From Rubripirellula obstinata (lineage in GTDB: Bacteria > Planctomycetota > Planctomycetia > Pirellulales > Pirellulaceae): DNA of 64,000 nucleotides. Of this stretch, positions 1 to 64,000 are shown piece after piece. Below the pieces are notes generated by a model that saw only the letters and a program-made list of their open reading frames with translations, was not told the origin of the DNA and made no database searches. A program made the position numbers and the translations under genes. Where the stretch lies: positions 124,001 to 188,000 of the forward strand of contig NZ_LWSK01000001.1 of assembly GCF_001642955.1 (NCBI RefSeq), read 5' to 3'. How positions within the stretch are numbered: position 1 is the first letter of the stretch; each line of letters starts with the position of its first letter.

Positions 1-91
1 GCCACGATCTACTTTCAACTGAAACCTGGGGGCCAGCTATGGGAGAGCGCGGTGGGGCAGTTCAGGGAATTTGTTTGGTCAAGCTCTGACG

Positions 92-2050
<1,959 letters not shown>

Positions 2051-2225
2051 GCGGGGCTTCAACGTGTTGGAGAAAGAACGAACAAGGGACATCGATTGCC
2101 CACAGTCTAACGAAATACTCCATGTCGTTGGTGCCCTCAAGCAAGACACGTCAACAATGTCGTTCCGACAGTGTTACCAGAGTCGATGTCGAAACGGTGC
2201 TGCGAATGTTCCGCTGTGCGACGGC

Positions 2226-3224
2226 TTACGCGTTTCGATTCTTCTGCGGGCGTCTTGGTTTGCCGCCGGCGATGAATTTTTGCATGGGTGCGGGTAGCGG
2301 GGAGTGGAACGTTAGGTCTTCGCCGGTAACGGGATGGGTGAAACCGAGTGTCTTTGCGTGCAGGGCGATTCGTTTGCGGACCCAACGCGGGTGAGTTGCT
2401 TTTTCGGTTTCGTATCGTGGGTCGCCTAAAACAGGATGCCCGTTGCTGGCGAAGTGGACTCGGATTTGATTTCGTTTGCCGGTTTCCAAAACCGCTTCGA
2501 CCAGCGTGGTGTCGTCGAATCGTTTATCGACCTTGAAATGCGTGATCGCTTCTTCGGTATCTTTCGATGGCGGTGCCTCGAATCGATCCAGGTTTTTGCC
2601 GGTCTTTAAGTGCGATGTGAACGTGCCTTCATCTTTTTCGACCAAACCGGCCACGATCGCAGCGTAGACTCGACGCGGTTTCTTGGCCTTGAATTGTTCG
2701 ATCAACAGCTCACCCACGGCATCATGTTTGCCGAAAACCAGCAACCCGCTGACGCTTCGATCTAATCGATGCACCAGAGCGGCTTCGCGATTACGTCGCG
2801 AATGGCTGATGTAGACCGACACTCGCTGCCACAGCGTATTGGTTTCCTCGCCTTGATCGGTTGGCACCGTCAGCGTCCCGGCGGCTTTGTCGACAACGAT
2901 CAAATCGTCATCCTCGAAGATCACTGAAAAGGTGCGATCATCCCAGCGAGGTTTCTTTTTTTCGCGATAGCGTTGATCCGGGTTGTATCGCAGCGAAACG
3001 ACGTTGCCTTCGGTGACTGGTGTCCCGGCGTCAAGGCAGGTGACGCCATCGATCGACACGCAGTCGTAATCGAACATGCCTTTGACTTGGCTGTGCGAGG
3101 ATCCGCTCAACTGGCGAACGACGGCATCAACGCGACCAGCGGTGGTGGCGTCAACGGTGGCGGAGAGGTTTTTCATCGGTGATTCCGTCTGAGTTTTCTT
3201 CGGTGTTTTCATCTGAGTTTTCAT
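2226..3224 (-). CDS. RluA-family RNA pseudouridine synthase
   Basis: Isomerises uridine to pseudouridine in rRNA or tRNA. The N-terminal part (about residues 25-85) reads like an S4 RNA-binding domain, and the catalytic domain carries the family signature HRLDRSVSGLLVF at about residues 152-164, with the catalytic aspartate in HRLD. A second conserved stretch, GKRNQIRVHFASNGHPVLGD, lies near residue 255. Several in-frame ATGs lie at the 5' end (3224, 3212, 3176); the longest is given, but the start at 3176 (MKNLSATV) is just as likely because the first 16 residues are Lys/Thr-rich and unconserved. The C-terminus ends in basic residues. The exact target uridine cannot be told from sequence; it belongs to the RluC/RluD-like branch rather than TruC with certainty only at family level. 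Confidence 0.92.
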   Translation of the reverse strand: MKTQMKTPKKTQTESPMKNLSATVDATTAGRVDAVVRQLSGSSHSQVKGMFDYDCVSIDGVTCLDAGTPVTEGNVVSLRYNPDQRYREKKKPRWDDRTFSVIFEDDDLIVVDKAAGTLTVPTDQGEETNTLWQRVSVYISHSRRNREAALVHRLDRSVSGLLVFGKHDAVGELLIEQFKAKKPRRVYAAIVAGLVEKDEGTFTSHLKTGKNLDRFEAPPSKDTEEAITHFKVDKRFDDTTLVEAVLETGKRNQIRVHFASNGHPVLGDPRYETEKATHPRWVRKRIALHAKTLGFTHPVTGEDLTFHSPLPAPMQKFIAGGKPRRPQKNRNA

Positions 3225-4044
3225 CTGGCGCAGTGTAACAAGGTTGACTGATTCCAGAAGTAATCGTGTACAATTGGAGTTCGCCCTGGGCCGCTAAATC
3301 ATTGGGGTTGACTGCATTTACGTGGTTTAGTTTTGCATTCCTGTTCAACAGGCCGGAGGCCGACACATTTTTGCCGGTGCGTCAGCCACCGGAATGATTG
3401 AGACAAGAACCGCTAGCCCGGAGGGCGACACAACGAAGGCAATCTGCCGCCCTCTGGGCTATTGGATTCGCTTTTTCCGTGGACCGGTGGCTTGACGCCA
3501 CCGGCAAAGATCTGCCGCCCTCTGGGCTAAGACCTTCGATGGTGAGACAGGATAAAAACGGCGCAAGCCGATAACTCCACAACCCCAAACTTTTAGCGGA
3601 CCAGGCGATGCCCCAATGCCACTTACGATAGCCCCGGACGGGGCGTCAGCACGGTGCCGTGGGCTTTGGCCCACGGGAGCCAAACGCAGCAAAAACCCAA
3701 GCCCCGGCAGGGGCGGCAGCGAGCATTCATCGGTTCGATTACCCCTCCGGGGCAAACCATCTTTTCTGGTCGGCCACCGGCAAAGTGCTATGACCCCTCC
3801 GGGGCAGTTCAGTGTTGAAAGCAAGTGCCATTAGGCGATGCCCACGCGGTTCGGCGGTTGAGTGCCACATTATGCCGCAATCAAAACCGGGAAGTTGTTT
3901 CGTGACAGTTCCTTAGGCTCGACCTCTCCCAAGAGGAGAAGTAAAATACCGCGAAAAACCCCAGTTTTCAAAACAGTTGACGGCTATTGGGTGGCGTTCA
4001 ACGAGAAGTGTCGGAAAAAGTGACTATAAAAATTCGCACGTTCC
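3225..4044. repeat. 820-bp intergenic mosaic of dispersed repeats
   Basis: No convincing gene. The stretch is built from pieces found elsewhere in the window. 3411-3460 holds an inverted pair (gctagcccggagggcgac against gccgccctctgggcta), with ccaccgg/ccggtgg arms around it. 3543-3600 is the reverse complement of 16991-17044 (shared core ggcgcaagccgat / atcggcttacgcc). 3601-3860 matches 62360-62525 (gccccggacggggcgtcagc with acggtgccgtgggc) and is bracketed by ggcgatgcccc fragments of the GTTTAACCGCG family. 3884-3914 is a reversed copy of the ggaactgtcccgaa element seen at 41067, 46756, 48148 and 62183. 3950-4035 resembles 41268-41300 and 41464-41490, and gactataaaaattcg (4022-4036) recurs at 17328-17342. 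Confidence 0.8.
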
Positions 4045-4326
4045 TCAGCCGCCGTAAAAACACAAATAGGCAGTCGGTGTTTTGACCTTCACTTGAAACT
4101 TAACGTTCGCTTCGACGTTGAACTCGGTGCCGCTGGCGTAGGTCTTGAATTCGGATTCGCCGGGCAGTCGAACCTCCAGCGAGCCTGAGGTCACTTTCAT
4201 TAATTCGGTTTCGCTGGTGCCAAATTCGTATTCACCAACTTGCATGATGCCAGAGGTTGCACGACCTTCGGTGTTTTCAAAACCAATCGACATGACGCGA
4301 CCTTCAAAATACTCGTTGACTTGCAT
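4045..4326 (-). CDS. ppnP: Pyrimidine/purine nucleoside phosphorylase (PpnP, DUF1255)
   Basis: Small cupin-fold enzyme that phosphorolyses many nucleosides to base plus ribose-1-phosphate. The 93-residue protein matches the family over its whole length: NEYFEGRVMSIGFENTEGRA at the start, then MQVGEYEF, LPGESEFKTYASGTEFNV in the middle, and TPTAYLCFYGG at the very end, which is the typical C-terminal YLC-Y motif. Length is that of the family (about 94). The start ATG at 4326 is the only sensible one. The gene is monocistronic between repeat DNA on its 3' side and a hairpin-forming element (4388-4452) on its 5' side. Confidence 0.93.
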   Translation of the reverse strand: MQVNEYFEGRVMSIGFENTEGRATSGIMQVGEYEFGTSETELMKVTSGSLEVRLPGESEFKTYASGTEFNVEANVKFQVKVKTPTAYLCFYGG

Positions 4327-4387
4327 CGTTCTCGGTATCCTTTGTAGACGTTAGGAATTGGCCCGAAGCAATTCGCCGATTTCTAAA

Positions 4388-4452
4388 TCCGAACGCGTGA
4401 GCGAGCGATTTTGTTGAACGCGGAAATCCCGCGTTTATGCGTTCGGGTTGGG
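4388..4452. repeat. GAACGCG...CGCGTTCGGGTTGGG hairpin element, copy 1
   Basis: Imperfect inverted repeat: ccgaacgcg on the left pairs with cgcgtt...gcgttcggg on the right around a central cgcggaaatcccgcg stem. A second copy lies at 46491-46566 (cccaaccc gaacgcg ... acgcgttcgggttgggg). Both copies sit close to the 5' side of minus-strand genes. Function unknown. Confidence 0.6.
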
Positions 4453-4546
4453 ATTGGGCGGGATCTATTATTATGAAGTTGCTTTGGGAGAATTGCTTCG
4501 TTTTGTTTACTCAATTTCCTACCACTTTAACCGCAGGAATAATTTG

Positions 4547-5035
4547 ATGCTTCGATTGATCGCAGTAATTTCGTTGATGTGCTTTTCTGGATTGACCGTC
4601 AATGCAGACGAATCAACACCTACGGAATCTAGCAATGATGTTCGTGGCCAACAGCTTGCGAGCTACCTGTCAGGCAAGAAATTTGTTGGGCGGTTCACCG
4701 TTGACGGTTCGACCAAGTTTGATCCCAAAGTGGAAGAGTATGTCATTAGCAATTGTGAGAAAATGCCCGCTGATGACATGTATCGTTTGAAAGCTCGGAT
4801 CAAGTATGGCAACGTGGACCAAGAAGTGCCGTTGGAGATCAAGATTTTGTTTGCCGGTGAAACGCCCGTCATCACACTCGATTCAATGTGGATCCCCGGC
4901 ATGGGAACGTTCGATGCACGAGTGCTGATCCGCCGCGATCGTTACAGCGGCACGTGGCAGCATGATGCCAAGGGCGGGCATTTATTCGGCATGCTTGAAG
5001 TTGCCGAGGCTGACGAAGACGAAGACGAAGAGTGA
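4547..5035 (+). CDS. Secreted protein of unknown function
   Basis: I do not recognise a family. From the ATG at 4547 the product is 162 residues, beginning with a Sec-type signal peptide (MLRLIAVISLMCFSGLTVNA, likely cut after NA). A longer reading frame extends 33 codons upstream but that part lacks a signal and overlaps the hairpin element at 4388-4452, so the internal ATG is preferred. The mature part is mixed alpha/beta with a motif SMWIPGMGTFDARVLIRRDRYSGTWQH and ends in an acidic tail (ADEDEDEE). Residues around 105-140 look like a small beta-rich domain. It is probably periplasmic. The gene converges on the minus-strand isomerase-like gene with only 9 bp between stops. Confidence 0.75.
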   Translation: MLRLIAVISLMCFSGLTVNADESTPTESSNDVRGQQLASYLSGKKFVGRFTVDGSTKFDPKVEEYVISNCEKMPADDMYRLKARIKYGNVDQEVPLEIKILFAGETPVITLDSMWIPGMGTFDARVLIRRDRYSGTWQHDAKGGHLFGMLEVAEADEDEDEE

Positions 5036-5044
5036 AGGCCGAAG

Positions 5045-5950
5045 TTACATCGACTTCAGGTAAGCGATGCTCTGCTGGACGCTTGCCAGTGCATCGGGCG
5101 ACTGATCTTGTTCGATGTGGCAATGTTCGACGCCAGCTTTTTCCGCCGCCTCGATGATCGGTTCCATGTCGATGATGCCGTCACCGATTTCCTCGAACGC
5201 GTCGACTGAAACGCCGTCGTAGCTTGGTAACTTGGTTGCCTTATTCAAATCCTTCAAGTGCAATTGCGACACACGCGAACCCAACCGATTGATTAGTTCC
5301 GCCGGATCTTCGCCACCGACGACCACCCAAAAAACATCGACCTCGAACTTCATGTCCGGCGAAAATTCGTTGATCATGATTTCGTAGCCGCAGTTGGGCT
5401 CGGCATCCTCTTCTTTACCGATCGGCTTGAACTCAAACGCATGGTTGTGATAGCTCAATTGAATTCCGGCATCCTTCGCCTTCTCGGCCGCACGATTGCA
5501 ATTTTCGCAAACGCGTTTGTAGTCATCCAGTGATGTGCGGAAAGTGTCGGGCAGGTAGGGGATGACCAAGTGCGACAGCCCGACGTCATTCGCTTTTTCG
5601 AGCACTGTGTCGAATGCGTCATCATCGCCAGTATCATTGTTGACGATGGAATCGCTATTGAAGTGCGACGAGTTTAGTTTTAAACCAAACTCGCTGGCAG
5701 CTTCGATCATCGGACGGCAATTCGGAAACCCATAGGGTTCGACTTGATAAAACCCAGCTTCGGCAACTGCTTTTAGGGTCGCCTTTACATCCTGTTTGAT
5801 TTCGTTTCGCAGAGTGTAAAGCTGGATGCCGATTTGTTGGCGATACCGGTTGTCAGGGTCCATTGCATGCAGCCAGTTTGGAACCGAAATCGACGCGGTG
5901 GCACCGCCAGCGGCGGCACCAAGTGCGGTCATAAATTGACGTCGTTTCAT
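5045..5950 (-). CDS. Tat-exported sugar phosphate isomerase/epimerase-like TIM-barrel protein
   Basis: AP-endonuclease-2/xylose-isomerase-like TIM barrel protein of 301 residues. The N-terminus MKRRQFMTALGAAAGGATAS is a short twin-arginine-type signal, so it is likely exported folded to the periplasm. The barrel begins at about residue 40 (IGIQLYTLRNEI), and carries family landmarks: YHNHAFEF (about residue 168), a conserved glutamate-aspartate pair MKFEVDVFW (about 205), SQLHLKDL (about 235) and VEHCHIEQDQSPD near the end, which supply the metal-binding Glu/Asp/His set. Paralogues of this type are numerous in planctomycetes and usually act on sugars such as myo-inositol or keto-sugar derivatives, but the substrate here is not known. 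It is alone on its strand. Confidence 0.9.
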   Translation of the reverse strand: MKRRQFMTALGAAAGGATASISVPNWLHAMDPDNRYRQQIGIQLYTLRNEIKQDVKATLKAVAEAGFYQVEPYGFPNCRPMIEAASEFGLKLNSSHFNSDSIVNNDTGDDDAFDTVLEKANDVGLSHLVIPYLPDTFRTSLDDYKRVCENCNRAAEKAKDAGIQLSYHNHAFEFKPIGKEEDAEPNCGYEIMINEFSPDMKFEVDVFWVVVGGEDPAELINRLGSRVSQLHLKDLNKATKLPSYDGVSVDAFEEIGDGIIDMEPIIEAAEKAGVEHCHIEQDQSPDALASVQQSIAYLKSM

Positions 5951-6110
5951 AAAACTGATTTAAGTTTGAATCGTTTGGATTGGTGAGTCGCGCGAACCAA
6001 ATTGTACACCGAAATCCGCTGGCAGCGACACTCGCGACAACCGGCCAACGATTCACGTCTGCGGATCAATTCAGCTCAATGGCTCAGCTTTAATAGGGCA
6101 GCTAAATGGC

Positions 6111-7502
6111 TCAGCGGCATTTTCCAATCGCGTGAAGTTCGAAACCGACTTTCGACAATTTCTGATGATCCAATAAATTACGACCATCAAAGACGAACGC
6201 GGGTTGCTGCATCGCTTGGAAGATTCGATCAAAATCCAGTTCCTTGAATTCATCCCATTCTGTCAAAACAGCGATGGCGTGGGCATCCTTGGACGCTTCG
6301 TAGCAATCAGAAACCACAGTCACGTTTTGCTCGATTAGCCGCTTGTCGTTTTCGCTGATTTGTCCCTGCATGTCACTGCAGGCCGCCGTCAATTCGGCGC
6401 GAATTGATTTCTCGGGCACCTGGGGATCATAGATCGTCAAACGTGCTCGTTCGCGAAGCAGGTCGCGGCAGACATAGATTGCCGCTGATTCACGTGTATC
6501 GTTGGTGTCTTTCTTGAACGCGAATCCCCAGACGGCAATTTTCTTGTCGCTGACCGTATTGAACAGAGTCTTGACGATCCGTTCGCTGAAGCGTTGCTTT
6601 TGGTGATCGTTCATGATGACCACTTGTTCCCAATACGCAGCGACTTCGCGCAGCCCAAAGTGCTCGCACAGGTAGACGAGGTTTAGGATATCTTTTTGGA
6701 AACAACTGCCACCAAAACCGATCGACGCTTTTAAGAACTTTGGTCCGATGCGAGAGTCGGTTCCGATCGCTCGTGCGACTTCGTCAACATCCGCACCGGT
6801 CGCTTCGCACAATGCAGAAATCGCATTGATTGACGAAACCCGCTGAGCCAAAAATGCATTGGCGGTCAGTTTCGACAACTCACTGCTCCACAGATTGGTT
6901 GTCAAAATCCGATCGCGATCAATCCAGTGAGCGTAAACGTCGCACAGTGCTTTGATTGACTCCGGTGATTCACCACCGATCAAAACTCGGTCGGGATCCA
7001 GCAGATCTTCGACTGCGGTACCCTCGGCCAAGAACTCTGGATTGCTGAGCACATCAAAGGTGGCTCCGTTGCCCGAGCTGGACAGGATCCGCTTCACCGC
7101 TTCGGCTGTTCGGACGGGCAGCGTCGATTTCTCAACAACAATTTTGTGTCCTTTGGAAACCTTCGCGATTTGGCGTGCACACTTTTCGATGAACTCCAAG
7201 TTGGCAGCCCGGCCTGCACCAATTCCGAACGTTTTGGTCGGCGTGTTGACCGAGATAAAGATCATGTCGGCTTCGGCAATCGCTTCGTCAACGTTGGTCG
7301 AAAAGGTCAAATTGCGACCGCGAGCTTCCTTGACCACTTCATCCAGGCCAGGCTCGTAGATGGGCAAGTTGTCGGAATTCCAGGCGTCGATGCGAGCTTG
7401 ATTGAGATCGACAACGTGAACGGGAATATCAGGACACTGCTTGGCAATCATCGCCATCGTGGGACCGCCGACGTAACCAGCACCAATGCAACAGATCTTC
7501 AT
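6111..7502 (-). CDS. ugd: UDP-glucose 6-dehydrogenase, animal-like type
   Basis: Oxidises UDP-glucose twice to UDP-glucuronate with two NAD+, feeding polysaccharide synthesis. The 463-residue protein has the N-terminal Rossmann motif GAGYVGGP (residues 7-14), the [20 protein letters not shown] stretch, [22 protein letters not shown], and the catalytic FGGSCFQKD with the nucleophilic cysteine near residue 267. The C-terminal domain has [14 protein letters not shown] and FDGRN. Throughout, wording is much closer to animal UGDH (for example [21 protein letters not shown]-like stretch) than to the shorter KfiD/Ugd type of enterobacteria, from memory of those sequences. Start ATG at 7502 places the Rossmann strand right at the N-terminus. 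Monocistronic. Confidence 0.95.
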
Positions 7503-7844
7503 AGTGAATCAATGGGCACGTTTTGAGTGCCCCAGTACAGGGAATTGAATAGCGTGAGAGCGAAAAAGTGACGTGAGATCGCGGATTCAGCAAGGCAATG
7601 AACCCACTGGTGAACCAGGAAACGGTTCTCAAGCACGAATTTCCGCCCCAATGATAATTGCTGGAAATTTACATGCACGTACGTTTGTGTAGTACCAAGC
7701 CGCAAACCTTGCAAAATGCTTCGATGGAGAAACCGGTGCAATCGTTAGGAATGCTGCCATCGACCTACGAGCGGCCTAGGGGAGCTTGCGATGCCGAAAA
7801 GGGTATCAGAGAATCTTCCGACATGGCGAAAAAACTGCGATTCA
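7503..7844. other. Intergenic region between divergent ugd and lipoprotein genes
   Basis: Divergent upstream region of the UDP-glucose dehydrogenase (minus) and the lipoprotein gene (plus). I see no repeat-family member and no convincing promoter or RNA. Open frames run through it but show no family match and overlap the lipoprotein gene in another frame. Confidence 0.5.
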
Positions 7845-8420
7845 ATGCACCGATCTTGCTGCCCAAAACTGCCCATCGCGCTGCCCGCCACTCTTGGGTT
7901 TCTTCTTTTCGCTTCCGGTTGCGGGATTGATCCAGAAACGCTTGATTCGCTGACTCAAGTCGTTAATCGCAATTCTGACGCGGGATTGGTGCAAGGTAAC
8001 AGCGACCTGTCTGATTCATTTTCGCAGTCCATCGACAATCAGGGTGGTCGGGTGAACACCGGAAGCGGTGATGATTCTCTTTCCGCGGCCCATTCTTTTA
8101 AACCGCTTTACCCGGACCGCGAGAATCCTTTTGTTTATCCGTCCGACGTGGACACCAGTACCGCTGCACCGACCAGCACCTCGGTGGCCGAGATTCAGGT
8201 CATGGGGTTTGCAAATGTTCAGTCCGGCGGAATGTCAGTGAACGGGACTTCTAGTATTCCGTCAGGTGAATCCAAGGTTTTGCTAAAGACGAATCATGGT
8301 ATCAAATCGCTTGCTGTTGGTGATCAAGTCGGCCAAATCACTGTGCTGCGAATCGATCCACCGACCGTCGAATTAAAGATGGGGTCGCTGATCTGGACAG
8401 CGACAATGTTTGATCGGTAG
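7845..8420 (+). CDS. Putative lipoprotein of unknown function
   Basis: The ATG at 7845 gives 191 residues starting MHRSCCPKLPIALPATLGF and continuing to the lipobox LFASGC, so the mature protein should be lipid-anchored at the cysteine near residue 26. A longer frame from 7791 would place the lipobox too far from the N-terminus. The mature half is Ser/Asp/Asn-rich and looks disordered (about residues 30-110); the C-terminal 60 residues (VLLKTNHGIKSLAVGDQVGQ, then VLRIDPPTVELKMGSLIWTA) look like a small beta domain resembling the C-domain of pilus/type II secretion accessory proteins, but that likeness is weak. It lies alone upstream of a palindromic repeat. Confidence 0.7.
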   Translation: MHRSCCPKLPIALPATLGFLLFASGCGIDPETLDSLTQVVNRNSDAGLVQGNSDLSDSFSQSIDNQGGRVNTGSGDDSLSAAHSFKPLYPDRENPFVYPSDVDTSTAAPTSTSVAEIQVMGFANVQSGGMSVNGTSSIPSGESKVLLKTNHGIKSLAVGDQVGQITVLRIDPPTVELKMGSLIWTATMFDR

Positions 8421-8440
8421 ACCGCAGAAGCACCCAGCGC

Positions 8441-8577
8441 CCTGAAGAGTATTGGTCCCGGAAAACAAGTGTAAATTTGTTTAACCGCGTTGGGCATCGC
8501 CCCGCGCGTCGTGCGGTCCCACAGCGCGCGGGGGATGCCCATGCCGTTAAACAATTTGGCAACCCTTCACTGCGTTA
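8441..8577. repeat. GTTTAACCGCG palindromic element, copy 1
   Basis: Inverted repeat whose left arm reads gtttaaccgcgttgggcatc then gccccgcgcg, and whose right arm returns as gcgcgcgggggatgccc and atgccgttaaac. The outer flank gaagagtattggtcccggaaaaca is shared with the copy at 15714-15852. It lies 20 bp past the lipoprotein gene and about 140 bp before the kinase gene. The rest of 8421-8719 shows no gene. Confidence 0.8.
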
Positions 8578-8719
8578 AGAAACACCACCATTCTGTGAAC
8601 TCTTGGATGTTTTGTGATCTTTAGCATTAACCGAGGACACCTCGGCTCTTATACTGGCACCGCTTCGTACCCATGTTAGTACGGATTGAAGTCATGAGTC
8701 TTTTGTTCCAGATCGCTAG

Positions 8720-11700
8720 ATGCCTGATTACCACGATTCCCTCGGCGCAGAGTTCTACGACTCGGATCGACCGACACCCGTTCGATGGCAAGGCGCAAAG
8801 GAAACGGTTTGCTCGCAGCGTCGGTATGATCCGCCTGTGCAAATAGGCGACGAGGTCGGGCACTTTGTCGTCGAGCATCTTTTGGGCTACGGCAGCAGTG
8901 GTTTTGTTTATCGAGCTACCGATCAACAAACCGGCCACCAGAATGCGATCAAGATTTTACGTCTGAACAATCAAGACGACGTGCTGCAGAACCGACACGG
9001 GTTCCGGCGAATGATGTCGATCGATCATCCGAACTTGGTCAAGGTTGATCAGATCTATCAGTTTGGCGATCAGACTTGCTTGGCAATGGAAGAGGTCTCT
9101 GGTGTGACCTTTGCCCGCAAAATGAAACAGTTGATGAAAATGCCCAAGCAAGAAGCTTTCGACATTCTGGCTGGTTTGCTTCGCGACTTCGGCACAGGCC
9201 TGGCCGTCATGCACGCAAACGGTTTGGTTCATCGCGACATCAAGCCTCATAACTTGATGGTCGATAGCAACGGTCGTGGAAAGATCATCGACTTTGGGTT
9301 GGTCGATCATTTCCACATCGATCAACAATTTGAGATGGACGGCTGGATCGACGGAATTCAATTCGGCAGCCGCGTTGGAACACCGCGATACTATGCGCCA
9401 GAAGTCATCTGGAGCAAACGTTATCTGCCATCGGGTGACATCTTTGCACTGGGCGTCGTTTTCACCGAATCGCTGAATCTGTTGGCAAGTGAAACGCAGT
9501 GGCAGCCCAATGCACTGGAGCCCAGTACACCGGATCCTAATGAACTGGATCCTAATGAACTGGAGATCAGTACACCGGACCCCAATGCGCTGGACCCCAA
9601 TGCACTGGATCTGGTCGATGCACCGGAGGTTCTTGATTCTGATATTCAGGGCAACGCAAATGAATTGCGAGAATCGTTGGTTGAATTGACAACGCTGGTG
9701 CCAGATTTGATTCACGATGCTTGCGTGTCGATGCTGGACCGGCATCCCAGCGAACGTCCCACGGCCATGCGAATTGCTCGGCTGGGGATGCCGCCGGGGC
9801 ACGTGATTGATTGGCCCGAGGAAGACGTCCTGGTCGGCCGGTCACGCGAACTGGAAATGATCAAAGCCTGGGTTGACGATATTTTCGATGGAAAGGTGTC
9901 TCGTTTACACATCAGCGGTGTTTCTGGGATTGGTAAAACCAGGCTTATCGAAGAGGCGATCCGCTACATCGAATCCCAGCGATGGGGGCAAGTGTTTTTT
10001 GGTCGCTGTCGGGCACGCGAGGACGCGCCGCTGCAGGCGTTCATGCAAATATGCGACTTGATCGCACATCGTTACGGCCAATCCGACCGCGATCCGATTA
10101 AATTGGATTACGTCAGTGCACGAGTGATTTGCCAGTCGTTTCCCGTGATGGGCACGATTGTAACGTCAGCGATACGACCAGAAACGATCACGAAAAATCG
10201 CGTGCATCATGTCGAGGAACCTCAAGATGATTCATCCGACATCGATGCCATCCCCACTCGTCACGAAGCGTTGGACGCCGCGATTGCGATTTGCGATCGG
10301 CTGCGGGATCTTGGGCCACTGTTTCTATTGATCGATGATACGCAGTGGGCCGACCGCGACAGCCTGAATGTTTTGGACCATTTGCGAAACTCGGACGAAG
10401 CTGGCAACGGCTTGGGAATGCTGACCCTTTCGCGTCGGGATCAGCAGCGACAAAAAGTGCCCGCCGATCAATGGATCCAACTGAAGAAATTAAACATCGA
10501 ACAAGGCGTGCAAGTGTTGCAGCTTGCCGCTGATCGTAATGACCTTGTGGTCGACCCAAGCGAGCTTCTGGCATTGTCGGCCGCCTGTGATGGTAGCCCG
10601 TTCCGATTGCAGGAGGTTGCCGAAGAGTTTTGTCCTGGTGGATTACTGTCAAGCGAACAGGCTCGCAGCGAATTCCTAAGCGATGTCGATCCCGCGGATC
10701 CGTCGAGTTCCTATGCGGTGATCGACCGGTTTTGGCGCAGGCGGGCTGGCGTCATGAGCGACGAAGCAAAACGCTTGCTGCCGTTGGTGGCAGCCGGTGG
10801 CAAAGTTTCCACCGCACAACTTGCCAAGCTGTCTGGTCTTGGCGACGCCGTGGACGCTGTCATTTCACAGCTTCATCGTGGCCGTTTGATTGTTGACGAA
10901 GCGACCGGTGGCGAGTGCATTTCAATCTTTCACGATCGAGTCGCCGATCAATTGATTGCGGGACTAAGTGAATCTGAAAAACGCAAGGCACATTTGGATT
11001 GGGCAAATCTGCTAATCAGCAGCGATGACCCTTCTCATGCAACACGGATTGCCGGCCACTTGTTTGCCGCGGACCGACCGCGGCAAGCGGTTCATTTTGC
11101 GATTCTTGCGGCCGAGAAAGCCGAGTTGCTGGTCGCGAAAACCGAATCCGGACGCTGGTACAAAAAAGCAGCCGATCACACCGAAGGTGACGAGAAAACG
11201 CACCTGCTAGGCTTGGCAGCCAAGGCATACCACGAAGCCGACCAACCATCGTTGGCCGCAAAGTGTTATCTCGAATTAGCAGATCTGACGGCCGGCCAAG
11301 AACGACGGCGATACCAAGAATTGGCCGTGATTTTGAATATTCAAAGCGGTCGTTTTTCGATCGTGCGACAACAGCTCGCTGAATTGGCAACTCATTTAAA
11401 CCTGCCGTTGCCCAAGCCAGCAATCAAAACGTACGCATCGCTCGCAATCGGTATGGCTCGACTGAAATGGATGCAGCGGAATGATGACAAAGGCAATTCC
11501 TTCGCTGCAGTTGCACAACGTTTTGGTATCGGAACCGACTGCCTGTGCGATGATGAATTAACTGAAACCCAGCGTGCCAATCGGCGACGTCTGAACCTTT
11601 GCAACCAACTCGCTCGTCCGCTTAGCATGTTCTACGCACTCTACAGCGCCGAACTGAATGTGACGGCGGCGGGGTTGGTGAAAGAATTGGGAACCGACGA

Positions 11701-12784
11701 ACAGCGTCTTCATGTTGCCGTCGGCGAATCGGTTTTTGGTTGTTACCAGCCTGGCCGCGTCCGGCAGGACAGCGAAGAAAGGCTGGCGCAAATGGTCGAT
11801 CATCTTCCGGAGATCCACAGCATTCGTTCGCGCGGTGACGTCTGGTCAGGTCTGGTTTGTGCTCACGCAATGTCGTGCCGCTGGAACGAAATCGATGAAC
11901 CATTGGACTTAGCCCTGGCTGCCTATCGAGAGCAACAGGGGCAACACAGTTTTGAAATCGCCCATACCCATTGGATTGGATTGTGGGCTGATTGGAATCT
12001 CGGAAACTGGTCCAAGATGGTTTATGAATCGGATCTGATGATCGAGGATTCGATTCGGCGGAACGATTTGCATCAGCAAATGGTTACGTGTGGTGGCTAT
12101 GGCGCGGGCGCGTTTTTGGCGGGGGATCGAGCGGATGCGTTGAATCGATATCGGTGTAAAGAGGTCCGCTCGCATGCCGTGGTTGGTCATATTGAGTGCG
12201 TCGATGTGCTGGACCAAATGGCCGAGATCCATGTCCGCTGGTATGAAGGTCGGTTTGCCGATGCTTGGCATCGCTGTGAGTTGCTTGAAAAATCGTTGAA
12301 ACGATTTCAGATGCAGTTCATTCGCGTTATCCAGAAATCGCTGTCCGCGCTGGCTGCTTTACATCAAATGAAAGAGCAGAATTCGCTGAACTGGAAGACG
12401 GAGGTGTTGTCCCGAATCAAACACCTGCGACTAGAAAAGCTGCCGCAAGCAATTGCCTTAGCCGATTTCTACGAAGGGTTGCTGCTTGCGTTGCAGTCGT
12501 CGAGTCGTTCGGACGTTAAGCTCGCAGACGGTGAGCTCGCAGATGCAAAGCTTGCAGAACGGGCGAAGATGTTGCTTGAAAAAGCTGCTGATCAAGCGGC
12601 ACAACAGGGCTTAAAACCACTTCAATTGGCCGCGATCGACGCGATCAGTCAACTGCCTGGCGGATCACAAAACCCTCGAACGTCTCAAGAACGCTCCCTT
12701 TTGCGACTGATGCGAGATCAGGGCGTCGTTTTCCCAGAGAAACTCGCTCGCCTTTACACGATTGATCTCGAGCCGATAAGTTAG
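8720..12784 (+). CDS. Ser/Thr protein kinase fused to AAA-type ATPase and TPR-like repeats
   Basis: A 1354-residue signalling protein. Residues about 45-260 form a Hanks-type kinase domain: glycine-rich loop GYGSSGFVY (56-64), the AIK lysine (about 77), catalytic loop HRDIKPHN (about 170-177), DFG (about 190) and the GTPRYYAPE activation/APE segment. A short linker (about 264-300) holds near-repeats of P-N-E/A-L-D. Residues about 370-700 are a signalling ATPase of the AAA_16/STAND type, with Walker A GVSGIGKTRL (about 400-408) and Walker B LFLLIDDTQWAD (about 534-545). The remaining 600 residues are helical and TPR-like (about 770-1340). No transmembrane segment is evident, so it is probably cytosolic. 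All kinase catalytic residues are present. A gap of 104 bp separates it from the next gene on the same strand, so co-transcription is plausible. Trigger and targets are unknown. Confidence 0.93.
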   Translation: MPDYHDSLGAEFYDSDRPTPVRWQGAKETVCSQRRYDPPVQIGDEVGHFVVEHLLGYGSSGFVYRATDQQTGHQNAIKILRLNNQDDVLQNRHGFRRMMSIDHPNLVKVDQIYQFGDQTCLAMEEVSGVTFARKMKQLMKMPKQEAFDILAGLLRDFGTGLAVMHANGLVHRDIKPHNLMVDSNGRGKIIDFGLVDHFHIDQQFEMDGWIDGIQFGSRVGTPRYYAPEVIWSKRYLPSGDIFALGVVFTESLNLLASETQWQPNALEPSTPDPNELDPNELEISTPDPNALDPNALDLVDAPEVLDSDIQGNANELRESLVELTTLVPDLIHDACVSMLDRHPSERPTAMRIARLGMPPGHVIDWPEEDVLVGRSRELEMIKAWVDDIFDGKVSRLHISGVSGIGKTRLIEEAIRYIESQRWGQVFFGRCRAREDAPLQAFMQICDLIAHRYGQSDRDPIKLDYVSARVICQSFPVMGTIVTSAIRPETITKNRVHHVEEPQDDSSDIDAIPTRHEALDAAIAICDRLRDLGPLFLLIDDTQWADRDSLNVLDHLRNSDEAGNGLGMLTLSRRDQQRQKVPADQWIQLKKLNIEQGVQVLQLAADRNDLVVDPSELLALSAACDGSPFRLQEVAEEFCPGGLLSSEQARSEFLSDVDPADPSSSYAVIDRFWRRRAGVMSDEAKRLLPLVAAGGKVSTAQLAKLSGLGDAVDAVISQLHRGRLIVDEATGGECISIFHDRVADQLIAGLSESEKRKAHLDWANLLISSDDPSHATRIAGHLFAADRPRQAVHFAILAAEKAELLVAKTESGRWYKKAADHTEGDEKTHLLGLAAKAYHEADQPSLAAKCYLELADLTAGQERRRYQELAVILNIQSGRFSIVRQQLAELATHLNLPLPKPAIKTYASLAIGMARLKWMQRNDDKGNSFAAVAQRFGIGTDCLCDDELTETQRANRRRLNLCNQLARPLSMFYALYSAELNVTAAGLVKELGTDEQRLHVAVGESVFGCYQPGRVRQDSEERLAQMVDHLPEIHSIRSRGDVWSGLVCAHAMSCRWNEIDEPLDLALAAYREQQGQHSFEIAHTHWIGLWADWNLGNWSKMVYESDLMIEDSIRRNDLHQQMVTCGGYGAGAFLAGDRADALNRYRCKEVRSHAVVGHIECVDVLDQMAEIHVRWYEGRFADAWHRCELLEKSLKRFQMQFIRVIQKSLSALAALHQMKEQNSLNWKTEVLSRIKHLRLEKLPQAIALADFYEGLLLALQSSSRSDVKLADGELADAKLAERAKMLLEKAADQAAQQGLKPLQLAAIDAISQLPGGSQNPRTSQERSLLRLMRDQGVVFPEKLARLYTIDLEPIS

Positions 12785-12888
12785 GGGAAAAGGGATGAGG
12801 CAACGGGATCAGGCAGCGGGATTTCCCGTCGCTGGGCCAGCTACAAAATCCCTCCAGCTTCCCTTCTAGCGCTAGTTCACAAACGATC

Positions 12889-14112
12889 TTGTCCGATTCC
12901 AATCCAAGGCCGTCTCTTTCGTCGCTTGAGCGTTGGTCATCACGATTGGCCGATCGGTATCAGATTAGATTGACCGATTGCCTGATTGATTGGTTCGATA
13001 GCGAACAGTTTCTCAATCGCGGCCTGGGCGAATTCTCTGCGCCGATTCATCCAGCCGAATTACTGGCCGATGCGCCCGAGCCGATTTGGCCGGCACTGAT
13101 GTCTTGCGACATGATTCCGATGATCGGCAACGATGCCGGCGACTACCTTTGCGCCAGGGTTGGCTCAAACAGCACCATCACCGAATTCGTGCATTGGTAT
13201 CACGGTGGCGGCGATTGGATTCCTTGGGGCAAGCGGTTACCCGAAGCGATCATCTTTGATGCTGTTAACACGCATCTTCCCGGCCCGCATCACCGCCATG
13301 CGGTACCAGCCGAAGAACGATGCAGTCCTGATTTGAACGACCGCAAAAAAGACCCCTTGGTGCAGTGGGCATTATCGCGGTTGCCCATTGAAATCAAAAT
13401 TGCGATCGAACAAAACAAAGATCAAAACAAAACTGCGGACGTGTTGGCAGAAAAACTTTTAGAACACGACATCGCTACCGCCGCGGTCCGATTTGAATTG
13501 GTCGAGCATGCGTTGTTCCCTGAATCGGGACAGCCCGATTTTGCAAAAGCAGAATCGATTGTACTGCGAACCATCGGTGGTCGTTGCAGTGAACTGGAAT
13601 CGTTGTCGTGGACCTGGAACGTTGCGGCAATCGCGGCACACAATCGCGGCGACTTTGGCTTAGCGATCGACCGTTTTGGCCAAGCATTGCTCGGATCGAA
13701 TTTCTCTGATCAGAGCGTCCGGTTGCGGCATGATTGGCAGCAGACCGAAAATGCTAAATACGCTTCCAGCCAATTAATTGAATTATCCACCGATCACTCC
13801 CTGCCACATTTTGACGACCACCAGCGTTCGCTTCTGCGACTGTACTCTTCGCCGGCGATTGACGATCGCGGGCAAGCGGTAACCGATTATTGGACGAACC
13901 GTTCGTCGGCAATGGAAGAACAAGGCGACTTTGCGGCCGCCCATGATTGCTTGGTTCGCGCCGGTTGGGATCTGGGAGCTGCACCGATGCGAGCTTACGA
14001 GGGCCTGTTGCAAAACATTGCCCGACTAGCCGCCGCGGCAGGCCAGAGTGGACGGGCTGCGGTTGCGGCAACGCACCTGGCTTGTTTCAACGATCGTTAT
14101 GGTCGATCGTGA
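12889..14112 (+). CDS. SMI1/KNR4 (SUKH)-like protein with C-terminal helical repeats
   Basis: A 407-residue cytosolic protein starting at a TTG (12889); the next ATG would remove the domain described here. Residues about 50-130 read like a SUKH/SMI1-KNR4 domain: PALMSCDMIPMIGNDAGDYL with a following hydrophobic strand and VHWYHGGGDWIPWG, the usual G-D-Y and W-H pattern. Residues about 150-400 are alpha-helical and resemble TPR pairs (LAIDRFGQALLG, QGDFAAAHDCLVRAGWD). SUKH proteins range from cell-wall regulators to immunity proteins against toxins; no toxin gene is adjacent, so a regulatory partner role for the upstream kinase protein is only an inference. Its TGA stop overlaps the GTG start of the glycosyltransferase gene, indicating translational coupling. 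Confidence 0.75.
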   Translation: MSDSNPRPSLSSLERWSSRLADRYQIRLTDCLIDWFDSEQFLNRGLGEFSAPIHPAELLADAPEPIWPALMSCDMIPMIGNDAGDYLCARVGSNSTITEFVHWYHGGGDWIPWGKRLPEAIIFDAVNTHLPGPHHRHAVPAEERCSPDLNDRKKDPLVQWALSRLPIEIKIAIEQNKDQNKTADVLAEKLLEHDIATAAVRFELVEHALFPESGQPDFAKAESIVLRTIGGRCSELESLSWTWNVAAIAAHNRGDFGLAIDRFGQALLGSNFSDQSVRLRHDWQQTENAKYASSQLIELSTDHSLPHFDDHQRSLLRLYSSPAIDDRGQAVTDYWTNRSSAMEEQGDFAAAHDCLVRAGWDLGAAPMRAYEGLLQNIARLAAAAGQSGRAAVAATHLACFNDRYGRS

Positions 14113-15230
14113 ATTCAGAAGCGTCGCCGCGTTACCAGATCTTGGCCATCAATGCCTTTGACGGTGGGTCGCACCGGTCGTTCTTGCGAGGTCTGATTGG
14201 CGGCAGTGATAACGATTGGACGGTTCTGGCCGGCAAGCCAGTCCACTGGAAATGGCGGATGCGGTCATCGGCGTTGACGATGGCCGACATGACGCAACAA
14301 CACGTCGCGAAACATGGTTACCCGGACCTAGTGTTCTGCACCGACATGTTAGATCTGCCGACTTGGCGAGGACTTCTCAACGACAAGCGATTCGCCGACA
14401 TCCCCGTCATCAACTACTTTCACGAAAGCCAATGGACGTATCCAACCGCACCGGGTTCGCGAGTTGATCACCATTTTGGATACACCAATTTGTTGTCAGC
14501 GATCGCATCAGATGCTTGCGTTTTCAATTCTTGTTTTCATCGCGACACTTTCTTAGGTGCCAGCGAGCAGTTTGTGCGGAAGATGCCGGATTCCAAATCG
14601 GCGCATGATTGGCTGGCCTTAAAAGCAAAGTCTTGGGTCATTCCACCTGGGTTTGATCCGCCGAGCTTTTTGCCATCGCGAAGCGCCGGTGAAGTCCCAG
14701 TGATTGGTTGGGTTTCGCGTTGGGAAAACGACAAGTGTCCCCAGCGGTTCGCGGAATTACTTCAGCAACTCGATCACCTTAGCCATGATTTCCGACTGGT
14801 CCTGCTAGGTGCTCGTCCAGCCGATCCAAAAGCTGCGTCACTTGAACCGCTTGAACAAATTCGACGAAGTCATGGCCACCGAATTCTGTACGATGGTTTT
14901 GCGGAAACCGCTGATGACTACTGGCACTGGCTTACCAAGATGGACTTCGTTGTTTCGACCGCCGATCATGAATTCTTTGGAATCGCGGTCTGCGAAGCCA
15001 TGCATGCCGGTGCGGTTCCCGTGGTTCCCGATCGCCTCAGCTATCCCGAATGGGTGCCAAGTGAATGCTTGTACCGAACCACCGAAGACGCGATCGCGCT
15101 GCTATGTCTGAACAAAGACGAACGAAGGCTTTGTTCAGATGTTTGCAGAAACCAAATTGCAAAGTTTGATCGAAGATTGGTTGCGTCAAAGATTGACAAC
15201 TTGGCGATGCGGCTGATCCAGGCAAGCTAG
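14109..15230 (+). CDS. Glycosyltransferase of the DUF3524/GTDC1 type (tRNA-queuosine mannosyltransferase-like)
   Basis: GT-B glycosyltransferase of 373 residues. The start is the GTG at 14109, overlapping the upstream stop (GTGA). The N-terminal half carries the DUF3524 hallmarks: ILAINAFDGGSHRSFLRGL, a long block with LVFCTDMLDLP, and NYFHESQWTYP. The C-terminal half has a typical glycosyltransferase-1 nucleotide-sugar site: VISTADHEFFGIAVCEAM-like sequence (about residues 285-305) and VPVVPDRLSYPE. The eukaryotic relative GTDC1 was shown to attach mannose to queuosine in tRNA-Asp; transfer of that activity to this bacterial protein is inference. No queuosine synthesis gene lies nearby. It ends a three-gene same-strand cluster. 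Confidence 0.88.
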   Translation: MNSEASPRYQILAINAFDGGSHRSFLRGLIGGSDNDWTVLAGKPVHWKWRMRSSALTMADMTQQHVAKHGYPDLVFCTDMLDLPTWRGLLNDKRFADIPVINYFHESQWTYPTAPGSRVDHHFGYTNLLSAIASDACVFNSCFHRDTFLGASEQFVRKMPDSKSAHDWLALKAKSWVIPPGFDPPSFLPSRSAGEVPVIGWVSRWENDKCPQRFAELLQQLDHLSHDFRLVLLGARPADPKAASLEPLEQIRRSHGHRILYDGFAETADDYWHWLTKMDFVVSTADHEFFGIAVCEAMHAGAVPVVPDRLSYPEWVPSECLYRTTEDAIALLCLNKDERRLCSDVCRNQIAKFDRRLVASKIDNLAMRLIQAS

Positions 15231-15571
15231 CGGTGCGTCACGATCAAGAATTCGAGCTGCCTGTTGTAGCTGATCCCGCCAGGGTTCAGGCCACACTGAC
15301 TGAACCCTGGCGGGGAACGCTGTGAAGCATTCGATTCTCACGTTATCTGTACTTTGCCGTATTTCGGTCTGCTCAATACGGCCCTAACTTTTAGCTGACA
15401 TGGGCCACTAGCGGTTTGTCACAGCTAAAACTCCGGTTAGGAGGTAGCGGAAGTCGCGTAGACTTTCGGCGTCCCCCTCGTAGCCGAAACTCTTGGCGAG
15501 TTCCGCTACCCGAAGATTGAGCTGACATGGGCCACTAGTGGTTTGTCACAGCTAAAACTTCGGGTTGGACA
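15231..15571. repeat. Repeat-rich intergenic DNA after the glycosyltransferase gene
   Basis: 15266-15316 is a truncated copy of the GATCCCGCCAGGGTTCAG inverted repeat. 15398-15436 and 15520-15560 are direct repeats of tgacatgggccactag followed by ggtttgtcacagctaaaac. Between them 15444-15516 is an inverted pair (gtagcggaa against ttccgctac) that resembles the 45-bp repeat unit at 40915-41004. No gene is seen. Confidence 0.75.
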
Positions 15572-16106
15572 TAGTGGATCTTGTTAAGACGCGCCCGACA
15601 AAAGTCCGAACAGGCAAAATATGGTTTCCTTCAAAAACCGGCGCGTTCGTTTTGAAGTTGTATTTTTCGAGAGTGCCGGAGGCACGATAGCACCTAGCCT
15701 GGGGCGTCAGCCTACGCCGTGAAGAGTTTTGGTCTCGGAAAACACGTGTTAGTTCGTTTAGCCGCGTGGGCATCGCCCCGCGCGTTTCGCCCCGCATGGA
15801 CGCGCGGGGCGATGCCCACGCGGTTAAACAGTCCAGAAACCCTTCACGGTGTCGCCCCTCCGGGGCTTTGCAGAAATGCGGTACTCGATTTCCTGGGGCT
15901 GACGCCCCAGGCTAAGTGCTGCCGCCACTTCGTGGCTAAAAAAACGCAACTTCGAAACGCGTAAGATGTAACGATGATTTGCAAGGGCGTCGAGCGTGAT
16001 GACGCAAGGGACGGATGAGAGTCCCTCGCTCACGCTTCGGGTTACTTTTGTCGGGCGCGTCTGTTAAAGATCCTCCCGCGGCAAGGATCTTTAACAAGAT
16101 CCACTA
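15572..16106. repeat. Concentric nested palindrome (535 bp)
   Basis: Four inverted pairs are arranged one inside the other. Outermost: tagtggatcttgttaagac then gcgcccgacaaaagt at 15572-15605 against acttttgtcgggcgcgtct (16044-16062) and ttaacaagatccacta (16091-16106). Next: gcgcgttcgttttgaagttg (from 15641) against caacttcgaaacgcg (to 15961). Next: tagcctggggcgtcagcc (15695-15712) against ggctgacgccccaggcta (15897-15914). Core: gtttagccgcgtgggcatcg against cgatgcccacgcggttaaac, the GTTTAACCGCG element (15714-15852). The right outer arm carries an extra 28-nt hairpin (gttaaagatcct ... aggatct, 16063-16090). No coding sequence or transposase is inside. Confidence 0.88.
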
Positions 16107-16226
16107 CCCTAAAAACACAGGTTGTCCCAGACCAATGGTCATTGTGGTATTCTTTGGGAGGGCAGTTATTAGTGATGGTCGAGCGGACCGTGGCAGAAGT
16201 TGGCACACGTACTGAGGGCAGACTTG

Positions 16227-16967
16227 GTGGGTGAAAAACTATCTATTTTATTGATCGAGGACGACGTTCACGACGTCGAAGCGGTTGAGCGTGCGTTGAA
16301 AACGGTGCAGCCGAGCCTGTTTGAGCTGAGGCATGTCACGAAGTTTCGCGATGCGATTCGCGCGATTCAGTCGGAATCATTTCACGTTGTGATTTTGGAT
16401 CTAGGACTACCTGACAGCGTTGGGCTCAACGGTGTTGAACGGTTGATGGCGTTGATTCCGACGGTTCCCGTGATAGTTCTTACAGGCGTCAACGACGAAG
16501 AAACTTCGCTGAAAGGTATCGAGTTAGGTGCCCAGGAGTTCTTAGATAAGAACAGCGTCACTCCGAAAGAATTGATTCGTACGATTCGGCACGCCACCAA
16601 ACGAAAGCAATTTTCGATCCAGCAGTCCTCACTTTCTGAGGGTCGTGGTGAAAAGCAAGTTGAAAGCTCAGGCGATGGTTCCGCAGCCGAAAGATTGACT
16701 GCGATTATGAAGGACACTTCCGAATTGATGACGGCTCACACGACCGCATTGTTGAGTACGGAGCTGACCGAACAACAGCGATCGATTGTTTCCGAGATCA
16801 AAGAAACGTCTCAAAAGTCTTTCGATGCCGCCAAGAACGCCGCCCCAGAGGAAGCCCCAGAAGAGGCCCCAGAAGAATCCCGTTCCGGCGAAAACGGCAA
16901 TGACACGTCGGCCAAGACAACCAACGACCAACCGCCGCCAGCGGTCGGCCGCATCGTTGACACTTGA
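16227..16967 (+). CDS. Response regulator receiver-domain protein
   Basis: Single receiver domain protein without a DNA-binding output domain. The GTG at 16227 is preferred because GAGGG lies 8 nt upstream and it starts the protein right before the first beta strand (MGEKLSILLIEDDVHDVEAV); 246 residues result. The phospho-acceptor Asp sits in VVILDLGLPDS, the acidic pair in LLIEDD, the Thr in VIVLTG, and the switch lysine in EFLDKNSV, so it can be phosphorylated in principle. Residues about 140-200 are helical with STELTEQQRSIVSEI, and the tail is low-complexity with repeats of PEEA. No histidine kinase is adjacent. It lies between two large palindromes, so it may be transcribed alone. Confidence 0.88.
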   Translation: MGEKLSILLIEDDVHDVEAVERALKTVQPSLFELRHVTKFRDAIRAIQSESFHVVILDLGLPDSVGLNGVERLMALIPTVPVIVLTGVNDEETSLKGIELGAQEFLDKNSVTPKELIRTIRHATKRKQFSIQQSSLSEGRGEKQVESSGDGSAAERLTAIMKDTSELMTAHTTALLSTELTEQQRSIVSEIKETSQKSFDAAKNAAPEEAPEEAPEESRSGENGNDTSAKTTNDQPPPAVGRIVDT

Positions 16968-16990
16968 CGCGTCACGACGGACAAGCCTGG

Positions 16991-17044
16991 GTCGCTAAAA
17001 GTCTGGGGTTGCAGCAGATATCGGCTTACGCCGTTTTTGAGATC
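16991..17044. repeat. Dispersed repeat shared with 3543-3600
   Basis: Reads cgctaaaagtctggggttg then atcggcttacgccgttttt; the reverse complement occurs at 3543-3600 with a few changes. Lies between the receiver-domain gene and the large palindrome. Confidence 0.7.
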
Positions 17045-17071
17045 ATGCGACACAAGCGTGCGACTTTTTAG

Positions 17072-17330
17072 AGTCGCGTTTCGCTCGGGACGTTGCATCA
17101 GTTACTGCGTGTTAGGCCCGGAGGGCCGGCAGCTCCCTGCCGGGTGCGTGAGCACCCGGATGGCTGCCCCACATCAATTCTCTGGCTCGGTTTCGCGGCT
17201 ACGCCGCGAAACCGAGCCAGAGAATTGATGTGGGGCAGCCATCCGGGTGCTCGCGCACCCGGCAGGGAGCTGCCGGCCCTCCGGGCCTATTGCGCAGTAA
17301 CTGATGCGACGTCCCGAGCGAAAGGCGACT
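17072..17330. repeat. Near-perfect giant palindrome with 128-nt arms
   Basis: Left arm 17072-17199 and right arm 17203-17330 are reverse complements around a 3-nt centre (tac, 17200-17202). The innermost run of about 55 nt (from ccacatcaattctctgg to the centre gcggctacgccgc) pairs without a mismatch. Differences are few: tg/cg next to agcacccgg, a 4-nt bulge region (tgtt against attg) near 17110 and 17290, and single changes at the outer end. It begins 104 bp past the receiver-domain gene stop and ends at the 3' end of the small PspA-linked gene. No coding content is apparent. Confidence 0.97.
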
Positions 17331-17760
17331 ATAAAAATTCGTACGTTCCTAACGCGTGTTTTCCGGGGCCAAAACTCTTCACGGCGTTGGGTAACCCGCC
17401 GGGCATCAGTGCAATGTCGTCATTGAAAACAGACATACTTCTCGGATCGTGTTTGCCAGACGTGATCAACTGTCCGACACTGTTGCCATCGTTACCGTCT
17501 TGCTGCACCGTCAAAATGCTGCGTCGCTGTGATCCTCCCTGTGAACCTCCCTGTGAACCGTCCAATTGATAGGTTAGGACTGTTCCGTTCGTCGTGTCGT
17601 CAACCTCGCGCCGAAGCACTTCGTACGACTCGCCTCGGATCACGAACCGGTCGCCGACTTGCAAGGCCAGCAGGCGACCGGTGGTGGGTGAAACGCGGAT
17701 GCGATCGGTGTAATACCAAGCGGCGATCAGGTCACGAATTGTGGCGACAATTTTGGTCAT
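17329..17760 (-). CDS. Small protein downstream of pspA, with a repeat-derived C-terminus
   Basis: A 143-residue protein of unknown family, starting at the ATG at 17760, 8 bp after the pspA stop. The N-terminal 60 residues (MTKIVATIRDLIAAWYYTDR, then LLALQVGDRFVIRGESYEVL) form a plausible small beta domain. The middle has a QGGSQGG low-complexity patch. The last 30 or so residues (NAVKSFGPGKHALGTYEFL) are encoded by DNA that matches the flank of the GTTTAACCGCG repeat (17347-17383; compare 15714-15745 in reverse), so the original stop was probably lost or the gene was extended by repeat insertion. Role presumably linked to PspA, by position only. Confidence 0.65.
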   Translation of the reverse strand: MTKIVATIRDLIAAWYYTDRIRVSPTTGRLLALQVGDRFVIRGESYEVLRREVDDTTNGTVLTYQLDGSQGGSQGGSQRRSILTVQQDGNDGNSVGQLITSGKHDPRSMSVFNDDIALMPGGLPNAVKSFGPGKHALGTYEFL

Positions 17761-17768
17761 CTGCCAAA

Positions 17769-18443
17769 TCAACTTTGGGTCGTTGATTTCAGTTTTGCCA
17801 GTTCTTCGGCCAACTGTTGCTCGCGTTCACGTCGCTCGAAATCGCGGGCGAGTTCTTCGGCATCGGGATCGCGGCCTTCCATCCGATCCCACGCTTCGCT
17901 CATCGCTTCTTCCCGATCGACTTTCGCCTCCAATCGGTTGAATTGTGCAAACGCTGACTTGGAGTGCGAACGGTCGAGTGCTTGGCTGATTCGCTGACTC
18001 GATGCGGCTCGCGACATCCTGGCCGTCAGTAGTGTCTTCTTGTGCTTGGCCTGTCGGATCTTGTCTTCCAATTCATGCACGCTGCGTTGCAGTTTTTCCA
18101 CTTCGACTTTCTGACGATCATGATCCGATCCGTATTGATCGCATCGCTGCTGGGCCGTCATCTTTTGTTGCAGCGCCGATTTTGCTGCCGTTTCGTCACC
18201 ACGTTGCATCGCGTCGGTGGCCCGTTGTAACCAAGTTTCGACATCCTGTTGTTCTCGTTTGTGGCGTTTTCGCAGTTGAATTTCATCGGCAACTGCTTCC
18301 GCCACGCTACCACGAACCCGGTCAAGTTCCTCTTCCATGTCGATTAACAATTGGTGAAGCATCCGCTCGGGATCTTCGACCATCTCCTTTAACGACGTCA
18401 CGCTCGAACGCATCACAAGGCTAAATTGATTGATCCATTTCAT
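17769..18443 (-). CDS. pspA: PspA/IM30 family membrane-stress protein
   Basis: Peripheral membrane protein of the ESCRT-III-like PspA/IM30 family that protects the inner membrane. It is 224 residues, the usual PspA size, and almost wholly alpha-helical coiled coil: an amphipathic N-terminal helix (MKWINQFSLVMRSSVTSLKE), then MVEDPERMLHQLLIDMEEEL, the conserved P-E-R-M-L-Q-L-I-D-M signature, and long charged helices with heptad pattern to about residue 170. No PspF, PspB or PspC gene is nearby. It lies 67 bp after the giant membrane protein and 8 bp before the small 143-residue gene, so these three form one transcription unit. Family call is secure; the partnership is inferred. Confidence 0.92.
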   Translation of the reverse strand: MKWINQFSLVMRSSVTSLKEMVEDPERMLHQLLIDMEEELDRVRGSVAEAVADEIQLRKRHKREQQDVETWLQRATDAMQRGDETAAKSALQQKMTAQQRCDQYGSDHDRQKVEVEKLQRSVHELEDKIRQAKHKKTLLTARMSRAASSQRISQALDRSHSKSAFAQFNRLEAKVDREEAMSEAWDRMEGRDPDAEELARDFERREREQQLAEELAKLKSTTQS

Positions 18444-18510
18444 CGTTTCGTTCCTCAGGTTAAGGCAGGGGTTAAAGTCAGTCTGTAAAAAATTCTGGTG
18501 TTCAGAATCA

Positions 18511-21500
18511 TTAATTCCAGGTCGCCAATTCGGCTGACACGAATCGGATTCTTGTCAGCAGTTTGCCGCGATGGTTTTCACAGAACGCGGCCAGTGCGAT
18601 CACGCCGACGCCAAGCACGACGCCACAGATCCACAACAGGTTGACGTTGTGAATGGTCGATCGAATGACCATGGCGACCAAGTCGGCAAACAAAAATGCG
18701 GAACCAGCGTAGACGAGCGATCGAATGCGTAGCCCAATGGCGACCAAAATCACCAGCACGCTCAACACCAAAAGCGTCAGGATGTGGATCCAATCGCCAC
18801 CGACGACTTCTAGCAGCGGCGAGCACAGGATGGTGAGTGCAGCGATGTATCGCAGAGGATCGTGTGCGGGTTTTGGCAATTCACGCTTCATCAGTTCGAC
18901 GAATACAAGAATCGACATCCCGATCGGCACCAAGTAGAGTTCCGGTGCGGTCCAGCCCAGCGAACGCCACGACAAAAACAGACCCGCGTTGGCAATGATC
19001 AATCCCGGCACCCAGAACTTCTCGCGATGCATGACATACGATTGGTGGAAATAGATTCCCGCCGCGATCATCAACGCCAATGCTCCAAGTGCTGGCGACG
19101 TGCCTGAAATGCCCAACACGACCCGTCCGATCGCCAGAAACGCGACGATCGCTGGCAACGAAAGCCCGATCCACAACATCGGACGCTGCAGGATTTGAAT
19201 CTTTTGGTTTCGCTCGGCGAACAGTGCGATCGACAATCCAGCGATCGACAAACCCAGCAACACAAACTGGCTAAGGCCGGCACCGATCGAAATCACGCCT
19301 TGTGCAAACAAGAATCCCGTCGCGATGCCGATCAACGCACATGCGGACCAGACGCGGCGTTCTTCTTGTTGCCCAGTATCTTGCGATAGGTTAATCGCTT
19401 GCAGGATTTCAGCGACTGCTAAGACTGCCATGCCCACTGTCATTGCCGAGATCATCAGTAAGCCGAACTGAGGCCCCACAAACGCGGTCGCCATCAACAC
19501 AGCCGCACCGCCTCGCAAAACAGACGCCCAGTACTTGCAATCGGTGCATTGCCAGCGGCCTGCCAAGTAGTCGAACGCAAGCACGCTGACGCATCCGGTC
19601 AAGAAGACAGGTGCGACCGCGGCGAAGCTGATCGATGGCATAAATCCATGCATCAACCATCCGTGGCAACCACCCAGTGCGGCCGCCAGCAAGAGCAACT
19701 GAATGTTGGTGATGATTGCCAACGACACTTGACCTTGGTTGCTCTGTTTTCGGTACTGCCATGCCAGTGATGCAATCGCAAGCATGGCCACGCAACGCAT
19801 CGGCAAGTCAAACGACAAACAACTGATCGCTAACAATCCGACCAACCACGCTTGGGCCACGGTACGCACCGAATGGGAATCCTGGATGGTGTGGTTTTCA
19901 ATGGAGCGAGATGCAAACATCAGTAAGCATTGAACCGACGCCCACACCAACAACAGCGATTCAAAGGAGAATTGAACGCCCAGCGAAATCAAACTGGACG
20001 TGACAACGATCGGCAGCGTGCATGCTGCCGCGGCCTGCAGGTGAACGTTACGCAAACGCCATGCAACCACCGACATCCACACCAGACCAGCGATTGCGAC
20101 CAAACTGAATCCAAGCATCGGTGCCGATCCACTGAATAGCCAAGCAACGTGTTGAAACAGCAAGCTGGGTCCGTACAAACACGCTAACAAGACCAACAGC
20201 CCCGCCACGGCCAAGTCAAACAAAGGCAAGAAAAACACAGCGATTCGCTTGGACACCGGCCCCAGCGGTGCAGCGATCAACGTCGCGTCGTCTTGCGGAT
20301 TGATCGCCAATCCCAACGATCGTCGCAGTTGCGAAAACGATGAAGCCACGTTCCCGCGTTGGACAACCAAGTACGCAACCATCAAGTACGCAGCCATCGA
20401 GCACCCGATCAACACGAGCGTCGTTGTGTGAGCGAGATCAACCAGCGGGAAATCCAAACCAATCGCCCATCGAATGATGGCGTACCCGGTTAAAACCCAA
20501 CCACCCAATGCCGCAAAGTAGTTCGGTGTTCGCAGCACATAAATGACCAGTGCAAAGATCAAGAATGCAAACTGGACCATCGCCGCCATCGTCAATGGCT
20601 GTCCTGTTTTCGCAACGCTACTCAACATCCAATGGATCGCGACCAACGTGGTCAGTGCAAAACCAGTTGACTGATAAAACTTGCGATCACGCCCATCGCT
20701 ACGCCTCATCCAGCGTCCGTTTTCGCCGACGGGAATCTTGTTCGCCAATCGGTCCGGCCACTCGCTGACTGTCAGCAATACGCCCAGCCCTGCCAACCCC
20801 GTTGCGATCCAGGACAGATCAATCGACGCGTAACCCATTTCAGTCACAACTGGAATGGCAACCGCCCATGCAGCAACCAGTCCAATGATCGAGGGTACGA
20901 GGTACCTGCGGTCGGCAAACGCGATCGCGAACACAACAAAGGCGACACAATTTGCGGATGCGACAAAAAACAGCGAGGTCATGTCGGTCAAAGCAATTCC
21001 GAACAACGTGATCGCGACCACGGTCACGAAGTGCTTGATCGGACGGCTGAACTCCAATCGTTGCTGCAGTTGGAATCGTCGCGAACACGCGACCAGGATT
21101 CCCAGCAGCGGCAGGTACGTCAGGCCATACATCGAAAACGGAACACGATCGCGGTGGATCGCGTCTGCGGTTGCTGATCGTACCGTTGCAACGAAATCGC
21201 TGAACAAAACCGGCGAACACTGATAGGCAATCGCGACAACGATCAACGTGATCCAAACGAATCCCGGATGCCGCGTGTCTCTGGCAACCATGCCAAACAA
21301 GAACGCGGCAACAATCGCCGAGGGGATCAACGCATAAGTCGTTTCCCCAACATACGAGAATCCACTCATCGAAAGCACAACGCCAAGTGCCGTCAGCACG
21401 ACTCCGCCAAACATCGGAACGGCAATTGTCCAAGGCAGCGGGCGCACTAAATCTCCGGTGCGACGACGATACACTTCCGCGACCGTGCGTGCAGTCATCA

Positions 21501-22311
21501 ACACAGTCGCAGCGACCATCACGACGGCGAATCCGATCCACTGCATCGGCACGGCGTTGATGGCTTTGGTGCCGATCAAGATAACGAACTGCGATCCCAG
21601 CATTGCAATTGGCAGGAATCCAAATACGCGTGGCAATTGGTATTCCTCGGCCAACCAAAACGTGTGTCGGTTGACCTTCATGACGCCGATCGTAAAGACC
21701 AACCAACATCCAACCGCAAACGCTGCCGCAATCGCAGGCGACGTGATCGGCGGCACGACTCCGGCGATGCACAGCAATACAAAACTGATCAAGAATGTCG
21801 TCTGTCGCCCGCGAAGCCAATGATCCAGAATCGTTCGCGAAGCAAACCATAGCAGGCCGATCGCTGGGATCAGCAACCCGAAATCGCGGATCGCGTGCAA
21901 GCCATTTTGAACGGCGGTGCCAGAGGAAACCCAAGTCAGTGAAAGAAAACTGATCGGCAGCAGCAGCAACGTCAATGCGTGCAGAACGCGATACGTCGCG
22001 CTGAGCCGCAAGCGTTTTCGGCAGACTTCGGCTGCCAAGAAAATCGTACCGGTGTAAACAAGAATCGTCAGATACTTCAGTGCCGGCGTCCACTGCGGCC
22101 AGGCTTTGGTGACCAGCATCAACGACGATCCCAACACAATCGCAGCACCGACAACCAGCATCCATTTAATGTTCTTCTCTTGAAAGAAGCTGTTCAAAAA
22201 CGATTCCAGATACGATTGATCGTTCGATTCGAGCTCACGCTGGTCGGCGGAGCCTTGCGGAATCGAAGGTGGCGAATCTAACGGACAGGTATCCAACGAA
22301 GATTGAGGCAT
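18511..22311 (-). CDS. Very large polytopic membrane protein of unknown function
   Basis: A 1266-residue integral membrane protein. After about 50 hydrophilic N-terminal residues (start ATG at 22311, MPQSSLDTCPLDSPPSIPQG) the chain is a near-continuous series of hydrophobic helices with short polar loops, roughly 35 by eye. There is no recognisable catalytic domain. A few loops are arginine-rich (CRKRLRLSATYR, EWPDRLANKIPVGENGRWMR), consistent with positive-inside loops. Codons upstream of 22311 (TTG, GTG) could extend it by four residues only. It is the first gene of a minus-strand unit with pspA. A role in envelope stress sensing or lipid/ion transport is a guess from position. Confidence 0.85.
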   Translation of the reverse strand: MPQSSLDTCPLDSPPSIPQGSADQRELESNDQSYLESFLNSFFQEKNIKWMLVVGAAIVLGSSLMLVTKAWPQWTPALKYLTILVYTGTIFLAAEVCRKRLRLSATYRVLHALTLLLLPISFLSLTWVSSGTAVQNGLHAIRDFGLLIPAIGLLWFASRTILDHWLRGRQTTFLISFVLLCIAGVVPPITSPAIAAAFAVGCWLVFTIGVMKVNRHTFWLAEEYQLPRVFGFLPIAMLGSQFVILIGTKAINAVPMQWIGFAVVMVAATVLMTARTVAEVYRRRTGDLVRPLPWTIAVPMFGGVVLTALGVVLSMSGFSYVGETTYALIPSAIVAAFLFGMVARDTRHPGFVWITLIVVAIAYQCSPVLFSDFVATVRSATADAIHRDRVPFSMYGLTYLPLLGILVACSRRFQLQQRLEFSRPIKHFVTVVAITLFGIALTDMTSLFFVASANCVAFVVFAIAFADRRYLVPSIIGLVAAWAVAIPVVTEMGYASIDLSWIATGLAGLGVLLTVSEWPDRLANKIPVGENGRWMRRSDGRDRKFYQSTGFALTTLVAIHWMLSSVAKTGQPLTMAAMVQFAFLIFALVIYVLRTPNYFAALGGWVLTGYAIIRWAIGLDFPLVDLAHTTTLVLIGCSMAAYLMVAYLVVQRGNVASSFSQLRRSLGLAINPQDDATLIAAPLGPVSKRIAVFFLPLFDLAVAGLLVLLACLYGPSLLFQHVAWLFSGSAPMLGFSLVAIAGLVWMSVVAWRLRNVHLQAAAACTLPIVVTSSLISLGVQFSFESLLLVWASVQCLLMFASRSIENHTIQDSHSVRTVAQAWLVGLLAISCLSFDLPMRCVAMLAIASLAWQYRKQSNQGQVSLAIITNIQLLLLAAALGGCHGWLMHGFMPSISFAAVAPVFLTGCVSVLAFDYLAGRWQCTDCKYWASVLRGGAAVLMATAFVGPQFGLLMISAMTVGMAVLAVAEILQAINLSQDTGQQEERRVWSACALIGIATGFLFAQGVISIGAGLSQFVLLGLSIAGLSIALFAERNQKIQILQRPMLWIGLSLPAIVAFLAIGRVVLGISGTSPALGALALMIAAGIYFHQSYVMHREKFWVPGLIIANAGLFLSWRSLGWTAPELYLVPIGMSILVFVELMKRELPKPAHDPLRYIAALTILCSPLLEVVGGDWIHILTLLVLSVLVILVAIGLRIRSLVYAGSAFLFADLVAMVIRSTIHNVNLLWICGVVLGVGVIALAAFCENHRGKLLTRIRFVSAELATWN

Positions 22312-22712
22312 CTGCTTCACCAAGTCACAAGAGCACGTTTGCCGCCCCGCGGGCGACTCCTTTGGGAATAGAGCCCACGGTGGTGTGGACGTTTCGGTGA
22401 AATTTCAGAAATCTGGATGCCTCTCAGTGAACGCAGAGCTCCACACGGCCTACGTATGTGAATCGGCAACCAATGGTGGCGTTTACCAAGAAACCGTTTT
22501 AAACAACCCTCGGGGGTTGCCGGCGACCTGCATGTAGCTGATCCCGCCAGGGTTCAGTTGAGCTTGATCCGATCGTGGCCTGAACCCTGGCGGGATCAGC
22601 TACGCTTTAAAATAGTCTCTAATAAGTGGGGAACTTTGCTGTCCATAGGTTGATGGTTCCGTTGGTCCTGTGTCGGCTAGTCCCGCAATTGAGCGGCGGT
22701 TAAAAAACGTCA
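22312..22712. other. Divergent intergenic region with one inverted-repeat element
   Basis: Lies between the starts of the giant membrane protein gene (minus) and moaE (plus). Apart from the element at 22534-22603 I see nothing definite. Promoters for both flanking genes must be here but no clear -35/-10 pair stands out. Confidence 0.5.
22534..22603. repeat. GATCCCGCCAGGGTTCAG inverted repeat, copy 2
   Basis: Left arm gtagctgatcccgccagggt then tcag; right arm ctgaaccctggcgggatcag then ctac; 22-nt loop. Perfect over the arms. It lies between divergent genes, so it cannot be simply a terminator. Confidence 0.9.
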
Positions 22713-23165
22713 ATGTCTGCACCAAAGATCCATATTGAAATCGTCGATCAACCGATCGAATCTCATCCTGACCTGATGGCGCAGAGGCGATTCCTGGACG
22801 ATCCCGATACCGGTGCGCACGTTTGGTTCTACGGTGTGACCCGCCGCACGACCGGTGACCAAATCACCGAAAGTCTGTCCTACGAAGCCCATCCCACGAT
22901 GGCCGTCAAAGAGCTTGGCCGATTGGCAGAGGAAGCGGTTTTGACATTTGGGCTGCACCGGTTGTTGATCGTGCATCGCGTCGGCGAGGTTCCTGTTGGC
23001 ATGGCTAGCGTGGTGATCGGCTGCAGCGGGGCTCATCGCGCCGAGGTGTTCACGGCCGTACCCTGGATTATGGATAACCTGAAACGCGACGTACCGATTT
23101 GGAAAAGAGAGACCTTCCAGGATGGTGAAAAGTTGTGGGTTCATCCCAAGGAAGGTGGTGCATGA
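22713..23165 (+). CDS. moaE: Molybdopterin synthase catalytic subunit MoaE
   Basis: Large subunit of molybdopterin synthase, which inserts two sulfurs from MoaD thiocarboxylate into precursor Z (cyclic pyranopterin phosphate) to give molybdopterin. The 150-residue protein has the expected pattern: VWFYGVTRRTT near residue 37, SYEAHPTMAVKEL, IVHRVGEVPVG, SGAHRAEVF with the conserved A-H-R, and PIWKRETFQDGEKLWV with the catalytic lysines. The start ATG at 22713 is supported by family length. MoaD, its partner, is not in the window. The stop overlaps the next gene start (ATGA), so moaE and the cysteine desulfurase-like gene are translationally coupled. Confidence 0.93.
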   Translation: MSAPKIHIEIVDQPIESHPDLMAQRRFLDDPDTGAHVWFYGVTRRTTGDQITESLSYEAHPTMAVKELGRLAEEAVLTFGLHRLLIVHRVGEVPVGMASVVIGCSGAHRAEVFTAVPWIMDNLKRDVPIWKRETFQDGEKLWVHPKEGGA

Positions 23166-24313
23166 CCGGTCAACGACGTATCTATCTGGATCATGCCGCC
23201 ACGTCTTGGCCCAAGCACGATACGGTGCTGAAAGCGATGGACGAATTCGCGCGAGATTGTGGTGCGACCGCAGGTCGCGGTGCTTATCAATCGTCGATGG
23301 CTGCCAATCAAATTTTGGCGAAGACGCGTGTGGCGATCGCCAAGCTAATTGGTGCTGAATCAACCAACTGCATTTCGTTTCACAGTGGTGGGACGGCGGC
23401 GCTGAACGCAGCGATCCACGGTTTGTTGCGACCAGGTGATCATGTCGTCACGACGGCCGCTGAACACAACAGCGTCCTGCGACCGTTGCACTTTCTTGCA
23501 AAGCGTGATGCGATCCGGCTGACCATCGTTCCCGTCGATGATTCCGGAATCGTTGATGCACTGGGCGTGGTTGAGGCCGTTGAAGATGACACGCGAATGG
23601 TTGCAGTCACCGCTGCCAGTAACGTGACCGGCGCAGTCCAGCCGATCAGTGCAATTGGCAAAGCGTTGAAAGATCGATCAGCGTTATTTCTTTGCGATGC
23701 AGCGCAGGTCTTTGGTGCCGCCCCGATCAATGTCGTTGACAGTCATATCGACGTGTTGGCGTCACCGGGACACAAAGCCAGTGGCGGTCCATCGGGAACA
23801 GGGCTTCTGTATGTCAACGAACGACTGCATGACGAAATTGAGCCGTCGATTCAAGGTGGAACCGGCAGCATGAGCGAGTCATTGGACATGCCGACATCGT
23901 TCCCGGAAAAGCTGGAAGCAGGGAATTTGCATGTGTCCGGAATCGCTGGATGGCTGACTTCGCTAGAACGTTTGAAGCTGGACCGAACCGAAGAACATTG
24001 CCGCGAACTTTCCCGCAAACTTCATGACGGCCTTCGTGCCATTGCGGGCACTCACGTGTTTGGGAAACCCGGACCGATACCCATCGCCAGCGTTCAAATT
24101 GACGGTCTTTCCGCGAGCGATGTTGCGATGATTTTGGATTCCGAATTCGGTATCGAGGTCCGGTCGGGGTTGCATTGTGCAGCTTTAATTCACCGGTGCA
24201 TCGGGACGGCGGACGAAGGTACGGTTAGAATCAGTGCTGGAGCTGAAACCACGACCGCCGACATCGATGCGGTCATTGAAGCCGTGACCCAAATCGCCAG
24301 TTCAATCCGCTAA
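23162..24313 (+). CDS. Cysteine desulfurase-like class V aminotransferase
   Basis: PLP enzyme of 383 residues that should release sulfur from cysteine as an enzyme-bound persulfide. The start ATG at 23162 overlaps the moaE stop. Motifs: YLDHAATSWPKH at the N-terminus, TTAAEHNSVLRPL, the aspartate in LFLCDAAQVFGA, the PLP lysine in ASPGHKASGGPSGTG, and the active-site cysteine in VRSGLHCAAL near the C-terminus, typical of the subfamily whose sequence ends R-S/T-G-L-H-C-A. The coupling with moaE suggests it supplies sulfur to molybdopterin synthesis (normally the route is desulfurase to MoeB/MoaD), but this is inference; the enzyme could also serve general Fe-S or thiolation needs. Confidence 0.92.
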   Translation: MTGQRRIYLDHAATSWPKHDTVLKAMDEFARDCGATAGRGAYQSSMAANQILAKTRVAIAKLIGAESTNCISFHSGGTAALNAAIHGLLRPGDHVVTTAAEHNSVLRPLHFLAKRDAIRLTIVPVDDSGIVDALGVVEAVEDDTRMVAVTAASNVTGAVQPISAIGKALKDRSALFLCDAAQVFGAAPINVVDSHIDVLASPGHKASGGPSGTGLLYVNERLHDEIEPSIQGGTGSMSESLDMPTSFPEKLEAGNLHVSGIAGWLTSLERLKLDRTEEHCRELSRKLHDGLRAIAGTHVFGKPGPIPIASVQIDGLSASDVAMILDSEFGIEVRSGLHCAALIHRCIGTADEGTVRISAGAETTTADIDAVIEAVTQIASSIR

Positions 24314-24337
24314 TCGTTGCCAAGGAAGTGACCACTG

Positions 24338-24781
24338 ATGAGCCGCAAAGAAGAATCCAAGACGAAAGACAAACAACCCTGGTACGCCGACGGTTTGCAA
24401 TTCGAATGCACTCAGTGCGGTGATTGCTGTAGCGGCGAACCTGGCTTCGTTTGGGTCGACAAAGACGAGATTGCTGCGATGGCGAAAGAACTCGATTTGT
24501 CCGTCAAGAAATTCGAGCAGCAATACATTCGCAAAGTCGGCAAAGACAAGAGCTTGACCGAGTACGACGACGGTGACTGCATTTTGCTAGATCGCAAAAC
24601 TCGCAAATGCACCGTCTATGGTGGTCGTCCAACTCAATGCCGTACCTGGCCATTCTGGGATTCCAATCTGAAGAAAAAGAAAGACTGGAAAGAGACCTGT
24701 GCCGTGTGCCCCGGCGCAGGCAAGGGCAAACTTTACTCGTTGGATCACATCGAAAAGACACGCAAAGAAAAATCGGTGTGA
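24338..24781 (+). CDS. YkgJ-type CxxCxxCC cysteine cluster protein
   Basis: A 147-residue protein of the YkgJ/UPF0153 family with a predicted metal or Fe-S site. Cysteines are grouped as CTQCGDCC (about residues 26-33), then C in DGDCILLD, CTVYGGRPTQCRTWPFW and C in ETCAVCPGAGKG. The GEPGFVWVDKDEIAAMAKEL segment after the first cluster is typical of the family. The biochemical role is not established. It follows the desulfurase-like gene by 24 bp, so the two are probably co-transcribed, and the context suggests a link with sulfur or cofactor assembly. Confidence 0.88.
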   Translation: MSRKEESKTKDKQPWYADGLQFECTQCGDCCSGEPGFVWVDKDEIAAMAKELDLSVKKFEQQYIRKVGKDKSLTEYDDGDCILLDRKTRKCTVYGGRPTQCRTWPFWDSNLKKKKDWKETCAVCPGAGKGKLYSLDHIEKTRKEKSV

Positions 24782-24798
24782 CGACGTAGACGTTGCAC

Positions 24799-25269
24799 TT
24801 AGTGCTGGTGATCAAAAGCGGGTTCTTTGCCTTCGAAGGCTCGGTAGAAATCGAAGATCGAATCTTCCAACGCTTTTGCGGTCGCGGGATCAGCGGACTG
24901 CTTGGCCTTCATCGCCATCACCATCACTTTGTGGGCGGCCATCAATTTCTTTCCGTAAGCCGGATCGTCCGTCTTGATTTGTTGCGTCATAAAGTAAGTC
25001 GCAATGATCGACTGGATATTCGAGGCGTGCTCTTCTTTGGTGGTCACCCAACGGATTGCCTGGTTGATGTCTTGGGCCGCGGTGCTTCCCGCCAACTTGC
25101 CGAGTTCAATTTGAGCTTTTGAGATCGTGTGTTCGTCCTCAAGCATTCGCTCAAAACGCATTTGGGCGTCATAGATTCCGCAAGGCACTTGGCAATGCGC
25201 CGAGGCGACCGAATTGAAAATGACCGCGAGGGCAAGCGAAAACACGGTGGAGGCGAAAAATCGGTTCAT
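24799..25269 (-). CDS. sodN: Nickel superoxide dismutase with N-terminal signal peptide
   Basis: Ni-SOD, dismutating superoxide. The metal hook HCQVPCGIYD, with the His and both Cys ligands, is at residues 25-34. The protein starts at the ATG at 25269 (MNRFFASTVFSLALAVIFNS) and has a Sec-like signal peptide ending VASA, so signal peptidase cleavage after Ala24 would expose His25 as the N-terminal residue that ligates nickel. In Streptomyces that residue is exposed by a dedicated protease (SodX). No SodX gene is present in this window. The rest (156 residues total) has the four-helix pattern of the family with EEHASNIQSIIATYFMTQQI. It is convergent with the YkgJ-type gene. Confidence 0.93.
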   Translation of the reverse strand: MNRFFASTVFSLALAVIFNSVASAHCQVPCGIYDAQMRFERMLEDEHTISKAQIELGKLAGSTAAQDINQAIRWVTTKEEHASNIQSIIATYFMTQQIKTDDPAYGKKLMAAHKVMVMAMKAKQSADPATAKALEDSIFDFYRAFEGKEPAFDHQH

Positions 25270-25459
25270 GGTGAATACTCGTCTGAAGTGGGGAACGGCG
25301 GTTTGAATCAGCACGTATTGTAGTGACCAAGTCAAAACGTTGGCGAGGTGTGCCCGCGTCGCTAGATTTCATTTGATTCGATACACTTTGTGGCTTGCAA
25401 TTCAAGTGTCTTGGCGAGATTCCCGGACACAATTTCAACTTTCTAGAACGATTTTTCAA

Positions 25460-26452
25460 ATGACTAGCTTTGATGTTTTTGGTGTGGGGAATGCATTGGT
25501 CGATATCCAGGCCAGGGTGGACGATACGATGATTGAGCGACTGAAGCTGGATAAAGGCATCATGACGCTGGTCGAAGCGGATGTTCAGGCGGGGGTTCTG
25601 GACGAACTGAGTGGACTTCCGCTGAATCGTTGTGCCGGTGGTTCGGCGGCCAACACAATCGTTGCGGTCGCGGATTTTGGCGGATCAGCAGCGTTTGTCG
25701 GCAAAGTCGGCAAGGATGATGTCGGTGCTTTCTTTGTGGCCGACATGCGTGAACTTGGCATCGCGGTGGATGTGGATCCGGCGGATTTACCGACCGGAAC
25801 CTGTGCCGTCCTGATCACCGAAGACGCTCAGCGAACCATGCTGACCAACTTGTCCGCTTCGGTGACTTTGACTGCCGACGACATCGACGAGTCTTTGATC
25901 AAGGACGCGAAATACATCTACGTCGAAGGTTACCTGTTGACGGGTGATTCGACGAAAGCGGCAGCCTATCGAGCAATGGAACTGGCTCAAAAACACGGCA
26001 CCAAAATTGCTTTTACCGCTTCGGATCCATTCCTTGTCAACATGATCCGCGACGAGATTTGGGATCTGATCACCGGACCGGTGGACCTGTTTTTCTGTAA
26101 CGAAGAAGAAGCGATCAGCTTGACTGGCGAGAAAGACCCGATCAAAGCCGCCGCGAAGATTCACGAGCACGCGGAAAACGTGGCTTTGACGCTAGGCGAA
26201 AAGGGTTCGATCGTGATGCACGGCGGCGAATCTTTTCCGATCGAAGGCGTTTCGGTCAAAGCGATCGACACCACGGGCGCGGGCGACATGTACGCCGGCG
26301 GCCTACTGTACGGCATCACCAACGGCATGACTTGGCGGCAAGCCGGTCACTTGGCATCGCAAGCCGCCGGCCGGATCGTCTCGCAGATGGGCGCAAGACT
26401 CGATCACAAGTTCACGCCCGAAGATGTGAAGGCGTTTAGTGAACTGGATTGA
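25460..26452 (+). CDS. PfkB-family carbohydrate/nucleoside kinase (adenosine kinase-like)
   Basis: Ribokinase/PfkB family kinase of 330 residues. The ATG at 25460 is chosen because [20 protein letters not shown] is the typical N-terminus; the longer frame adds 40 unconserved codons. The first signature [16 protein letters not shown] occurs near residue 58 and the second, [17 protein letters not shown], near residue 271 with the catalytic aspartate. The N-terminus, the A-G-G-S-A-A-N-T motif and the [16 protein letters not shown] segment point to the adenosine kinase-like branch, which phosphorylates nucleosides or sugars; the substrate is not certain. Confidence 0.92.
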
Positions 26453-26479
26453 GATTTGGCAGCGATCGGTGGTGAACCA

Positions 26480-26577
26480 GCGATTGCAAATTGCAAGTTT
26501 AACAATGCAAATTGCAAATCTGGATGGTGATCAAATCAATTGCAAACTTGCAGTGTTCAACTTGCAATTTGCAATCC
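26480..26577 (+). terminator. Hairpin after the PfkB gene made of ttgcaaattgcaa repeats
   Basis: Perfect 18-nt inverted pair gattgcaaattgcaagtt (26482-26499) against aacttgcaatttgcaatc (26559-26576), with further attgcaaat/tgcaaactt repeats in the loop. It starts 27 bp after the stop codon. There is no U-tract, so it may be an RNA-stabilising or repeat element rather than an intrinsic terminator. Confidence 0.6.
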
Positions 26578-26615
26578 CATTACAACCAATCCGAGCCTGC
26601 CCCGACAACGATTCG

Positions 26616-26870
26616 CTACAGCAAACCGCCGTGAGTACGAATCGGTGTCATGTGGCTGGGTTGATCCAGGTGCCAGAACCGTTCCCACTCTTCGACGAGT
26701 GATCGAAGGTCTTCCGATGTGTACAGCATTTGCTGAACGCGTCGTTCGGGGCGAGCCGAGTAGATTGGCACGAAGCATCCGACCGAAGTCATGATGCACG
26801 CGCTGGCGAGCGTGATTTGAGCAAGCGACTTTGATAGTGAAAGTCGTTTAGTTTTAGGGGTGCGTCGCAT
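26616..26870 (-). CDS. Small lipoprotein of a planctomycete-type family
   Basis: An 84-residue protein with a basic N-terminus, a hydrophobic stretch (SLAQITLASACIMTSVGC) and lipobox TSVGC, so it should be lipid-anchored at Cys32. The mature 50 residues end with EEWERFWHLDQPSHMTPIRT, a wording I associate with small conserved planctomycete proteins, though I can give no function. It is monocistronic, about 110 bp from the HU gene on the same strand. Confidence 0.7.
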   Translation of the reverse strand: MRRTPKTKRLSLSKSLAQITLASACIMTSVGCFVPIYSARPERRVQQMLYTSEDLRSLVEEWERFWHLDQPSHMTPIRTHGGLL

Positions 26871-26979
26871 GGCGTTCCTCCGTGAACGGTTGCTTGCTCT
26901 TAAGTCAGTTTAAGTGGTCTGTTATGTCGTTGTCTTCGATCGCTGTCTTCAATCGCTGCGTCATTCCCGAGCCATCGAC

Positions 26980-27381
26980 TCAGGCGTCCCACCGTCCGCT
27001 AGGTGGCTCGGGGTCGGGTTTCCCCGAATTCGATTCGCCACCGGTTTGGTCGGTTGGATTGGTCGACTCGGATAAGTTGGCCGACAATTGGTCGATCATT
27101 TCATCTAAGTCCCGCACCTTTGCTTCCATGTATTTGCCAGGCTTAAAAGTGACGACATGCTTTCGGGGCACATCGACGCTTTGACCGGTTCTCGGATTGC
27201 GAGCCTTTCGAGCGGCACGAGGTTTGACCTCGAAAACACCGAAGTTCCGCAATTCGATCCTACGTTCTCTTACCAAGCAATCAACGATGGCGTCAAAGGT
27301 TTTTTGAACGATTTCTTTGGTTTGCTGCTGAGTCAGACCGACCTCTTCCGAGATCGTTCGCACGATATCTTTCTTGGTCAC
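26980..27381 (-). CDS. HU/IHF-family DNA-binding protein
   Basis: Histone-like nucleoid protein of 133 residues. The GTG at 27381 is preceded by GGAG at 5 nt spacing and gives [20 protein letters not shown] as the N-terminus; the longer frame adds 24 unconserved codons. The HU fold is complete: two helices, then [20 protein letters not shown], then the DNA-binding arm signature [23 protein letters not shown]-terminal tail of about 40 residues ([20 protein letters not shown] and a PDPEPPSG run) is acidic/polar and disordered, longer than typical HU. Confidence 0.93.
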
Positions 27382-27577
27382 TCTGACTCCTTGAAATCCA
27401 TTGGCTCGGCGACGGGAATCGCTGTAAACCCTTTGCCACTTTAAACTTAACAATCGTCAGTCTAGGTGGCTCCGAGAGACAGGTCAAGATCGCTACGGGC
27501 CAAAAACTGCAAGGCTTCCCCAAAAGGAAACGTTCACATCAACCGTATCGACCGGAATAACCGGCAAACTTTAGAAA

Positions 27578-27680
27578 AAGCTATTAGCTGTTAGCTGTTA
27601 GCTGTTAGCTGTTAGCTAAAAACGCCTGCTGAATTCAATTCGCTAATCGCTAATCGCTAACAGCTAATCGCTAATCCCTA
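27578..27680. repeat. GCTAATCGCTAACAGC hairpin element, copy 1
   Basis: Left half is five tandem copies of ttagctg (27582-27619), right half cgctaatcgctaatcgctaa with cagctaatcgctaat. The two halves pair (agctgttagc against gctaacagct). A related hairpin is at 52977-53070 inside the export-type operon. It overlaps the stop codon of the DUF4272 gene. The rest of 27382-27677 holds no gene. Confidence 0.75.
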
Positions 27681-28700
27681 ACTCGGCGTATCAACGTCGT
27701 CCCAGTCGGCTCCGGCGAAGCAGATCAGCCAATTTAGTGCATGCTGTCGTTCCACCAGCACGCCGCCGTCCAGCCCGGCCGGTGTTTCACGGCCCTGTGT
27801 TTTGGCTTGGCGGGCAGCCCATAGCATTTGATAATTTAGGTCCAATGCGTCCAATAATTCATCGACCGGACGCAATCGCGTTTCGGTGACCAGTTCACGA
27901 TCAGACCGGTCGACCATTGTTTCAGCCACCGCGGGAACGTCGCAAATCTCGGTTGGCGATTTGAGTTCAGCGTGCAAACCCAGCGCCCATTGCAACGCAT
28001 ACAAAGCTTCATACCGCCAAGCAAAATTGACAACGGTCTGTTGATCCGGCCCGTCGTTTTCAAGAAACGCCTGCTCGCTTGGCGTCAAAGCCTCAAACGA
28101 CATTGGTGATTTCGACCGCAGTTGTTCCGAAGCGATCGGGTTTCCGCTGGCCAACGATTCGGCTCGCACGGCGACAATGAACAGAGCAAGCGTCCGCCAG
28201 CCAACCTCATCGGCGGACCGCAGAATCACTTCGTCTTCACCAATGCTTGGTGGCAGATCCTCCATCACATCGATTCCTCGATCCGCCAACAACTTTCGAT
28301 TAGCGATCGATCGCTCGACTGCATCGATCGGGTGCGGGACGCGTGCCTCTTCGTCCACGGAATCATTTTCCCGATCGACCAAAACGGCTCCCTTGGGATC
28401 CCGCAGCGATCGATCTGGCATTCCAAAGATCGAATTGGTTTTGATTCCCCAGGCGGTCATCGCATCCAGGTCGTCTCGCATGACGTCAAACTGGTACCAA
28501 TTGCGAGTGCGTTCCAAGTGCTGCAAGACGGCAAACAAGGTCTGAGTCATCTCCAGCTTGCCAAAGTCGCACGCCCAACCCATGACCGAGTTGAGGTGAC
28601 CAACCAGATCAGAGTTCTGACGTGATTTCGTTTCAAGAATTTCACAAGGAAAGTCAGGCTGGGAATCCTGACGAAGGGTGCTGTAGGCGGTAACAATCAT
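27678..28700 (-). CDS. DUF4272 domain protein
   Basis: A 340-residue cytosolic protein of the DUF4272 family (function unknown). The C-terminal part has the characteristic WRYEALYALQWALGLHAELK with the following SPTEICDV, and VLVERQHALNWLICFAGADW with DDVDTPS at the end. I prefer the ATG at 28700 (MIVTAYSTLR); a second ATG at 28763 would add 21 residues, and no Shine-Dalgarno sequence separates them. The N-terminal 170 residues are a less conserved alpha/beta domain. It lies upstream of a hairpin element and converges with nothing close; it is divergent from the zinc-ribbon gene at 28834. Confidence 0.85.
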   Translation of the reverse strand: MIVTAYSTLRQDSQPDFPCEILETKSRQNSDLVGHLNSVMGWACDFGKLEMTQTLFAVLQHLERTRNWYQFDVMRDDLDAMTAWGIKTNSIFGMPDRSLRDPKGAVLVDRENDSVDEEARVPHPIDAVERSIANRKLLADRGIDVMEDLPPSIGEDEVILRSADEVGWRTLALFIVAVRAESLASGNPIASEQLRSKSPMSFEALTPSEQAFLENDGPDQQTVVNFAWRYEALYALQWALGLHAELKSPTEICDVPAVAETMVDRSDRELVTETRLRPVDELLDALDLNYQMLWAARQAKTQGRETPAGLDGGVLVERQHALNWLICFAGADWDDVDTPS

Positions 28701-28833
28701 CGACGAAAATAGGGGGAGTGTATTGGCGGAACGCGAGAGTAATTTCTCGTGATAGACTAACATCAGAACTCTGATTCCGCATCGAAGCCAATATCGAAAC
28801 TTCGATCGATTTACACTCCATCATTTTGTACCC

Positions 28834-30273
28834 ATGCCACAAACGCTTGCGTGCCCACATTGCCAAGGATCCGTCGGGGTCGCCGACGAGGACCTCGGTT
28901 TCCACGTCACCTGCCCCCACTGCCAGGTTGATTTCCTCGCACCCGCGTTCAAGCCGGCCGGCGCAGCCAATCCGTCGCTGGGTTCAGCGTCATCAACTTC
29001 GACGCCTGAATCCGATGAAGACGATTGGCTTCAATTGGACGAAAAACCGCTCAGCCCCCAACCAAAGGTCAATCGAGACGATGAAATCCTGGCTCAGTAC
29101 ATGGTCAGTGATCAAGACCCGCAATCCTCGTCTTCGTCTTCGACCTCATCCTCGTCCTCGTCCTCGTCCTCAGCGGGCAGCGATGGATTTGACGATCTAG
29201 AGCTGCCGGATTTCGTCGACAATTTGCCCTCACCCACGAAGCCCAAAACAGCAAACAATCCTGCGGCCGACAACAAGCCAAAACCGGCAATCAAAAAAGA
29301 AGAATTAAAAGAGTATCGAGTCACGTGCAAGACCTGTGGCACGCCGACTTATGTCAAAGCGAAACAAGCCGGCCGCACGATCAAATGCGCCGATTGCCAC
29401 TCGTCGATCACCGTGCCACCGCCACCGAAGGTTCGCAAAGCTCCCGCACCGATGCCGGAGGCGAAGGCGCTTCCAATGCAACAGAGCGCGAACGCGAATC
29501 GACGGCCCGCTCCGTTTCAGAAATCAGCCGAACGTTTGTTGGCCGAGGCGGAAGCTGCCGAAGTGGAAACGCCGCCGCCAAACTACGACACTCCAGATGT
29601 CGCGGCGTGGTTCCGATCCGTGTTTGGAATCTTCACCGATTCAGGGGTGCTGGTTCACTGGTTGGCGTTTTCGATGATCGCCGCCATCCCAACTTACATC
29701 GCAATCCGAAGCGAACAAACCATCTTGATCGGAGCTCTGTTCCCCTTCGCTGCCATCATCGGATCGCTGATCGCAGCGTGCGGTTTCGCCATCATGGAAT
29801 CGGTCGCCAATCAGGAAGACAGCGTCAGTTCGTGGCCGGTGTTCGAGCCGTTTGCTTGGCTGGGGCAATTGTTTTTAGTTGCCGCCGCCGCCGCGGTGCC
29901 TCTTGTTCCCGTCGCAGCCGTGTTTGGATTCCTGATCGGGCCATCGCTGTTACTTGTGCTGGTCGGACTGTTCGCCGTCTACGCGCTGTTCCCGTTTGTA
30001 TTGCTTTCGATGATGGACATGGACAGCCCATTTGTGCCGTTCTCGGCTGAGGTCGCACGCAGCGTAACGCGGTGCCAAGAACCTTGGGGCGGGCTCTACT
30101 TTTCATCAGGAATTTTGTTCTTTGCGCTGTTCCTGTTGATCGCATCGATGACAACGATGGCCGGCGATTCGGGGCTGATCATTTCCATCACCGCAACCGT
30201 CGGTGTCATCTTTATCTACTTCGCGATGATTGGCCGGTTAGCCTATGCGATCGGACAAAGCGACGAATCGTAG
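28834..30273 (+). CDS. Zinc-ribbon membrane protein with low-complexity serine linker
   Basis: A 479-residue protein. Two Cys-pair zinc ribbons of the MJ0042 type: CPHCQGSVGVADEDLGFHVT followed by CPHC (residues about 7-30), and CKTCGTPTYVKAKQAGRTIK followed by CADC (about 167-190). Between them is an acidic, Pro/Ser-rich linker with a run of about 18 serines and threonines (about residues 96-114). The C-terminal 230 residues hold about six transmembrane helices (from LVHWLAFSMIAAIPTYIAI to the FIYFAMIGRLAYAIG end). Such proteins are common in planctomycetes and are of unknown function; DNA or protein binding by the ribbons is possible. Confidence 0.85.
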   Translation: MPQTLACPHCQGSVGVADEDLGFHVTCPHCQVDFLAPAFKPAGAANPSLGSASSTSTPESDEDDWLQLDEKPLSPQPKVNRDDEILAQYMVSDQDPQSSSSSSTSSSSSSSSSAGSDGFDDLELPDFVDNLPSPTKPKTANNPAADNKPKPAIKKEELKEYRVTCKTCGTPTYVKAKQAGRTIKCADCHSSITVPPPPKVRKAPAPMPEAKALPMQQSANANRRPAPFQKSAERLLAEAEAAEVETPPPNYDTPDVAAWFRSVFGIFTDSGVLVHWLAFSMIAAIPTYIAIRSEQTILIGALFPFAAIIGSLIAACGFAIMESVANQEDSVSSWPVFEPFAWLGQLFLVAAAAAVPLVPVAAVFGFLIGPSLLLVLVGLFAVYALFPFVLLSMMDMDSPFVPFSAEVARSVTRCQEPWGGLYFSSGILFFALFLLIASMTTMAGDSGLIISITATVGVIFIYFAMIGRLAYAIGQSDES

Positions 30274-30306
30274 GGTTGCAGGGTTGCAGGGTTGCAGGGT
30301 GGTTCA
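30274..30306. repeat. Short tandem repeat gggttgcag
   Basis: Just past the stop codon, agggttgcagggttgcag... is a 9-nt unit in about three and a half copies, at 30272-30301. Confidence 0.8.
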
Positions 30307-31287
30307 TCAAGCCGCGCGGCGCTGAGGCATCGCCGGTTCGGCCTGCTTGAATTCAAGCACCTCGGCGCGATCGTCGCAGCACAGCACGTCTTCGCTGTGA
30401 ATTCGTTTCGCCAAGCTCTTAGAACCGACTGCACCAAACGCCTGGCCAATTGCTTCAGAGAATAAACCGGGTTTGACGATGCATCCAAGTGCTGCGACAG
30501 CAGATGATTGCAGTGATGTTGACCAACCACCGCCGTAGAAATGATTTTGCAATCCGCGAAGTGTTCGGCCACGATTGAAACCGGATATCTCTGATTGCAA
30601 GACTTCTTGTTCGCAAACAACGTCGCACTGATCCGCAACCACGCAGCGCCATCCCGCACCGCTGGCCAAGTGTTCGTAGGCGACGCTTGCGGCGGTGACA
30701 TCGGAACCGACGAAGGCATCGGCGAGTGAACACAACAAATCGGTTCGCCAAAAAGACGCCTGTAAAAACGCACCGACGGACTGGCTAGACGGTTGCTTGA
30801 TCGATTTGCGTCCACGCGATGCAGGGCGGCAAAGGCGAGTCGCCGAGTCTTCCCAACCAGCCGCGATGATTCGGTTACTATGACGGTCGCGAATCACGGG
30901 AGCGACGGAACCGCAATCGAAGTGCTCGAACTTCTCGAGTGCTGCGTCGGTCCAACCCGGTGTGGCGATCACACCGCTGGCGAGAACGTGCGTGAACCGG
31001 CCCATGGCGACTCGAGCACCTGCGGCGACCAAATCCACCAATGAGGTCGAATCACTTTGCACGAACTTTACTTCGTCGCAAAGGTCGAACGGATCGTCGT
31101 AGCGACCGTCGTGGCACACCAGGATCTCAGTGTCCGCAGGTCGATTTTCAAGAATGCTGATCAACGTCTCTTCAAAAGCCAACGCATCGCTTTGAAGCGG
31201 CACGATGATCGAAAGACGCGAAGCTGTTTTAGACACGCGTGACATCAAATCCATTTGATTGCCCATGCTGTTGGGTACCGTTTCCAT
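30307..31287 (-). CDS. Glycosyltransferase family 2-like protein
   Basis: A 326-residue GT-A-fold protein. The nucleotide-binding start LSIIVPLQSDALAFEETLIS is at about residue 27, followed by TEILVCHDGRYDDPFDLCDE; a DxD-like site is not obvious (candidate VGSDV at about residue 199). The middle segment GRFTHVLASGVIATPGWTDA resembles acceptor-site wording of GT2 enzymes. The C-terminal 80 residues are helical. The ATG at 31287 is used; in-frame ATGs at 31266 and 31245 are close behind and equally possible. The donor and acceptor are unknown; the missing canonical DxD makes activity uncertain. Confidence 0.7.
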   Translation of the reverse strand: METVPNSMGNQMDLMSRVSKTASRLSIIVPLQSDALAFEETLISILENRPADTEILVCHDGRYDDPFDLCDEVKFVQSDSTSLVDLVAAGARVAMGRFTHVLASGVIATPGWTDAALEKFEHFDCGSVAPVIRDRHSNRIIAAGWEDSATRLCRPASRGRKSIKQPSSQSVGAFLQASFWRTDLLCSLADAFVGSDVTAASVAYEHLASGAGWRCVVADQCDVVCEQEVLQSEISGFNRGRTLRGLQNHFYGGGWSTSLQSSAVAALGCIVKPGLFSEAIGQAFGAVGSKSLAKRIHSEDVLCCDDRAEVLEFKQAEPAMPQRRAA

Positions 31288-31696
31288 ATCTTTGCTATTT
31301 CATCGGAGTGATTGCCGGCGGATATTGAGATCATCGTTTCCTCCGAGCGTGGAAGCTGGGAAGTTGACGTGACTGGCCTACGAAGACACTCGCTAACCCG
31401 CACACTTTCACTTTTGTCAGTTTCACGCCATCCTATCGGGCAAACGATCATGCCCGTAGCTGATCCCGCCAGGGTTCAGTCTTCGCTGAGTACCGAGTAC
31501 CGAGTACCGAGTACCGAGTACCGAGTACCGAGTACTGAGTACTGAGTACTGAGTACTGAGTACTGAGTACTGAGTACTGAGTACTGAGTACTGAGTACTG
31601 AGTACTGAGTACTGATACCCTGGCGGGATCAGCTACTGAGGCGGGGTTGGTTACGGAAGATTTGTCCCTTAGCAACGCCCATTCAAGGCTTTATTG
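31288..31696. other. Divergent intergenic region dominated by an expanded repeat
   Basis: Holds the inverted-repeat copy 31456-31636 with the 7-nt microsatellite inside. Nothing else is seen apart from the putative promoter region of the aldo/keto reductase gene (no clear -35/-10). Confidence 0.55.
31456..31636. repeat. GATCCCGCCAGGGTTCAG inverted repeat, copy 3, with microsatellite loop
   Basis: Left arm gtagctgatcccgccagggt at 31456-31475 and tcag; right arm ccctggcgggatcagctac at 31618-31636. The loop (31488-31613) is eighteen 7-nt units: six gagtacc followed by twelve gagtact. The loop is therefore 126 nt, against 10-25 nt in other intact copies. Unit change from c to t at position 7 marks one boundary. 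Confidence 0.93.
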
Positions 31697-32698
31697 ATGC
31701 AAAAACGTAAGCTTTCCTCCCACGCCGTCGAATCCACCGCAATCGAAATCAGCGAATTGGGGTTCGGCGGTTGGGCCATCGGCGGTGGATGGGGCGACCA
31801 AAGTGATGTGCAATCGATCGCGTCGCTCCACCTGGCGATCGAAAAAGGCATCAATTTCATCGATACTGCGGCCGGTTACGGGAATGGGCACAGCGAGCGT
31901 TTGATTGGCGAGGTCATCAATCAGCGAAGTGAAGAGGTCTTCATTGCGACCAAGACTCCGCCATCGCCAGGCCCCTGGCCACCGAGTCCCTATTGTCGTT
32001 GGCAAGATCGGTACAGCGCCGCGTATCTACGCGACAACTTGCACACGCGACTGACCAATCTAAAGACTGATCGCGTTGACCTGTTGCAACTGCATACCTG
32101 GACCCGCGCCTGGAATGATGACCCACAACCCTTGTTGGTTTTGCGTCAATTGCGAGATGAAGGAAAGATTGGTTTGATCGGCGTCAGCACGCCTGAACAC
32201 GATCAGTCCTGCGTGATCCAGTTGATGCGAGATGGTTTGGTCGATGTCGTGCAAGTCATTTTCAATCTGTTCGACCAAGAAGCAGCCGCACAAATTCTGC
32301 CGGTGGCCGCCGAAACAGGAACTGGCGTGATCGTTCGAGTTGCCTTGGACGAGGGATCGCTAACCGGAAAGTACGGCGCTGATCATCAATTCCCAGATGA
32401 CGATTTCCGCAGTCAGTTTTTCGCGGGCGATCGAATGCAGCGGACTGCGAATCGAGTAGATGCGATTCGCGAAGACATGGAAACGCTGGGGATTGCCGAC
32501 GATTACTCGCTGGCCGACGTTGCGATCAAGTTTGTTCTTTCAAGACCCGAAGTCAGCAGCGTGGTGGTCGGAATGAGAAATCCAGATCAAGTGGAAAAGA
32601 ATGTTCGCGCATCGTCGCTGCAAGACTTGAGCAGCGAAGCTCTGAACGTATTGCAACGACATCACTGGAACCGAGGAATTTGGTATGCAGGAAAATAG
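31697..32698 (+). CDS. Aldo/keto reductase
   Basis: NAD(P)H-dependent oxidoreductase of 333 residues with TIM-barrel fold. Start at ATG 31697; a TTG one codon earlier is possible. The family landmarks are present: the catalytic tyrosine and neighbouring aspartate in INFIDTAAGYGNGHSE (about residue 52-67), lysine in EVFIATKTPPSP (about 91), histidine in VDLLQLHTW (about 134), and the C-terminal NADPH-site stretch SRPEVSSVVVGMRNPDQVEK. The subfamily resembles YajO/Tas-like aldo/keto reductases. Substrate unknown. The stop is 3 bp before the inositol-phosphatase-like gene start, so the two form an operon. Confidence 0.93.
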   Translation: MQKRKLSSHAVESTAIEISELGFGGWAIGGGWGDQSDVQSIASLHLAIEKGINFIDTAAGYGNGHSERLIGEVINQRSEEVFIATKTPPSPGPWPPSPYCRWQDRYSAAYLRDNLHTRLTNLKTDRVDLLQLHTWTRAWNDDPQPLLVLRQLRDEGKIGLIGVSTPEHDQSCVIQLMRDGLVDVVQVIFNLFDQEAAAQILPVAAETGTGVIVRVALDEGSLTGKYGADHQFPDDDFRSQFFAGDRMQRTANRVDAIREDMETLGIADDYSLADVAIKFVLSRPEVSSVVVGMRNPDQVEKNVRASSLQDLSSEALNVLQRHHWNRGIWYAGK

Positions 32699-32701
32699 CT
32701 G

Positions 32702-33505
32702 ATGAATGATTCCAAGACTTTACTGACCGCCGCAATCACCGCCGCCAAATTGGGTGGCGATGTTTTGATGCGGTATCTGCGTGACGGAGTTGAAATACGA
32801 TCAAAAGACCGATCCGACGCAAAGACATACGACTTGGTTAGCGATGCGGACATCGAAAGCGAAAAGGCAATCGGAAATTATCTGAAACAACAGTTCCCCG
32901 ATCACGCTTTGTTGGGCGAAGAAAACCTGCAAGCCGACACAGACTCGGCAGACCTGTGGATCATTGACCCACTTGATGGAACGAACAACTACGCTCACGG
33001 AGTTTTGCAATTCGCCGTATCGATCGCCTACTATCGCGATGGCAAACCTGTCGTCGGAGTCGTCTTCAATCCGGCACGTGACGAGTTGTACACGGCAACG
33101 ATCGGCGGCGGCGCTTTTCTAAACGGAAAACCAATTCAAGTGAACCAAGAACGCACGCTGGCGGAATCGTTGGTCGGTTGCGGTTTCTATTATGACCGCG
33201 GTGCGATGATGCGAAAAACGTTGTCGGCGATCGAGGCATTCTTCGAAAACGATATTCATGGCATTCGTCGCATGGGCGCGGCCTCATTGGATTTGTGTCA
33301 CGTCGCTGCCGGACAATTCGGCGGCTACTTTGAATACCACTTGGCTCCATGGGACTTCGCCGCCGGTGCGTTGATTGTTAGCGAAGCAGGTGGCCAAGTG
33401 TCCGATGCCAACGGCGAACCACTACGATTGAAAAAGACAAGCATCCTGGCAACCAATACACACTTGCATGATGCAATGCTTACGATCACAAAGAAACATC
33501 ATTAA
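32702..33505 (+). CDS. Inositol monophosphatase family protein
   Basis: Mg2+-dependent phosphatase of 267 residues (IMPase/SuhB/FBPase I/CysQ fold). Metal ligands are in LLGEENL (about residue 66), DLWIIDPLDGTNNYAHG (about 80-97, the D-P-L-D-G-T motif) and LAPWDFAAGALIVSEAGG (about 214-232). Length agrees with the family. The subfamily could be inositol-1-monophosphatase or 3'(2'),5'-bisphosphate nucleotidase; sequence alone does not settle it. It follows the aldo/keto reductase by 3 bp. Confidence 0.92.
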   Translation: MNDSKTLLTAAITAAKLGGDVLMRYLRDGVEIRSKDRSDAKTYDLVSDADIESEKAIGNYLKQQFPDHALLGEENLQADTDSADLWIIDPLDGTNNYAHGVLQFAVSIAYYRDGKPVVGVVFNPARDELYTATIGGGAFLNGKPIQVNQERTLAESLVGCGFYYDRGAMMRKTLSAIEAFFENDIHGIRRMGAASLDLCHVAAGQFGGYFEYHLAPWDFAAGALIVSEAGGQVSDANGEPLRLKKTSILATNTHLHDAMLTITKKHH

Positions 33506-33579
33506 ACAGGCAAGCAGAGCCTGGGAACCAATTCCAAGGCCTACGTCAATTCTTGGTCACCAATTCTTCGTCACCAACG

Positions 33580-33619
33580 AAAAAAGGCGACGTGCTCATT
33601 TACGTGAACACGTCGCCTT
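33580..33619 (-). terminator. Rho-independent terminator of rpoD
   Basis: On the minus strand it reads aaggcgacgtgttcacg then a loop then cacgtcgcctttttt: a long GC-rich hairpin (ggcgacgtg against cacgtcgcc) followed by a run of six T, about 60 bp past the sigma factor stop. Confidence 0.85.
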
Positions 33620-33675
33620 GATGCTGTCGTTCTAATCTCGTCAAAAAACGAGCCTGTTTGAATTACCTGTTTGAA

Positions 33676-35238
33676 TTAATCAAGGAAGCCGACCAAATCT
33701 TGGCTTCGGCTTGGCTGTTGCAACTTGCGAACTGCCTTGGCTTCGATTTGACGAATTCGTTCGCGGGTTACTTTGAAAATATGTCCGACTTCTTCCAGCG
33801 TGTAGCTGTAGCCGTCGCCAAGTCCGTATCGAAGCTTGATGATTTCACGTTCGCGATACGAGAGTGATTTCAACACGCCTGTGATTCGGTTGCGAAGCAT
33901 CTCTTGTGTCGCGCCAATCTGCGGGCTCTCGGCGGTACTATCGGGAAGCAAGTCACCAAATTGGCTGTCTTCGCTGTTACCGACAGGACGATCCAACGAG
34001 ATTGGAAAACGGCTCATTGTCAGCACGCGGCGTGCTTCTTCGACGGTGACGTCGGCACGACGAGCGGTTTCTTCAATCGTGGGTTCACGACCAAGTTCTT
34101 GCAACAATTGACGAGCGACATTTCGCACGCGACTCATCGTTTCCACCATGTGAACGGGGATCCGAATCGTGCGGCTTTGGTCAGCCACGGCGCGAGTGAT
34201 CGCTTGGCGAATCCACCAGGTTGCATAGGTACAGAACTTGAAACCGCGACGGTATTCAAACTTATCGACCGCACGCATCAAACCCGCGTTGCCCTCTTGG
34301 ATCAAATCCAGGAACGACAAACCGCGGTTGCGATACTTTTTGGCGATCGAAACCACCAAACGCAAGTTGCCTTCGCTGAGTTCACGTTTGGCTTGTTGGT
34401 AATCGGAATAAACCCGATTCAACATCGCAACACGATGACGAAGCGAGACAGGAGTTTCTTGGCAAGCAGTCAAAATTTGACGGCGCTCACACAGCAATTG
34501 TTCGCGAACTTCACGACCATGCTTGGTGCGTTTCTGCGACGAAATCTCTTCATCGATTTGTTTCAATCGATCGGAGAACTTTGCCAGCAGGCCAATTCGT
34601 GTTTCGATTCGCTGAGTCCGCAAACCCAACTCTTCGATCAGACGCACGGCGCGACGACGGCGACGGGCCAGCGAACGCCAAGCTTCGGCGCGACGACGTT
34701 GGGAAGCACTCTTGCTGAGTGCGACTTTCCAATCGTGGCGATTTCGTTTTAGCAGAGTTTGCAGCGTACGCAGGTTGTGTGGCAACCGACCAATGATCTG
34801 TTCTTTTTCTAGCCGATCGGTCACAGAAACTTGCACGGTTCGGTCAAACGGCAATTGCCCACGATAAACCTTTTTCAAGGTCTTGTAGGCTTCCACCAGC
34901 ACGTGATGGTTTTCAAGCAGTTTGGTACGAAAGCGTCGGCGAGTTTCTTCGATTCGCTTGGCTAATTCGATTTCTTCTTTGCGAGTGAGCAATGGGATTT
35001 CGCCCATTTGCGTCAAGTACATGCGAACCGGATCGTCGGACCAACTTTCGGTCTCTTCGCCGGCCAATAATTCGTCGGGGCTGTCTAGCTGAACTTCGCC
35101 ATCGGCACGTCGAGCCATCTCGACTGCAACCGCATTGTCTTCGTTCTCATCAGCGGGAAGCTTCCGAAAGCCTCCGGTCATCGCTTCAGTGCTCTGTGCT
35201 TCGACGGATTCAAATTCGTCCAAGAGGGTGTCGAACAA
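33676..35238 (-). CDS. rpoD: Primary (housekeeping) RNA polymerase sigma factor
   Basis: Sigma-70 family group 1-like factor of 520 residues. The start is a TTG (35238) with AGGAG 7-9 nt upstream. Region 1.2 is visible as [20 protein letters not shown] with IELAKRIE. A non-conserved charged segment of about 190 residues follows. Region 2 reads [23 protein letters not shown] and [20 protein letters not shown]. Region 3 and 4 are complete, ending with the [23 protein letters not shown]. Promoter-recognition residues are in place. There is no anti-sigma gene nearby. It is monocistronic with its own terminator. Planctomycetes can have more than one RpoD-like factor; whether this one is essential cannot be told. 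Confidence 0.95.
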
Positions 35239-35941
35239 GAGTGGAACTCCTAAGGATCAGAAAAATGGTGTTTGAATTTGAGATAATCGGACGTTTGTCA
35301 GGTCATGTTTGTTTGCTAGGTCGAGGCTGCCAAGTCAAAACTGGGGAGGACGACTTTTGTCAATGCGTAACGTCAGATCATCGAGTTTGTAATGATGAGG
35401 TCGGCGGTCAATTAGTAGGTTGAATGTGTGATGACAGGGACAGAGCACACATCGAGATGGGAGACGCCGTTGGGCCAGCCACTTTCACTTGCGAAAGAAG
35501 GCTCACCCAGAAACCTACCACCCTATTATATGTCCGCCCGAATCAAGTTGATCCACGACCTGAGTTGGAAAAATTTTCCTATTGAAAGGATTTGTCCAGC
35601 TCGGGTCCGCAGAAACATTGAACCAGTTATTTCTACCAAGCGTAGTCTCAATCACCTAAGTAAACGCCGAAAAGCGATTCTGTCGATGACTTTTTGACTT
35701 TGGTAAAATACCATCCATTGGCTGGCAGTTAGCGGGCGTGGACCACACGGATTGATGATTTTGGACTCATTCCAAAACCCAGGGTGAACAATAGTTCGCT
35801 TTAAGTTGCCGCGTTAATGGCTTGGAAGCCTAACCGGCGAATGGGTGAAGGTTGCTTTCTGCACGTCCAGATTTTAGTCTCAGGCATCGGCCGGTCCAGT
35901 CATGTTGGCCTCAATTCTTCACCATTTCCTTGACGATTTTC
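35239..35941. other. 703-bp intergenic region between rpoD and a zinc-ribbon gene
   Basis: Divergent region upstream of rpoD (minus) and the zinc-ribbon gene (plus). A short open frame (35428-35697, 89 codons) has no recognisable family or RBS and is not reported as a gene. I could not fit tRNA, tmRNA, RNase P or SRP RNA patterns to it. Promoters are expected but not convincing by eye. Confidence 0.45.
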
Positions 35942-36469
35942 ATGTATTCACTTCCCTGTGATCATTGCGACCAACCGATTGCCGTGTCGCCGTCCAAGGC
36001 CGGTCAAGCGATGGAGTGCCCTCACTGCGGGAAATCGACATTGGTCCCCAATTTGGGCGAACTAAAAAGAGTCGCCTTGGCCGATGCCAATCACGAAACC
36101 GCGCCGATTGTCGCTGAATCAACCGGAGCCTCAGCGACGGGTTCGATTGCGTTTGTGGCCTTGGCCTTGCTGGCAACCGCATGCCTAGTCGTCGCAAGTT
36201 TCTGCGGAATTCGTTGGTTTTTGATCGAAGTCCCCACCACCACCGCTCAGCACATCAAAGAAACGGAAGCAGCCTTACAGGATGCGTCGGCGGCTCAGTT
36301 GATCATCGAATATGAGAGCATCGAAGAATACGGAATCGACGTCGATAAACCATTTCCCTATCAGATAATTGCCAACACAAAATCCGAATGGGGGTTTAAT
36401 GCAGTCGTTGCCGCCGCCGTCGGCAGCTTGGCCGTTGTGGGTGCAGCGGTCAGTTCGACACGTCGCTAA
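35942..36469 (+). CDS. Zinc-ribbon membrane protein of unknown function
   Basis: A 175-residue protein. It starts at the ATG at 35942 (MYSLPCDHCDQPIAVSPSKA), giving an immediate zinc ribbon CDHC...CPHC (residues 6-30) like that of the larger gene at 28834. A transmembrane helix follows (SIAFVALALLATACLVVASFCGIRW, within about residues 65-95), then a periplasmic or cytosolic helical region and a second hydrophobic segment close to the C-terminus (VVAAAVGSLAVVGAAVSS). A frame extending 30 codons further upstream has no support. Function unknown. Confidence 0.78.
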   Translation: MYSLPCDHCDQPIAVSPSKAGQAMECPHCGKSTLVPNLGELKRVALADANHETAPIVAESTGASATGSIAFVALALLATACLVVASFCGIRWFLIEVPTTTAQHIKETEAALQDASAAQLIIEYESIEEYGIDVDKPFPYQIIANTKSEWGFNAVVAAAVGSLAVVGAAVSSTRR

Positions 36470-36577
36470 AAGCTGACCAAACTGGACCGCATTTTTTTGG
36501 CATCGGACTGGCATCGCGAATTGGACACTTAGTCAGTCGAGTGCCCGACTGTCCAGTATTCGATTCAAAATCAAAAC

Positions 36578-36647
36578 GTAGCTGATCCCGCCAGGGTTCA
36601 GGCTAGTTTTGGCACAAGCTCAACTGAACCCGGGCGGGATCAGCTAC
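36578..36647. repeat. GATCCCGCCAGGGTTCAG inverted repeat, copy 4
   Basis: Left arm gtagctgatcccgccagggt, right arm ctgaacccgggcgggatcag then ctac (one mismatch, cgg for tgg). It lies between convergent genes, 11 bp from the methyltransferase stop. Confidence 0.9.
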
Positions 36648-36657
36648 GGGCAGTTGC

Positions 36658-37476
36658 CTAACGACGACGCATTACGTAAACGACATCCTCAGTCGAAGCG
36701 TCCACGGTGATGGGCTCGTCGATTTCATAAGCAAAATCGTAGGTCGCGACGACGTCCCAGCACTCGCTCGATCGAATCAGCCGGTTCATCTGTGCCGGCG
36801 TGTAGCTTCGCAGCACGAGTTCATCGACGATCCGCAGGCTTTGCGAGGGGCGATGAACGTCAAAGTAGATTCCAAAACGCTCAACCCGGCTTTTGGCATC
36901 TCTTGAATTGGTCCACATGTGAGTGTTGATCGATAGATGACCTCGCCGCGCGGACCACGATTCAGTTTCGCTGGGCGGGACAGTGGTTGGCGTTAAATGC
37001 ACTCCCAACAAATAGATGCCGCCTTTGCGAACTGCTTCGCCCATCGATTGCAGGTGACCGCGAGCCGCTTTCTCGGTCCCAAGATGACGGAAGCTGTTGA
37101 TGGTATTGAACGCGATGTCGTACTTGCGGCGGACTTTAAAATCAGCCATGTCGGCCACAAACGCGGTCTCCGGAAATCCTTTTCGTTTTAGCCTGGCGTT
37201 ACAGAAATCAACTGCATTGGGATTCAGGTCCAATCCAGCGACGTCGAAGCCGCGTTTGGCTAACCAAAACAGCAATCGTCCCGTCCCGCACGCCGGCTCG
37301 AACATTCGCCTGGGGGCTCGAGTCAGGTAAGCTTCACCGCAAGCCAGAATGAACTTGATCTCCGCAGCACAATCAGCCCCAAAAACCAAATCATAGAACT
37401 TTGGATGGTCATAGATCGATTCGTCAACAACGGGCCAGGCACAGGCGGTGGGTGGATGGCTGGAATTCTGATTCAT
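36658..37476 (-). CDS. Class I SAM-dependent methyltransferase
   Basis: A 272-residue Rossmann-fold methyltransferase. SAM motif I is MFEPACGTGRLLFWLAKRGF at about residues 58-77, motif II has the acidic strand end in VAGLDLNP (about 79-86), and FVADMADFKV lies before the motif III/IV stretch YDIAFNTINSF. The wider form resembles methyltransferases acting on small molecules. Its ATG (37476) overlaps the stop of the DinB gene (ATGA), so the two are translated together. Substrate not known. Confidence 0.9.
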   Translation of the reverse strand: MNQNSSHPPTACAWPVVDESIYDHPKFYDLVFGADCAAEIKFILACGEAYLTRAPRRMFEPACGTGRLLFWLAKRGFDVAGLDLNPNAVDFCNARLKRKGFPETAFVADMADFKVRRKYDIAFNTINSFRHLGTEKAARGHLQSMGEAVRKGGIYLLGVHLTPTTVPPSETESWSARRGHLSINTHMWTNSRDAKSRVERFGIYFDVHRPSQSLRIVDELVLRSYTPAQMNRLIRSSECWDVVATYDFAYEIDEPITVDASTEDVVYVMRRR

Positions 37477-38021
37477 CGAACAGGATCCAATCCCATCGCT
37501 CGACGAATGATGCCAATCTGTCCGGCGTGAATATGTTCATGCAATGGGCAAAACAAAACCGCACCCAACTTGGTCGGGTACGCCGCGTAAGGCATGTCGA
37601 TCGGCTCCAGTAATACCTCGGGCGCGACCGATTCCAGAACCGCCATCGATCGATCATGGATCGCAGCCATGCGTTCGATCAACTCATCGCTGCTGAGTTG
37701 CTTGGCCGTATCCGATGATGGCGTCGAGCCGCGTGTGTAAGCCTTTCTGAACTTGCCGGGAATCAGTTCCAGGTCCTCATCTTGTCGCCCTTGCAAGCGA
37801 AACATCAGCAAACCGTACTGACTGACCGTCAAGTGTCCGACTTGCCAAGCGATGTTGGTTGTCATCCCGCCTGGAATTTCAAACCATCGATCTTGTGGCG
37901 TCGCGTTTAGCAAACCCAATGTGTAGTCACGAGCAAAGCGGATCTGTCCGATCGCTGCTTGCAGCATGATGGTGGCGGTCGGAAGATCAGGCAGCGGTGG
38001 ATGTTCAGTTTTTTGATTCAT
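37473..38021 (-). CDS. DinB/YfiT family protein
   Basis: A 182-residue four-helix-bundle protein of the DinB superfamily, usually with a three-histidine metal site. Candidate histidines: WQVGHLTVSQYG (about residue 65) and FCPLHEHIHAGQIGIIRRAM (about 155-170). The ATG at 38021 is preceded by GGCGGG and gives the MNQKTEHPPLPDLPTATIML start. It is the first gene of a two-gene unit with the methyltransferase. DinB proteins are thought to act in thiol-dependent reactions or stress; its role here is unknown. Confidence 0.88.
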   Translation of the reverse strand: MNQKTEHPPLPDLPTATIMLQAAIGQIRFARDYTLGLLNATPQDRWFEIPGGMTTNIAWQVGHLTVSQYGLLMFRLQGRQDEDLELIPGKFRKAYTRGSTPSSDTAKQLSSDELIERMAAIHDRSMAVLESVAPEVLLEPIDMPYAAYPTKLGAVLFCPLHEHIHAGQIGIIRRAMGLDPVR

Positions 38022-38077
38022 CCCGCCGATGATACCCCATGCCAACCGCGATGGAACCGGCGGTTTACTTCGGCGGT

Positions 38078-38673
38078 TTACTTCGGCGGAAACAAGTTCG
38101 CGATGACCAGCTTGGCGTCAGGCAAACAAGCGGGACGAATGATTTCATTTTCGTCGAACGATCGCACCTCGCGAAACAGTTCGCCCTGCGGTTACCGATG
38201 CACGGTCACCATTCGGCCAGGAACATCGACCTGCCAGTATTCACCCACACCGGATTCCGCATACAGTTGCAGTTTCTCGGTCCGATCAAACCGCGAACGG
38301 GTATGACTAACTTCGATCAGTAAATGAATGTCATCGGGGCTGGGGTGTTCGTCGTGGTAGCGACGCCTTGTCACCCAAGCAATGTCCGGTTCGGGGCAAC
38401 TCATTCGATCAGGAATACGAACTGGTTTTTCTACTCGAACTGTGAACCGCCGCTAAACGCTTTCAAAACTCCACTCGTTCAAGACATCGATCGGGTCAGA
38501 GTGTTGGGCCCCTGAGGATTCATCTGCACAATCCTTCCGTGAATCAGTTCGATTTATCCAAGCGTCTGATCAAACGCCCCCGCATCAACCAGCGTTTCAA
38601 ACTGCTCGGTCGCAATCGGAACCGTCACCGGTTCAATCGAAGTCGTTCGGTCATTGGAAATCATGTTAGCCAT
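38078..38673 (-). pseudogene. Decayed Uma2-family (DUF820) endonuclease-like gene
   Basis: Read on the minus strand from ATG 38673, all parts of a Uma2 domain are recognisable but broken. The N-terminal part (TVPIATEQFETLVDAGAFDQ then TLG) hits TAA at 38556-38554 and continues IELIHGRIVQMNPQGPN. A shift of frame near 38505 then restores PIDVLNEWSFESV, with TAG at 38455-38453, and RFTVRVEKPVRIPDRMSCPE. After PDIAWV the domain runs cleanly (HLLIEVSHTRSRFDRTEKLQ, GEYWQVDV) to a TAA at 38194-38192, and beyond it reads PQGELFREVRSFDENEIIRP in frame. Three nonsense codons and one frameshift; length (about 198 codons) matches an intact family member. Uma2 paralogues are abundant in planctomycetes and cyanobacteria. 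Confidence 0.88.
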
Positions 38674-38848
38674 GTCCGCGTTCTAGTCGCCTCGGCAGCG
38701 GACAAGCAATTCAGGACGCGTTCCTGCCAACGCAAATCAGCTTTCCGGAACAGGACATGAGCCGTGATCGCGTAAGCGGCCGGGCCCAAGGAACTCGTGA
38801 CCAGCTACTCAAAAAAATTGTCCATCCTGTAAAACTGATTTTGTATGC

Positions 38849-40825
38849 CTACAAAACACGCTTGGTCGCGCTGACTGCACGCTGGTGCAAGCGGTTGGTT
38901 TGGTAGGCTTCGACTAATCGTTCTAGCATTTCGATTCGGTATTGGATGCGTTGGCCTCGCTCGGTGTCTCGCGTGCATCTTGGGTGATCGAAGACTCGGA
39001 TTTCCTGAACGGTCGGGACGATATCGATGCCGTCGCGAATCGCTGCGTCGACCGACTCGAAATGATGATGCTCGGCCAGCACGATTCGGTTGGGTTCCAG
39101 GACGAGTGTGTATCCGTAGTCGCCGTAGGCCTCGGAAAATGCACCGTCGATCGTGATCGCTTTGCCGCTGCGTTTTAGCGGCGATTCGCCGGCTTCGACT
39201 TTGACGGGAACGTGGCCGTTGACGATCAAGCCGTCGGCTGTTTCCATTCCAAATTCCGTCAACACGCGATCGCAAAAATCGACTTCGTGAATCAGTGAAA
39301 AGTACGGATCCTTGGTTTCGCGGTGCGGCGTTTTATCAGCGATGAAATCTCGCTCAAAAGTTGCGATTCGATCTTTTCCAAACAACGGACTGCGCGGGCC
39401 GCTCCACAGGTACCACAGGAAATCAAGATCAGCTTCTTCGGATCGCTCGACCGCGCGTCGCACAACCGCTTCGATCCCCTCAAACAATTCACGTCCCGCG
39501 ACCGCTTCTCCGTCAACCTTTAGTGGTAGGAAATTTCCATCGGCATCAACCGGCACGCAACCGTGAAAGATCAAACAATCGTCACGCCGCAGATACATCG
39601 AACCGTGCCCGACCATGTATTGCATTTGTTCTCGCAGTTTTTGACTGTTCAAAAATGAATGCTTCAGTCGCTTGAGACAGGCGGATTCTTCTGGCGTCAA
39701 TTCATACGGGTTCTCGGGATCGATCGTTGGAAAATGATTGTCACGCAAGTCGTAAACTTGCCCATCAATTTCAATCGTGCCGCGTTGGTGGTCGATCCGG
39801 TGCAACAGTCTTCGGTGGTCCAGTCCCCAGTGCGGATTCCGCGCAATCAATTTGCCTTCGAGTTTAAACTGCATCACCGCGGCTGCTTTTTGCATTCGCG
39901 CGACGACTTCCATCGGCCGCATACCTTCGCTTTTGGGCATGAAGAACTCGGCCGGGTCGTCTGCGTAGACGGTGCGGGCAAGGTGTTCCAGTGGAGTTAG
40001 CGGAACGCTGTAACCTTCGTCCAGTTGACCCAAGCGACGATAACGCAAAGAGACTCGCAGCACGGTGCAGATCAAAGATTCGTTGCCCAGCGACGCCCCC
40101 AGCCACAATGCATCGTGGTTGCCCCAAATGAAGGCCACGTTGGGTTGGAGACGAAGATAGTCAACGACAAGATCGCCACGCGGACCGCGATCCCAACAAT
40201 CGCCACCGATCACCAATTCGTCGACCGCCAAGTTGCGAATCGCCCGCCCGAGCAAGTGGATCAAGTGCAGCGCTCGCCCGCGACGGACCAATTCGTCCAA
40301 CATCGCTGCAATGAATTCCGGACCGCGCTCGGTCGACGGCGCGTGCATCATTTCCAGCAGCAGTTCGCTGTACTCAGCCGGGAAAAGCTTGGTGGCTAAC
40401 CGAAGGCTAAAGTTCGATACCAGATCGCGAAGTAGTTCGAGCTGTGGTGCCAGCATTCGTGCGGCATAAGCTTTCACCTCCTCGGGATGTTTCAACGTGT
40501 CTTGCATGCTTTGCGTTACTTCCGCGGGATAGAAAGTAAGCGTCAGGAACTCCGACATTTCCTCTTCGTCCATCCGTCCCGCAAACATTTCTTCGACCAA
40601 TGGCCGAAGCGTTCCCGACGCATTATTGATGACGTGCTGAAGCTTCTTGTCTTCGCCGTGAATGTCGCTGATCACGTGAACAGCACTCTTGGGCAGCGTT
40701 TGCACCGCAGCCAAACGTGTCACTTCAGCGATCGCGGAGTCAACATTGGGGTACTCCAACGAGAGCAATTCCAAGACAGAAAGATCTGCTTCGGGACGCT
40801 TGAATGACAGCGATGGATTGAGCAT
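38849..40825 (-). CDS. fbp: Class III fructose-1,6-bisphosphatase
   Basis: Dephosphorylates fructose-1,6-bisphosphate in gluconeogenesis. The 658-residue protein is of the class III (FBPase 3) type found in Firmicutes, with a metallophosphoesterase core: VHVISDIHGEDKKLQHVINN (about residue 50-70, D-I-H-G-E), IGGDCWDRGPRGD (about 205-217), FIWGNHDALWLG (about 232), and NGHVPVK (about 570). Long intervening regions agree with the family length. The start ATG at 40825 puts SVLELLSLEYPN near the N-terminus, also typical. Monocistronic; an intact gene beside the broken Uma2 gene. Confidence 0.93.
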   Translation of the reverse strand: MLNPSLSFKRPEADLSVLELLSLEYPNVDSAIAEVTRLAAVQTLPKSAVHVISDIHGEDKKLQHVINNASGTLRPLVEEMFAGRMDEEEMSEFLTLTFYPAEVTQSMQDTLKHPEEVKAYAARMLAPQLELLRDLVSNFSLRLATKLFPAEYSELLLEMMHAPSTERGPEFIAAMLDELVRRGRALHLIHLLGRAIRNLAVDELVIGGDCWDRGPRGDLVVDYLRLQPNVAFIWGNHDALWLGASLGNESLICTVLRVSLRYRRLGQLDEGYSVPLTPLEHLARTVYADDPAEFFMPKSEGMRPMEVVARMQKAAAVMQFKLEGKLIARNPHWGLDHRRLLHRIDHQRGTIEIDGQVYDLRDNHFPTIDPENPYELTPEESACLKRLKHSFLNSQKLREQMQYMVGHGSMYLRRDDCLIFHGCVPVDADGNFLPLKVDGEAVAGRELFEGIEAVVRRAVERSEEADLDFLWYLWSGPRSPLFGKDRIATFERDFIADKTPHRETKDPYFSLIHEVDFCDRVLTEFGMETADGLIVNGHVPVKVEAGESPLKRSGKAITIDGAFSEAYGDYGYTLVLEPNRIVLAEHHHFESVDAAIRDGIDIVPTVQEIRVFDHPRCTRDTERGQRIQYRIEMLERLVEAYQTNRLHQRAVSATKRVL

Positions 40826-41520
40826 TTGATTTGGCTACGGGAAAACGAATTGCTTGGACGTCGATTCAATTTGGTCTGCGACACCGTGTGAGTTTAGCTG
40901 ATCGATGGAGCAATAAGTGGTGTAGCGAAACTCGCCAAGAGTTTCGGCAACTCGGCAAAAAGTGGTGTAGCGAAACTCGCCAAGAGTTTCGGCAACTTGG
41001 CAAACCGAAAGTCTTGGCGACTTTCGCTACCAATTTCACCGCCGCTCATTGTTCCGACGGTCCTTCGGAACTGTCCCGAAACAAGTTCCGTATTTGGCGA
41101 AGTTTTTGACAACTCTCGGTGAACGCCAGCAATTACCTCGACCGCGCAGCGGGAGGAGGTCGGACGTTTCAGCGGCCGGAAGGGGGCGAGCGTTGATGAT
41201 CGCAAACCCTCTCCCTCGCTTTGGCTCGACCTTTCCCGCAGGGCGGGAGAGGTGAAATTACGCGTAAAACGCCCGTTTTCAAAACAGTGAACGCCACCAA
41301 GTGGTCGGCTTGGGAATCACGATTTGATCAGCATTCGTCTGGTTCTGGAACAGTTTGATGATGGCAAAAGATGGATGGACAAAAAATGAAAATAGAGGGG
41401 ATACAAATGAAGAACGGGTTTCCATTTTTTGCCAAATTGCGACGTCTATTCCCGGTCATTGGTGGCGTTCACCGAGAAGTGTCGCAAAGTTAAATCGTAA
41501 TTTTCAGCCGTCTCATGCCG
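40826..41520. repeat. 695-bp intergenic region with tandem and dispersed repeats
   Basis: 40915-41004 is a 45-bp direct duplication (aagtggtgtagcgaaactcg then ccaagagtttcggcaact), each unit with a gaaactc/gagtttc stem; a third, altered piece follows to about 41030. 41067-41105 is an element also found at 46756, 48148 and 62183 (ggaactgtcccgaaacaagt then tccg). 41220-41300 and 41464-41490 match 3920-4015 (ttttcaaaacagtgaacgcc and ggcgttcaccgagaagtgtcg). No gene is evident. Confidence 0.7.
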
Positions 41521-44500
41521 CTAATTTCCAAATGCCGAACGGAAAGCGGCGAAGTCGGTCAGGCTGACTTCGCCATCGCGGTCGGCGTCTAAGCCTCCGA
41601 CTAAATCCTCTTGACCAAAGACGCTTCGGAAGGCGGCAAAGTCGGTCAGTCCCACGGTACCGTCTCCATCTGCATCGCCGTAATCGCGGAAAAAACTGTC
41701 TACGCGATTGGCGGTGTTTCCAAAACCATCAAACCGATATCGCAATTCATAGGTTCCATCGGCAAGCGTGCTGGCGAGATCGGAATCGATTCCATTAATT
41801 ACTGAGTCGCCTGCGGTGAACGTCAACGTCGCAGTCGTTTTGCCACCTCCGTTGTCCGTATCAACCAACAGGCCACTGACGATTTCATTGGTTCGCGTAT
41901 TTGTTAGTTCAAAGTTACTGGCATCAAGCGTAACGATCGAATCGAAGTTCACGGTGATGGAGGTGACTTCCGATCGCGTCGGTCGGCCCGCGTTGATTTC
42001 GATCGAATCGACGTTCGGTGCCGAATTCACGCTGCCGGGCGTGGGAGCAGCGGCCTGCCAACTTCCCGCGAAAGCACCCAGCGTTGATGGGCCGATTCGG
42101 TTGAGGGAATTGCCCGAACCGTCTGCGGAGACTGGCCAAGGAGCCAAGTCGTCGTAGACCAATTCATCAACATTGACGTTTGGCTGAATCATTGGATCAT
42201 CCATTGGCGGATCATCGGGCGATTGCAGTTTGACCAGGCCGTTGCTGTTGGAGAGCGAACCCGTGAATGGACCGAGTAGCGTCACACCACCACCGGTAAT
42301 GCCGTAATGATTGTTGAATGCGGTCACGTCGCTGGTGTTGCTCGGTTCAAAAGGAACGATGACCAAACTCTGGCCCGCTGCAATCGATTGCCCCTCAGCG
42401 AAATTGAAGTCGCCTTCTCCACGAAGTCTCCAGTTCGACAAGTCGATCGTGCCATCGGTCCAATTGGTGACCTCGATAAATTCCAGGTTGTCTTCGTCGG
42501 CGGCATCGGGGTGATACTGGATTTCACTAATCACGACGTCCGAAAAAGCGAACGCGCCGTTGGTCATTCCCAGGCTAGGTTGGTGCAATGGGACCAACCG
42601 CGAACCGTCGGGCGTGCGTCCCAAAGACACGCCGTTAAAGGTTGCGCCGAATTCGACCGCGTCTTCGATTCGAGTGACGACGCCACCGGACGCTTGAGAC
42701 AAGTAAACCTGATCACCTTCGGCGGCATTGAGCCCAAAGCTAACCTGCCCAGGCAGGGCGGGATCGAGATTAAAGTCGCCTGCATCAAAGACGACCAAAG
42801 CACCAGGTTGCAGCGCCGGCATCGTTGGGATCCGATACTTCAATAGATTCTCGCTCGAATCGCTCAACCACCAACCACTGATGTTGATCGGCTGATCGCT
42901 GGAGTTGCGTAGTTCAATCGAATCGGATTGAGGCGGGTCGGTATGCGCAAGGATCTCGTTGACAACGATTCCCCGCGGAGCCACTGATGCGCTGCCGGGG
43001 GTTCCGCCAAACACGCCGCTGGCGGTCCAGCGATAGGGCTTGTCCAGTTCCGCGGCGGGCGTGTTCAAAGGATCGGTCAGCGAGAGCGTGCCACCGTTGC
43101 CGTCGGCGGCAAATGGCCAGGGATCACTGTCGCGATAATCAACGGACATGATCACGTTATTGGCTGAATCGATGACCTCGATTTCTTCGCCACTGTTGTT
43201 CAAGGCACCTTCCCAGACGCCTAGCACAAGGATCGGACCGCTGCCGGATCCAGCGTAACGAGCTGAGAAACCATCAGCGTCTTCGACCACGACTGCACGT
43301 TGCCCCGGAGCGAGCACGGTATCACCGAAGTCAAAACGAACGGCGTCCGATAGACTTAATCCCGACAGCGCGATCGACTCAGTGGCCGAGACATTCATGA
43401 CTTCAATAAAGTCTTCTACATCGTCTCCGCCATCGTTGTAATTAATTTCGGTGATCCGAAAATTCGTCGCGTCGGCGGGTTCGCCGGCCACGACAAAATC
43501 AGACGATTGCAGGGCCGACCATTGGGCACCCGCATCGCGTGCGCGGGTGCGAATTTGAACTGATTGATTCAGCACGATTGGATCGCTCTGGAACGCCGAC
43601 GCCACCCCCAACAACCTAGCATCGAAACTCAAGTCGCTGCTGGTGACCGGTCCGGTGCGTTGACCGTTGACGACACTGCGGATCTGATGCACTTCGATCG
43701 CAAGAACATTGTTGCCGACCACCAACAGGTTCGGATTCAGCGGAATGTTGATAAACGAATTGCCGTCGTTGCCAGCCGGACCGCTGGCGCTGGTGGAATA
43801 GCTAATCGCGCCGCTTGGCATGTTGATGCGATCGGCCTCGACACCATTCAAGTAGACCACGGCTCCATCGTCGACCTTTAACTGCAACGTTAGCGCGTCG
43901 AAGTCATTGGAGAGCGTGAAGGTTTTGCGGAAATAGGATGTTGGATGTTTGTCTTGTTGATTGGAGCCATACGAAATCTCCGTCGCCTCATCGGATTCGC
44001 CGTACCCAAGTTCGGCGTCGCCTTCGCTCCATCCTGAATCATTAAAACTGGATGATCGCCATGCGGTCCCCAGGTCGGTTCCGGTGTCGTCGTACTTCCA
44101 CGATTCGCCGTCATCGATCAGTGTTCGTTGACCCGCGATCCCGTTGAATTTGATCGCGTTTGGACTAACACCGCCGCCGGGAAGACGTGGGTCGGAGCCA
44201 TCGGTCGTGTAATAGATCTCACCGGCTTCGGCGGCGAACGTTAGTTCGCTGCCAGCAGCGGCCGCGCCGCCGGCTTGGACATTGGAATTGATCAGCGTTT
44301 GAGGCGCATCGATGCTGGGGAAGAATCCAAGGTTTTCGTATGCGTCCAGGACAATGCCTGAACGAGCTGGGAAGTAAGTATTGATCAACCGGTCGATCTC
44401 GGGCGTCCAATGGCCGCCCTTGGTGTACGGCTGCGACTCGCGGTTATCACCCCAGCGAGCGGATTCGGCAACGATGGCGTCTTCCAATTCAGCCACACGC

Positions 44501-46410
44501 GCATTCCATCTCGTTTCGGTGGCCGACGGTGTTAGCGCTCCGCCTTCGGAAAAGTGCAGGTGCAATCGGTCGCCAAAGCGGACAATGAATTCTGGAATGT
44601 CTGAAAGGTCAGCCAGCATGCGGGTCGCGTCAGTGATCGTTCCGGGCAGTTTCGCATTGACGCCTTCCAACGTCCGCTCGCTATCCCAGGAATACATCCG
44701 CCACTTGGCACCGTCTAACCCGCCCCCCGCGGCCCGCCAATTGCCGTTGAATTTCAGGTCATCATTGCCGCCGTAGGCATTGATGATCGTCCAGTCGATG
44801 AAATTATCGACGTCCAAACGATTGGTCACTTCGGTCCAATTGCCAGCCGCTGCTGCGGCCTTCAGTGCATTGAAAGATGCGATCGTCCCATCGACTGGCG
44901 ATCCACCGTTGAGTGCATCGATGCGATCATCGTCGCCACCATGGTACTCGGCATAGTGCGACGCATCTGCTCTTTCGTGAACGTTGTAAACGCCCCAATA
45001 CAAACCATTCAAATACAGGTTCGCATAGGACCCGCGTCCGCCATCATCATTGCCCATTGCAATCATCGAATCGCGAATGAATTGATCGCGAATCAACGTC
45101 CCGCGATCGCGTTGATTTGAATCGCGGTGGATCCACGAATTGTTGTACATCGCCCGCAATTGAAGGCTGTTAAATTCGGTGACCGGCGAATCGGCAAACA
45201 GCGGATAATCAAGTCGCGATGCACCGTAGATCGACCGAAATCGAAGACTCATCGAATGCTTGGCCGAAGCCGAAGGATTACGACTCGCACCGCCGGCGAT
45301 TTTGAGACCGGCATCGACCTGGAATCCGGACTCTCCGTCCGCCAAAATCCACTCCACCGACGTCGCAACCTCGATCGTGTCATCTTGTGGGTTACTGTAG
45401 ATGCCGGCTGGGCCAAAGATATTGTCGACATCCGAGGTCAGCGACAACGTCGGCAGTGATTCCAATGCCGCCAGGACATCGGCGCGGCCGGTCGGGTTTC
45501 CTGGGCCAGCGATCTCTGGATCGATTTCATAATCAATAAACCTCGGTAGACCCGTGGTGGGAAAACCCGCTGGGGCGGAGGGCTGATCGACAACGTCGTT
45601 CAAGTAGAAATACGACTGAGTATCAACGTTGGTTTCTAGCAGACCGTTCTTGAACGCCGCGGCACGCAAGACTGTCGTTGTATTAATCGGGACCGAAGCC
45701 GTCGGCGCGGTGTTGGCACCGACGAATACCGCCGTTCCGTTGGACAGCGTCGGCTCACTGCCGTCGGTGGTGTAAACCAGCGTCGCACCCTCGGTCGCCG
45801 AAGTCACGTCCACGACAATTGGCGAGGTGTAGAACCCACGGTCCAAGCTAAAGGTTGTGTCTTCGACGAATCCTTCCACGCCAATTCCGTTTGCTGTGCG
45901 CGGCGTTGGTGTGACGAAGTAGCGATTCGTATTTCCTGATGAATCGATCCCAAACGAAATGTCACGTTGCTGATCAGGATAGTCGCTGGTTGCCGACCCA
46001 AACTCGTTGGCGACCTGGCCACCGGGTTGAACCAGCGCCAAGTACTCGCCGCCGGCGCTGAGTCTGAAATTGGTATGCAGTTCGCCGGTTGAAGGTTCGG
46101 GCACACCATCACCGGAGGCAAACACAACCAGGAAATCACCTGCCGCTAATTCTGATTCCGGTGTGTCAGGAAACGTCCACTGATCCAATTCATCGGGATC
46201 GTCGGTCAACGACCAGCCCTGCAAGTCGCCCGCGGTGCTACCAACGTTCCGAATCTCGATCCAATCCGAAGACCGACTGTAGGCGTCGAGCAAGGAAGAG
46301 CCGTTGGAAGCAACAAACTCGGTGATTAGAAAGTCGGCCGCCAGTAACTGGCGTTTCTCGAGCGATTCCAGGCGGTTAAGACGTGACTTCGTTTTACGCG
46401 AGCGTGGCAT
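41521..46410 (-). CDS. Giant surface protein: LEPR-XLL, lamin-tail, CotH and dockerin domains
   Basis: A 1629-residue putative secreted/surface protein. The N-terminus MPRSRKTKSRLNRLESLEKR followed by QLLAADFLITEF is a LEPR-XLL-type signal that in planctomycetes marks large exported proteins. Lamin-tail domains (LTD: WIEIRNVGSTAGDLQGWSL at about 51; similar blocks at about 1150-1240, 1280-1330 and 1420-1470) alternate with a chitobiase/hexosaminidase-type C-terminal-like beta domain (GATLVYTTDGSEPTLSNG and GEIYYTTDGSDPRLPGGG). A CotH kinase-like region spans about 330-720. The C-terminal EF-hand-like pair GDADGDGTVGLTDFAAFRSVFG and DADRDGEVSLTDFAAFR is a dockerin type I. Suggests extracellular matrix attachment; the CotH activity and the partner cohesin are not proven. 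Confidence 0.88.
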   Translation of the reverse strand: MPRSRKTKSRLNRLESLEKRQLLAADFLITEFVASNGSSLLDAYSRSSDWIEIRNVGSTAGDLQGWSLTDDPDELDQWTFPDTPESELAAGDFLVVFASGDGVPEPSTGELHTNFRLSAGGEYLALVQPGGQVANEFGSATSDYPDQQRDISFGIDSSGNTNRYFVTPTPRTANGIGVEGFVEDTTFSLDRGFYTSPIVVDVTSATEGATLVYTTDGSEPTLSNGTAVFVGANTAPTASVPINTTTVLRAAAFKNGLLETNVDTQSYFYLNDVVDQPSAPAGFPTTGLPRFIDYEIDPEIAGPGNPTGRADVLAALESLPTLSLTSDVDNIFGPAGIYSNPQDDTIEVATSVEWILADGESGFQVDAGLKIAGGASRNPSASAKHSMSLRFRSIYGASRLDYPLFADSPVTEFNSLQLRAMYNNSWIHRDSNQRDRGTLIRDQFIRDSMIAMGNDDGGRGSYANLYLNGLYWGVYNVHERADASHYAEYHGGDDDRIDALNGGSPVDGTIASFNALKAAAAAGNWTEVTNRLDVDNFIDWTIINAYGGNDDLKFNGNWRAAGGGLDGAKWRMYSWDSERTLEGVNAKLPGTITDATRMLADLSDIPEFIVRFGDRLHLHFSEGGALTPSATETRWNARVAELEDAIVAESARWGDNRESQPYTKGGHWTPEIDRLINTYFPARSGIVLDAYENLGFFPSIDAPQTLINSNVQAGGAAAAGSELTFAAEAGEIYYTTDGSDPRLPGGGVSPNAIKFNGIAGQRTLIDDGESWKYDDTGTDLGTAWRSSSFNDSGWSEGDAELGYGESDEATEISYGSNQQDKHPTSYFRKTFTLSNDFDALTLQLKVDDGAVVYLNGVEADRINMPSGAISYSTSASGPAGNDGNSFINIPLNPNLLVVGNNVLAIEVHQIRSVVNGQRTGPVTSSDLSFDARLLGVASAFQSDPIVLNQSVQIRTRARDAGAQWSALQSSDFVVAGEPADATNFRITEINYNDGGDDVEDFIEVMNVSATESIALSGLSLSDAVRFDFGDTVLAPGQRAVVVEDADGFSARYAGSGSGPILVLGVWEGALNNSGEEIEVIDSANNVIMSVDYRDSDPWPFAADGNGGTLSLTDPLNTPAAELDKPYRWTASGVFGGTPGSASVAPRGIVVNEILAHTDPPQSDSIELRNSSDQPINISGWWLSDSSENLLKYRIPTMPALQPGALVVFDAGDFNLDPALPGQVSFGLNAAEGDQVYLSQASGGVVTRIEDAVEFGATFNGVSLGRTPDGSRLVPLHQPSLGMTNGAFAFSDVVISEIQYHPDAADEDNLEFIEVTNWTDGTIDLSNWRLRGEGDFNFAEGQSIAAGQSLVIVPFEPSNTSDVTAFNNHYGITGGGVTLLGPFTGSLSNSNGLVKLQSPDDPPMDDPMIQPNVNVDELVYDDLAPWPVSADGSGNSLNRIGPSTLGAFAGSWQAAAPTPGSVNSAPNVDSIEINAGRPTRSEVTSITVNFDSIVTLDASNFELTNTRTNEIVSGLLVDTDNGGGKTTATLTFTAGDSVINGIDSDLASTLADGTYELRYRFDGFGNTANRVDSFFRDYGDADGDGTVGLTDFAAFRSVFGQEDLVGGLDADRDGEVSLTDFAAFRSAFGN

Positions 46411-46796
46411 GTGTTCCCTGGAAGAGGAGGTGTGTTGTTTCGTTAAAGAAATTAACTCGAAATGACTTCATGAGAATTAGATTGAATCAAATCCCAACCC
46501 GAACGCGCCAGCGAAGGATTTCCGCGTCAAACAACATCCCTCGATCACGCGTTCGGGTTGGGGAATCGGGAAGTTGTTTCTGGGCAGTTTCGAAGCAGGA
46601 CTCGATCAGTGTTCTTTGAACGAAGCATCAGGCAAAAAGTTCTCAATCCCAAGACTGGAAATCACAACAAATGAGTCACGTGCCAATCAAGAAAGAGCGA
46701 TGATCGACCGGTATTCCATGAGAGACGATCACATGGCTGGCAGACCGTATTGGAGGGACTGTCCTGAAACGAGTTCCGTCTTTGGCGAAATCTTCT

Positions 46797-46890
46797 GTAG
46801 CTGGGCCCGCCCCAGGGTTTAGTACCTATTCAGTCGGGTGCAGCTAATGACGGACTGAGCAGGTACTGAACCCTCGCGGGCCCAGTTACG
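46797..46890. repeat. GGGCCCGCCAGGGTTTAGT inverted repeat, copy 5 (variant)
   Basis: Left arm gtagctgggcccgccccagg then gtttagtacct; right arm aggtactgaaccctcgcggg then cccagttac. The core GATCCCGCC of other copies is GGGCCCGCC here and in the copies at 48179 and 62228, defining a subfamily. It is directly preceded by the tgtcctgaaac element in the same order as at 48148 and 62183. Confidence 0.85.
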
Positions 46891-47074
46891 GGAAAACCGG
46901 GAAGTCATTGTCGGCCAGCCCCTTAGTTAAGCGAAAACCGGCGACATAACCCGTAGCGATATGTCGCTCCGCTCAGACGAGCAAGCCAATAATAACCCGC
47001 GGCGTAAGCGGGGGATCTGCGTTTATCCCTCGCTTACGCCGCCGGTTACCATTGCCGGGCGCGTCCGCGCAACG

Positions 47075-47112
47075 AAAACGGCGAGACGGGTTACTGCAAC
47101 CCGTCTCGCCGT
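47075..47112 (-). terminator. Rho-independent terminator of the PEP-CTERM gene
   Basis: On the minus strand: cggcgagacgggttgcag then taacccgtctcgccgttttcg. A 15-bp GC-rich stem (ggcgagacgggtt) with a 4-6 nt loop, followed by TTTT, 50 bp past the stop. Confidence 0.85.
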
Positions 47113-47162
47113 GATCGATGTTCCGCTAACAGTCAATCTGGATTCACATCCAAAAAGTCTGC

Positions 47163-47852
47163 TTACTTACGTCGGCGTCGTACCAAACCGCAAACGCCAG
47201 CCACGCCGAGAATGGCAAGCGAGGAAGGTTCGGGAATGACGGTGGTTCCAACGGACGCGACCAAGGCGCGATCATTACGGATGGTGCCGTTATCCTGCAC
47301 CACGCTGACAAGGTAAGCTGGATCTGCCGCCCCACCAGCGAAGCTACCGACTGCCTGAAGTCCGTAAACGTTGTTGCCAGGCAAGTCCAAAATAGCCGGG
47401 ATAGCAGTTGCGTCATTCTGAAATGCGAAAAACAACCGGTCGCTAGTATCTGCCAGATCAGCGTTGGAAGTTACAGTAATTCCAGTAAAGGTGTAATTGA
47501 TCGGTGAACCATCGCCACCACCGAATGTTGCCGCAGCATCCGATGCGCCAAGAAAACCCGTTAAATCGGTGCCGTCGTAGCCACTGTAAACACCCAAAAA
47601 CAGATCAACCACTTGGGTATTTTGGCTGCTCCCTACCAAACCGATGCTGTCGACAGAGTAGGTCACGTTCTCGGTCAGAGTAACGGTCTGCCCAGTGAGG
47701 GTCGACGGAGTCGCATCGAAATCAATAAAAAGACCACCCGGTGCCCCAAACGAAGATTGGGGACTTGCAGTGGTGTCAATCACAATGTCAGCGGATGCCG
47801 TTCCGGTCAGCATCAGGGCACCGACAAGGGTAAAAATCAATTTCTTCATCAT
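47163..47852 (-). CDS. PEP-CTERM sorting-domain protein
   Basis: A 229-residue secreted protein with an N-terminal signal peptide (MMKKLIFTLVGALMLTGTAS then A) and a C-terminal PEP-CTERM sorting signal: VIPEPSSLAILGVAGVCGL followed by VRRRRK at residues about 205-229. This signal is normally removed by an exosortase (EpsH/XrtA type). The middle is beta-rich (TLTGQTVTLTENVTYSVDSI, VSVVQDNG) with no known domain. Both ATGs at 47852 and 47849 are possible; AAGG lies upstream. No exosortase gene occurs in the window. Confidence 0.88.
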   Translation of the reverse strand: MMKKLIFTLVGALMLTGTASADIVIDTTASPQSSFGAPGGLFIDFDATPSTLTGQTVTLTENVTYSVDSIGLVGSSQNTQVVDLFLGVYSGYDGTDLTGFLGASDAAATFGGGDGSPINYTFTGITVTSNADLADTSDRLFFAFQNDATAIPAILDLPGNNVYGLQAVGSFAGGAADPAYLVSVVQDNGTIRNDRALVASVGTTVIPEPSSLAILGVAGVCGLVRRRRK

Positions 47853-48406
47853 TTGTACCTTTAACTCTTCAAGGGAGGAAAACTAGGTCGAAGTGTGTGA
47901 TCCGCAAAAACCGAACAAACACGCCGCATTACGAATTACCAGCTTCGCCTAAAACTCACCCCCCATAAAGGAAAATCTTTTGAAATTACCTTAAGAATAT
48001 GTTTAAGTAGACATCCGCACCGTAGATGTCGTCAGATGCATTCGATCGCAGTGCGTGTAGGTTTCCACCTTAAATCGTCGCTAGGCCCGCCAGCCTGGCG
48101 GTATCTAATTCCCCCTGGCGGGCGGTCGCTGGGGAGCATTTCCAAAGAACTGTCCCGAAGTAACTTCCCGGTTTTCCCGTAGCTGGGCCCGCCAGGGTTC
48201 AGTACCTGCTCAGTCAATCGTTAGCTGTACCTCACGCCGTGAAGGGTTCTAAACCGTTTAACCGCGTGGGCATCGCCCCGCGCGTTTCGTTCAGCGTGGA
48301 CGCGCGGGGCGATGCCCACGCGGCTAAACGAACTTTCCGCGACCAAGATCTCTTCACGGCGATGGACTGAACGCTGGCGGGATCGGACACGTTTTGCAAC
48401 GGTTGC
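47853..48406. repeat. 554-bp intergenic region with a repeat nested in another repeat
   Basis: 48148-48178 is agaactgtcccgaagtaact then tcccggttttcccg (shared with 3884-3914 reversed). 48179-48222 is the left half of a GGGCCCGCC inverted repeat, interrupted by a GTTTAACCGCG element at 48233-48361, and 48365-48385 is the right half (actgaacgctggcgggatcgg). Outside these, no gene and no clear promoter for the PEP-CTERM gene was spotted. Confidence 0.75.
48233..48361. repeat. GTTTAACCGCG palindromic element, copy 3 (inserted in another repeat)
   Basis: Left: cgtttaaccgcgtgggcatc then gccccgcgcg; right: cgcgcggggcgatgcccacg then cggctaaacg. Outer flanks gccgtgaagggttct and cttcacggc form the outer stem as in other copies. 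It sits inside the inverted repeat at 48179-48385. Confidence 0.9.
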
Positions 48407-48880
48407 CTAAGACGCCAGCTTATTCGAAGGCTTGCCGCTGCCAGCTTTCTTCCTCGCTGGCTTGGTGACCAAGCGTATTTCTGGCATTCGGTTCTTACCG
48501 CCGTGGAACGTTCGCCGGCCTTCGATGGTGTGGTCGAAAACGAAAACACCGTTGGATGAGCCTCGTGGCGAGATTCGTAGAATTGCCGGATGCCCGCACT
48601 CGCTGCACTGGACCCTTAGCCCGTGCGAATCAAGCATCCGTGCGATCGCATCGACCAGCTTTCGGTTCTCTTCGATCGATCCCATCGATTGACCGGCAAA
48701 CTGGTTCAGCTTGTCCGCAATCGTCATGCGAATCGATCGTTGCAGCCTGGCGAGATCCTGTTCGAGCGACTGCAGAGCCTGCGACGGACGCTCGCCGGCA
48801 ATCCGGCCGACGTCTTTTCCAACCAAGACGTCTTTTCCAGCCAGATCGGGCGGCGTATCGGCTGGCTCGGTGGTAGACAT
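48407..48880 (-). CDS. Hypothetical protein with a Cys-pair motif
   Basis: A 157-residue protein with no family I recognise. N-terminus is polar with an in-frame near repeat (LAGKDVLVGKDV). Residues about 40-80 are helical and likely coiled coil (LEQDLARLQRSIRMTIADKL). A CSECGHPAILR motif at about residue 97 hints at a metal or nucleic-acid-binding segment but a second Cys pair is missing. The tail is Lys/Arg-rich (TKPARKKAGSGKPSNKLAS). It is divergent from the GAF-HlyD gene and may share the regulatory palindrome at 48945-48963. Confidence 0.7.
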   Translation of the reverse strand: MSTTEPADTPPDLAGKDVLVGKDVGRIAGERPSQALQSLEQDLARLQRSIRMTIADKLNQFAGQSMGSIEENRKLVDAIARMLDSHGLRVQCSECGHPAILRISPRGSSNGVFVFDHTIEGRRTFHGGKNRMPEIRLVTKPARKKAGSGKPSNKLAS

Positions 48881-48944
48881 CCGTTTCCTAGGGAAGCTTG
48901 ATTACAGGATCGATTCCGATTTTCTTAAATCAACTCTGGACGAG

Positions 48945-48963
48945 TTTATACAAGTTGTATAAA
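48945..48963. promoter_or_regulatory. Candidate operator: perfect 9-bp inverted repeat
   Basis: tttatacaagttgtataaa is a perfect palindrome with a single central g, in the 322-bp region between the divergent genes ending at 48880 and starting at 49203. Its size and position suit a dimeric repressor. Further on (49024-49059) the 18-nt unit aaccggcctgtttgggtg is duplicated in tandem. Both are regulatory candidates only. Confidence 0.5.
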
Positions 48964-49202
48964 TTGTCGAGGGACGATTTTTCGCAGTGTCGTGAAAAGT
49001 CCCCATTCGGTTTCCGCCCAGAAAACCGGCCTGTTTGGGTGAACCGGCCTGTTTGGGTGCTTGGCTTGCCAAATTTGCAGCGAAGGGTCAGGTCAGCGTG
49101 GCAAAATCTTGACGTTTTCAGTAGTTTCGATCCTCGATAAACATTTTGGCGGCGATTTGCCGCAGCATTTGATTCCGTTCCCACTTTCGCGAAGCCCAGC
49201 CC

Positions 49203-51266
49203 ATGTCGGTCAACCAGCAAACGGTCGAGGAAACCAAGGCACAGATTCGTGGATTGGTCAACGAGATCGCTGCCTTGGCAAAGAGCGGCGCGACCGCCGA
49301 AGAGTTCTATTCTGAATTGCTCTCGCGAGTGATCACGGCTCTGGCCGCACCCGGCGGCGCGGTTTGGTTGCTCGACGATGATCAGCATCTAAAGCTGCAG
49401 TATCAGATCAATGCTGAACCATCGATCTTGGCCGAGGACACCGAAGATGCTCTGCGTCACAAACGTCTGCTGCAACGTGTCGCCCACAGCGGCCAATCGT
49501 TGCTGGTGCCACCGTACTCCGGCACAACCGATGGTGATGCCGAAGGCAACCCGACTCGTTACTTGTTGGTTCTCGGTGCGTTGAAGCATGAAGGCCAGAA
49601 CGACGGTTTGATTGAGATTTTCCAGCGTCCGGACACCGCGCCTGACACGCAAAAAGGCTACCTGCGGTTCCTGCAACAAATGTGTGAGTTGGCGACCGAG
49701 TGGTTGCGGACTCAAAAGCTTCAAAAGCTAGGTGATCGCCAAACGCTATGGCAGCAAGCCGATTCGTTCGCTCGCGCGACTCATGAATCGCTCGACCTAA
49801 AAGAGACCTGTTACATCGTCGCCAACGAAGGCCGACGAATGATTGGTTGTGACCGAGTCAGCGTGGCGATCAAGAAGGGCGGTAAGTGTACGGTCCAGGC
49901 GATCAGCGGCCAGGACACGATCGAAAATCGATCGAACATTGTGACGGCTCTAAATAACTTGGCGACTCGAGTGGTCGCGGCCGGTGAACCGCTTTGGCAC
50001 GATGGATCGACCGAAGATCTGCCGCCGCAAATCGAAGAGGCGCTTGAAGACTACGTGGACGAATCCTACGGTCGGCAAATCGCGGTGCTGCCACTTCGTG
50101 AACCTGAGCGACGCCTTGGTCAGGACGAAGAAGCGGGTGCCGCGGGAACGATCGATCGCGACAACGCTCACCGAGGCGAAGTGATTGGGGCGCTGATCGT
50201 CGAGCAGATCGAAAGCGACATTCCTGCCGAAATCTATCGCTCTCGCGTCGATCTGGTTTACGAACACGGTACACGAGCGATCGCGAACTCGCGGGCTCAC
50301 AGCAATCTATTCTTGATGCCGCTCTGGCGTGCTTTGGGACGTGCGACTTGGGTGCTGCGTGCTCGGACACTGCCCAAGACACTGGCGGTGCTCGGCTTGA
50401 TCGCTGCCATTATCTTGGGGCTGACGTTCATTCCCAAAGACTTCAACCTGGAAGCCGAAGGCACGTTGATCCCCGAGGCTCGCCGCGAGGTCTTTGCACC
50501 GATTGACGGTGAAGTGATCGAGGTCTCGGTCGACCACAATGACGTCGTCAAAGCAGGCGACGTTTTGATCCGGCTTAGAAATCCGGACATGGAACAACAG
50601 ATGGTTGAAGTCGAAGGCCAAATTCTGACGACGCTGGCCGAACAGTCGCGAGTGAAGGGGCAACTCAGTTATGGCGAAGACTTAAAGCGGGCCGACGTTC
50701 AAGCATTGAAGTCAGAACAAAACGAGCTTGAGATTAAGTACAAGGTGCTGCTTCAGAAAAAAGCGTTGCACGAAAAACGTGCCGAGGATTTGAACATTCG
50801 CTCACCGATCGATGGTGTCGTCGTTTCTTGGGACGTCGAAAAGATGCTGCGAAGTCGTCCGATTATGACCGGCCAGGTTTTGTTGGAGGTCGCCGATTTG
50901 AATCAGCCGTTGCGATTGGAATTGGATCTGCCCGAAAAACGTGAAGGTCACTTGGACGAGTTTGTCCGAACCAACAATCTGACTGAGCCCGATTCGGTGA
51001 TCGACGTCTCGTACATTTTGGCGACCGACCCCGATCAACCTCTTGATGCGGTCCTGCCGGTCCGAACAATCGCGACACGTGCGGAAGCCAACGAAGAACA
51101 TGGCGCGATCATCAAGATGAAGGCGCTTCCTGAACAAGAACCGTTGCGTCGTTTGAACCCGCGTCCAGGCGCGAAGGTGATTGCAAAGGTGAAGTGTGGT
51201 CGAGCATCGAGCGGGTTCGTGTTCTTCCACGAAATTTATGAATGGTGTTGCAAGTTTTTCTTCTAG
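49203..51266 (+). CDS. GAF-sensor fused to HlyD-type membrane fusion protein
   Basis: A 687-residue protein that joins a cytosolic sensor to a periplasmic adaptor. Residues about 30-170 and 190-385 read as two GAF-like domains (GGAVWLLDDDQHLKLQYQIN; CYIVANEGRRMIGCDRVSVA, with GEVIGALIVEQIES at the end). One transmembrane helix TLAVLGLIAAIILGLTFIP is at about 391-410. The periplasmic part has the split lipoyl/barrel-sandwich halves (RREVFAPIDGEVIEVSVDHN, near 425-470, and NIRSPIDGVVVSWDVEKML, near 538-560) around a coiled coil, then a beta-barrel segment. No ABC, RND or outer-membrane partner lies beside it. It leads a three-gene cluster; the next gene starts 816 bp further, after a hairpin array. 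Confidence 0.9.
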   Translation: MSVNQQTVEETKAQIRGLVNEIAALAKSGATAEEFYSELLSRVITALAAPGGAVWLLDDDQHLKLQYQINAEPSILAEDTEDALRHKRLLQRVAHSGQSLLVPPYSGTTDGDAEGNPTRYLLVLGALKHEGQNDGLIEIFQRPDTAPDTQKGYLRFLQQMCELATEWLRTQKLQKLGDRQTLWQQADSFARATHESLDLKETCYIVANEGRRMIGCDRVSVAIKKGGKCTVQAISGQDTIENRSNIVTALNNLATRVVAAGEPLWHDGSTEDLPPQIEEALEDYVDESYGRQIAVLPLREPERRLGQDEEAGAAGTIDRDNAHRGEVIGALIVEQIESDIPAEIYRSRVDLVYEHGTRAIANSRAHSNLFLMPLWRALGRATWVLRARTLPKTLAVLGLIAAIILGLTFIPKDFNLEAEGTLIPEARREVFAPIDGEVIEVSVDHNDVVKAGDVLIRLRNPDMEQQMVEVEGQILTTLAEQSRVKGQLSYGEDLKRADVQALKSEQNELEIKYKVLLQKKALHEKRAEDLNIRSPIDGVVVSWDVEKMLRSRPIMTGQVLLEVADLNQPLRLELDLPEKREGHLDEFVRTNNLTEPDSVIDVSYILATDPDQPLDAVLPVRTIATRAEANEEHGAIIKMKALPEQEPLRRLNPRPGAKVIAKVKCGRASSGFVFFHEIYEWCCKFFF

Positions 51267-51276
51267 TTTCCTCAAC

Positions 51277-52062
51277 GTAGGCCGTAGCGAGCCCCAGCGA
51301 GTTACGGCGTCCCGATTCCCGAACACACACTTGCCGAAACTCGCTACGGCCTACTTGTCATCCTTGACGTAGGCCGTAGCGAGCCCCAGCGAGTTACGGC
51401 GTCCCGACTCCCGAACACACACTTGCCGTAACTCGCTAAGGCTCGCTACGGCCTACTTGTCTTCATTGACGTAGGCCGTAGCGAGCCCCAGCGAGTTACG
51501 GCATCCCGATTCCCGAATACACACTTGCCGTAACTCGCTAAGGCTCGCTACGGCCTACTTGTCTTTGTTGACGTAGGCCGTAGCGAGCCCCAGCGAGTTA
51601 CGGCATCCCGATTCCCGAATACACACTTGCCGTAACTCGCTGAGGCTCGCTACGGCCTACTTGTCTTCGTTGACGTAGGCCGTAGCGAGCCCCAGCGAGT
51701 TACGGCATCCCGATTCCCAAACACACACTTGCCGTAACTCGCTGAGGCTCGCTACGGCCTACTTGTCTCCATTGACGTAGGCCGTAGCGAGCCCCAGCGA
51801 GTTACGGCGTCCAGATTCCCGAATATACACTTGCCGTAACTCGCTGAGGCTCGCTACGGCCTACTTGTCATCCTTGACGTAGGCCGTAGCGAGCCCCAGC
51901 GAGTTACGGCGTCCCGATTCCCGAATACACACTTGCCGTAACTCGCTAAGGCTCGCTACGGCCTACTTGTCTTCATTGACGTAGGCCGTAGCGAGCCCCA
52001 GCGAGTTACGGCGTCCCGACTCCCGAATACACACTTGCCGTAACTCGCTACGGCCTACTTGT
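51277..52062. repeat. Tandem array of eight 102-bp hairpin units
   Basis: Units start at 51277, 51369, 51471, 51573, 51675, 51777, 51879 and 51981. Each full unit has a left arm of 32 nt (gtaggccgtagcgagccc then cagcgagttacggc), a loop of about 24 nt (cccgattcccgaatacac), a right arm (gccgtaactcgctaaggc then tcgctacggcctac) and a 14-nt spacer ending ttgac. Arms pair with a 2-nt mismatch (cc/tt). The first and last units lack aaggctcgct in the right arm. A solo copy, in inverted orientation, lies at 55350-55440. Confidence 0.97.
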
Positions 52063-52082
52063 CCTTCCAAAAAGTTTTTCTC

Positions 52083-52976
52083 ATGCGCCAGACACTTATC
52101 CTAAAAGCGTTTTTACCTGTGGCGATCGCGATTGCCGCGACGACCAGTCTCGTGCATGCCCAGGAACGTGGTGAGCGTGAAATCCGTGCCGTCAATTGCT
52201 CGGTTCGCTACATCAACAAGACTGACATTCCGGCAAAGGCTGACGGAACGCTCACTGAGTTGATGTTTGAAGAAGGCGACACCGTCACCAAGGATCAAGT
52301 GCTGGCGACGATTGATGCAACCGCGGCAAAGCTTGCCGTCGAACTGAAAAAGGCGGAGGAAAAAGAGGCCACACTCAACGCACTCAATGACATCAACCTT
52401 AAAGACTCCATCAACAACGAAAAAGTCGCCAAGGCCGAATACGAGTCTTACAAAGTGCTTCGCAAAGAAGGTGCGATCCCGTATTGGGAAATGGAGAAGA
52501 AGCGTTTGGAAGCAGAACGTCAGGTGCTGCGAATTGAATTGGCCAAGATGGAACAGAAAATTGCTTTGATCAAACGCATTGCGAAGCAAACTGAATTAGA
52601 CATGGCCGAATTTGAATTGACCAAACGCGATGTCACTTCACCGGTCACCGGGTTCATCGAAAAACGAATTGCACAAATTGGCCAATGGGTCCAAGCGGGC
52701 AGTCCCATCGCAACTCTGATTCAAATGGATCGGTTGCGAGTCGAAGGCGACATCGATGCATTGCGTTACCCCGGCGTCGTTGAAAAGGGTGCTGCCGTCG
52801 AAGTCACGGTCTTCCAAGGCGATCGCAGCGTGACCGTTGATGGAACAATTGGTTACGTCAGCATGGAAGTGGACGTCCGAGATTTGAATAACATTTGGGT
52901 CGAGATCGAAAACGAAAAGTTCGGCAACGATTGGAAATTCAAACCCGGCATGAAAGCCGAAATCACGATTAAGTAA
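52083..52976 (+). CDS. HlyD-family periplasmic adaptor
   Basis: A 297-residue membrane fusion protein without sensor domain. The ATG at 52083 gives a Sec signal MRQTLILKAFLPVAIAIAAT then TSLVHAQ, cleaved before the mature part. The barrel-sandwich halves are INKTDIPAKADGTLTELMFE (about residue 43) and the right half DVTSPVTGFIEKRIAQIGQW (about 185), with a long coiled-coil hairpin (KKAEEKEATLNALNDINLKD through QKIALIKRIAKQTELDMAEF) between. Beta barrel follows, ending with FKPGMKAEITIK. It starts 21 bp after the hairpin array. Confidence 0.9.
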   Translation: MRQTLILKAFLPVAIAIAATTSLVHAQERGEREIRAVNCSVRYINKTDIPAKADGTLTELMFEEGDTVTKDQVLATIDATAAKLAVELKKAEEKEATLNALNDINLKDSINNEKVAKAEYESYKVLRKEGAIPYWEMEKKRLEAERQVLRIELAKMEQKIALIKRIAKQTELDMAEFELTKRDVTSPVTGFIEKRIAQIGQWVQAGSPIATLIQMDRLRVEGDIDALRYPGVVEKGAAVEVTVFQGDRSVTVDGTIGYVSMEVDVRDLNNIWVEIENEKFGNDWKFKPGMKAEITIK

Positions 52977-53070
52977 ATAGCGATTAGCTTTTAGCGATTA
53001 GCTGTTAGCTTTCCAAATCCAACTTCCTCATCCAACAAAACTAATTGCTAACAGCTAATCGCTAAAAGCT
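52977..53070. repeat. GCTAATCGCTAACAGC hairpin element, copy 2
   Basis: Left half agcgattagcttttagcgat then tagctgttagct (52979-53010), right half ctaattgctaacagctaatc then gctaaaagct (53041-53070). The two halves pair over gctgttagc/gctaacagc and agcgattagct/agctaatcgct. It fills the whole junction between the HlyD adaptor stop (52976) and the M50 start (53077). Confidence 0.85.
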
Positions 53071-53076
53071 TCTTCC

Positions 53077-55314
53077 ATGTCTACTCTTGCCGAATCCCTT
53101 GTTAGCAGCTCGTCACGTGCGCTGACGGTGCGCAAGCGTCCTGACCTGTCCGCGAACCGGCAACGGTATCAGGGCACGGGTTATTGGGTGGTCAAGGAAC
53201 CGGTGGGATTGCAGTACTTTCGTTTTCATGACGAAGAGTACTTCATTCTGAACATGTTGGATGGCCACGTTTCGCTGCAGCAGATCAAAGAAGGATTTGA
53301 GCGGCGGTTTGCACCTCAGAAGATCACGTTTGGTGATTTGCAGCAATTCATTGGCATGTTGCATCGCAGCGGTTTGGTGATCAGCAATTCGCCTGGCCAG
53401 GGCAAGGCGCTGCGTGAACGTGGACGGAAGAAGAAGAACAAAGAGACGCTGGGCAAGTTTGCCAACGTCTTTGCACTTCGCTATCGCGGTTTCGACCCCG
53501 AGAAAATCCTCAACGCGATCCTGCCTTGGTTCGGTTGGATCTTTACGGTTCCCGCTCTGCTGTGTTTTGGATTACTGCTATTCGCCGCGTCGATGTTGCT
53601 GGCTAGTCAGTACGACACGGTTTACGCCAAATTGCCCACGTTCCAGCAGTTTTTCGCTGCCGATCGTTGGTTGATTCTGGCCGCAACGATGGGCATCGTT
53701 AAAGTTATCCACGAATTCGGTCACGGTCTGAGTTGCAAAAAGTTTGGTGGCGAGTGTCACGAAATCGGCTTCATGTTGTTGGTCTTTACGCCCTGTTTGT
53801 ACTGCAACGTTTCCGATTCGTGGATGTTGCCCAACAAATGGAAACGGGTTTGGATTGGTGCGGCCGGAATCTATGTCGAGATGATTTTGGCGTCGGTTGC
53901 TGCGTTCGTTTGGTACTTCACTGAAAACGGAACGACGATCAATGACCTTTGTTTGAACATGATGTTTTTGAACGTCGTCAGCACCGTGTTGGTCAACGGA
54001 AATCCGTTGCTACGGTTCGATGGCTATTACATCCTGATGGACGCGTTGGAAATTCCCAACCTTCGTCAGAAGAGCACCGAAGTTCTGAAACGATGGTTTC
54101 AAAAAACATGCTTGGGATTGGAATTGCAGGACGATCCGTTCTTGCCGACACGTGGCAAGTTCATGTTCGCGATGTTCACGATCGCCAGTGTGATTTACCG
54201 ATGGGTGGTCGTCTTTTCGATCGTCTGGTTTGTGATCAAGGTGCTCGAACCCTACGGCTTGCAAGCGGTTGGGCGAATGGTTGCTGTGGTTGGTTTCTTT
54301 GGATTGGTGGCTCAACCGGTCAAACAAACGTGGAAGTTTTGTCGTACACCTGGGAGATTGTCGAAAGTGAAACGTAAGCCTCTATTGACCTCGCTAGCGA
54401 TTTTCGCGGCCATCATTGCGGGCGTCTGTTACATCCCGTTGCCCCACCACATCGATTGTGCTTTCGAGGTCAGGCCTAGCGAAGCCGGTTCGGTTTACGC
54501 GGGAGCCCCCGGGCGGATTGAGTGGACGGTTGATCCCAAGGCAATCGTTCGCCAAGGCGATCCAATCGCGGTGCTGAAGAATCCGGATCTGGAAATCCAG
54601 CTCGCTCAACTGCGCGGTGAAGAAACCGTTTCTCAGGTCAAACTGCGGAACTTGTCGTTTCAGGTGCGGGATAACGAAGCCCTGAAATCACAAATTGAAA
54701 CTCAAGAAGAACTGTTGGCGTCGGTTCAGCACCTCAGAGAAAAAACCGAGGAAGAGCTTGACCGTTTGACCGTTCGTGCCAAGCGAGACGGCTATGTGAT
54801 CGAACCACCTTATCGTGAACCTCAAAATGGCCGCGACGGACGATTGCCGGGTTGGACCGGGTCACCGCTAGATCAAAAGAACCGTGGTGCGCTGTTGACT
54901 GCGGATGACGTCATCTGCGAAATCGGTGCTCCCAATGATTACGAAGCGGTGGTCGTGATTGACCAGGGCGACGTTCAGTTGGTTCGTGAAGGTCAAGCAG
55001 TTGATTTGAAGTTTGATTCGTTGCGGATGAAAACGTTCAGCGGAATGATCACCGAAAAGTCCAATGAACCACTCGAAGCGACATCGGTTTCTATGTCCAG
55101 CCAGACCGGCGGTGATTTGCAAACCGAAATTGATCCAACGACCGGAATGGTTAAGCCACGAAGCGTGTCGTATCAGGCAAGGGTGCCACTAAAACTGGAT
55201 GGTGTTTTGGTGCGGCCCGGCTATCGCGGTTCAGCAAAGATTCACGTGGACCCAATGTCCCTGGGAGGAAGACTTTGGCGAGTGATTGCCAAGACCTTTA
55301 ACTTTGAGCTTTAG
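53077..55314 (+). CDS. PqqD-like / M50 site-2-protease / HlyD fusion membrane protein
   Basis: A 745-residue protein that combines three parts. Residues about 20-105 read like a PqqD-type winged domain (RPDLSANRQRYQGTGYWVVK, then LDGHVSLQQIKEGFERRFAP). Residues about 140-440 are an M50 metalloprotease: HEFGH at about 211-215 (IVKVIHEFGHGLSCKKFGG), and the partner N-P-L-L-R-F-D-G-Y-Y motif at about 309-319 (NGNPLLRFDGYYILMDALE), with six or more helices. After a transmembrane helix the C-terminal third has HlyD-type lipoyl halves (GRIEWTVDPKAIVRQGDPIA, about 475-495; RAKRDGYVIEPPYREP, about 569-584) and a beta barrel. PqqD domains bind RiPP leader peptides in other systems; a similar role is inference. 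Confidence 0.9.
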   Translation: MSTLAESLVSSSSRALTVRKRPDLSANRQRYQGTGYWVVKEPVGLQYFRFHDEEYFILNMLDGHVSLQQIKEGFERRFAPQKITFGDLQQFIGMLHRSGLVISNSPGQGKALRERGRKKKNKETLGKFANVFALRYRGFDPEKILNAILPWFGWIFTVPALLCFGLLLFAASMLLASQYDTVYAKLPTFQQFFAADRWLILAATMGIVKVIHEFGHGLSCKKFGGECHEIGFMLLVFTPCLYCNVSDSWMLPNKWKRVWIGAAGIYVEMILASVAAFVWYFTENGTTINDLCLNMMFLNVVSTVLVNGNPLLRFDGYYILMDALEIPNLRQKSTEVLKRWFQKTCLGLELQDDPFLPTRGKFMFAMFTIASVIYRWVVVFSIVWFVIKVLEPYGLQAVGRMVAVVGFFGLVAQPVKQTWKFCRTPGRLSKVKRKPLLTSLAIFAAIIAGVCYIPLPHHIDCAFEVRPSEAGSVYAGAPGRIEWTVDPKAIVRQGDPIAVLKNPDLEIQLAQLRGEETVSQVKLRNLSFQVRDNEALKSQIETQEELLASVQHLREKTEEELDRLTVRAKRDGYVIEPPYREPQNGRDGRLPGWTGSPLDQKNRGALLTADDVICEIGAPNDYEAVVVIDQGDVQLVREGQAVDLKFDSLRMKTFSGMITEKSNEPLEATSVSMSSQTGGDLQTEIDPTTGMVKPRSVSYQARVPLKLDGVLVRPGYRGSAKIHVDPMSLGGRLWRVIAKTFNFEL

Positions 55315-55714
55315 TATTTTACAGCAGCCCAATCATCGGGTCGCAGTTTGTAGGCCGTAGCGAGCCTTAGCGAGTTACGGCATCGAGATTCACCCATGCA
55401 CAATTGCCGTAACTCGCTGGGGCTCGCTACGGCCTACTTGAAAACGATGGCCTTCCGTTTTTACGCAAAGCTCGTGGTTTAACACTGCGAAACGTCAACC
55501 TTACTATTTCAAACCAGAACAGGATCTTCTGAAGTTGCAGCACCGCGTTGGTTCGTTACCATACGGCGACTGCAATTGAGGTGCGAACGGGCGGCACCGC
55601 TGGAAGATCTTTTTTAGCCCCATTCCTTTCATCATCTTCTGCATCGAACTCGTTTCACTGTGACGACGAGCGATTCGGAAATGAACCACCTCGAGATTTT
55701 CGGAGAAACTATCC
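55315..55714. repeat. Intergenic region with a solo copy of the array hairpin
   Basis: 55350-55440 is one hairpin unit of the 51277-52062 array type, inverted in orientation (left arm carries tt, right arm gg, the reverse of array units). 55442-55714 carries no recognised gene; a GGAG lies 9 nt before the DUF3467 start. Confidence 0.85.
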
Positions 55715-56107
55715 ATGGCAGATGCCAAGAGCCCTGAATCCACTGACAAGCCCGCCGCCGCTGCTGCACCTGCAGCCGCCGAGCAAGCTCAAACTCAGCA
55801 ACCTGTACAAGTTCAGGTCAACGACGAACACGCCGCTGCAACCTATGCCAACTTTTGCCGCGTGACGGGTTCGCCCGAAGAGTTGATTGTTGACTTTGGT
55901 TTGAACCCGCAACCGATCGGTGTTCCCAAGGACCCAATCCAAGTCAAGCAACGCATCATCTTGAACTTTTTTACCGCCAAGCGATTGTTGGCCGCATTGC
56001 AAATGTCGGTCGCACGGCACGAATCCGTGTTCGGTGTTTTGGAAACAGACATCAACAAGCGAGTTCGCCCAGGCCTTCAACAGCAACAAGCTCCTAAGAA
56101 AGACTAA
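55715..56107 (+). CDS. DUF3467 domain protein
   Basis: A 130-residue cytosolic protein of the DUF3467 family (function unknown), whose sequence centre reads FCRVTGSPEELIVDFGLNPQ, then IILNFFTAKRLLAALQMSV, typical of the family. The N-terminal 40 residues are an Ala/Pro/Gln-rich disordered tail. Start ATG at 55715 with GGAG upstream. DUF3467 proteins in other bacteria often lie next to gas-vesicle or other surface systems, but nothing here proves a link. It lies 400 bp after the export-type trio on the same strand and has its own terminator. Confidence 0.85.
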   Translation: MADAKSPESTDKPAAAAAPAAAEQAQTQQPVQVQVNDEHAAATYANFCRVTGSPEELIVDFGLNPQPIGVPKDPIQVKQRIILNFFTAKRLLAALQMSVARHESVFGVLETDINKRVRPGLQQQQAPKKD

Positions 56108-56130
56108 ACCGTCGTTCTTTGAGTCAACAA

Positions 56131-56168
56131 AAAACCCTGACATTCCAATGGAACGTCAGGGTTTTTTT
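56131..56168 (+). terminator. Rho-independent terminator after the DUF3467 gene
   Basis: aaaaccctgacattccaatg then gaacgtcagggttttttt: stem of ccctgac against gtcaggg with a U-tract of seven, 24 bp past the stop. Very strong intrinsic terminator on the plus strand. Confidence 0.92.
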
Positions 56169-56242
56169 GTGTCGCGACCATAGGCCGGTCACAAGACACC
56201 TCAATCAGCGGATTCCAAGCCGAGTGAACGGCGACATCAACC

Positions 56243-56301
56243 GTCGCTGATCCCGCCAGGGTTCAGTTCTACACTCACTGAACCCTGGCGGGATCAGCTA
56301 C
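56243..56301. repeat. GATCCCGCCAGGGTTCAG inverted repeat, copy 7
   Basis: Left arm gtcgctgatcccgccagggt then tcag, right arm ctgaaccctggcgggatcag then ctac; loop about 13 nt. Arms pair almost perfectly. It lies between two same-strand genes, after the terminator. Confidence 0.92.
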
Positions 56302-56394
56302 GGCAATTTTGGTTCACGCTGATCCCTTTTCGATTCCCAATCGTTCAACTGGGGACGATCAAACGATGAACCAGCTTGCAAATACAATACGCTC

Positions 56395-59300
56395 ATGACA
56401 GAACCTCAGCCAAACGATGCCCGAACACAGCAGGACAACTTTACTCTGGAATTTCAAAACGTGGTTTGGGCCGATGTGGGTGGAACATTCACCGATGTGA
56501 TCGTGATTGACGATTTAGGGAATCGCCATTCGACCAAAACGCTTAGCAGCGGGTTGGTCTATGCCACGGTTGTTAGCACAGATGACAATTGCGTGACCGT
56601 TGACAAACTACCCGCCGCAGATTGCGATGGTTTCTGGAATCAAGCGAAATGGAGTTGTGGCGGCGAAGCTTGCGGGATTGTCACCGATAATCGCGATCAC
56701 ACGCTTAAGCTGACAAGTGATACATCGCTACCGAGCATAGGTGAAACGATTGTCTTGGACGCCCAGATCGAAGCGCCCGTGTTGGCGGCTCGGATGCTAT
56801 TGAATGTTCCGATCAACCAGCCGCTACCTCGACTGTCCGTGCGGCTGGGAACAACGCGAGGCACCAACGCATTGCTGACTCGCGGTGGTGTGCGAACGGC
56901 GTTGCTAGTGACCGCCGGTTTTCGCGACGTGCTACGAATCGGCGAACAGCAACGCAATGACCTGTTTTCGCTCGATATCGTCAAACAACAACCGCTGACT
57001 TGCGACGTCGCGGAGGTCGCCCATCGCATGGACGCGGATGGCAATGTCCTGAAATCAATTGATGTTCAAAAACTTAAAACAGACTTGGCAGCGTTCAGAC
57101 AAAAAGGCGTCCAATCAATCGCGATCGCACTGCTTCACGCTCACACTAACGATGAACATGAACGAAACGTTGAATCGGTTGCGCGGGAGTGCGGGTTTAC
57201 CAGCGTTAGTCGGTCCAGCGAGGTCGCGCCGCTGATCAAACTGGTCTCACGAGCCGAAACAACAACGTTAGACGCTTATTTAAACCCGATCCTTTCAACC
57301 TACGTCGATCGGTTTAGCAAACAATTCGGCGGTGATTCGTGTGAGATGCTGTTGATGACCAGTGCCGGAAACCTGGTCAAACCAGATCAGTTTCGCGGAC
57401 GCGACAGTGTGCTGTCAGGTCCGGCTGGCGGAGTGGTGGCACTTGCGCAGGTCGCGCGAGATTCCGGATCACGTGCGGCGATCGGTTTAGACATGGGCGG
57501 AACCAGCACCGACGTTAGTCGTTATCAGGGCAAGGTTGGCAGACGCAGCGAATCGACCGTGGCGGGCCTGCGAATCATGACGCCGATGATGGATATCCAC
57601 ACCGTTGCCGCCGGTGGCGGTTCGATCTGCGGATTCGATCACGGTCGCATGACGGTTGGCCCCGACAGTGCGGGCGCGATGCCGGGACCGGCATGTTACG
57701 GTCACGGTGGTCCGCTAACGGTCACGGACATCAATTTGTTGCTTGGCCGATTGCCAGAATCAAAGTTCCCCTTTCGATTGGACCGATCTGCCGCCGAGTC
57801 GAAGCTTGCTGAAATCGCTCAGGCAATGAGTCGTCAGGCGATGGGGAAAGATTGGTCCGAAAACCTGCCATCACTAGCCGAAGGATTTCTGGACATAGCA
57901 GTCACTCACATGGCCGAAGCGGTCCGCACGATTAGCACGGCCCAAGGCAGCGACGTCCGCAGCATGACGCTGGTGGGCTTTGGCGGTGCGGCCGGTGCCC
58001 ACGTGTGTCGAGTTGCCCAGCAATTGGGAATGACAAGGATTCTTGATCATCCCGATGCAGGGCTAATGTCCGCGATCGGCATGGGCATGGCCGACGTCGG
58101 AACCACGATCACACGCGGCGTCTATCGAACTGTTGACGAATTTAGTCCGTCGGATGCCAAGGCAATGATGGACGATATGTACGTCGAGGCAACGAAGGTA
58201 CTCGGTAGAACTCCGGTGCATCGAGCAGAGTTTGACCTGCGATACGTCGGTACGGAATCCACGCTCGCGATTGAGGCATTCGTTGAATTGGCGGAAATGG
58301 AACAGGTCCATTTCGTCGAGAGTTTAAAACAACGTTTCCATCAGCGTTACCGAGATGTATTTGGCTACGACCAACGTGAACGCCCCATCGAGGTTGTTTC
58401 CATTCGCTGCGACTACGTGATCAAATCATTGAGTCCAATGAACGATGTTCGGACAGTCACGCGCGAGCGGGGATCAGATGCGATGGCAAGTCTGTGGCAG
58501 GAAGGTCGATGGATTGATGCACCGTTGATTGACCGCGACGCAGTGATGCCGGGGGAATCGATTCCGTCGCCCGCGATGGTGGTCGGGCAGCATTCGACGT
58601 TGCTAATTGAATCAGGTTGGATCGGTAAGGTGTCGGCAAACGGTGTCATCGAGTTGGTCCACGCAGCCTCTCAAAACGAAGCTAACAACCAAAAAAACAA
58701 TCTGGAAAAGTCTCATCCGAAGAAATCGCCTGCCGATGATCCCGTCATGTTAGAAGTGGTCGCACGGCGTCTGCAGGGAATCGCCGATACGATGGGTGAG
58801 GTGCTGCGGCGGACGTCGATTAGCGTCAACGTCAAAGAACGGCGAGATTATTCATGCGCCGTCTTTTCCGCCGATGGATCACTGGTTGCCGGTGCGGCGC
58901 ATGTTCCCGTTCACCTGGGCGCGATGGGGCACACAGTTCGTCACATGATGACGTCATTCCCGACCATGTCCGACGGCGATTGCTATGTGTCCAATGATCC
59001 CTTTACCGGCGGTTCGCATCTTCCTGACGTCACCTTGGTCACGCCAGTCTTTGCGGCACCGGGCACCAGCGACACGAAGCCCGAGTGGTTTGTTGCCTCG
59101 CGAGCCCATCACGCTGAAATTGGCGGTATCACACCTGGATCGATGCCGCCCGGTGCGACCTGTTTAGCCGAAGAAGGCGTGTTGATCCGCGACTTCCCGC
59201 TGATTCGTTCAGGCAAGGATCAACGCGATCAACTGCGACAGATCCTGTCCAGCGGACCTTATCCGTCGCGAAATCCTGATGAGAATATGGCGGATCTAGC

Positions 59301-60285
59301 CGCACAATCGGCAGCCGGTGTTGACGGAGTGCGAAACTTGCGTGAGCTCTGCGAAACTGTCGGCAAACCATCGCTTTCCAAGCTCATGAGGCGATTACTG
59401 GACGTTGCAGCGGAGCAAACCAAGCAGTTTATCAACACGCTACCGTCCGAACCATGTCGTTTTGAAGATCGACTCGACGATGACACCAAAATCGGTGTTA
59501 CTATTTCAAAACAAAGCGAGCGGCTGCTGATCGCCTTTGATCCAACGCCGCTGCATCCCCGTGGATTCAATGCAACACCGGCAATCGTGACGGCGGCGAC
59601 GTTGTATGTGCTTCGTTGCATTTGTCCCAGCGACTTGCCGCTTTGTGAAGGAGTGCTGCGTTGCATTGATTTGCAAATTCCCCAAGGCTTGCTGAATCCT
59701 CCGGCCCACTCGGATCCAAACAAGTGTGCGGCGGTTGTTGCCGGTAACGTCGAAACGAGCCAGCGGTTGGTGGACGTATTGCTGGGGGCCTTTGGCGAGG
59801 TTGCGGCATCGCAAGGAACGATGAACAACTTTTTGGTGGGCGACGACAACTTTGGATACTACGAAACCATCGCCGGCGGTGCCGGTGCGACAGCCAATGC
59901 GCCCGGCGCGGATGCCGTTCACACTCACATGACAAATACTCGTATCACCGATCCCGAAGTCGTTGAAACGCGATTGCCGATCCGGTTGCACCGATTTGAA
60001 ATTCGTTCGGGCAGCGGTGGAGTGGGGATTCATCGCGGCGGCGAAGGTTTGATTCGAGAATTTGAGTTTCTGAAAACTCTAACTGTTTCTCTATTGACCA
60101 ATCGCCGAACAACCCGCCCCTACGGAATCGAGGGCGGTGGCGATGGGCAACCGGGACGCAACATCTTGCTTCGATCCAACACGGAAACTGAATTACCACC
60201 CTGCGTTACCATCGAAGTCGCAACGGGCGATCGTTTGATCATTCAAACGCCCGGCGGTGGCGGGTACGGCAAACCAAATGGCTGA
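56395..60285 (+). CDS. Fused hydantoinase A/B (5-oxoprolinase-like) protein
   Basis: A 1296-residue enzyme with both halves of the HyuA/HyuB system in one chain, as in eukaryotic 5-oxoprolinase (OPLAH). The N-terminal HyuA part contains the ATP-binding pattern WADVGGTFTDVIVIDDLGN (about 25-43), RLGTTRGTNALLTRGGVRTA (about 149) and LDMGGTSTDVSRY (about 366-378). From about residue 780 the HyuB part begins (DPVMLEVVARRLQGIADTMG), followed by NDPFTGGSHLPDVTLV and SNDP-type motifs, to GDRLIIQTPGGGGYG at the end. The likely reaction is ATP-dependent ring opening of 5-oxoproline to glutamate, part of glutathione turnover or pyroglutamate use; hydantoin substrates are an alternative. It is alone on its strand. 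Confidence 0.92.
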   Translation: MTEPQPNDARTQQDNFTLEFQNVVWADVGGTFTDVIVIDDLGNRHSTKTLSSGLVYATVVSTDDNCVTVDKLPAADCDGFWNQAKWSCGGEACGIVTDNRDHTLKLTSDTSLPSIGETIVLDAQIEAPVLAARMLLNVPINQPLPRLSVRLGTTRGTNALLTRGGVRTALLVTAGFRDVLRIGEQQRNDLFSLDIVKQQPLTCDVAEVAHRMDADGNVLKSIDVQKLKTDLAAFRQKGVQSIAIALLHAHTNDEHERNVESVARECGFTSVSRSSEVAPLIKLVSRAETTTLDAYLNPILSTYVDRFSKQFGGDSCEMLLMTSAGNLVKPDQFRGRDSVLSGPAGGVVALAQVARDSGSRAAIGLDMGGTSTDVSRYQGKVGRRSESTVAGLRIMTPMMDIHTVAAGGGSICGFDHGRMTVGPDSAGAMPGPACYGHGGPLTVTDINLLLGRLPESKFPFRLDRSAAESKLAEIAQAMSRQAMGKDWSENLPSLAEGFLDIAVTHMAEAVRTISTAQGSDVRSMTLVGFGGAAGAHVCRVAQQLGMTRILDHPDAGLMSAIGMGMADVGTTITRGVYRTVDEFSPSDAKAMMDDMYVEATKVLGRTPVHRAEFDLRYVGTESTLAIEAFVELAEMEQVHFVESLKQRFHQRYRDVFGYDQRERPIEVVSIRCDYVIKSLSPMNDVRTVTRERGSDAMASLWQEGRWIDAPLIDRDAVMPGESIPSPAMVVGQHSTLLIESGWIGKVSANGVIELVHAASQNEANNQKNNLEKSHPKKSPADDPVMLEVVARRLQGIADTMGEVLRRTSISVNVKERRDYSCAVFSADGSLVAGAAHVPVHLGAMGHTVRHMMTSFPTMSDGDCYVSNDPFTGGSHLPDVTLVTPVFAAPGTSDTKPEWFVASRAHHAEIGGITPGSMPPGATCLAEEGVLIRDFPLIRSGKDQRDQLRQILSSGPYPSRNPDENMADLAAQSAAGVDGVRNLRELCETVGKPSLSKLMRRLLDVAAEQTKQFINTLPSEPCRFEDRLDDDTKIGVTISKQSERLLIAFDPTPLHPRGFNATPAIVTAATLYVLRCICPSDLPLCEGVLRCIDLQIPQGLLNPPAHSDPNKCAAVVAGNVETSQRLVDVLLGAFGEVAASQGTMNNFLVGDDNFGYYETIAGGAGATANAPGADAVHTHMTNTRITDPEVVETRLPIRLHRFEIRSGSGGVGIHRGGEGLIREFEFLKTLTVSLLTNRRTTRPYGIEGGGDGQPGRNILLRSNTETELPPCVTIEVATGDRLIIQTPGGGGYGKPNG

Positions 60286-60506
60286 CATTCCTGTGTCTGA
60301 TTCAAGGGCAACTGAAAGTTCAATCGTCAGTAAATAGCCGAACCCAAATCACGCGTCATTCGCGTCACCATGGTGCTGCGGAGATCTATGATAGGCTAGC
60401 GGTTGAATGGTTGACTTCCGTGTTTCCCTGGAAATTGGTGCTTCACAGCATGATAGGATAGGTCAGCATCCCCGTGAATGATTTCCCAAACCAATCGATA
60501 AACACT

Positions 60507-62120
60507 ATGCACATCAAGAAGACGATTTTGGTATTCCTGTTCGCATTGTTTTGGATCAGCTCAACAATTTCCAATGCAATCGCTGATGATCGACCAAACA
60601 TTTTGTTCGTCTTTAGCGACGATCATGCAACCCATGCGATTGGTGCGTATGACGGTTGGCTGAAAAGCGTTGACCCGACTCCGCAGATTGACGAATTGGC
60701 GTCCCAGGGAATCGTCTTTAAGAACAGCTTTTGTACAAATTCGATTTGCGGTCCCAGTCGCGCGGTGATTCAAACTGGGAAACACAGCCATAAAAATGGC
60801 TTCATGAACAATGGCAATTCGTTTGACTGGAACCAGCAAACGTTTCCAAAACTGTTGCAGAACGCTGGGTACACGACTGCGATTTACGGCAAGAGCCACC
60901 TGAAGGGAAAACCGCAGGGGTACGACGACTGGAAAGTTCTTCCCGGCCAGGGCCAATACTACAACCCTGACATGATTACGCCGGAGGGAAAACCCCGCAT
61001 GGAAGGTCACTGCACTGACATTGTGACTGACCTTGCAGTGGAATGGCTAAAGGAAGGTCGCGAAGAGGGGAAGCCTTTCATGTTAATGGTTCAACACAAA
61101 GCACCTCACCGAAATTGGATGCCAGCTTTACGGCATTTGGATTTGTACGCTGACATTGAGATGCCCGAACCTAAGACCTTGTTTGATAAATGGCACGACA
61201 ATGCGTCACCTGCACGGTTTCAGGAACTTGAAATCGATCGTCACATGCATTTGAACTACGATTTGCACGTCAATCTTTTGCCCAATTTTAAATCGAAACC
61301 GTTTAGTGGTTCACTCGACAAATCGGCTTGGCGAAACATGCAACGGATGAGTCCGGCACAGTTAAAGGCATGGCGTGCAGCATTCGAACCGCGTGATCGA
61401 GCGTTCGAAGAAGCAAAACTGACGGGGGACGCCTTGGTTCGCTGGAAGTATCAACGTTATGCGAAAAACTATCTGAGATGTGTGAAGGGAGTCGACGAAA
61501 GTGTTGGTGCTTTAATGGATACAATCGACGATTTTGGGCTCACCGATAATACCGTGGTGATCTATTCGTCTGACCAAGGTTTCTACATTGGCGATCACGG
61601 ATGGTACGACAAGCGTTGGATGTACGACGAATCGTTAAAGATGCCTTTGATTGTGAAATGGCCAGGTGTCACGGAGCCGGGGTCACATAGCGAAGACCTC
61701 GTTCAGAATTTGGACTATGCCCAAACATTTTTGGAATTAGCCGGTGCAGAGATTCCGTCGGACATGCAGGGCGCATCCCTGGTTCCGTTGCTGAAAGGAC
61801 AGCATCCCGATGATTGGCGACAGAGCATCTACTATCACTACTATGAATACCCCAGCGTCCACATGGTGCCGCGTCACTATGGAGTTCGGAACCATCAATT
61901 TAAGCTGATACGTTTTTATCAATTCGATGAGTGGGAATTCTATGATCTGGTGAATGACCCGGATGAACTGACTAACGAATACGAAAATCCTGAATACGCA
62001 GGCAGGATCGCCGAGATGAAGACCGAACTAGAACGTCTTCGTGATCTGTACGAGGATGACAGCGATGTGTCCGTGCAATCCAAAGAGTGGCAGACAAACA
62101 TTCGGCAGCGAACGCCTTAG
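60507..62120 (+). CDS. Secreted sulfatase
   Basis: Formylglycine sulfatase of 537 residues. The ATG at 60507 gives a signal peptide (MHIKKTILVFLFALFWISST), cleaved near ISNAIA. The active-site cysteine motif is CGPSR (Cys81), to be converted to formylglycine by an FGE-type enzyme; metal ligands include the Asp pair in VFSDDH (38-39) and DQGFYIGDHGWYDKRWMYDE (around 360). The C-terminal block ends with a typical NDPDELTNEYENPEYAGRI. An upstream GTG at 60474 would add residues before the signal, so it is not preferred. Planctomycetes often carry many such enzymes for sulfated polysaccharides; the substrate is not known. Confidence 0.95.
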   Translation: MHIKKTILVFLFALFWISSTISNAIADDRPNILFVFSDDHATHAIGAYDGWLKSVDPTPQIDELASQGIVFKNSFCTNSICGPSRAVIQTGKHSHKNGFMNNGNSFDWNQQTFPKLLQNAGYTTAIYGKSHLKGKPQGYDDWKVLPGQGQYYNPDMITPEGKPRMEGHCTDIVTDLAVEWLKEGREEGKPFMLMVQHKAPHRNWMPALRHLDLYADIEMPEPKTLFDKWHDNASPARFQELEIDRHMHLNYDLHVNLLPNFKSKPFSGSLDKSAWRNMQRMSPAQLKAWRAAFEPRDRAFEEAKLTGDALVRWKYQRYAKNYLRCVKGVDESVGALMDTIDDFGLTDNTVVIYSSDQGFYIGDHGWYDKRWMYDESLKMPLIVKWPGVTEPGSHSEDLVQNLDYAQTFLELAGAEIPSDMQGASLVPLLKGQHPDDWRQSIYYHYYEYPSVHMVPRHYGVRNHQFKLIRFYQFDEWEFYDLVNDPDELTNEYENPEYAGRIAEMKTELERLRDLYEDDSDVSVQSKEWQTNIRQRTP

Positions 62121-62625
62121 CCAAAGCACTTAGCTGGACAACGCCACTTCGATCAGCCGCCTCACTACCGAGGACGTCCAGCTTAGGAACTGTCCCGAAA
62201 CAAGATCCGTCTTTGGCGACATCTTTCGTAGCTGGGCCCGCCAGGGTTCAGTCGGGTTTACGAAGCGTTTCCAAATTGTTTAACCGCGTTGGGCATCGCC
62301 CCGCGCGTCGCGCGGCCCGGCAGCGCGCGGTCCGGCGTCGCGCGGCCCGGCAGCGCGCCGGGCGATGCCCCAATGGCACATACTTTAGCCCCGGATGGGG
62401 CGTCAGCACGGTGCCGTGGGTCTTGACCCACGGACTCAAACACAACAAAAACCGAAGCCCCGGCTGGGGCGAAAGCGAGCAAGTTTCGGCGTGGTTGCCC
62501 CTCCCAGAGTTCCTCCGGGACTAGCGGAGTCTGGCCGTCATCATGGTCAGGATCCAAGCTGGCCGCAGGCGAACGCCTAGCGGCTGATCGTCTCGTAAAA
62601 GGCGACTCTAAATAACCGCCGGTTC
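62121..62625. repeat. 505-bp convergent intergenic region with three repeat families
   Basis: 62183-62227 is the ggaactgtcccgaaacaaga element, followed directly by 62228-62256 (left half of a GGGCCCGCC inverted repeat) and by a GTTTAACCGCG palindrome at 62257-62372 with extra gcgcggcccggcagcgcgcg repeats in its middle. 62360-62525 matches 3601-3760 (gccccggatggggcgtcagc, acggtgccgtgggtc). No gene is recognised. Confidence 0.8.
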
Positions 62626-64000
62626 CTAGGTAGATTTAGGTCGTTCATAAAAGCTTGCGGAGGAATCTGCGAGAGTCAACAACAACGGACTCGGCTCAAA
62701 ACGTAGCTCATCAAATTTGTTCTGAAAATCTCGCAAGTCAGCCACGATATTTTTCGCGCCGATCTTGTCGGCGTACTTCAACAGTCCGCCACGAAAAGGC
62801 GGAAAACCGGTTCCGTAGATCATTCCCACATCGATCGTTGCCGCCGAATCGGCAACGCCTTCTTCCAGGCACCGCGATGCTTCGTTGATCATGATGTAGA
62901 TCAACCGTTTTGTAATCTGCTCGTCATTTTCCACCGACAACTCATGCACGCGGTGATTCAGAATTTTCTTGTTGACAGATTTCTGGTTGCCCTTGTGAAT
63001 GTAGAAGCCTTGCCCTGATTTTTTGCCGAAAAATCCAGCTTCATGAATTCTCTCTAAGGTTGCGGCGACTTTCATCCTTGGCCCGTAGGCGTTTTCAAGA
63101 ATTCGAGCCACGTGATAACCGACGTCGATGCCGACCTCGTCAGCTAGCTCCAGCGGCCCCATCGGCATTCCAAAACTCTTTGCAATGTTGTCCAGGCGTT
63201 GTGGGGCAATTCCTTCCTCTAAGAGATACGCGGCTTCATTCATGTACGGCAATAAAATCCGATTGACGATGAAGCCTTCTTTATCTTTGACCACGATTGG
63301 CATCTTCCCAAGCTGTCTTGCGAATGAGACAGCGGTTGCGATTGTTTGATCGCTTGTCTTTTCAGTTTTGACAATCTCAAGCAACGGCATTCGATGAACG
63401 GGATTGAAAAAGTGAAACCCGCATACCTTATCCGGGCGGCCGGTGCTATCGGCCATTTCGGTCACACGCAGCGAGGATGTATTGGTAAACAAACAGGCAT
63501 CGGGGGCAACCACCTGATCCAGTTCTTGGAACACCTGTTTTTTGACTTCCATACGTTCCACGACAGCTTCCACCACCACATCGACATTCTCAAACCCGCA
63601 GTAAGTGGTCGTTGGTGAAATCAAACTCATCTTCGCATCGACCTGTCCCTGTTTCATTCGCCTCGATTTGACTTGGTAAGCATAGACATCCTTCGCCGTT
63701 TTCAGCGCGAGTGCGAGTGCTTGTTGGTTTAGATCTTTGACTCGGCAGACGACGCCGTGTTTGGAAAGCAGTTGTGCGATCCCGCCGCCCATGACACCGG
63801 CTCCGACGACACCGACTTTTTTCACTTTATTAGGCGTACGCGTCACGTCAGTCCAAGTTCTCTTTTTGTAAGCTTCGTCCAGATAAAACACCTGGACCAA
63901 GTTTTTCGAGATGCCGGAAACGGCGAGTTCGCCCAACGCCGCGCTCTCGATTTGTGACGCTTCTTGATGTGACTTGCCAACCATTTTCTCGATGGTATCG
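62626..64000 (-). CDS. 3-Hydroxyacyl-CoA dehydrogenase C-terminal part (cut by window edge)
   Basis: C-terminal portion of a fatty-acid oxidation enzyme of the FadJ/FadB type; the frame stays open to the window end, so the N-terminal enoyl-CoA hydratase part is probably beyond it. The NAD-binding Rossmann motif KKVGVVGAGVMGGGIAQLLS is present at about residues 55-75 of the visible part, then the dehydrogenase signature (FFNPVHRMPLLEIVKT) with the catalytic His, and the C-terminal 3HCDH domain twice repeated (GFIVNRILLPYMNEAAYLLE, and RLIYIMINEASRCLEEGVAD, AATIDVGMIYGTGFPPFRGG). A short basic start at 63984 is an internal Met, not the true start. Confidence 0.9.
   Translation of the reverse strand, partial: DTIEKMVGKSHQEASQIESAALGELAVSGISKNLVQVFYLDEAYKKRTWTDVTRTPNKVKKVGVVGAGVMGGGIAQLLSKHGVVCRVKDLNQQALALALKTAKDVYAYQVKSRRMKQGQVDAKMSLISPTTTYCGFENVDVVVEAVVERMEVKKQVFQELDQVVAPDACLFTNTSSLRVTEMADSTGRPDKVCGFHFFNPVHRMPLLEIVKTEKTSDQTIATAVSFARQLGKMPIVVKDKEGFIVNRILLPYMNEAAYLLEEGIAPQRLDNIAKSFGMPMGPLELADEVGIDVGYHVARILENAYGPRMKVAATLERIHEAGFFGKKSGQGFYIHKGNQKSVNKKILNHRVHELSVENDEQITKRLIYIMINEASRCLEEGVADSAATIDVGMIYGTGFPPFRGGLLKYADKIGAKNIVADLRDFQNKFDELRFEPSPLLLTLADSSASFYERPKST

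Follow-up and report, generated by a model that had tools for sequence, protein, structure and literature searches.

A near-perfect palindrome of Rubripirellula obstinata as a candidate copy of a dispersed element with Acido-Lenti-1-like units and a putative Y1 transposase partner

The near-perfect palindrome found in the analysed stretch of Rubripirellula obstinata DNA (64,000 nt; hereafter, the window) is a member of a high-copy dispersed repeat family and is not unique. We consider it, with a probability of roughly two in three, to be a copy of a dispersed non-autonomous element in which two inverted multi-hairpin units surround a central hairpin, the element being spread by a Y---Q--HH transposase and the symmetry of this particular copy arising from two joined halves of the same type.

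The arms of the palindrome (17072–17199 and 17203–17330, 128 nt each) enclose a TAC centre at 17200–17202 and are complementary at 122 of 128 positions. An earlier note on this DNA, which described a near-perfect 259-bp palindrome with 128-nt arms and a 3-nt centre, is borne out with six mismatches in 128 positions; the unbroken inner run that it put at about 55 nt is present, with a measured length of 50 nt. The palindrome also lies where the note had placed it, between a receiver-domain gene and a PspA unit, at the convergent 3' ends of the former (PF00072) and of an ORF adjoining the PspA gene (PF04012). Folded as single-stranded DNA, the segment 17030–17370 reaches −200.5 kcal/mol, compared with −65.9 ± 4.2 kcal/mol for 100 shuffles, and the fold is therefore far beyond chance. 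The features of the palindrome and of a neighbouring inverted pair are listed below, with A and B denoting the two kinds of arm in the family, and with scores for the Rfam model RF01687 and for R1, a model trained on 16 units, of which the transposase locus L068 described further on supplied three.

15672–15717, minus strand: unit of the neighbouring RF01687-type inverted pair
15760–15830, unstranded: central hairpin of the neighbouring pair, module W3, 71 nt
15892–15937, plus strand: the other unit of that pair; above the RF01687 cut-off at 54.4 bits
17039–17363, unstranded: full inverted repeat with its weaker outward extension; arms of 161 nt, 89%
17061–17109, plus strand: outer part (Ao) of the left A half
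17114–17159, minus strand: left multi-hairpin unit, RF01687-like; RF01687 35.6 bits (gathering 37), R1 70.8 bits (training sequence)
17170–17232, unstranded: central palindrome common to many copies, inside which contigs of the genome often end
17200–17202, unstranded: 3-nt centre (TAC)
17243–17288, plus strand: right multi-hairpin unit; RF01687 30.7 bits, R1 68.8 bits (training sequence)
17292–17352, minus strand: outer part (Ao) of the right A half, ending in CGTTCCTAA
17349–17381, minus strand: module W2, the edge of a second repeat family, at the right end

Searched against its own genome, the 259-bp query returned at least 84 BLAST matches with 40 of 278 candidates scored. Pattern searches placed the A unit at 81, the B unit at 92 and the A outer arm at 56 sites in the genome, and the reversed control patterns of all three at none. 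Sixty stretches picked from these places were examined together with the window copy (61 sequences). The standard order is outer A, A unit, central palindrome, inverted B unit and outer B, and the 27 facing arm pairs comprise 26 A/B, a single A/A (the window) and no B/B. The centre, usually about 71–86 nt long, is shortened to 22–49 nt in some A/B copies; relative to the A arm, its 3-nt loop is TAC or GTA depending on the copy, through either real inversion or assembler choice. Outer A and outer B have common TTAGGAACG termini in inverted orientation. A units are present in the genome without outer arms as well, and at the start of one contig (L101; G000:C240) about seven A units form a tandem array with a period near 67 bp. 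No empty site of the element was found. The exact arm patterns had no match in collections of genome contigs and viral contigs, nor did blastn of plasmids match the palindrome, the own genome being possibly excluded from these searches. Beyond the own genome, the right-flank DNA gave one weak 36-nt match in 39 relatives, and PspA matched in 5 of 24 relatives at 22–29% identity.

The A/A symmetry of the window copy probably reflects two A halves joined across their shared central hairpin, because the arms are nearer to other loci than to each other and many contigs end in that same hairpin. The arms differ from each other at 9 of 62 outer positions, against a median of 6 between other copies, and closer relatives exist elsewhere for both, at three differences for the left arm and one for the right. 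Several contigs terminate within the central palindrome, approached from either side. Judged from these sequences, joining by the assembler is more likely than joining in the cell, and misassembly, the objection that the earlier note had itself raised, is the simplest and likeliest cause of the symmetry. Inverted duplication in situ was rejected as an origin, the arms not being copies of each other. Gene order around MoaE and QTMAN in genomes of the genus, compared as a test of the contig join, is conserved at best in three-gene blocks per side, so that the distance between those blocks is uninformative on the join.

A palindrome truly present in the chromosome, formed where two A/B copies recombined at their palindromic centre, with a B/B junction as the other product, is an unlikely but serious alternative. 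The assembly does run through the palindrome within a 249.7-kb contig, and no canonical SbcD was found above cut-off in the genome, but A/A accounts for just one of the 27 resolved pairs and B/B for none, the arms resemble two joined loci, and contigs end repeatedly in the same centre. SbcCD removes long palindromes. The sole SbcD match is a 449-aa ORF whose score, 62.8 bits when the genome was searched and 61.9 bits for the whole protein, is under the TIGR00619 cut-off of 77.65 bits, so that a canonical SbcCD is not established. The earlier note's view that maintenance of the palindrome suggests either a function or a recent origin is half right: what occupies the site is a mobile-looking member of a dispersed repeat family, not a functional palindrome specific to this locus. 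Perfect symmetry makes a weak argument here, since 26 of the 27 resolved facing pairs are of the imperfect A/B type and the one A/A copy resembles two different copies joined. As a caution, where a draft genome contains such repeats, its "perfect palindromes" may consist of two joined half-copies.

Within each arm of the palindrome lies a 46-nt multi-hairpin unit that comes close to the Rfam family RF01687 (Acido-Lenti-1, of Rfam type sRNA). With 35.6 and 30.7 bits, both units are under the gathering score of 37 and are therefore classed as RF01687-like only. Across the genome, RF01687 has at least 65 matches, at least 24 of them above cut-off (150 of 1057 candidates scored), and it has none in 14 control genomes. 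In an alignment of 16 units (14 distinct), 9 of 16 base pairs change on both sides, and the covariation score was reached by none of 500 shuffles; helix 2 is poorly supported, at 61.9% paired. The foot of the A unit is mostly TTAG or ATAG and does not conform to the GT[AG]G tetranucleotide. Of 58 units picked for correct orientation, 49 begin with A and 48 have G as their second base; beyond the edges of these units the base composition is flat, with no conserved bases. Rfam matches to miRNA families, all under gathering, were discarded as reflecting hairpin shape, and a loop-loop pairing within the unit, considered by eye, was dropped on finding its register not conserved. Elsewhere in the window, the edge module of the neighbouring RF01687-type pair (15650–15960) also adjoins several A/B copies, and more R1 units lie at 3350–3806 and 62387–62433 (29.3, 39.9, 32.4, 21.8 and 29.5 bits).

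Units of this type are associated with one kind of Y1 (IS200/RAYT-like) transposase. The own genome has 11 Y1_Tnp matches, among which L068 (G000:C244:37252–37701) is the only one seen with Y---Q--HH (YIENQVDHH), and it sits inside an array of RF01687-type units. In a first set of 39 Y1 loci, 11 from the own genome and 28 from relatives, R1 matched at its threshold of 20 bits in eight. Seven of the nine loci with the strict Y---Q--HH motif carried such matches versus one of the 30 others, and in that exception, L178, the reading frame breaks near the motif. Classed by eye, the same 39 loci gave R1 at 8 of 14 that are subclass-1.2-like, leaving six without it, and at none of the remaining 25. 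Control DNA from the same genus (647 kb) held no R1 match above 13.3 bits; in a further 353 kb of control DNA, taken from genomes that have positive loci, seven matches reached at least 20 bits, and every one of them lies in L205, the contig that carries L178. Two further Y1 genes (L073 and L075) are flanked by tandem GTAG-type palindromic repeats, and at L069 a Y1 transposase region is present as a tandem duplicate (589–1728 and 2201–3340) with 99.3% identity.

The association extends to genomes unseen in the first set. A GTDB scan with seven Y---Q--HH proteins matched at least 585 stretches, the best 80 of which were kept. The strict motif occurs in 70 of these best 80 loci. R1 reaches at least 20 bits at 55 of the 80, and Rfam's own RF01687 model its gathering score at 30; either model matches at 56 loci and neither at 24. 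The nearest units within 250 nt of the gene number 44 upstream (38 on the minus strand) and 36 downstream (34 on the plus strand) in the best 80, and 72 of these 80 flanking units are thus inverted and outward (p 5e-14, kinship ignored), a p-value that is optimistic, as are the others of the survey, because related loci are not independent. Most of the nearest units at these best 80 loci are 45–95 nt from the transposase gene, and match density declines from 2.66 per kb in the first 250 nt around the gene to 0.07 per kb at 1–2 kb. Sorted by phylum from record titles, R1 is found among the best 80 of at least 585 in Planctomycetota (32 of 39), Verrucomicrobiota (9 of 17), Acidobacteriota (5 of 9), Pseudomonadota or Desulfo/Delta (5 of 7), Bacteroidota (1 of 5) and others (3 of 3). 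The pair in the window has the polarity minus then plus, the same as that of units bracketing transposase genes.

The best reading of these sequence patterns is that the RF01687-type unit acts as a REP-like DNA end for Y1 transposons. A Y---Q--HH Y1 transposase, in the own genome putatively L068, would recognise the folded single-stranded unit and could spread it in the way that RAYTs may spread REPs. The element in the window would then be a non-autonomous inverted pair, organised like a BIME or REPIN, and two A halves joined across the common central hairpin would yield the near-perfect palindrome. Naming L068 as the mobiliser of the A/B element is a guess, because the A unit differs at several positions from the unit flanking L068 (alignment A2); no outer arms of the A/B element were seen beyond the unit at L068. 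At slightly better than even odds we place the wider proposal that Acido-Lenti-1 is the terminal DNA hairpin of cross-phylum, hairpin-bracketed Y---Q--HH Y1 transposons, and that planctomycete genomes can carry large swarms of non-autonomous inverted pairs, some of them seen as long near-perfect palindromes in drafts.

That the RF01687 units are instead functional small RNAs or terminators, their closeness to transposase genes reflecting gene regulation, appears improbable. Rfam lists RF01687 as sRNA, the compensatory changes suit RNA and single-stranded DNA equally, and a 2026 paper suggests, in the part consulted, regulation of neighbouring genes (PMC13298647); the units, however, flank the gene on both sides in inverted orientation with sharp outer edges, and the own genome contains arrays of them and dozens of copies. 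Still less probable is that the A/B element belongs to a cut-and-paste (DDE) transposon as its MITE, with TTAGGAACG ends and with the inner RF01687 units as older passengers. The inverted TTAGGAACG termini on outer A and outer B speak for this, but no target-site duplication was recognised in the copies' flanks as inspected by eye, and A units exist without outer arms.

Should the transposon-end reading hold, a family listed by Rfam as sRNA would become the ends of a mobile element, and the Y---Q--HH transposases would gain the partner structures that they had lacked. Readings such as the regulation of proteases in Tannerella, suggested for Acido-Lenti-1 in the consulted part of PMC13298647, would also change. 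A search of one paper library found no paper linking Acido-Lenti-1 to Y1 transposases.

The closest known systems include REP, BIME and REPIN sequences with their RAYT (TnpA_REP), which likewise comprise short palindromic units in many copies, inverted pairs and a flanking Y1 gene; canonical REPs are the subject of PMC3733652 and PMC8266576, and RAYTs may spread REPs according to the portions of the cited literature consulted. High-copy dispersed palindromic units are found in the own genome, and a cognate Y1 gene flanked by the same unit is found at the level of the unit superfamily (L068, and 55 of the best 80 of at least 585 loci), the exact A unit aside. A REP or REPIN unit is, however, a single hairpin of 20–40 nt with a GT[AG]G foot, whereas the unit here is a 46-nt multi-hairpin matching an Rfam sRNA family. 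L068 shares the Y---Q--HH motif of TnpA_Y1 subclass 1.2; in the sections of PMC6006769 consulted, that subclass generally lacks typical IS200 terminal structures and occurs mainly in Cyanobacteria and Bacteroidetes, whereas most loci here have bracketing units and, among the best 80 of at least 585, belong mostly to Planctomycetota and Verrucomicrobiota. TnpA_Y1 class 3, as described in the same sections, resembles the present system in its occurrence in Planctomycetes and Acidobacteria, its atypical flanking hairpins and its high copy number in Solibacter, but differs in its Y----Q motif and CnGA foot, the proteins here having Y---Q--HH. Acido-Lenti-1 RNA itself shares the 46-nt model, which is over gathering at at least 24 places in the own genome and at 30 of the best 80 of at least 585 loci; it is listed as a candidate noncoding RNA in the part of PMC2864571 consulted, whereas we read it as the putative DNA ends of a mobile element.

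Follow-up and report, generated by a model that had tools for sequence, protein, structure and literature searches.

The closest described counterpart of the locus analysed here is a module reported in 2015, which comprises a truncated secondary SecA_DEAD protein together with M50-HlyD, HlyD and GAF-HlyD proteins and, in some loci, TolC (OEP) (Kamneva, Poudel and Ward 2015, PMC4452313). This module occurs in Planctomycetes and Proteobacteria, with members whose parts are encoded apart also being known; SecA was proposed as its ATPase and the M50 protein as its membrane part, and its broader role was called "completely unknown" (PMC4452313). Among the members that the paper lists is META1p2399-2402 of Methylobacterium extorquens AM1. 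PqqD, LEPR and giant proteins are not mentioned in the main text of that paper.

Further systems resemble the module in part. Type I secretion (ABC-HlyD-TolC) shares HlyD adaptors with it, a TolC-type channel in those loci where TolC adjoins the core, and giant proteins that the module would secrete, but here an M50 protein and a SecA-like ATPase replace an ABC gene beside the core, and the module's signal is likely N-terminal. The leader proteases of daptides and epipeptides (LiaK/YydH) possess a similar RRE plus M50 core (aligned residues 34–418), whereas the protein studied here scores below the cut-offs of both, is fused to HlyD, and belongs to a family whose neighbours are giant proteins rather than small precursors. 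Accessory SecA2 systems likewise dedicate a second SecA to special surface proteins, although the module's SecA-like protein is shorter (about 620–740 aa) and stays under the SecA2 cut-offs. Finally, LEPR-XLL proteins (NF012209) are giants with the same N-terminal LExRxLL motif, the planctomycete motifs being more varied and mostly under the model cut-off; in the open-licence literature searched, no paper was found on the route by which LEPR-XLL proteins leave the cell.

The window, i.e., the whole stretch of 64,000 nucleotides of Rubripirellula obstinata that was analysed, holds the same three core proteins together (M50-HlyD, HlyD and GAF-HlyD), but differs from the 2015 module in that a SecA-like protein and TolC are not encoded in cis. 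That paper includes members with parts encoded apart (PMC4452313), and the absent neighbouring SecA does not speak against counting the triad as a member of the module. We consider that the locus, as a split copy of the module, probably encodes the core, in inner membrane and periplasm, of an exporter for giant LExRxLL ("LEPR-XLL") proteins. Relative to the 2015 description, three elements are new: a PqqD/RRE domain, the conserved membership of DUF3467, and a likely cargo in the form of the LEPR giants.

The gene set of the window and its conservation

Three consecutive genes had been read as an export-type system in a preliminary description of this DNA, and all three were confirmed where it placed them, each with its HlyD half (Table 1). 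Their conservation was followed in 39 orthologous loci outside the own genome (M50 protein of at least 65% identity): given enough upstream DNA, GAF-HlyD was found in 35/35 and HlyD in 34/35 loci, so that the triad, whose joint conservation the preliminary description had proposed as its own test, is real and strongly conserved. What had been overlooked is that DUF3467, retained in 31 of the 33 loci with enough downstream DNA, is a fourth conserved member of the set. Remoter relatives also hold the triad, several of them (L077–L094) carrying DUF3467 upstream instead, and in several alphaproteobacterial operons DUF3467 follows the giant gene and precedes GAF-HlyD. An apparent GAF-HlyD/HlyD fusion in one locus (L061) seems to be due to a frameshift. 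Seven M50-HlyD genes are present in the own genome, and of 294 Planctomycetota genomes sampled, 67 were counted as having the M50-HlyD fusion, nearly all at E < 1e-30 with a few partial or weaker ones accepted by hand.

DUF3467 is non-specific to the module, as it is also found without it (41 of the 61 genomes with DUF3467 have M50-HlyD in our own count). Its fold, predicted from 24 sequences, consists of three strands and a long helix (core pLDDT 88–96); comparison of this model with solved structures yielded no significant match (best E 0.17) and a weak likeness to MRP1/MRP2, Sub1 and Pur-alpha, which leaves a role as SecB-like chaperone unsupported.

Table 1. Features of the locus in window coordinates. 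Transmembrane (TM) segments and the signal peptide of the triad proteins were called by eye on the sequence.
Feature	Position	Strand	Details
Candidate cargo, 1629 aa, N-terminal LExRxLL (RLESLEKRQLLAAD)	41521..46410	-	profile A1 match
LEKRQLL motif of candidate cargo, residues 17–23	46342..46362	-	read from sequence
GAF-HlyD gene	49203..51266	+	687 aa; cytosolic GAF domain(s), one TM, periplasmic HlyD half; HlyD_3 5.1e-10
GAF domain, residues 198–335 of GAF-HlyD	49794..50207	+	PF01590 26.4 bits, cut-off 22.4
102-bp palindromic tandem repeat array	51340..52054	none	fills gap between GAF-HlyD and HlyD genes
HlyD-type periplasmic adaptor	52083..52976	+	297 aa, ATG 52083; HlyD_3 6.8e-18
PqqD/RRE-M50-HlyD gene	53077..55314	+	745 aa; Peptidase_M50 3.5e-7, HlyD_3 3e-6
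PqqD/RRE-like domain, residues about 10–102	53104..53382	+	family profile vs. solved structures
M50 intramembrane protease core, residues 202–366	53680..54174	+	PF02163 3.5e-7; HEFGH 212–216, D315-G-Y-Y
DUF3467 gene	55715..56107	+	130 aa; PF11950 1e-24

Profile searches recovered the PqqD, M50 and GAF domains that had been assigned to these proteins, PqqD by way of the family profile. The GAF-like sensor domains had been described in the plural; one of them exceeds its Pfam cut-off, and a second, N-terminal GAF_2/GAF_3 match (about residues 30–161) stays under it. The HlyD adaptor, with a signal peptide but without TM anchor, reached 93.2 bits vs. a cut-off of 94.9 on TIGR01730.

Taken alone, the M50-HlyD protein of the window matches PqqD at E 0.005, with 17.6 bits falling below the PF05402 cut-off of 23.4. 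A profile of 50 sequences of the N-terminal domain of this family, in turn, found solved structures of PqqD (3g2b, 3.6e-5) and of two RRE proteins that bind RiPP leaders, TfuB1 and TbiB1 (6jx3, 0.0019; 5v1u, 0.0069), and PF05402 was matched by 26 of the 50 family members. The PqqD/RRE assignment of the window protein is upheld because of this support from the family profile and the 26/50 members. As for the protease, H212, E213, H216 and D315, which lie in the HEFGH and FDGYY motifs noticed earlier, proved to be invariant in 64 aligned M50-HlyD relatives, and HExxH is retained in 88 of 92. Since the zinc ligands and the catalytic Glu are thus invariant in the 64 sequences, the M50 site looks active. 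The NCBIfam models nearest to the RRE-M50 part are those of the daptide intramembrane metalloprotease (NF041824; 182.4 bits, cut-off 300) and of the epipeptide leader protease (57 bits vs. a cut-off of 225), which is consistent with leader handling.

The gap between the first two genes is filled by seven 102-bp units of a palindromic repeat (half-site TAGGCCGTAGCGAGCC), a single copy of which also lies at 55350–55437, before DUF3467. The 30-base core of this repeat has 164 forward and 166 reverse matches across the own genome, and the repeat was found in none of the orthologous loci checked; the array belongs to a genome-wide repeat family and stands outside the machine. Promoter and terminator scans of the locus performed no better than on shuffled sequence. 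Two genes on the minus strand were noted nearby, i.e., a small conserved protein encoded divergently upstream of the triad (48407–48880), the cluster of which occurs in 25 loci, and a protein near the triad with, by eye, a PEP-CTERM-like C-terminal sorting signal (47163–47852).

SecA-like ATPases and TolC proteins beside the core genes of relatives

No SecA, TolC, ABC or RND gene lies beside the window copy of the triad, and the earlier remark that ABC, RND and channel genes are missing there is true as written. The energy source and the channel had been described as open, which does not hold for the family, where SecA-like ATPases and TolC adjoin the core genes of relatives and paralogs. Two partners recur in the neighbourhoods of relatives and paralogs, namely a SecA-like protein (about 620–740 aa) and TolC-family proteins, the latter adjoining paralogs and relatives of the triad and not the window copy. 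An ABC gene was found neither near the window triad nor as a recurrent member of the neighbourhood clusters of relatives.

One SecA-like protein that was tested matched SecA models at 1e-130 to 1e-204, every one below cut-off; the scores of the SecA-like neighbour in genome G121 on the SecA2 models were below the cut-offs of both (547 vs. 930 for TIGR03714 and 615 vs. 1085 for TIGR04397). In G121 and G205, both with orthologous triads, the gene order is SecA-like, GAF-HlyD, HlyD, M50-HlyD, DUF3467, and a protein of ~1,170 aa with an LExR motif. The closest SecA-like gene of the own genome is situated on another contig (C286), is 60% identical to that of G121, and groups with it in a SecA tree in which the lone housekeeping sequence falls among the SecA-like proteins and one row (L198) occupies an extreme branch. 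Because this relative of the G121 protein is encoded on a different contig, the window copy appears to be the SecA-like/M50/HlyD/GAF module in split form.

In Alphaproteobacteria the parts are assembled in an operon of the form [giant LEPR protein]-[DUF3467]-[GAF-HlyD]-[RRE-M50-HlyD]-[SecA-like]-[HlyD]-[TolC], some parts of which are missing in some cases. A further type, found in E. coli, Azospirillum, Burkholderia, Niveispirillum and Variovorax, consists of the giant gene, TolC, HlyD, HlyD and M50-HlyD, with the SecA-like gene absent. As a separate observation, a ClpV/TssH-like ATPase is encoded beside core genes in two loci (L126:3143–5998 and L127:4222–6918), the copy in L126 scoring 1284 bits on TIGR03345, over the cut-off. 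In two plasmid clusters of Alphaproteobacteria (L222:17200–18021 and L263:12069–12848), a SapC-family gene is found next to M50-HlyD or close to the gene of the giant.

Giant LEPR proteins as candidate cargo

Large genes recur beside the core genes, and their products carry an N-terminal LExRxLL motif behind a K/R-rich stretch, a motif named LEPR-XLL domain by NCBI (NCBIfam NF012209). Since NF012209 is too narrow for the planctomycete motifs (variants of LE[PDSKQ]R.[LMV]L), which it mostly misses or scores under its cut-off, a profile (A1) was built from 27 motif segments; a search with the exact LEPR pattern at the DNA level proved overly strict.

When genes at most two positions from the core were compared with those further away, the motif was present within the first 90 aa of 23/363 vs. 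4/543 products (p 1.3e-6), and of 20/140 vs. 1/180 products of at least 500 aa, in a test with some circularity, as these loci are where the motif was first noticed. An independent set was formed by plasmid records retrieved through M50-HlyD protein similarity alone, from the ranked list of which 20 places were chosen by hand; 17 of these were assessable, H21, H30 and H38 not being judgeable. A large protein bearing the motif at its N-terminus, as LExRxLL or LExRxMF, was located in or near the cluster in 15 of the 17 assessable proteobacterial plasmid loci. The giants measure 12,918 aa in Pseudosulfitobacter, 10,603 aa in Pontibrevibacter and 10,518 aa in Mesorhizobium, 8,848 aa in Methylosinus, 4,033 aa in Thalassospira, 3,399 aa in Azospirillum, 3,302 aa in Burkholderia anthina, about 16,240 aa in Variovorax, and 4,459 aa in E. 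coli. The 15 loci also include those of Sinorhizobium, Pseudohalocynthiibacter, Cupriavidus and Niveispirillum, as well as Tistrella, a looser case in which about 4.4 kb separate the cluster from the motif gene downstream, and strain M382, in which the motif gene spans the start of the record. The loci of Magnetospirillum and Phyllobacterium (2/17) had no motif-bearing neighbour.

Across the 294 Planctomycetota genomes, A1 matches at E 0.01 occurred in 48, i.e., in 42 of the 67 genomes with M50-HlyD vs. 6 of the 227 without (p 7e-27, for genomes that are phylogenetically non-independent). This co-occurrence persisted when the 11 seed genomes were left out (31/56 vs. 6/227), an exclusion that may be incomplete as some A1 seeds came from contig records possibly overlapping the sample, and when it was counted by family (20/29 vs. 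5/63, p 3e-9; the family total of 92 is the highest family number listed). A strict LEPR match was absent from 25 of the 67 M50-HlyD genomes. In a relaxed search of hand-picked genomes differing in assembly quality, several of 15 such genomes with M50-HlyD had matches in frames of 1,500–13,571 aa, and the longest matching frame in 15 genomes without M50-HlyD was 1,255 aa.

The own genome has 55 A1 matches up to E 10, most of them in frames >1,000 aa (maximum 10,579 aa), and about 50 LEPR frames. LEPR-motif proteins lie directly beside two paralogous cores of this genome (L122:12189–14999 and L123:1–3987), the frame in L123 (G000:C210) being that of 10,579 aa. No cargo gene adjoins the window copy; the candidate cargo within the window (Table 1), matched by A1 at E 9.0e-5 (G000:C1:170327–170383), is not adjacent to the triad. 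Elsewhere in the genome (G000:C24:27991–59357), seven LEPR genes stand in a row, ~5 kb apart, as a tandem family of large genes. Among complete E. coli genomes, 24 of 5,426 have the SecA-less version of the module, in most cases on a plasmid; plasmid NZ_CP081687.1 (L239) encodes the 4,459-aa protein, a DUF4347/Ig-like protein with LExRxLF.

On these sequence comparisons, giant LEPR proteins are likely the cargo class. As far as the open-licence papers searched are concerned, their link to the module is new, an earlier mention elsewhere being possible.

A possible export route and its alternatives

As we picture it, a giant pre-protein would be bound at its LExRxLL leader by the cytosolic PqqD/RRE domain of M50-HlyD, this leader would be trimmed or released by the M50 site, and the chain would be pushed by a truncated SecA-like ATPase that is dedicated to the task and whose gene lies elsewhere in the own genome. 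The three HlyD halves may provide the passage through the periplasm to a TolC channel. GAF may tune the activity, and DUF3467 may assist on the cytosolic side. Leader binding, cargo cleavage, energy coupling and complex geometry are steps that we infer, and the complete order of events is offered tentatively, with slightly less than even confidence. The recognition, intramembrane cleavage and export of a cargo without ABC or RND transporter, as anticipated in the preliminary description, fit the evidence; what co-localises with the genes is a giant LExRxLL protein and not a small RiPP precursor. The weak point of the model is its energy source, because the E. coli- and Azospirillum-type clusters lack a SecA gene; in SecA-less clusters, either the housekeeping SecA serves or SecYEG is the inner-membrane route.

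The latter possibility can be extended to the whole family, such that the LEPR giant would cross the inner membrane via ordinary SecYEG/SecA and the module would only process its N-terminus and guide the chain through periplasm and outer membrane. The clusters without SecA-like gene (E. coli, Azospirillum, Burkholderia, Niveispirillum and Variovorax) speak for such a division of labour, and a SecA-like ATPase lacking a dedicated channel could itself act on SecYEG. However, LEPR N-termini are mostly devoid of a strong Sec-type hydrophobic core (by a rough measure, in which values overlapped and one signal peptide was compared). Moreover, a dedicated SecA-like gene is retained in many loci of planctomycetes and Alphaproteobacteria, and its product has no room for the C-terminal parts by which SecA usually contacts SecY (PMC4452313). 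We therefore regard this route as unlikely, although it deserves to be reckoned with.

The other readings have far less in their favour. Maturation and export of a small RiPP-like peptide would agree with the RRE domain and with daptide and epipeptide leader proteases as nearest models, but both scores are below the family cut-offs (182 vs. 300 and 57 vs. 225 bits), the position of the cargo gene is taken by giant LEPR genes, and the search for conserved small genes nearby that had been recommended earlier came back empty except for DUF3467, no other precursor-like gene recurring in the neighbourhood clusters (ORFs of at least 50 aa). A RiPP pathway was rejected on the missing precursor and these scores, and export of such a peptide is highly improbable. 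GAF and M50 domains are both frequent in signalling (textbook background), and one could imagine a device in which GAF senses a ligand, M50 carries out regulated intramembrane proteolysis of a regulator, and HlyD is a scaffold; three HlyD proteins with adjoining TolC, SecA-like and giant exported-type proteins argue against this, as does the lack of a conserved sigma/anti-sigma gene among the recurring neighbourhood clusters, leaving it a touch less probable still. Even slighter is the chance that the LEPR link is coincidental, the giants being merely abundant in these genomes: the number of LEPR genes in the own genome and the window copy without directly adjoining LEPR gene would allow it, but the motif frequency drops steeply with gene distance, linkage is near-complete in the plasmid loci of several proteobacterial genera, and the co-occurrence holds across genomes and families. 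Classical type I secretion was set aside, as no ABC gene stands beside the core.

Returning to the export of giant LEPR proteins by the module, there is about an even chance that Planctomycetota and Proteobacteria possess in it a distinct protein secretion system. Giants of up to about 16,000 aa would be exported via their N-terminal LExRxLL leader, by the joint action of a leader-binding domain of RiPP type, an intramembrane protease, a truncated SecA and a conduit of three HlyD proteins with TolC. LEPR-XLL proteins are very large and numerous here (about 50), and the module has had no known substrate since its description in 2015; once the two are connected, single gene deletions can put both the route of the proteins and the substrate of the module to the test. 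If true, RiPP-style leader recognition would extend from small peptides to giant proteins.

Follow-up and report, generated by a model that had tools for sequence, protein, structure and literature searches.

A tandem array of GTAG-headed REP dimers, most likely spread by a RAYT transposase, at a gene junction of Rubripirellula obstinata

Eight near-identical hairpin units occupy the space between two HlyD-type genes in the draft genome of R. obstinata, which raises the question of whether they are a device of these genes or a repeat that settled there. The analysed stretch of 64,000 nucleotides (contig NZ_LWSK01000001.1, positions 124,001 to 188,000) is called the window, and positions refer to it unless a contig is named. 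Gene 1 ends with a stop codon at 51266 and the co-directional gene 2 begins with an ATG at 52083. The 816-bp gap is filled by the array, as an initial sequence-only reading had stated; the array begins 10 nt past the stop and ends 24 nt ahead of the ATG. The features are as follows.

49203..51266, plus strand: gene 1, GAF and HlyD-type protein; stop codon intact and its position conserved
51277..52058, no strand: the array, eight REPIN/BIME-type dimers in tandem, each made of two inverted REPs whose GTAG heads face outwards; the period is 102 bp and the end units measure 92 bp
51277..51308, plus strand: left arm of unit 1, shown as an example of the REP with its GTAG head and imperfect palindrome (an identical 32-mer was folded)
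51333..51354, minus strand: right arm of unit 1, a REP shortened by a 10-nt deletion
52037..52058, minus strand: right arm of unit 8, a REP shortened by the same 10-nt deletion
52083..52976, plus strand: gene 2, HlyD/RND-type periplasmic adaptor, ATG start
53077..55314, plus strand: gene 3, M50-type membrane peptidase with an HlyD domain
55350..55437, no strand: a lone REP dimer of this family, past the end of gene 3 and in direct orientation relative to the array

The units start at 51277, 51369, 51471, 51573, 51675, 51777, 51879 and 51981 and are arranged head to tail, with start-to-start spacings of 92 bp and then six times 102 bp; units 2-7 are 102 bp and units 1 and 8 are 92 bp in length. 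These starts, a TRF score of 1276 and an RNA fold z of -36.7, far beyond chance, bear out the eight units originally counted, with the proviso that the assembly is a draft (307 contigs, 6.58 Mb) and the count may deviate from eight. The arms had been described as 32 nt with two mismatches; this holds for units 2, 3 and 7, but units 4-6 have a single mismatch. The right arms of units 1 and 8 do lack the same 10 nt, as had been noticed. This deletion is flanked by two CTCGCT direct repeats, and folding of the consensus short form showed that GTAG and a 7-bp stem are retained while the inner part is gone. The units are distinguished by private substitutions and contain no unique spacers. No family was matched in an Rfam scan over the array.

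Folded alone, the 32-nt arm leaves GTAG unpaired and forms, directly 3' of it, an 8-bp stem (including one G-T pair), a 2x2 internal loop, a 2-bp stem and a 4-nt loop; its folding energy was reached by 2 of 200 shuffles. A REP has been defined by a basal stem of 7-20 bp, an optional bulge of 1-3 nt and an upper stem (PMC6006769). The GTAG/GTGG tetranucleotide 5' of a hairpin (here GTAG), the stem and the high-copy extragenic occurrence of GTAG-type REPs were all found here, and so was the BIME/REPIN arrangement of two inverted REPs that form one hairpin and often stand in tandem: an inverted arm pair with its GTAGs outside gives an 88-nt hairpin, to which a short flank is added in each 102-bp unit. 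The unit is a classical GTAG-headed REP in an inverted-pair dimer. A transcript had been expected to fold into eight unit hairpins, but this is not the preferred structure; in the fold of lowest energy each right arm is joined to the left arm of the following unit, a register that is slightly better (-516.8 versus -504.4 kcal/mol).

A search for the unit elsewhere in the genome, proposed together with the first description, recovered the 15-nt head GTAGGCCGTAGCGAG in 612 exact copies (299 + 313) across the 6.58-Mb draft, almost always between genes; the reversed head, used as a control in the same genome, gave 0 copies. REP groups were surveyed in six contigs (745 kb), where lone heads, dimers and arrays were all seen, with the window's array as the largest, and where the REP bodies preserve GTAGGCCGTAGCGAG...AGCGAGTTACGGC around a variable centre. 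For the placement count three head hits without a REP body were dropped and genes were called with a simple hexamer model; on this basis 31 of 31 retained groups lay outside predicted genes, at a noncoding fraction of 0.21 (chance about 1e-21). Groups between divergent genes were somewhat depleted (2/29, p 0.014), and no excess was seen between convergent genes in the six contigs (8/29, p 0.41). Several draft contigs stop in or near these REPs (C17:92, C115:15, C20:1, C5, C264); the family is therefore a probable cause of breaks in the assembly, and its copies are likely to be undercounted. A rarer arrangement, single REPs head to tail in tandem, was seen at G000:C35:77233-77508 (L082), where one plus-strand REP is followed by five minus-strand REPs at 53-54-bp spacing.

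The dispersed copies change how the array itself is to be read. Its loops and spacers do vary more than its arms (10/38 against 2/64 variable sites, p = 0.0008), in agreement with the earlier picture of homogenised arms and drifting loops, but the dispersed copies show the same arm conservation genome-wide, which is therefore a property of the REP family rather than of homogenisation inside the array. The solo dimer downstream of gene 3 had been taken for an inverted copy that brackets the trio. Compared with the array it matches at 74-78 of 88 nt in direct and 66-68 of 88 nt in inverted orientation, and its loop matches the array loops at 14-17 of 24 positions in direct and 3-4 in inverted orientation. 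These direct matches rule out an inverted bracket, and bracketing of the trio is nothing special because the repeat is found genome-wide. The end deletions, variable loops and bracketing, which had looked odd, are ordinary for REP clusters or were misdescribed.

A Y1-transposase gene encoding 184 aa was located at G000:C33:10050-10604. It is flanked by at least six dimers of the array's REP family on the left and two on the right, which is the REPtron arrangement of a RAYT between inverted copies of the same REP. The protein matched the NCBIfam model REP_Tyr_transpos NF047646 (E 1.1e-52, 177.8 bits, cut-off 80) and the E. coli TnpA-REP structure 4er8 (E 2.9e-41). In the alignment to 4er8 the H-x-H, the Y and the equivalents of W94/Q95/E100/H101/R104 are all kept, W94, Q95, E100, H101 and R104 being the TnpA-REP residues listed for GTAG recognition (PMC6006769); the HUH motif, catalytic Tyr, WQ and GTAG-recognition residues of a RAYT are thus all present. 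The C33 RAYT is most likely the enzyme that spreads the array's REP family in trans. Adjoining its gene are six tandem units of ~225 bp (positions 1771-3000 of locus L072, G000:C33), each composed of a REP dimer and the 5' end of the neighbouring HAD-hydrolase gene; host coding sequence has been co-amplified with the REPs in this tandem.

A paralogue with 61% identity to the C33 RAYT is present on contig C306, accompanied by arrays of a second GTAG REP, distinct from the first; it lies at positions 980-2240 of locus L078 (G000:C306), flanked by arrays of the family GTAGGCCGGAACAAGC... The stem of this second REP shows a compensatory change, GCCGTA/TACGGC to GCCGGA/TCCGGC. As judged from these loci, the genome carries two predicted RAYT-REP pairs. 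Among 25 further RAYT relatives from other genomes, 15 had a repeated GTAG-headed 14-mer on both flanks, with REP bodies that differ between hosts.

Within the 22 congeneric genomes the REP family is present in R. obstinata only; the other congeners gave mere fragments of 21-24 nt with E near 1e-3. An intact close RAYT was likewise found in this one genome of the 22, G013 and G016 having fragments or broken copies. A count of the head across 199 genomes of the taxonomic family gave 612 copies in R. obstinata and a single copy in each of two other genomes. RAYT presence and REP abundance are thus correlated between genomes, with a single positive genome. The array is absent from the gene 1-gene 2 junction of all 21 of the 21 other congeners, where the spacer to the likely start is ~40-122 nt, and because these relatives have a short spacer free of the array it would have arrived in the R. 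obstinata lineage after the split from its congeners. An exact empty site was sought in the spacer of the relatives, which is too diverged to define one, so that no target-site signature is readable.

Gene order 1-2-3 is preserved in those congeners whose loci cover all three genes. An operon is plausible for the trio because the hairpin array is real, the genes are co-directional and their synteny is conserved in the relatives. Most congeners share a conserved Shine-Dalgarno motif, CGGAG, ahead of gene 2, which is not present at 52051-52083; that the array caused its loss is not supported, since an array-free sister genome (G001) is also without CGGAG.

The array is very probably a tandem cluster of a GTAG-type REP family, most likely spread by a RAYT, that would have arisen by insertion of a dimer and subsequent tandem reiteration. 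A dimer mobilised by the RAYT would have landed in the short spacer between genes 1 and 2 after the split from the congeners, and the dimer together with flanking bases would then have been reiterated through replication slippage or unequal exchange on the palindromes, or alternatively through RAYT processing of another kind. Reiteration of a dimer with its flank is also visible beside the RAYT at C33 and at C1:116460-117256. The 10-nt deletions of the end units may reflect slippage between the CTCGCT repeats.

Three other accounts were weighed against this one. Under the first, selection would maintain the array as an intercistronic RNA device that stabilises the gene 1 transcript and lowers genes 2-3; this view draws on its very stable fold within a syntenic, co-directional trio and on malE-malF of E. 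coli, where intercistronic REP hairpins shield the upstream mRNA from 3' decay (PMC5927463). It is nevertheless unlikely: the 21 congeners that have this junction all lack the array, the same repeats recur at ~30 further intergenic sites, unrelated to this one, over 745 kb, convergent ones included, and the site is distinguished by copy number alone. The array as an operon-specific RNA element is accordingly not supported. A block of transcription terminators or attenuators is improbable. It has the hairpins in its favour, together with a link between BIMEs and transcription attenuation in E. coli that is given by a title cited in PMC8266576, but terminator-like sites in the region number 8 against 7.5 in shuffles, the hairpins in the array are followed by tails such as ACTTGTC... 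instead of T runs, and REP groups are not enriched between convergent genes, as given above. An intrinsic terminator, that is a hairpin with a T run, was rejected on this evidence. The regular period and the draft state of the assembly could also suggest an array of CRISPR-like or satellite type that has nothing to do with mobile repeats, or else an artefact of assembly; the absence of unique spacers, the distinct private substitutions of the units and the dispersal of the same family over the genome with a cognate RAYT make this very improbable indeed.

The REP cluster is mainly a by-product of a selfish repeat. By analogy with the E. coli case its stable hairpins might secondarily stop exonucleases that degrade 3'-to-5' and so make gene 1 mRNA partly independent of genes 2-3, a tentative proposal to which we give somewhat less than an even chance. 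It is improbable that strains of the species differ in array copy number in a way that tunes gene 1 relative to genes 2-3; if they did, a conserved operon of secretion type would contain an expanding mobile repeat that works as an adjustable RNA rheostat.

The array fits published descriptions of REPs, REPINs and BIMEs and is a clear new example of a well-known type of bacterial repeat. GTAG REP families occur in many phyla, and Rhodopirellula baltica has several of them with many tyrosine transposase genes accompanied by flanking repeats (Di Nocera et al. 2013, PMC3733652). Shared with the GTAG families of that survey are the unpaired GTAG head and stem-loop, HH dimers with GTAG outside, dimer clusters in which the adjoining DNA is repeated in tandem too, and coexisting families and transposase genes with flanking repeats; the R. 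baltica families are likened by their published description, and the array's family appears to be confined to one species. In Pseudomonas fluorescens SBW25 tandem REPIN clusters are known, one beside each RAYT (Bertels and Rainey 2011, PMC3116915). They have in common with the present system the inverted REP pair that gives one hairpin, the tandem clusters of near-identical copies with their flanks and the cluster beside the RAYT, but belong to another phylum, and the largest ordered cluster contains four REPINs, compared with eight dimers in the R. obstinata array. BIMEs are inverted REP pairs, often in consecutive tandem copies (PMC8266576); those of E. coli share the GTAG, the imperfect palindrome with an internal mismatch bulge and the tandem inverted pairs, and TnpA-REP (4er8) is a homologous transposase with the same recognition residues. 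The REP body sequence differs.

The RAYTs, REPs, array-free congener junction and paralogous pair in one genome make up a well-supported planctomycete REP/RAYT system, which is of use in tests of RAYT-REP specificity beyond the Proteobacteria. When a hairpin array is noticed within an operon, the first step should be to look for dispersed copies and for a transposase that belongs to them. Elsewhere in the window a match to the Acido-Lenti-1 RNA (RF01687) lies on the plus strand at 15892-15937 (54.4 bits, gathering 37), and heptamer tandem repeats, among them CTGAGTA x18.6 at 98%, were found at 31486-31615, 27579-27617 and 27640-27681.
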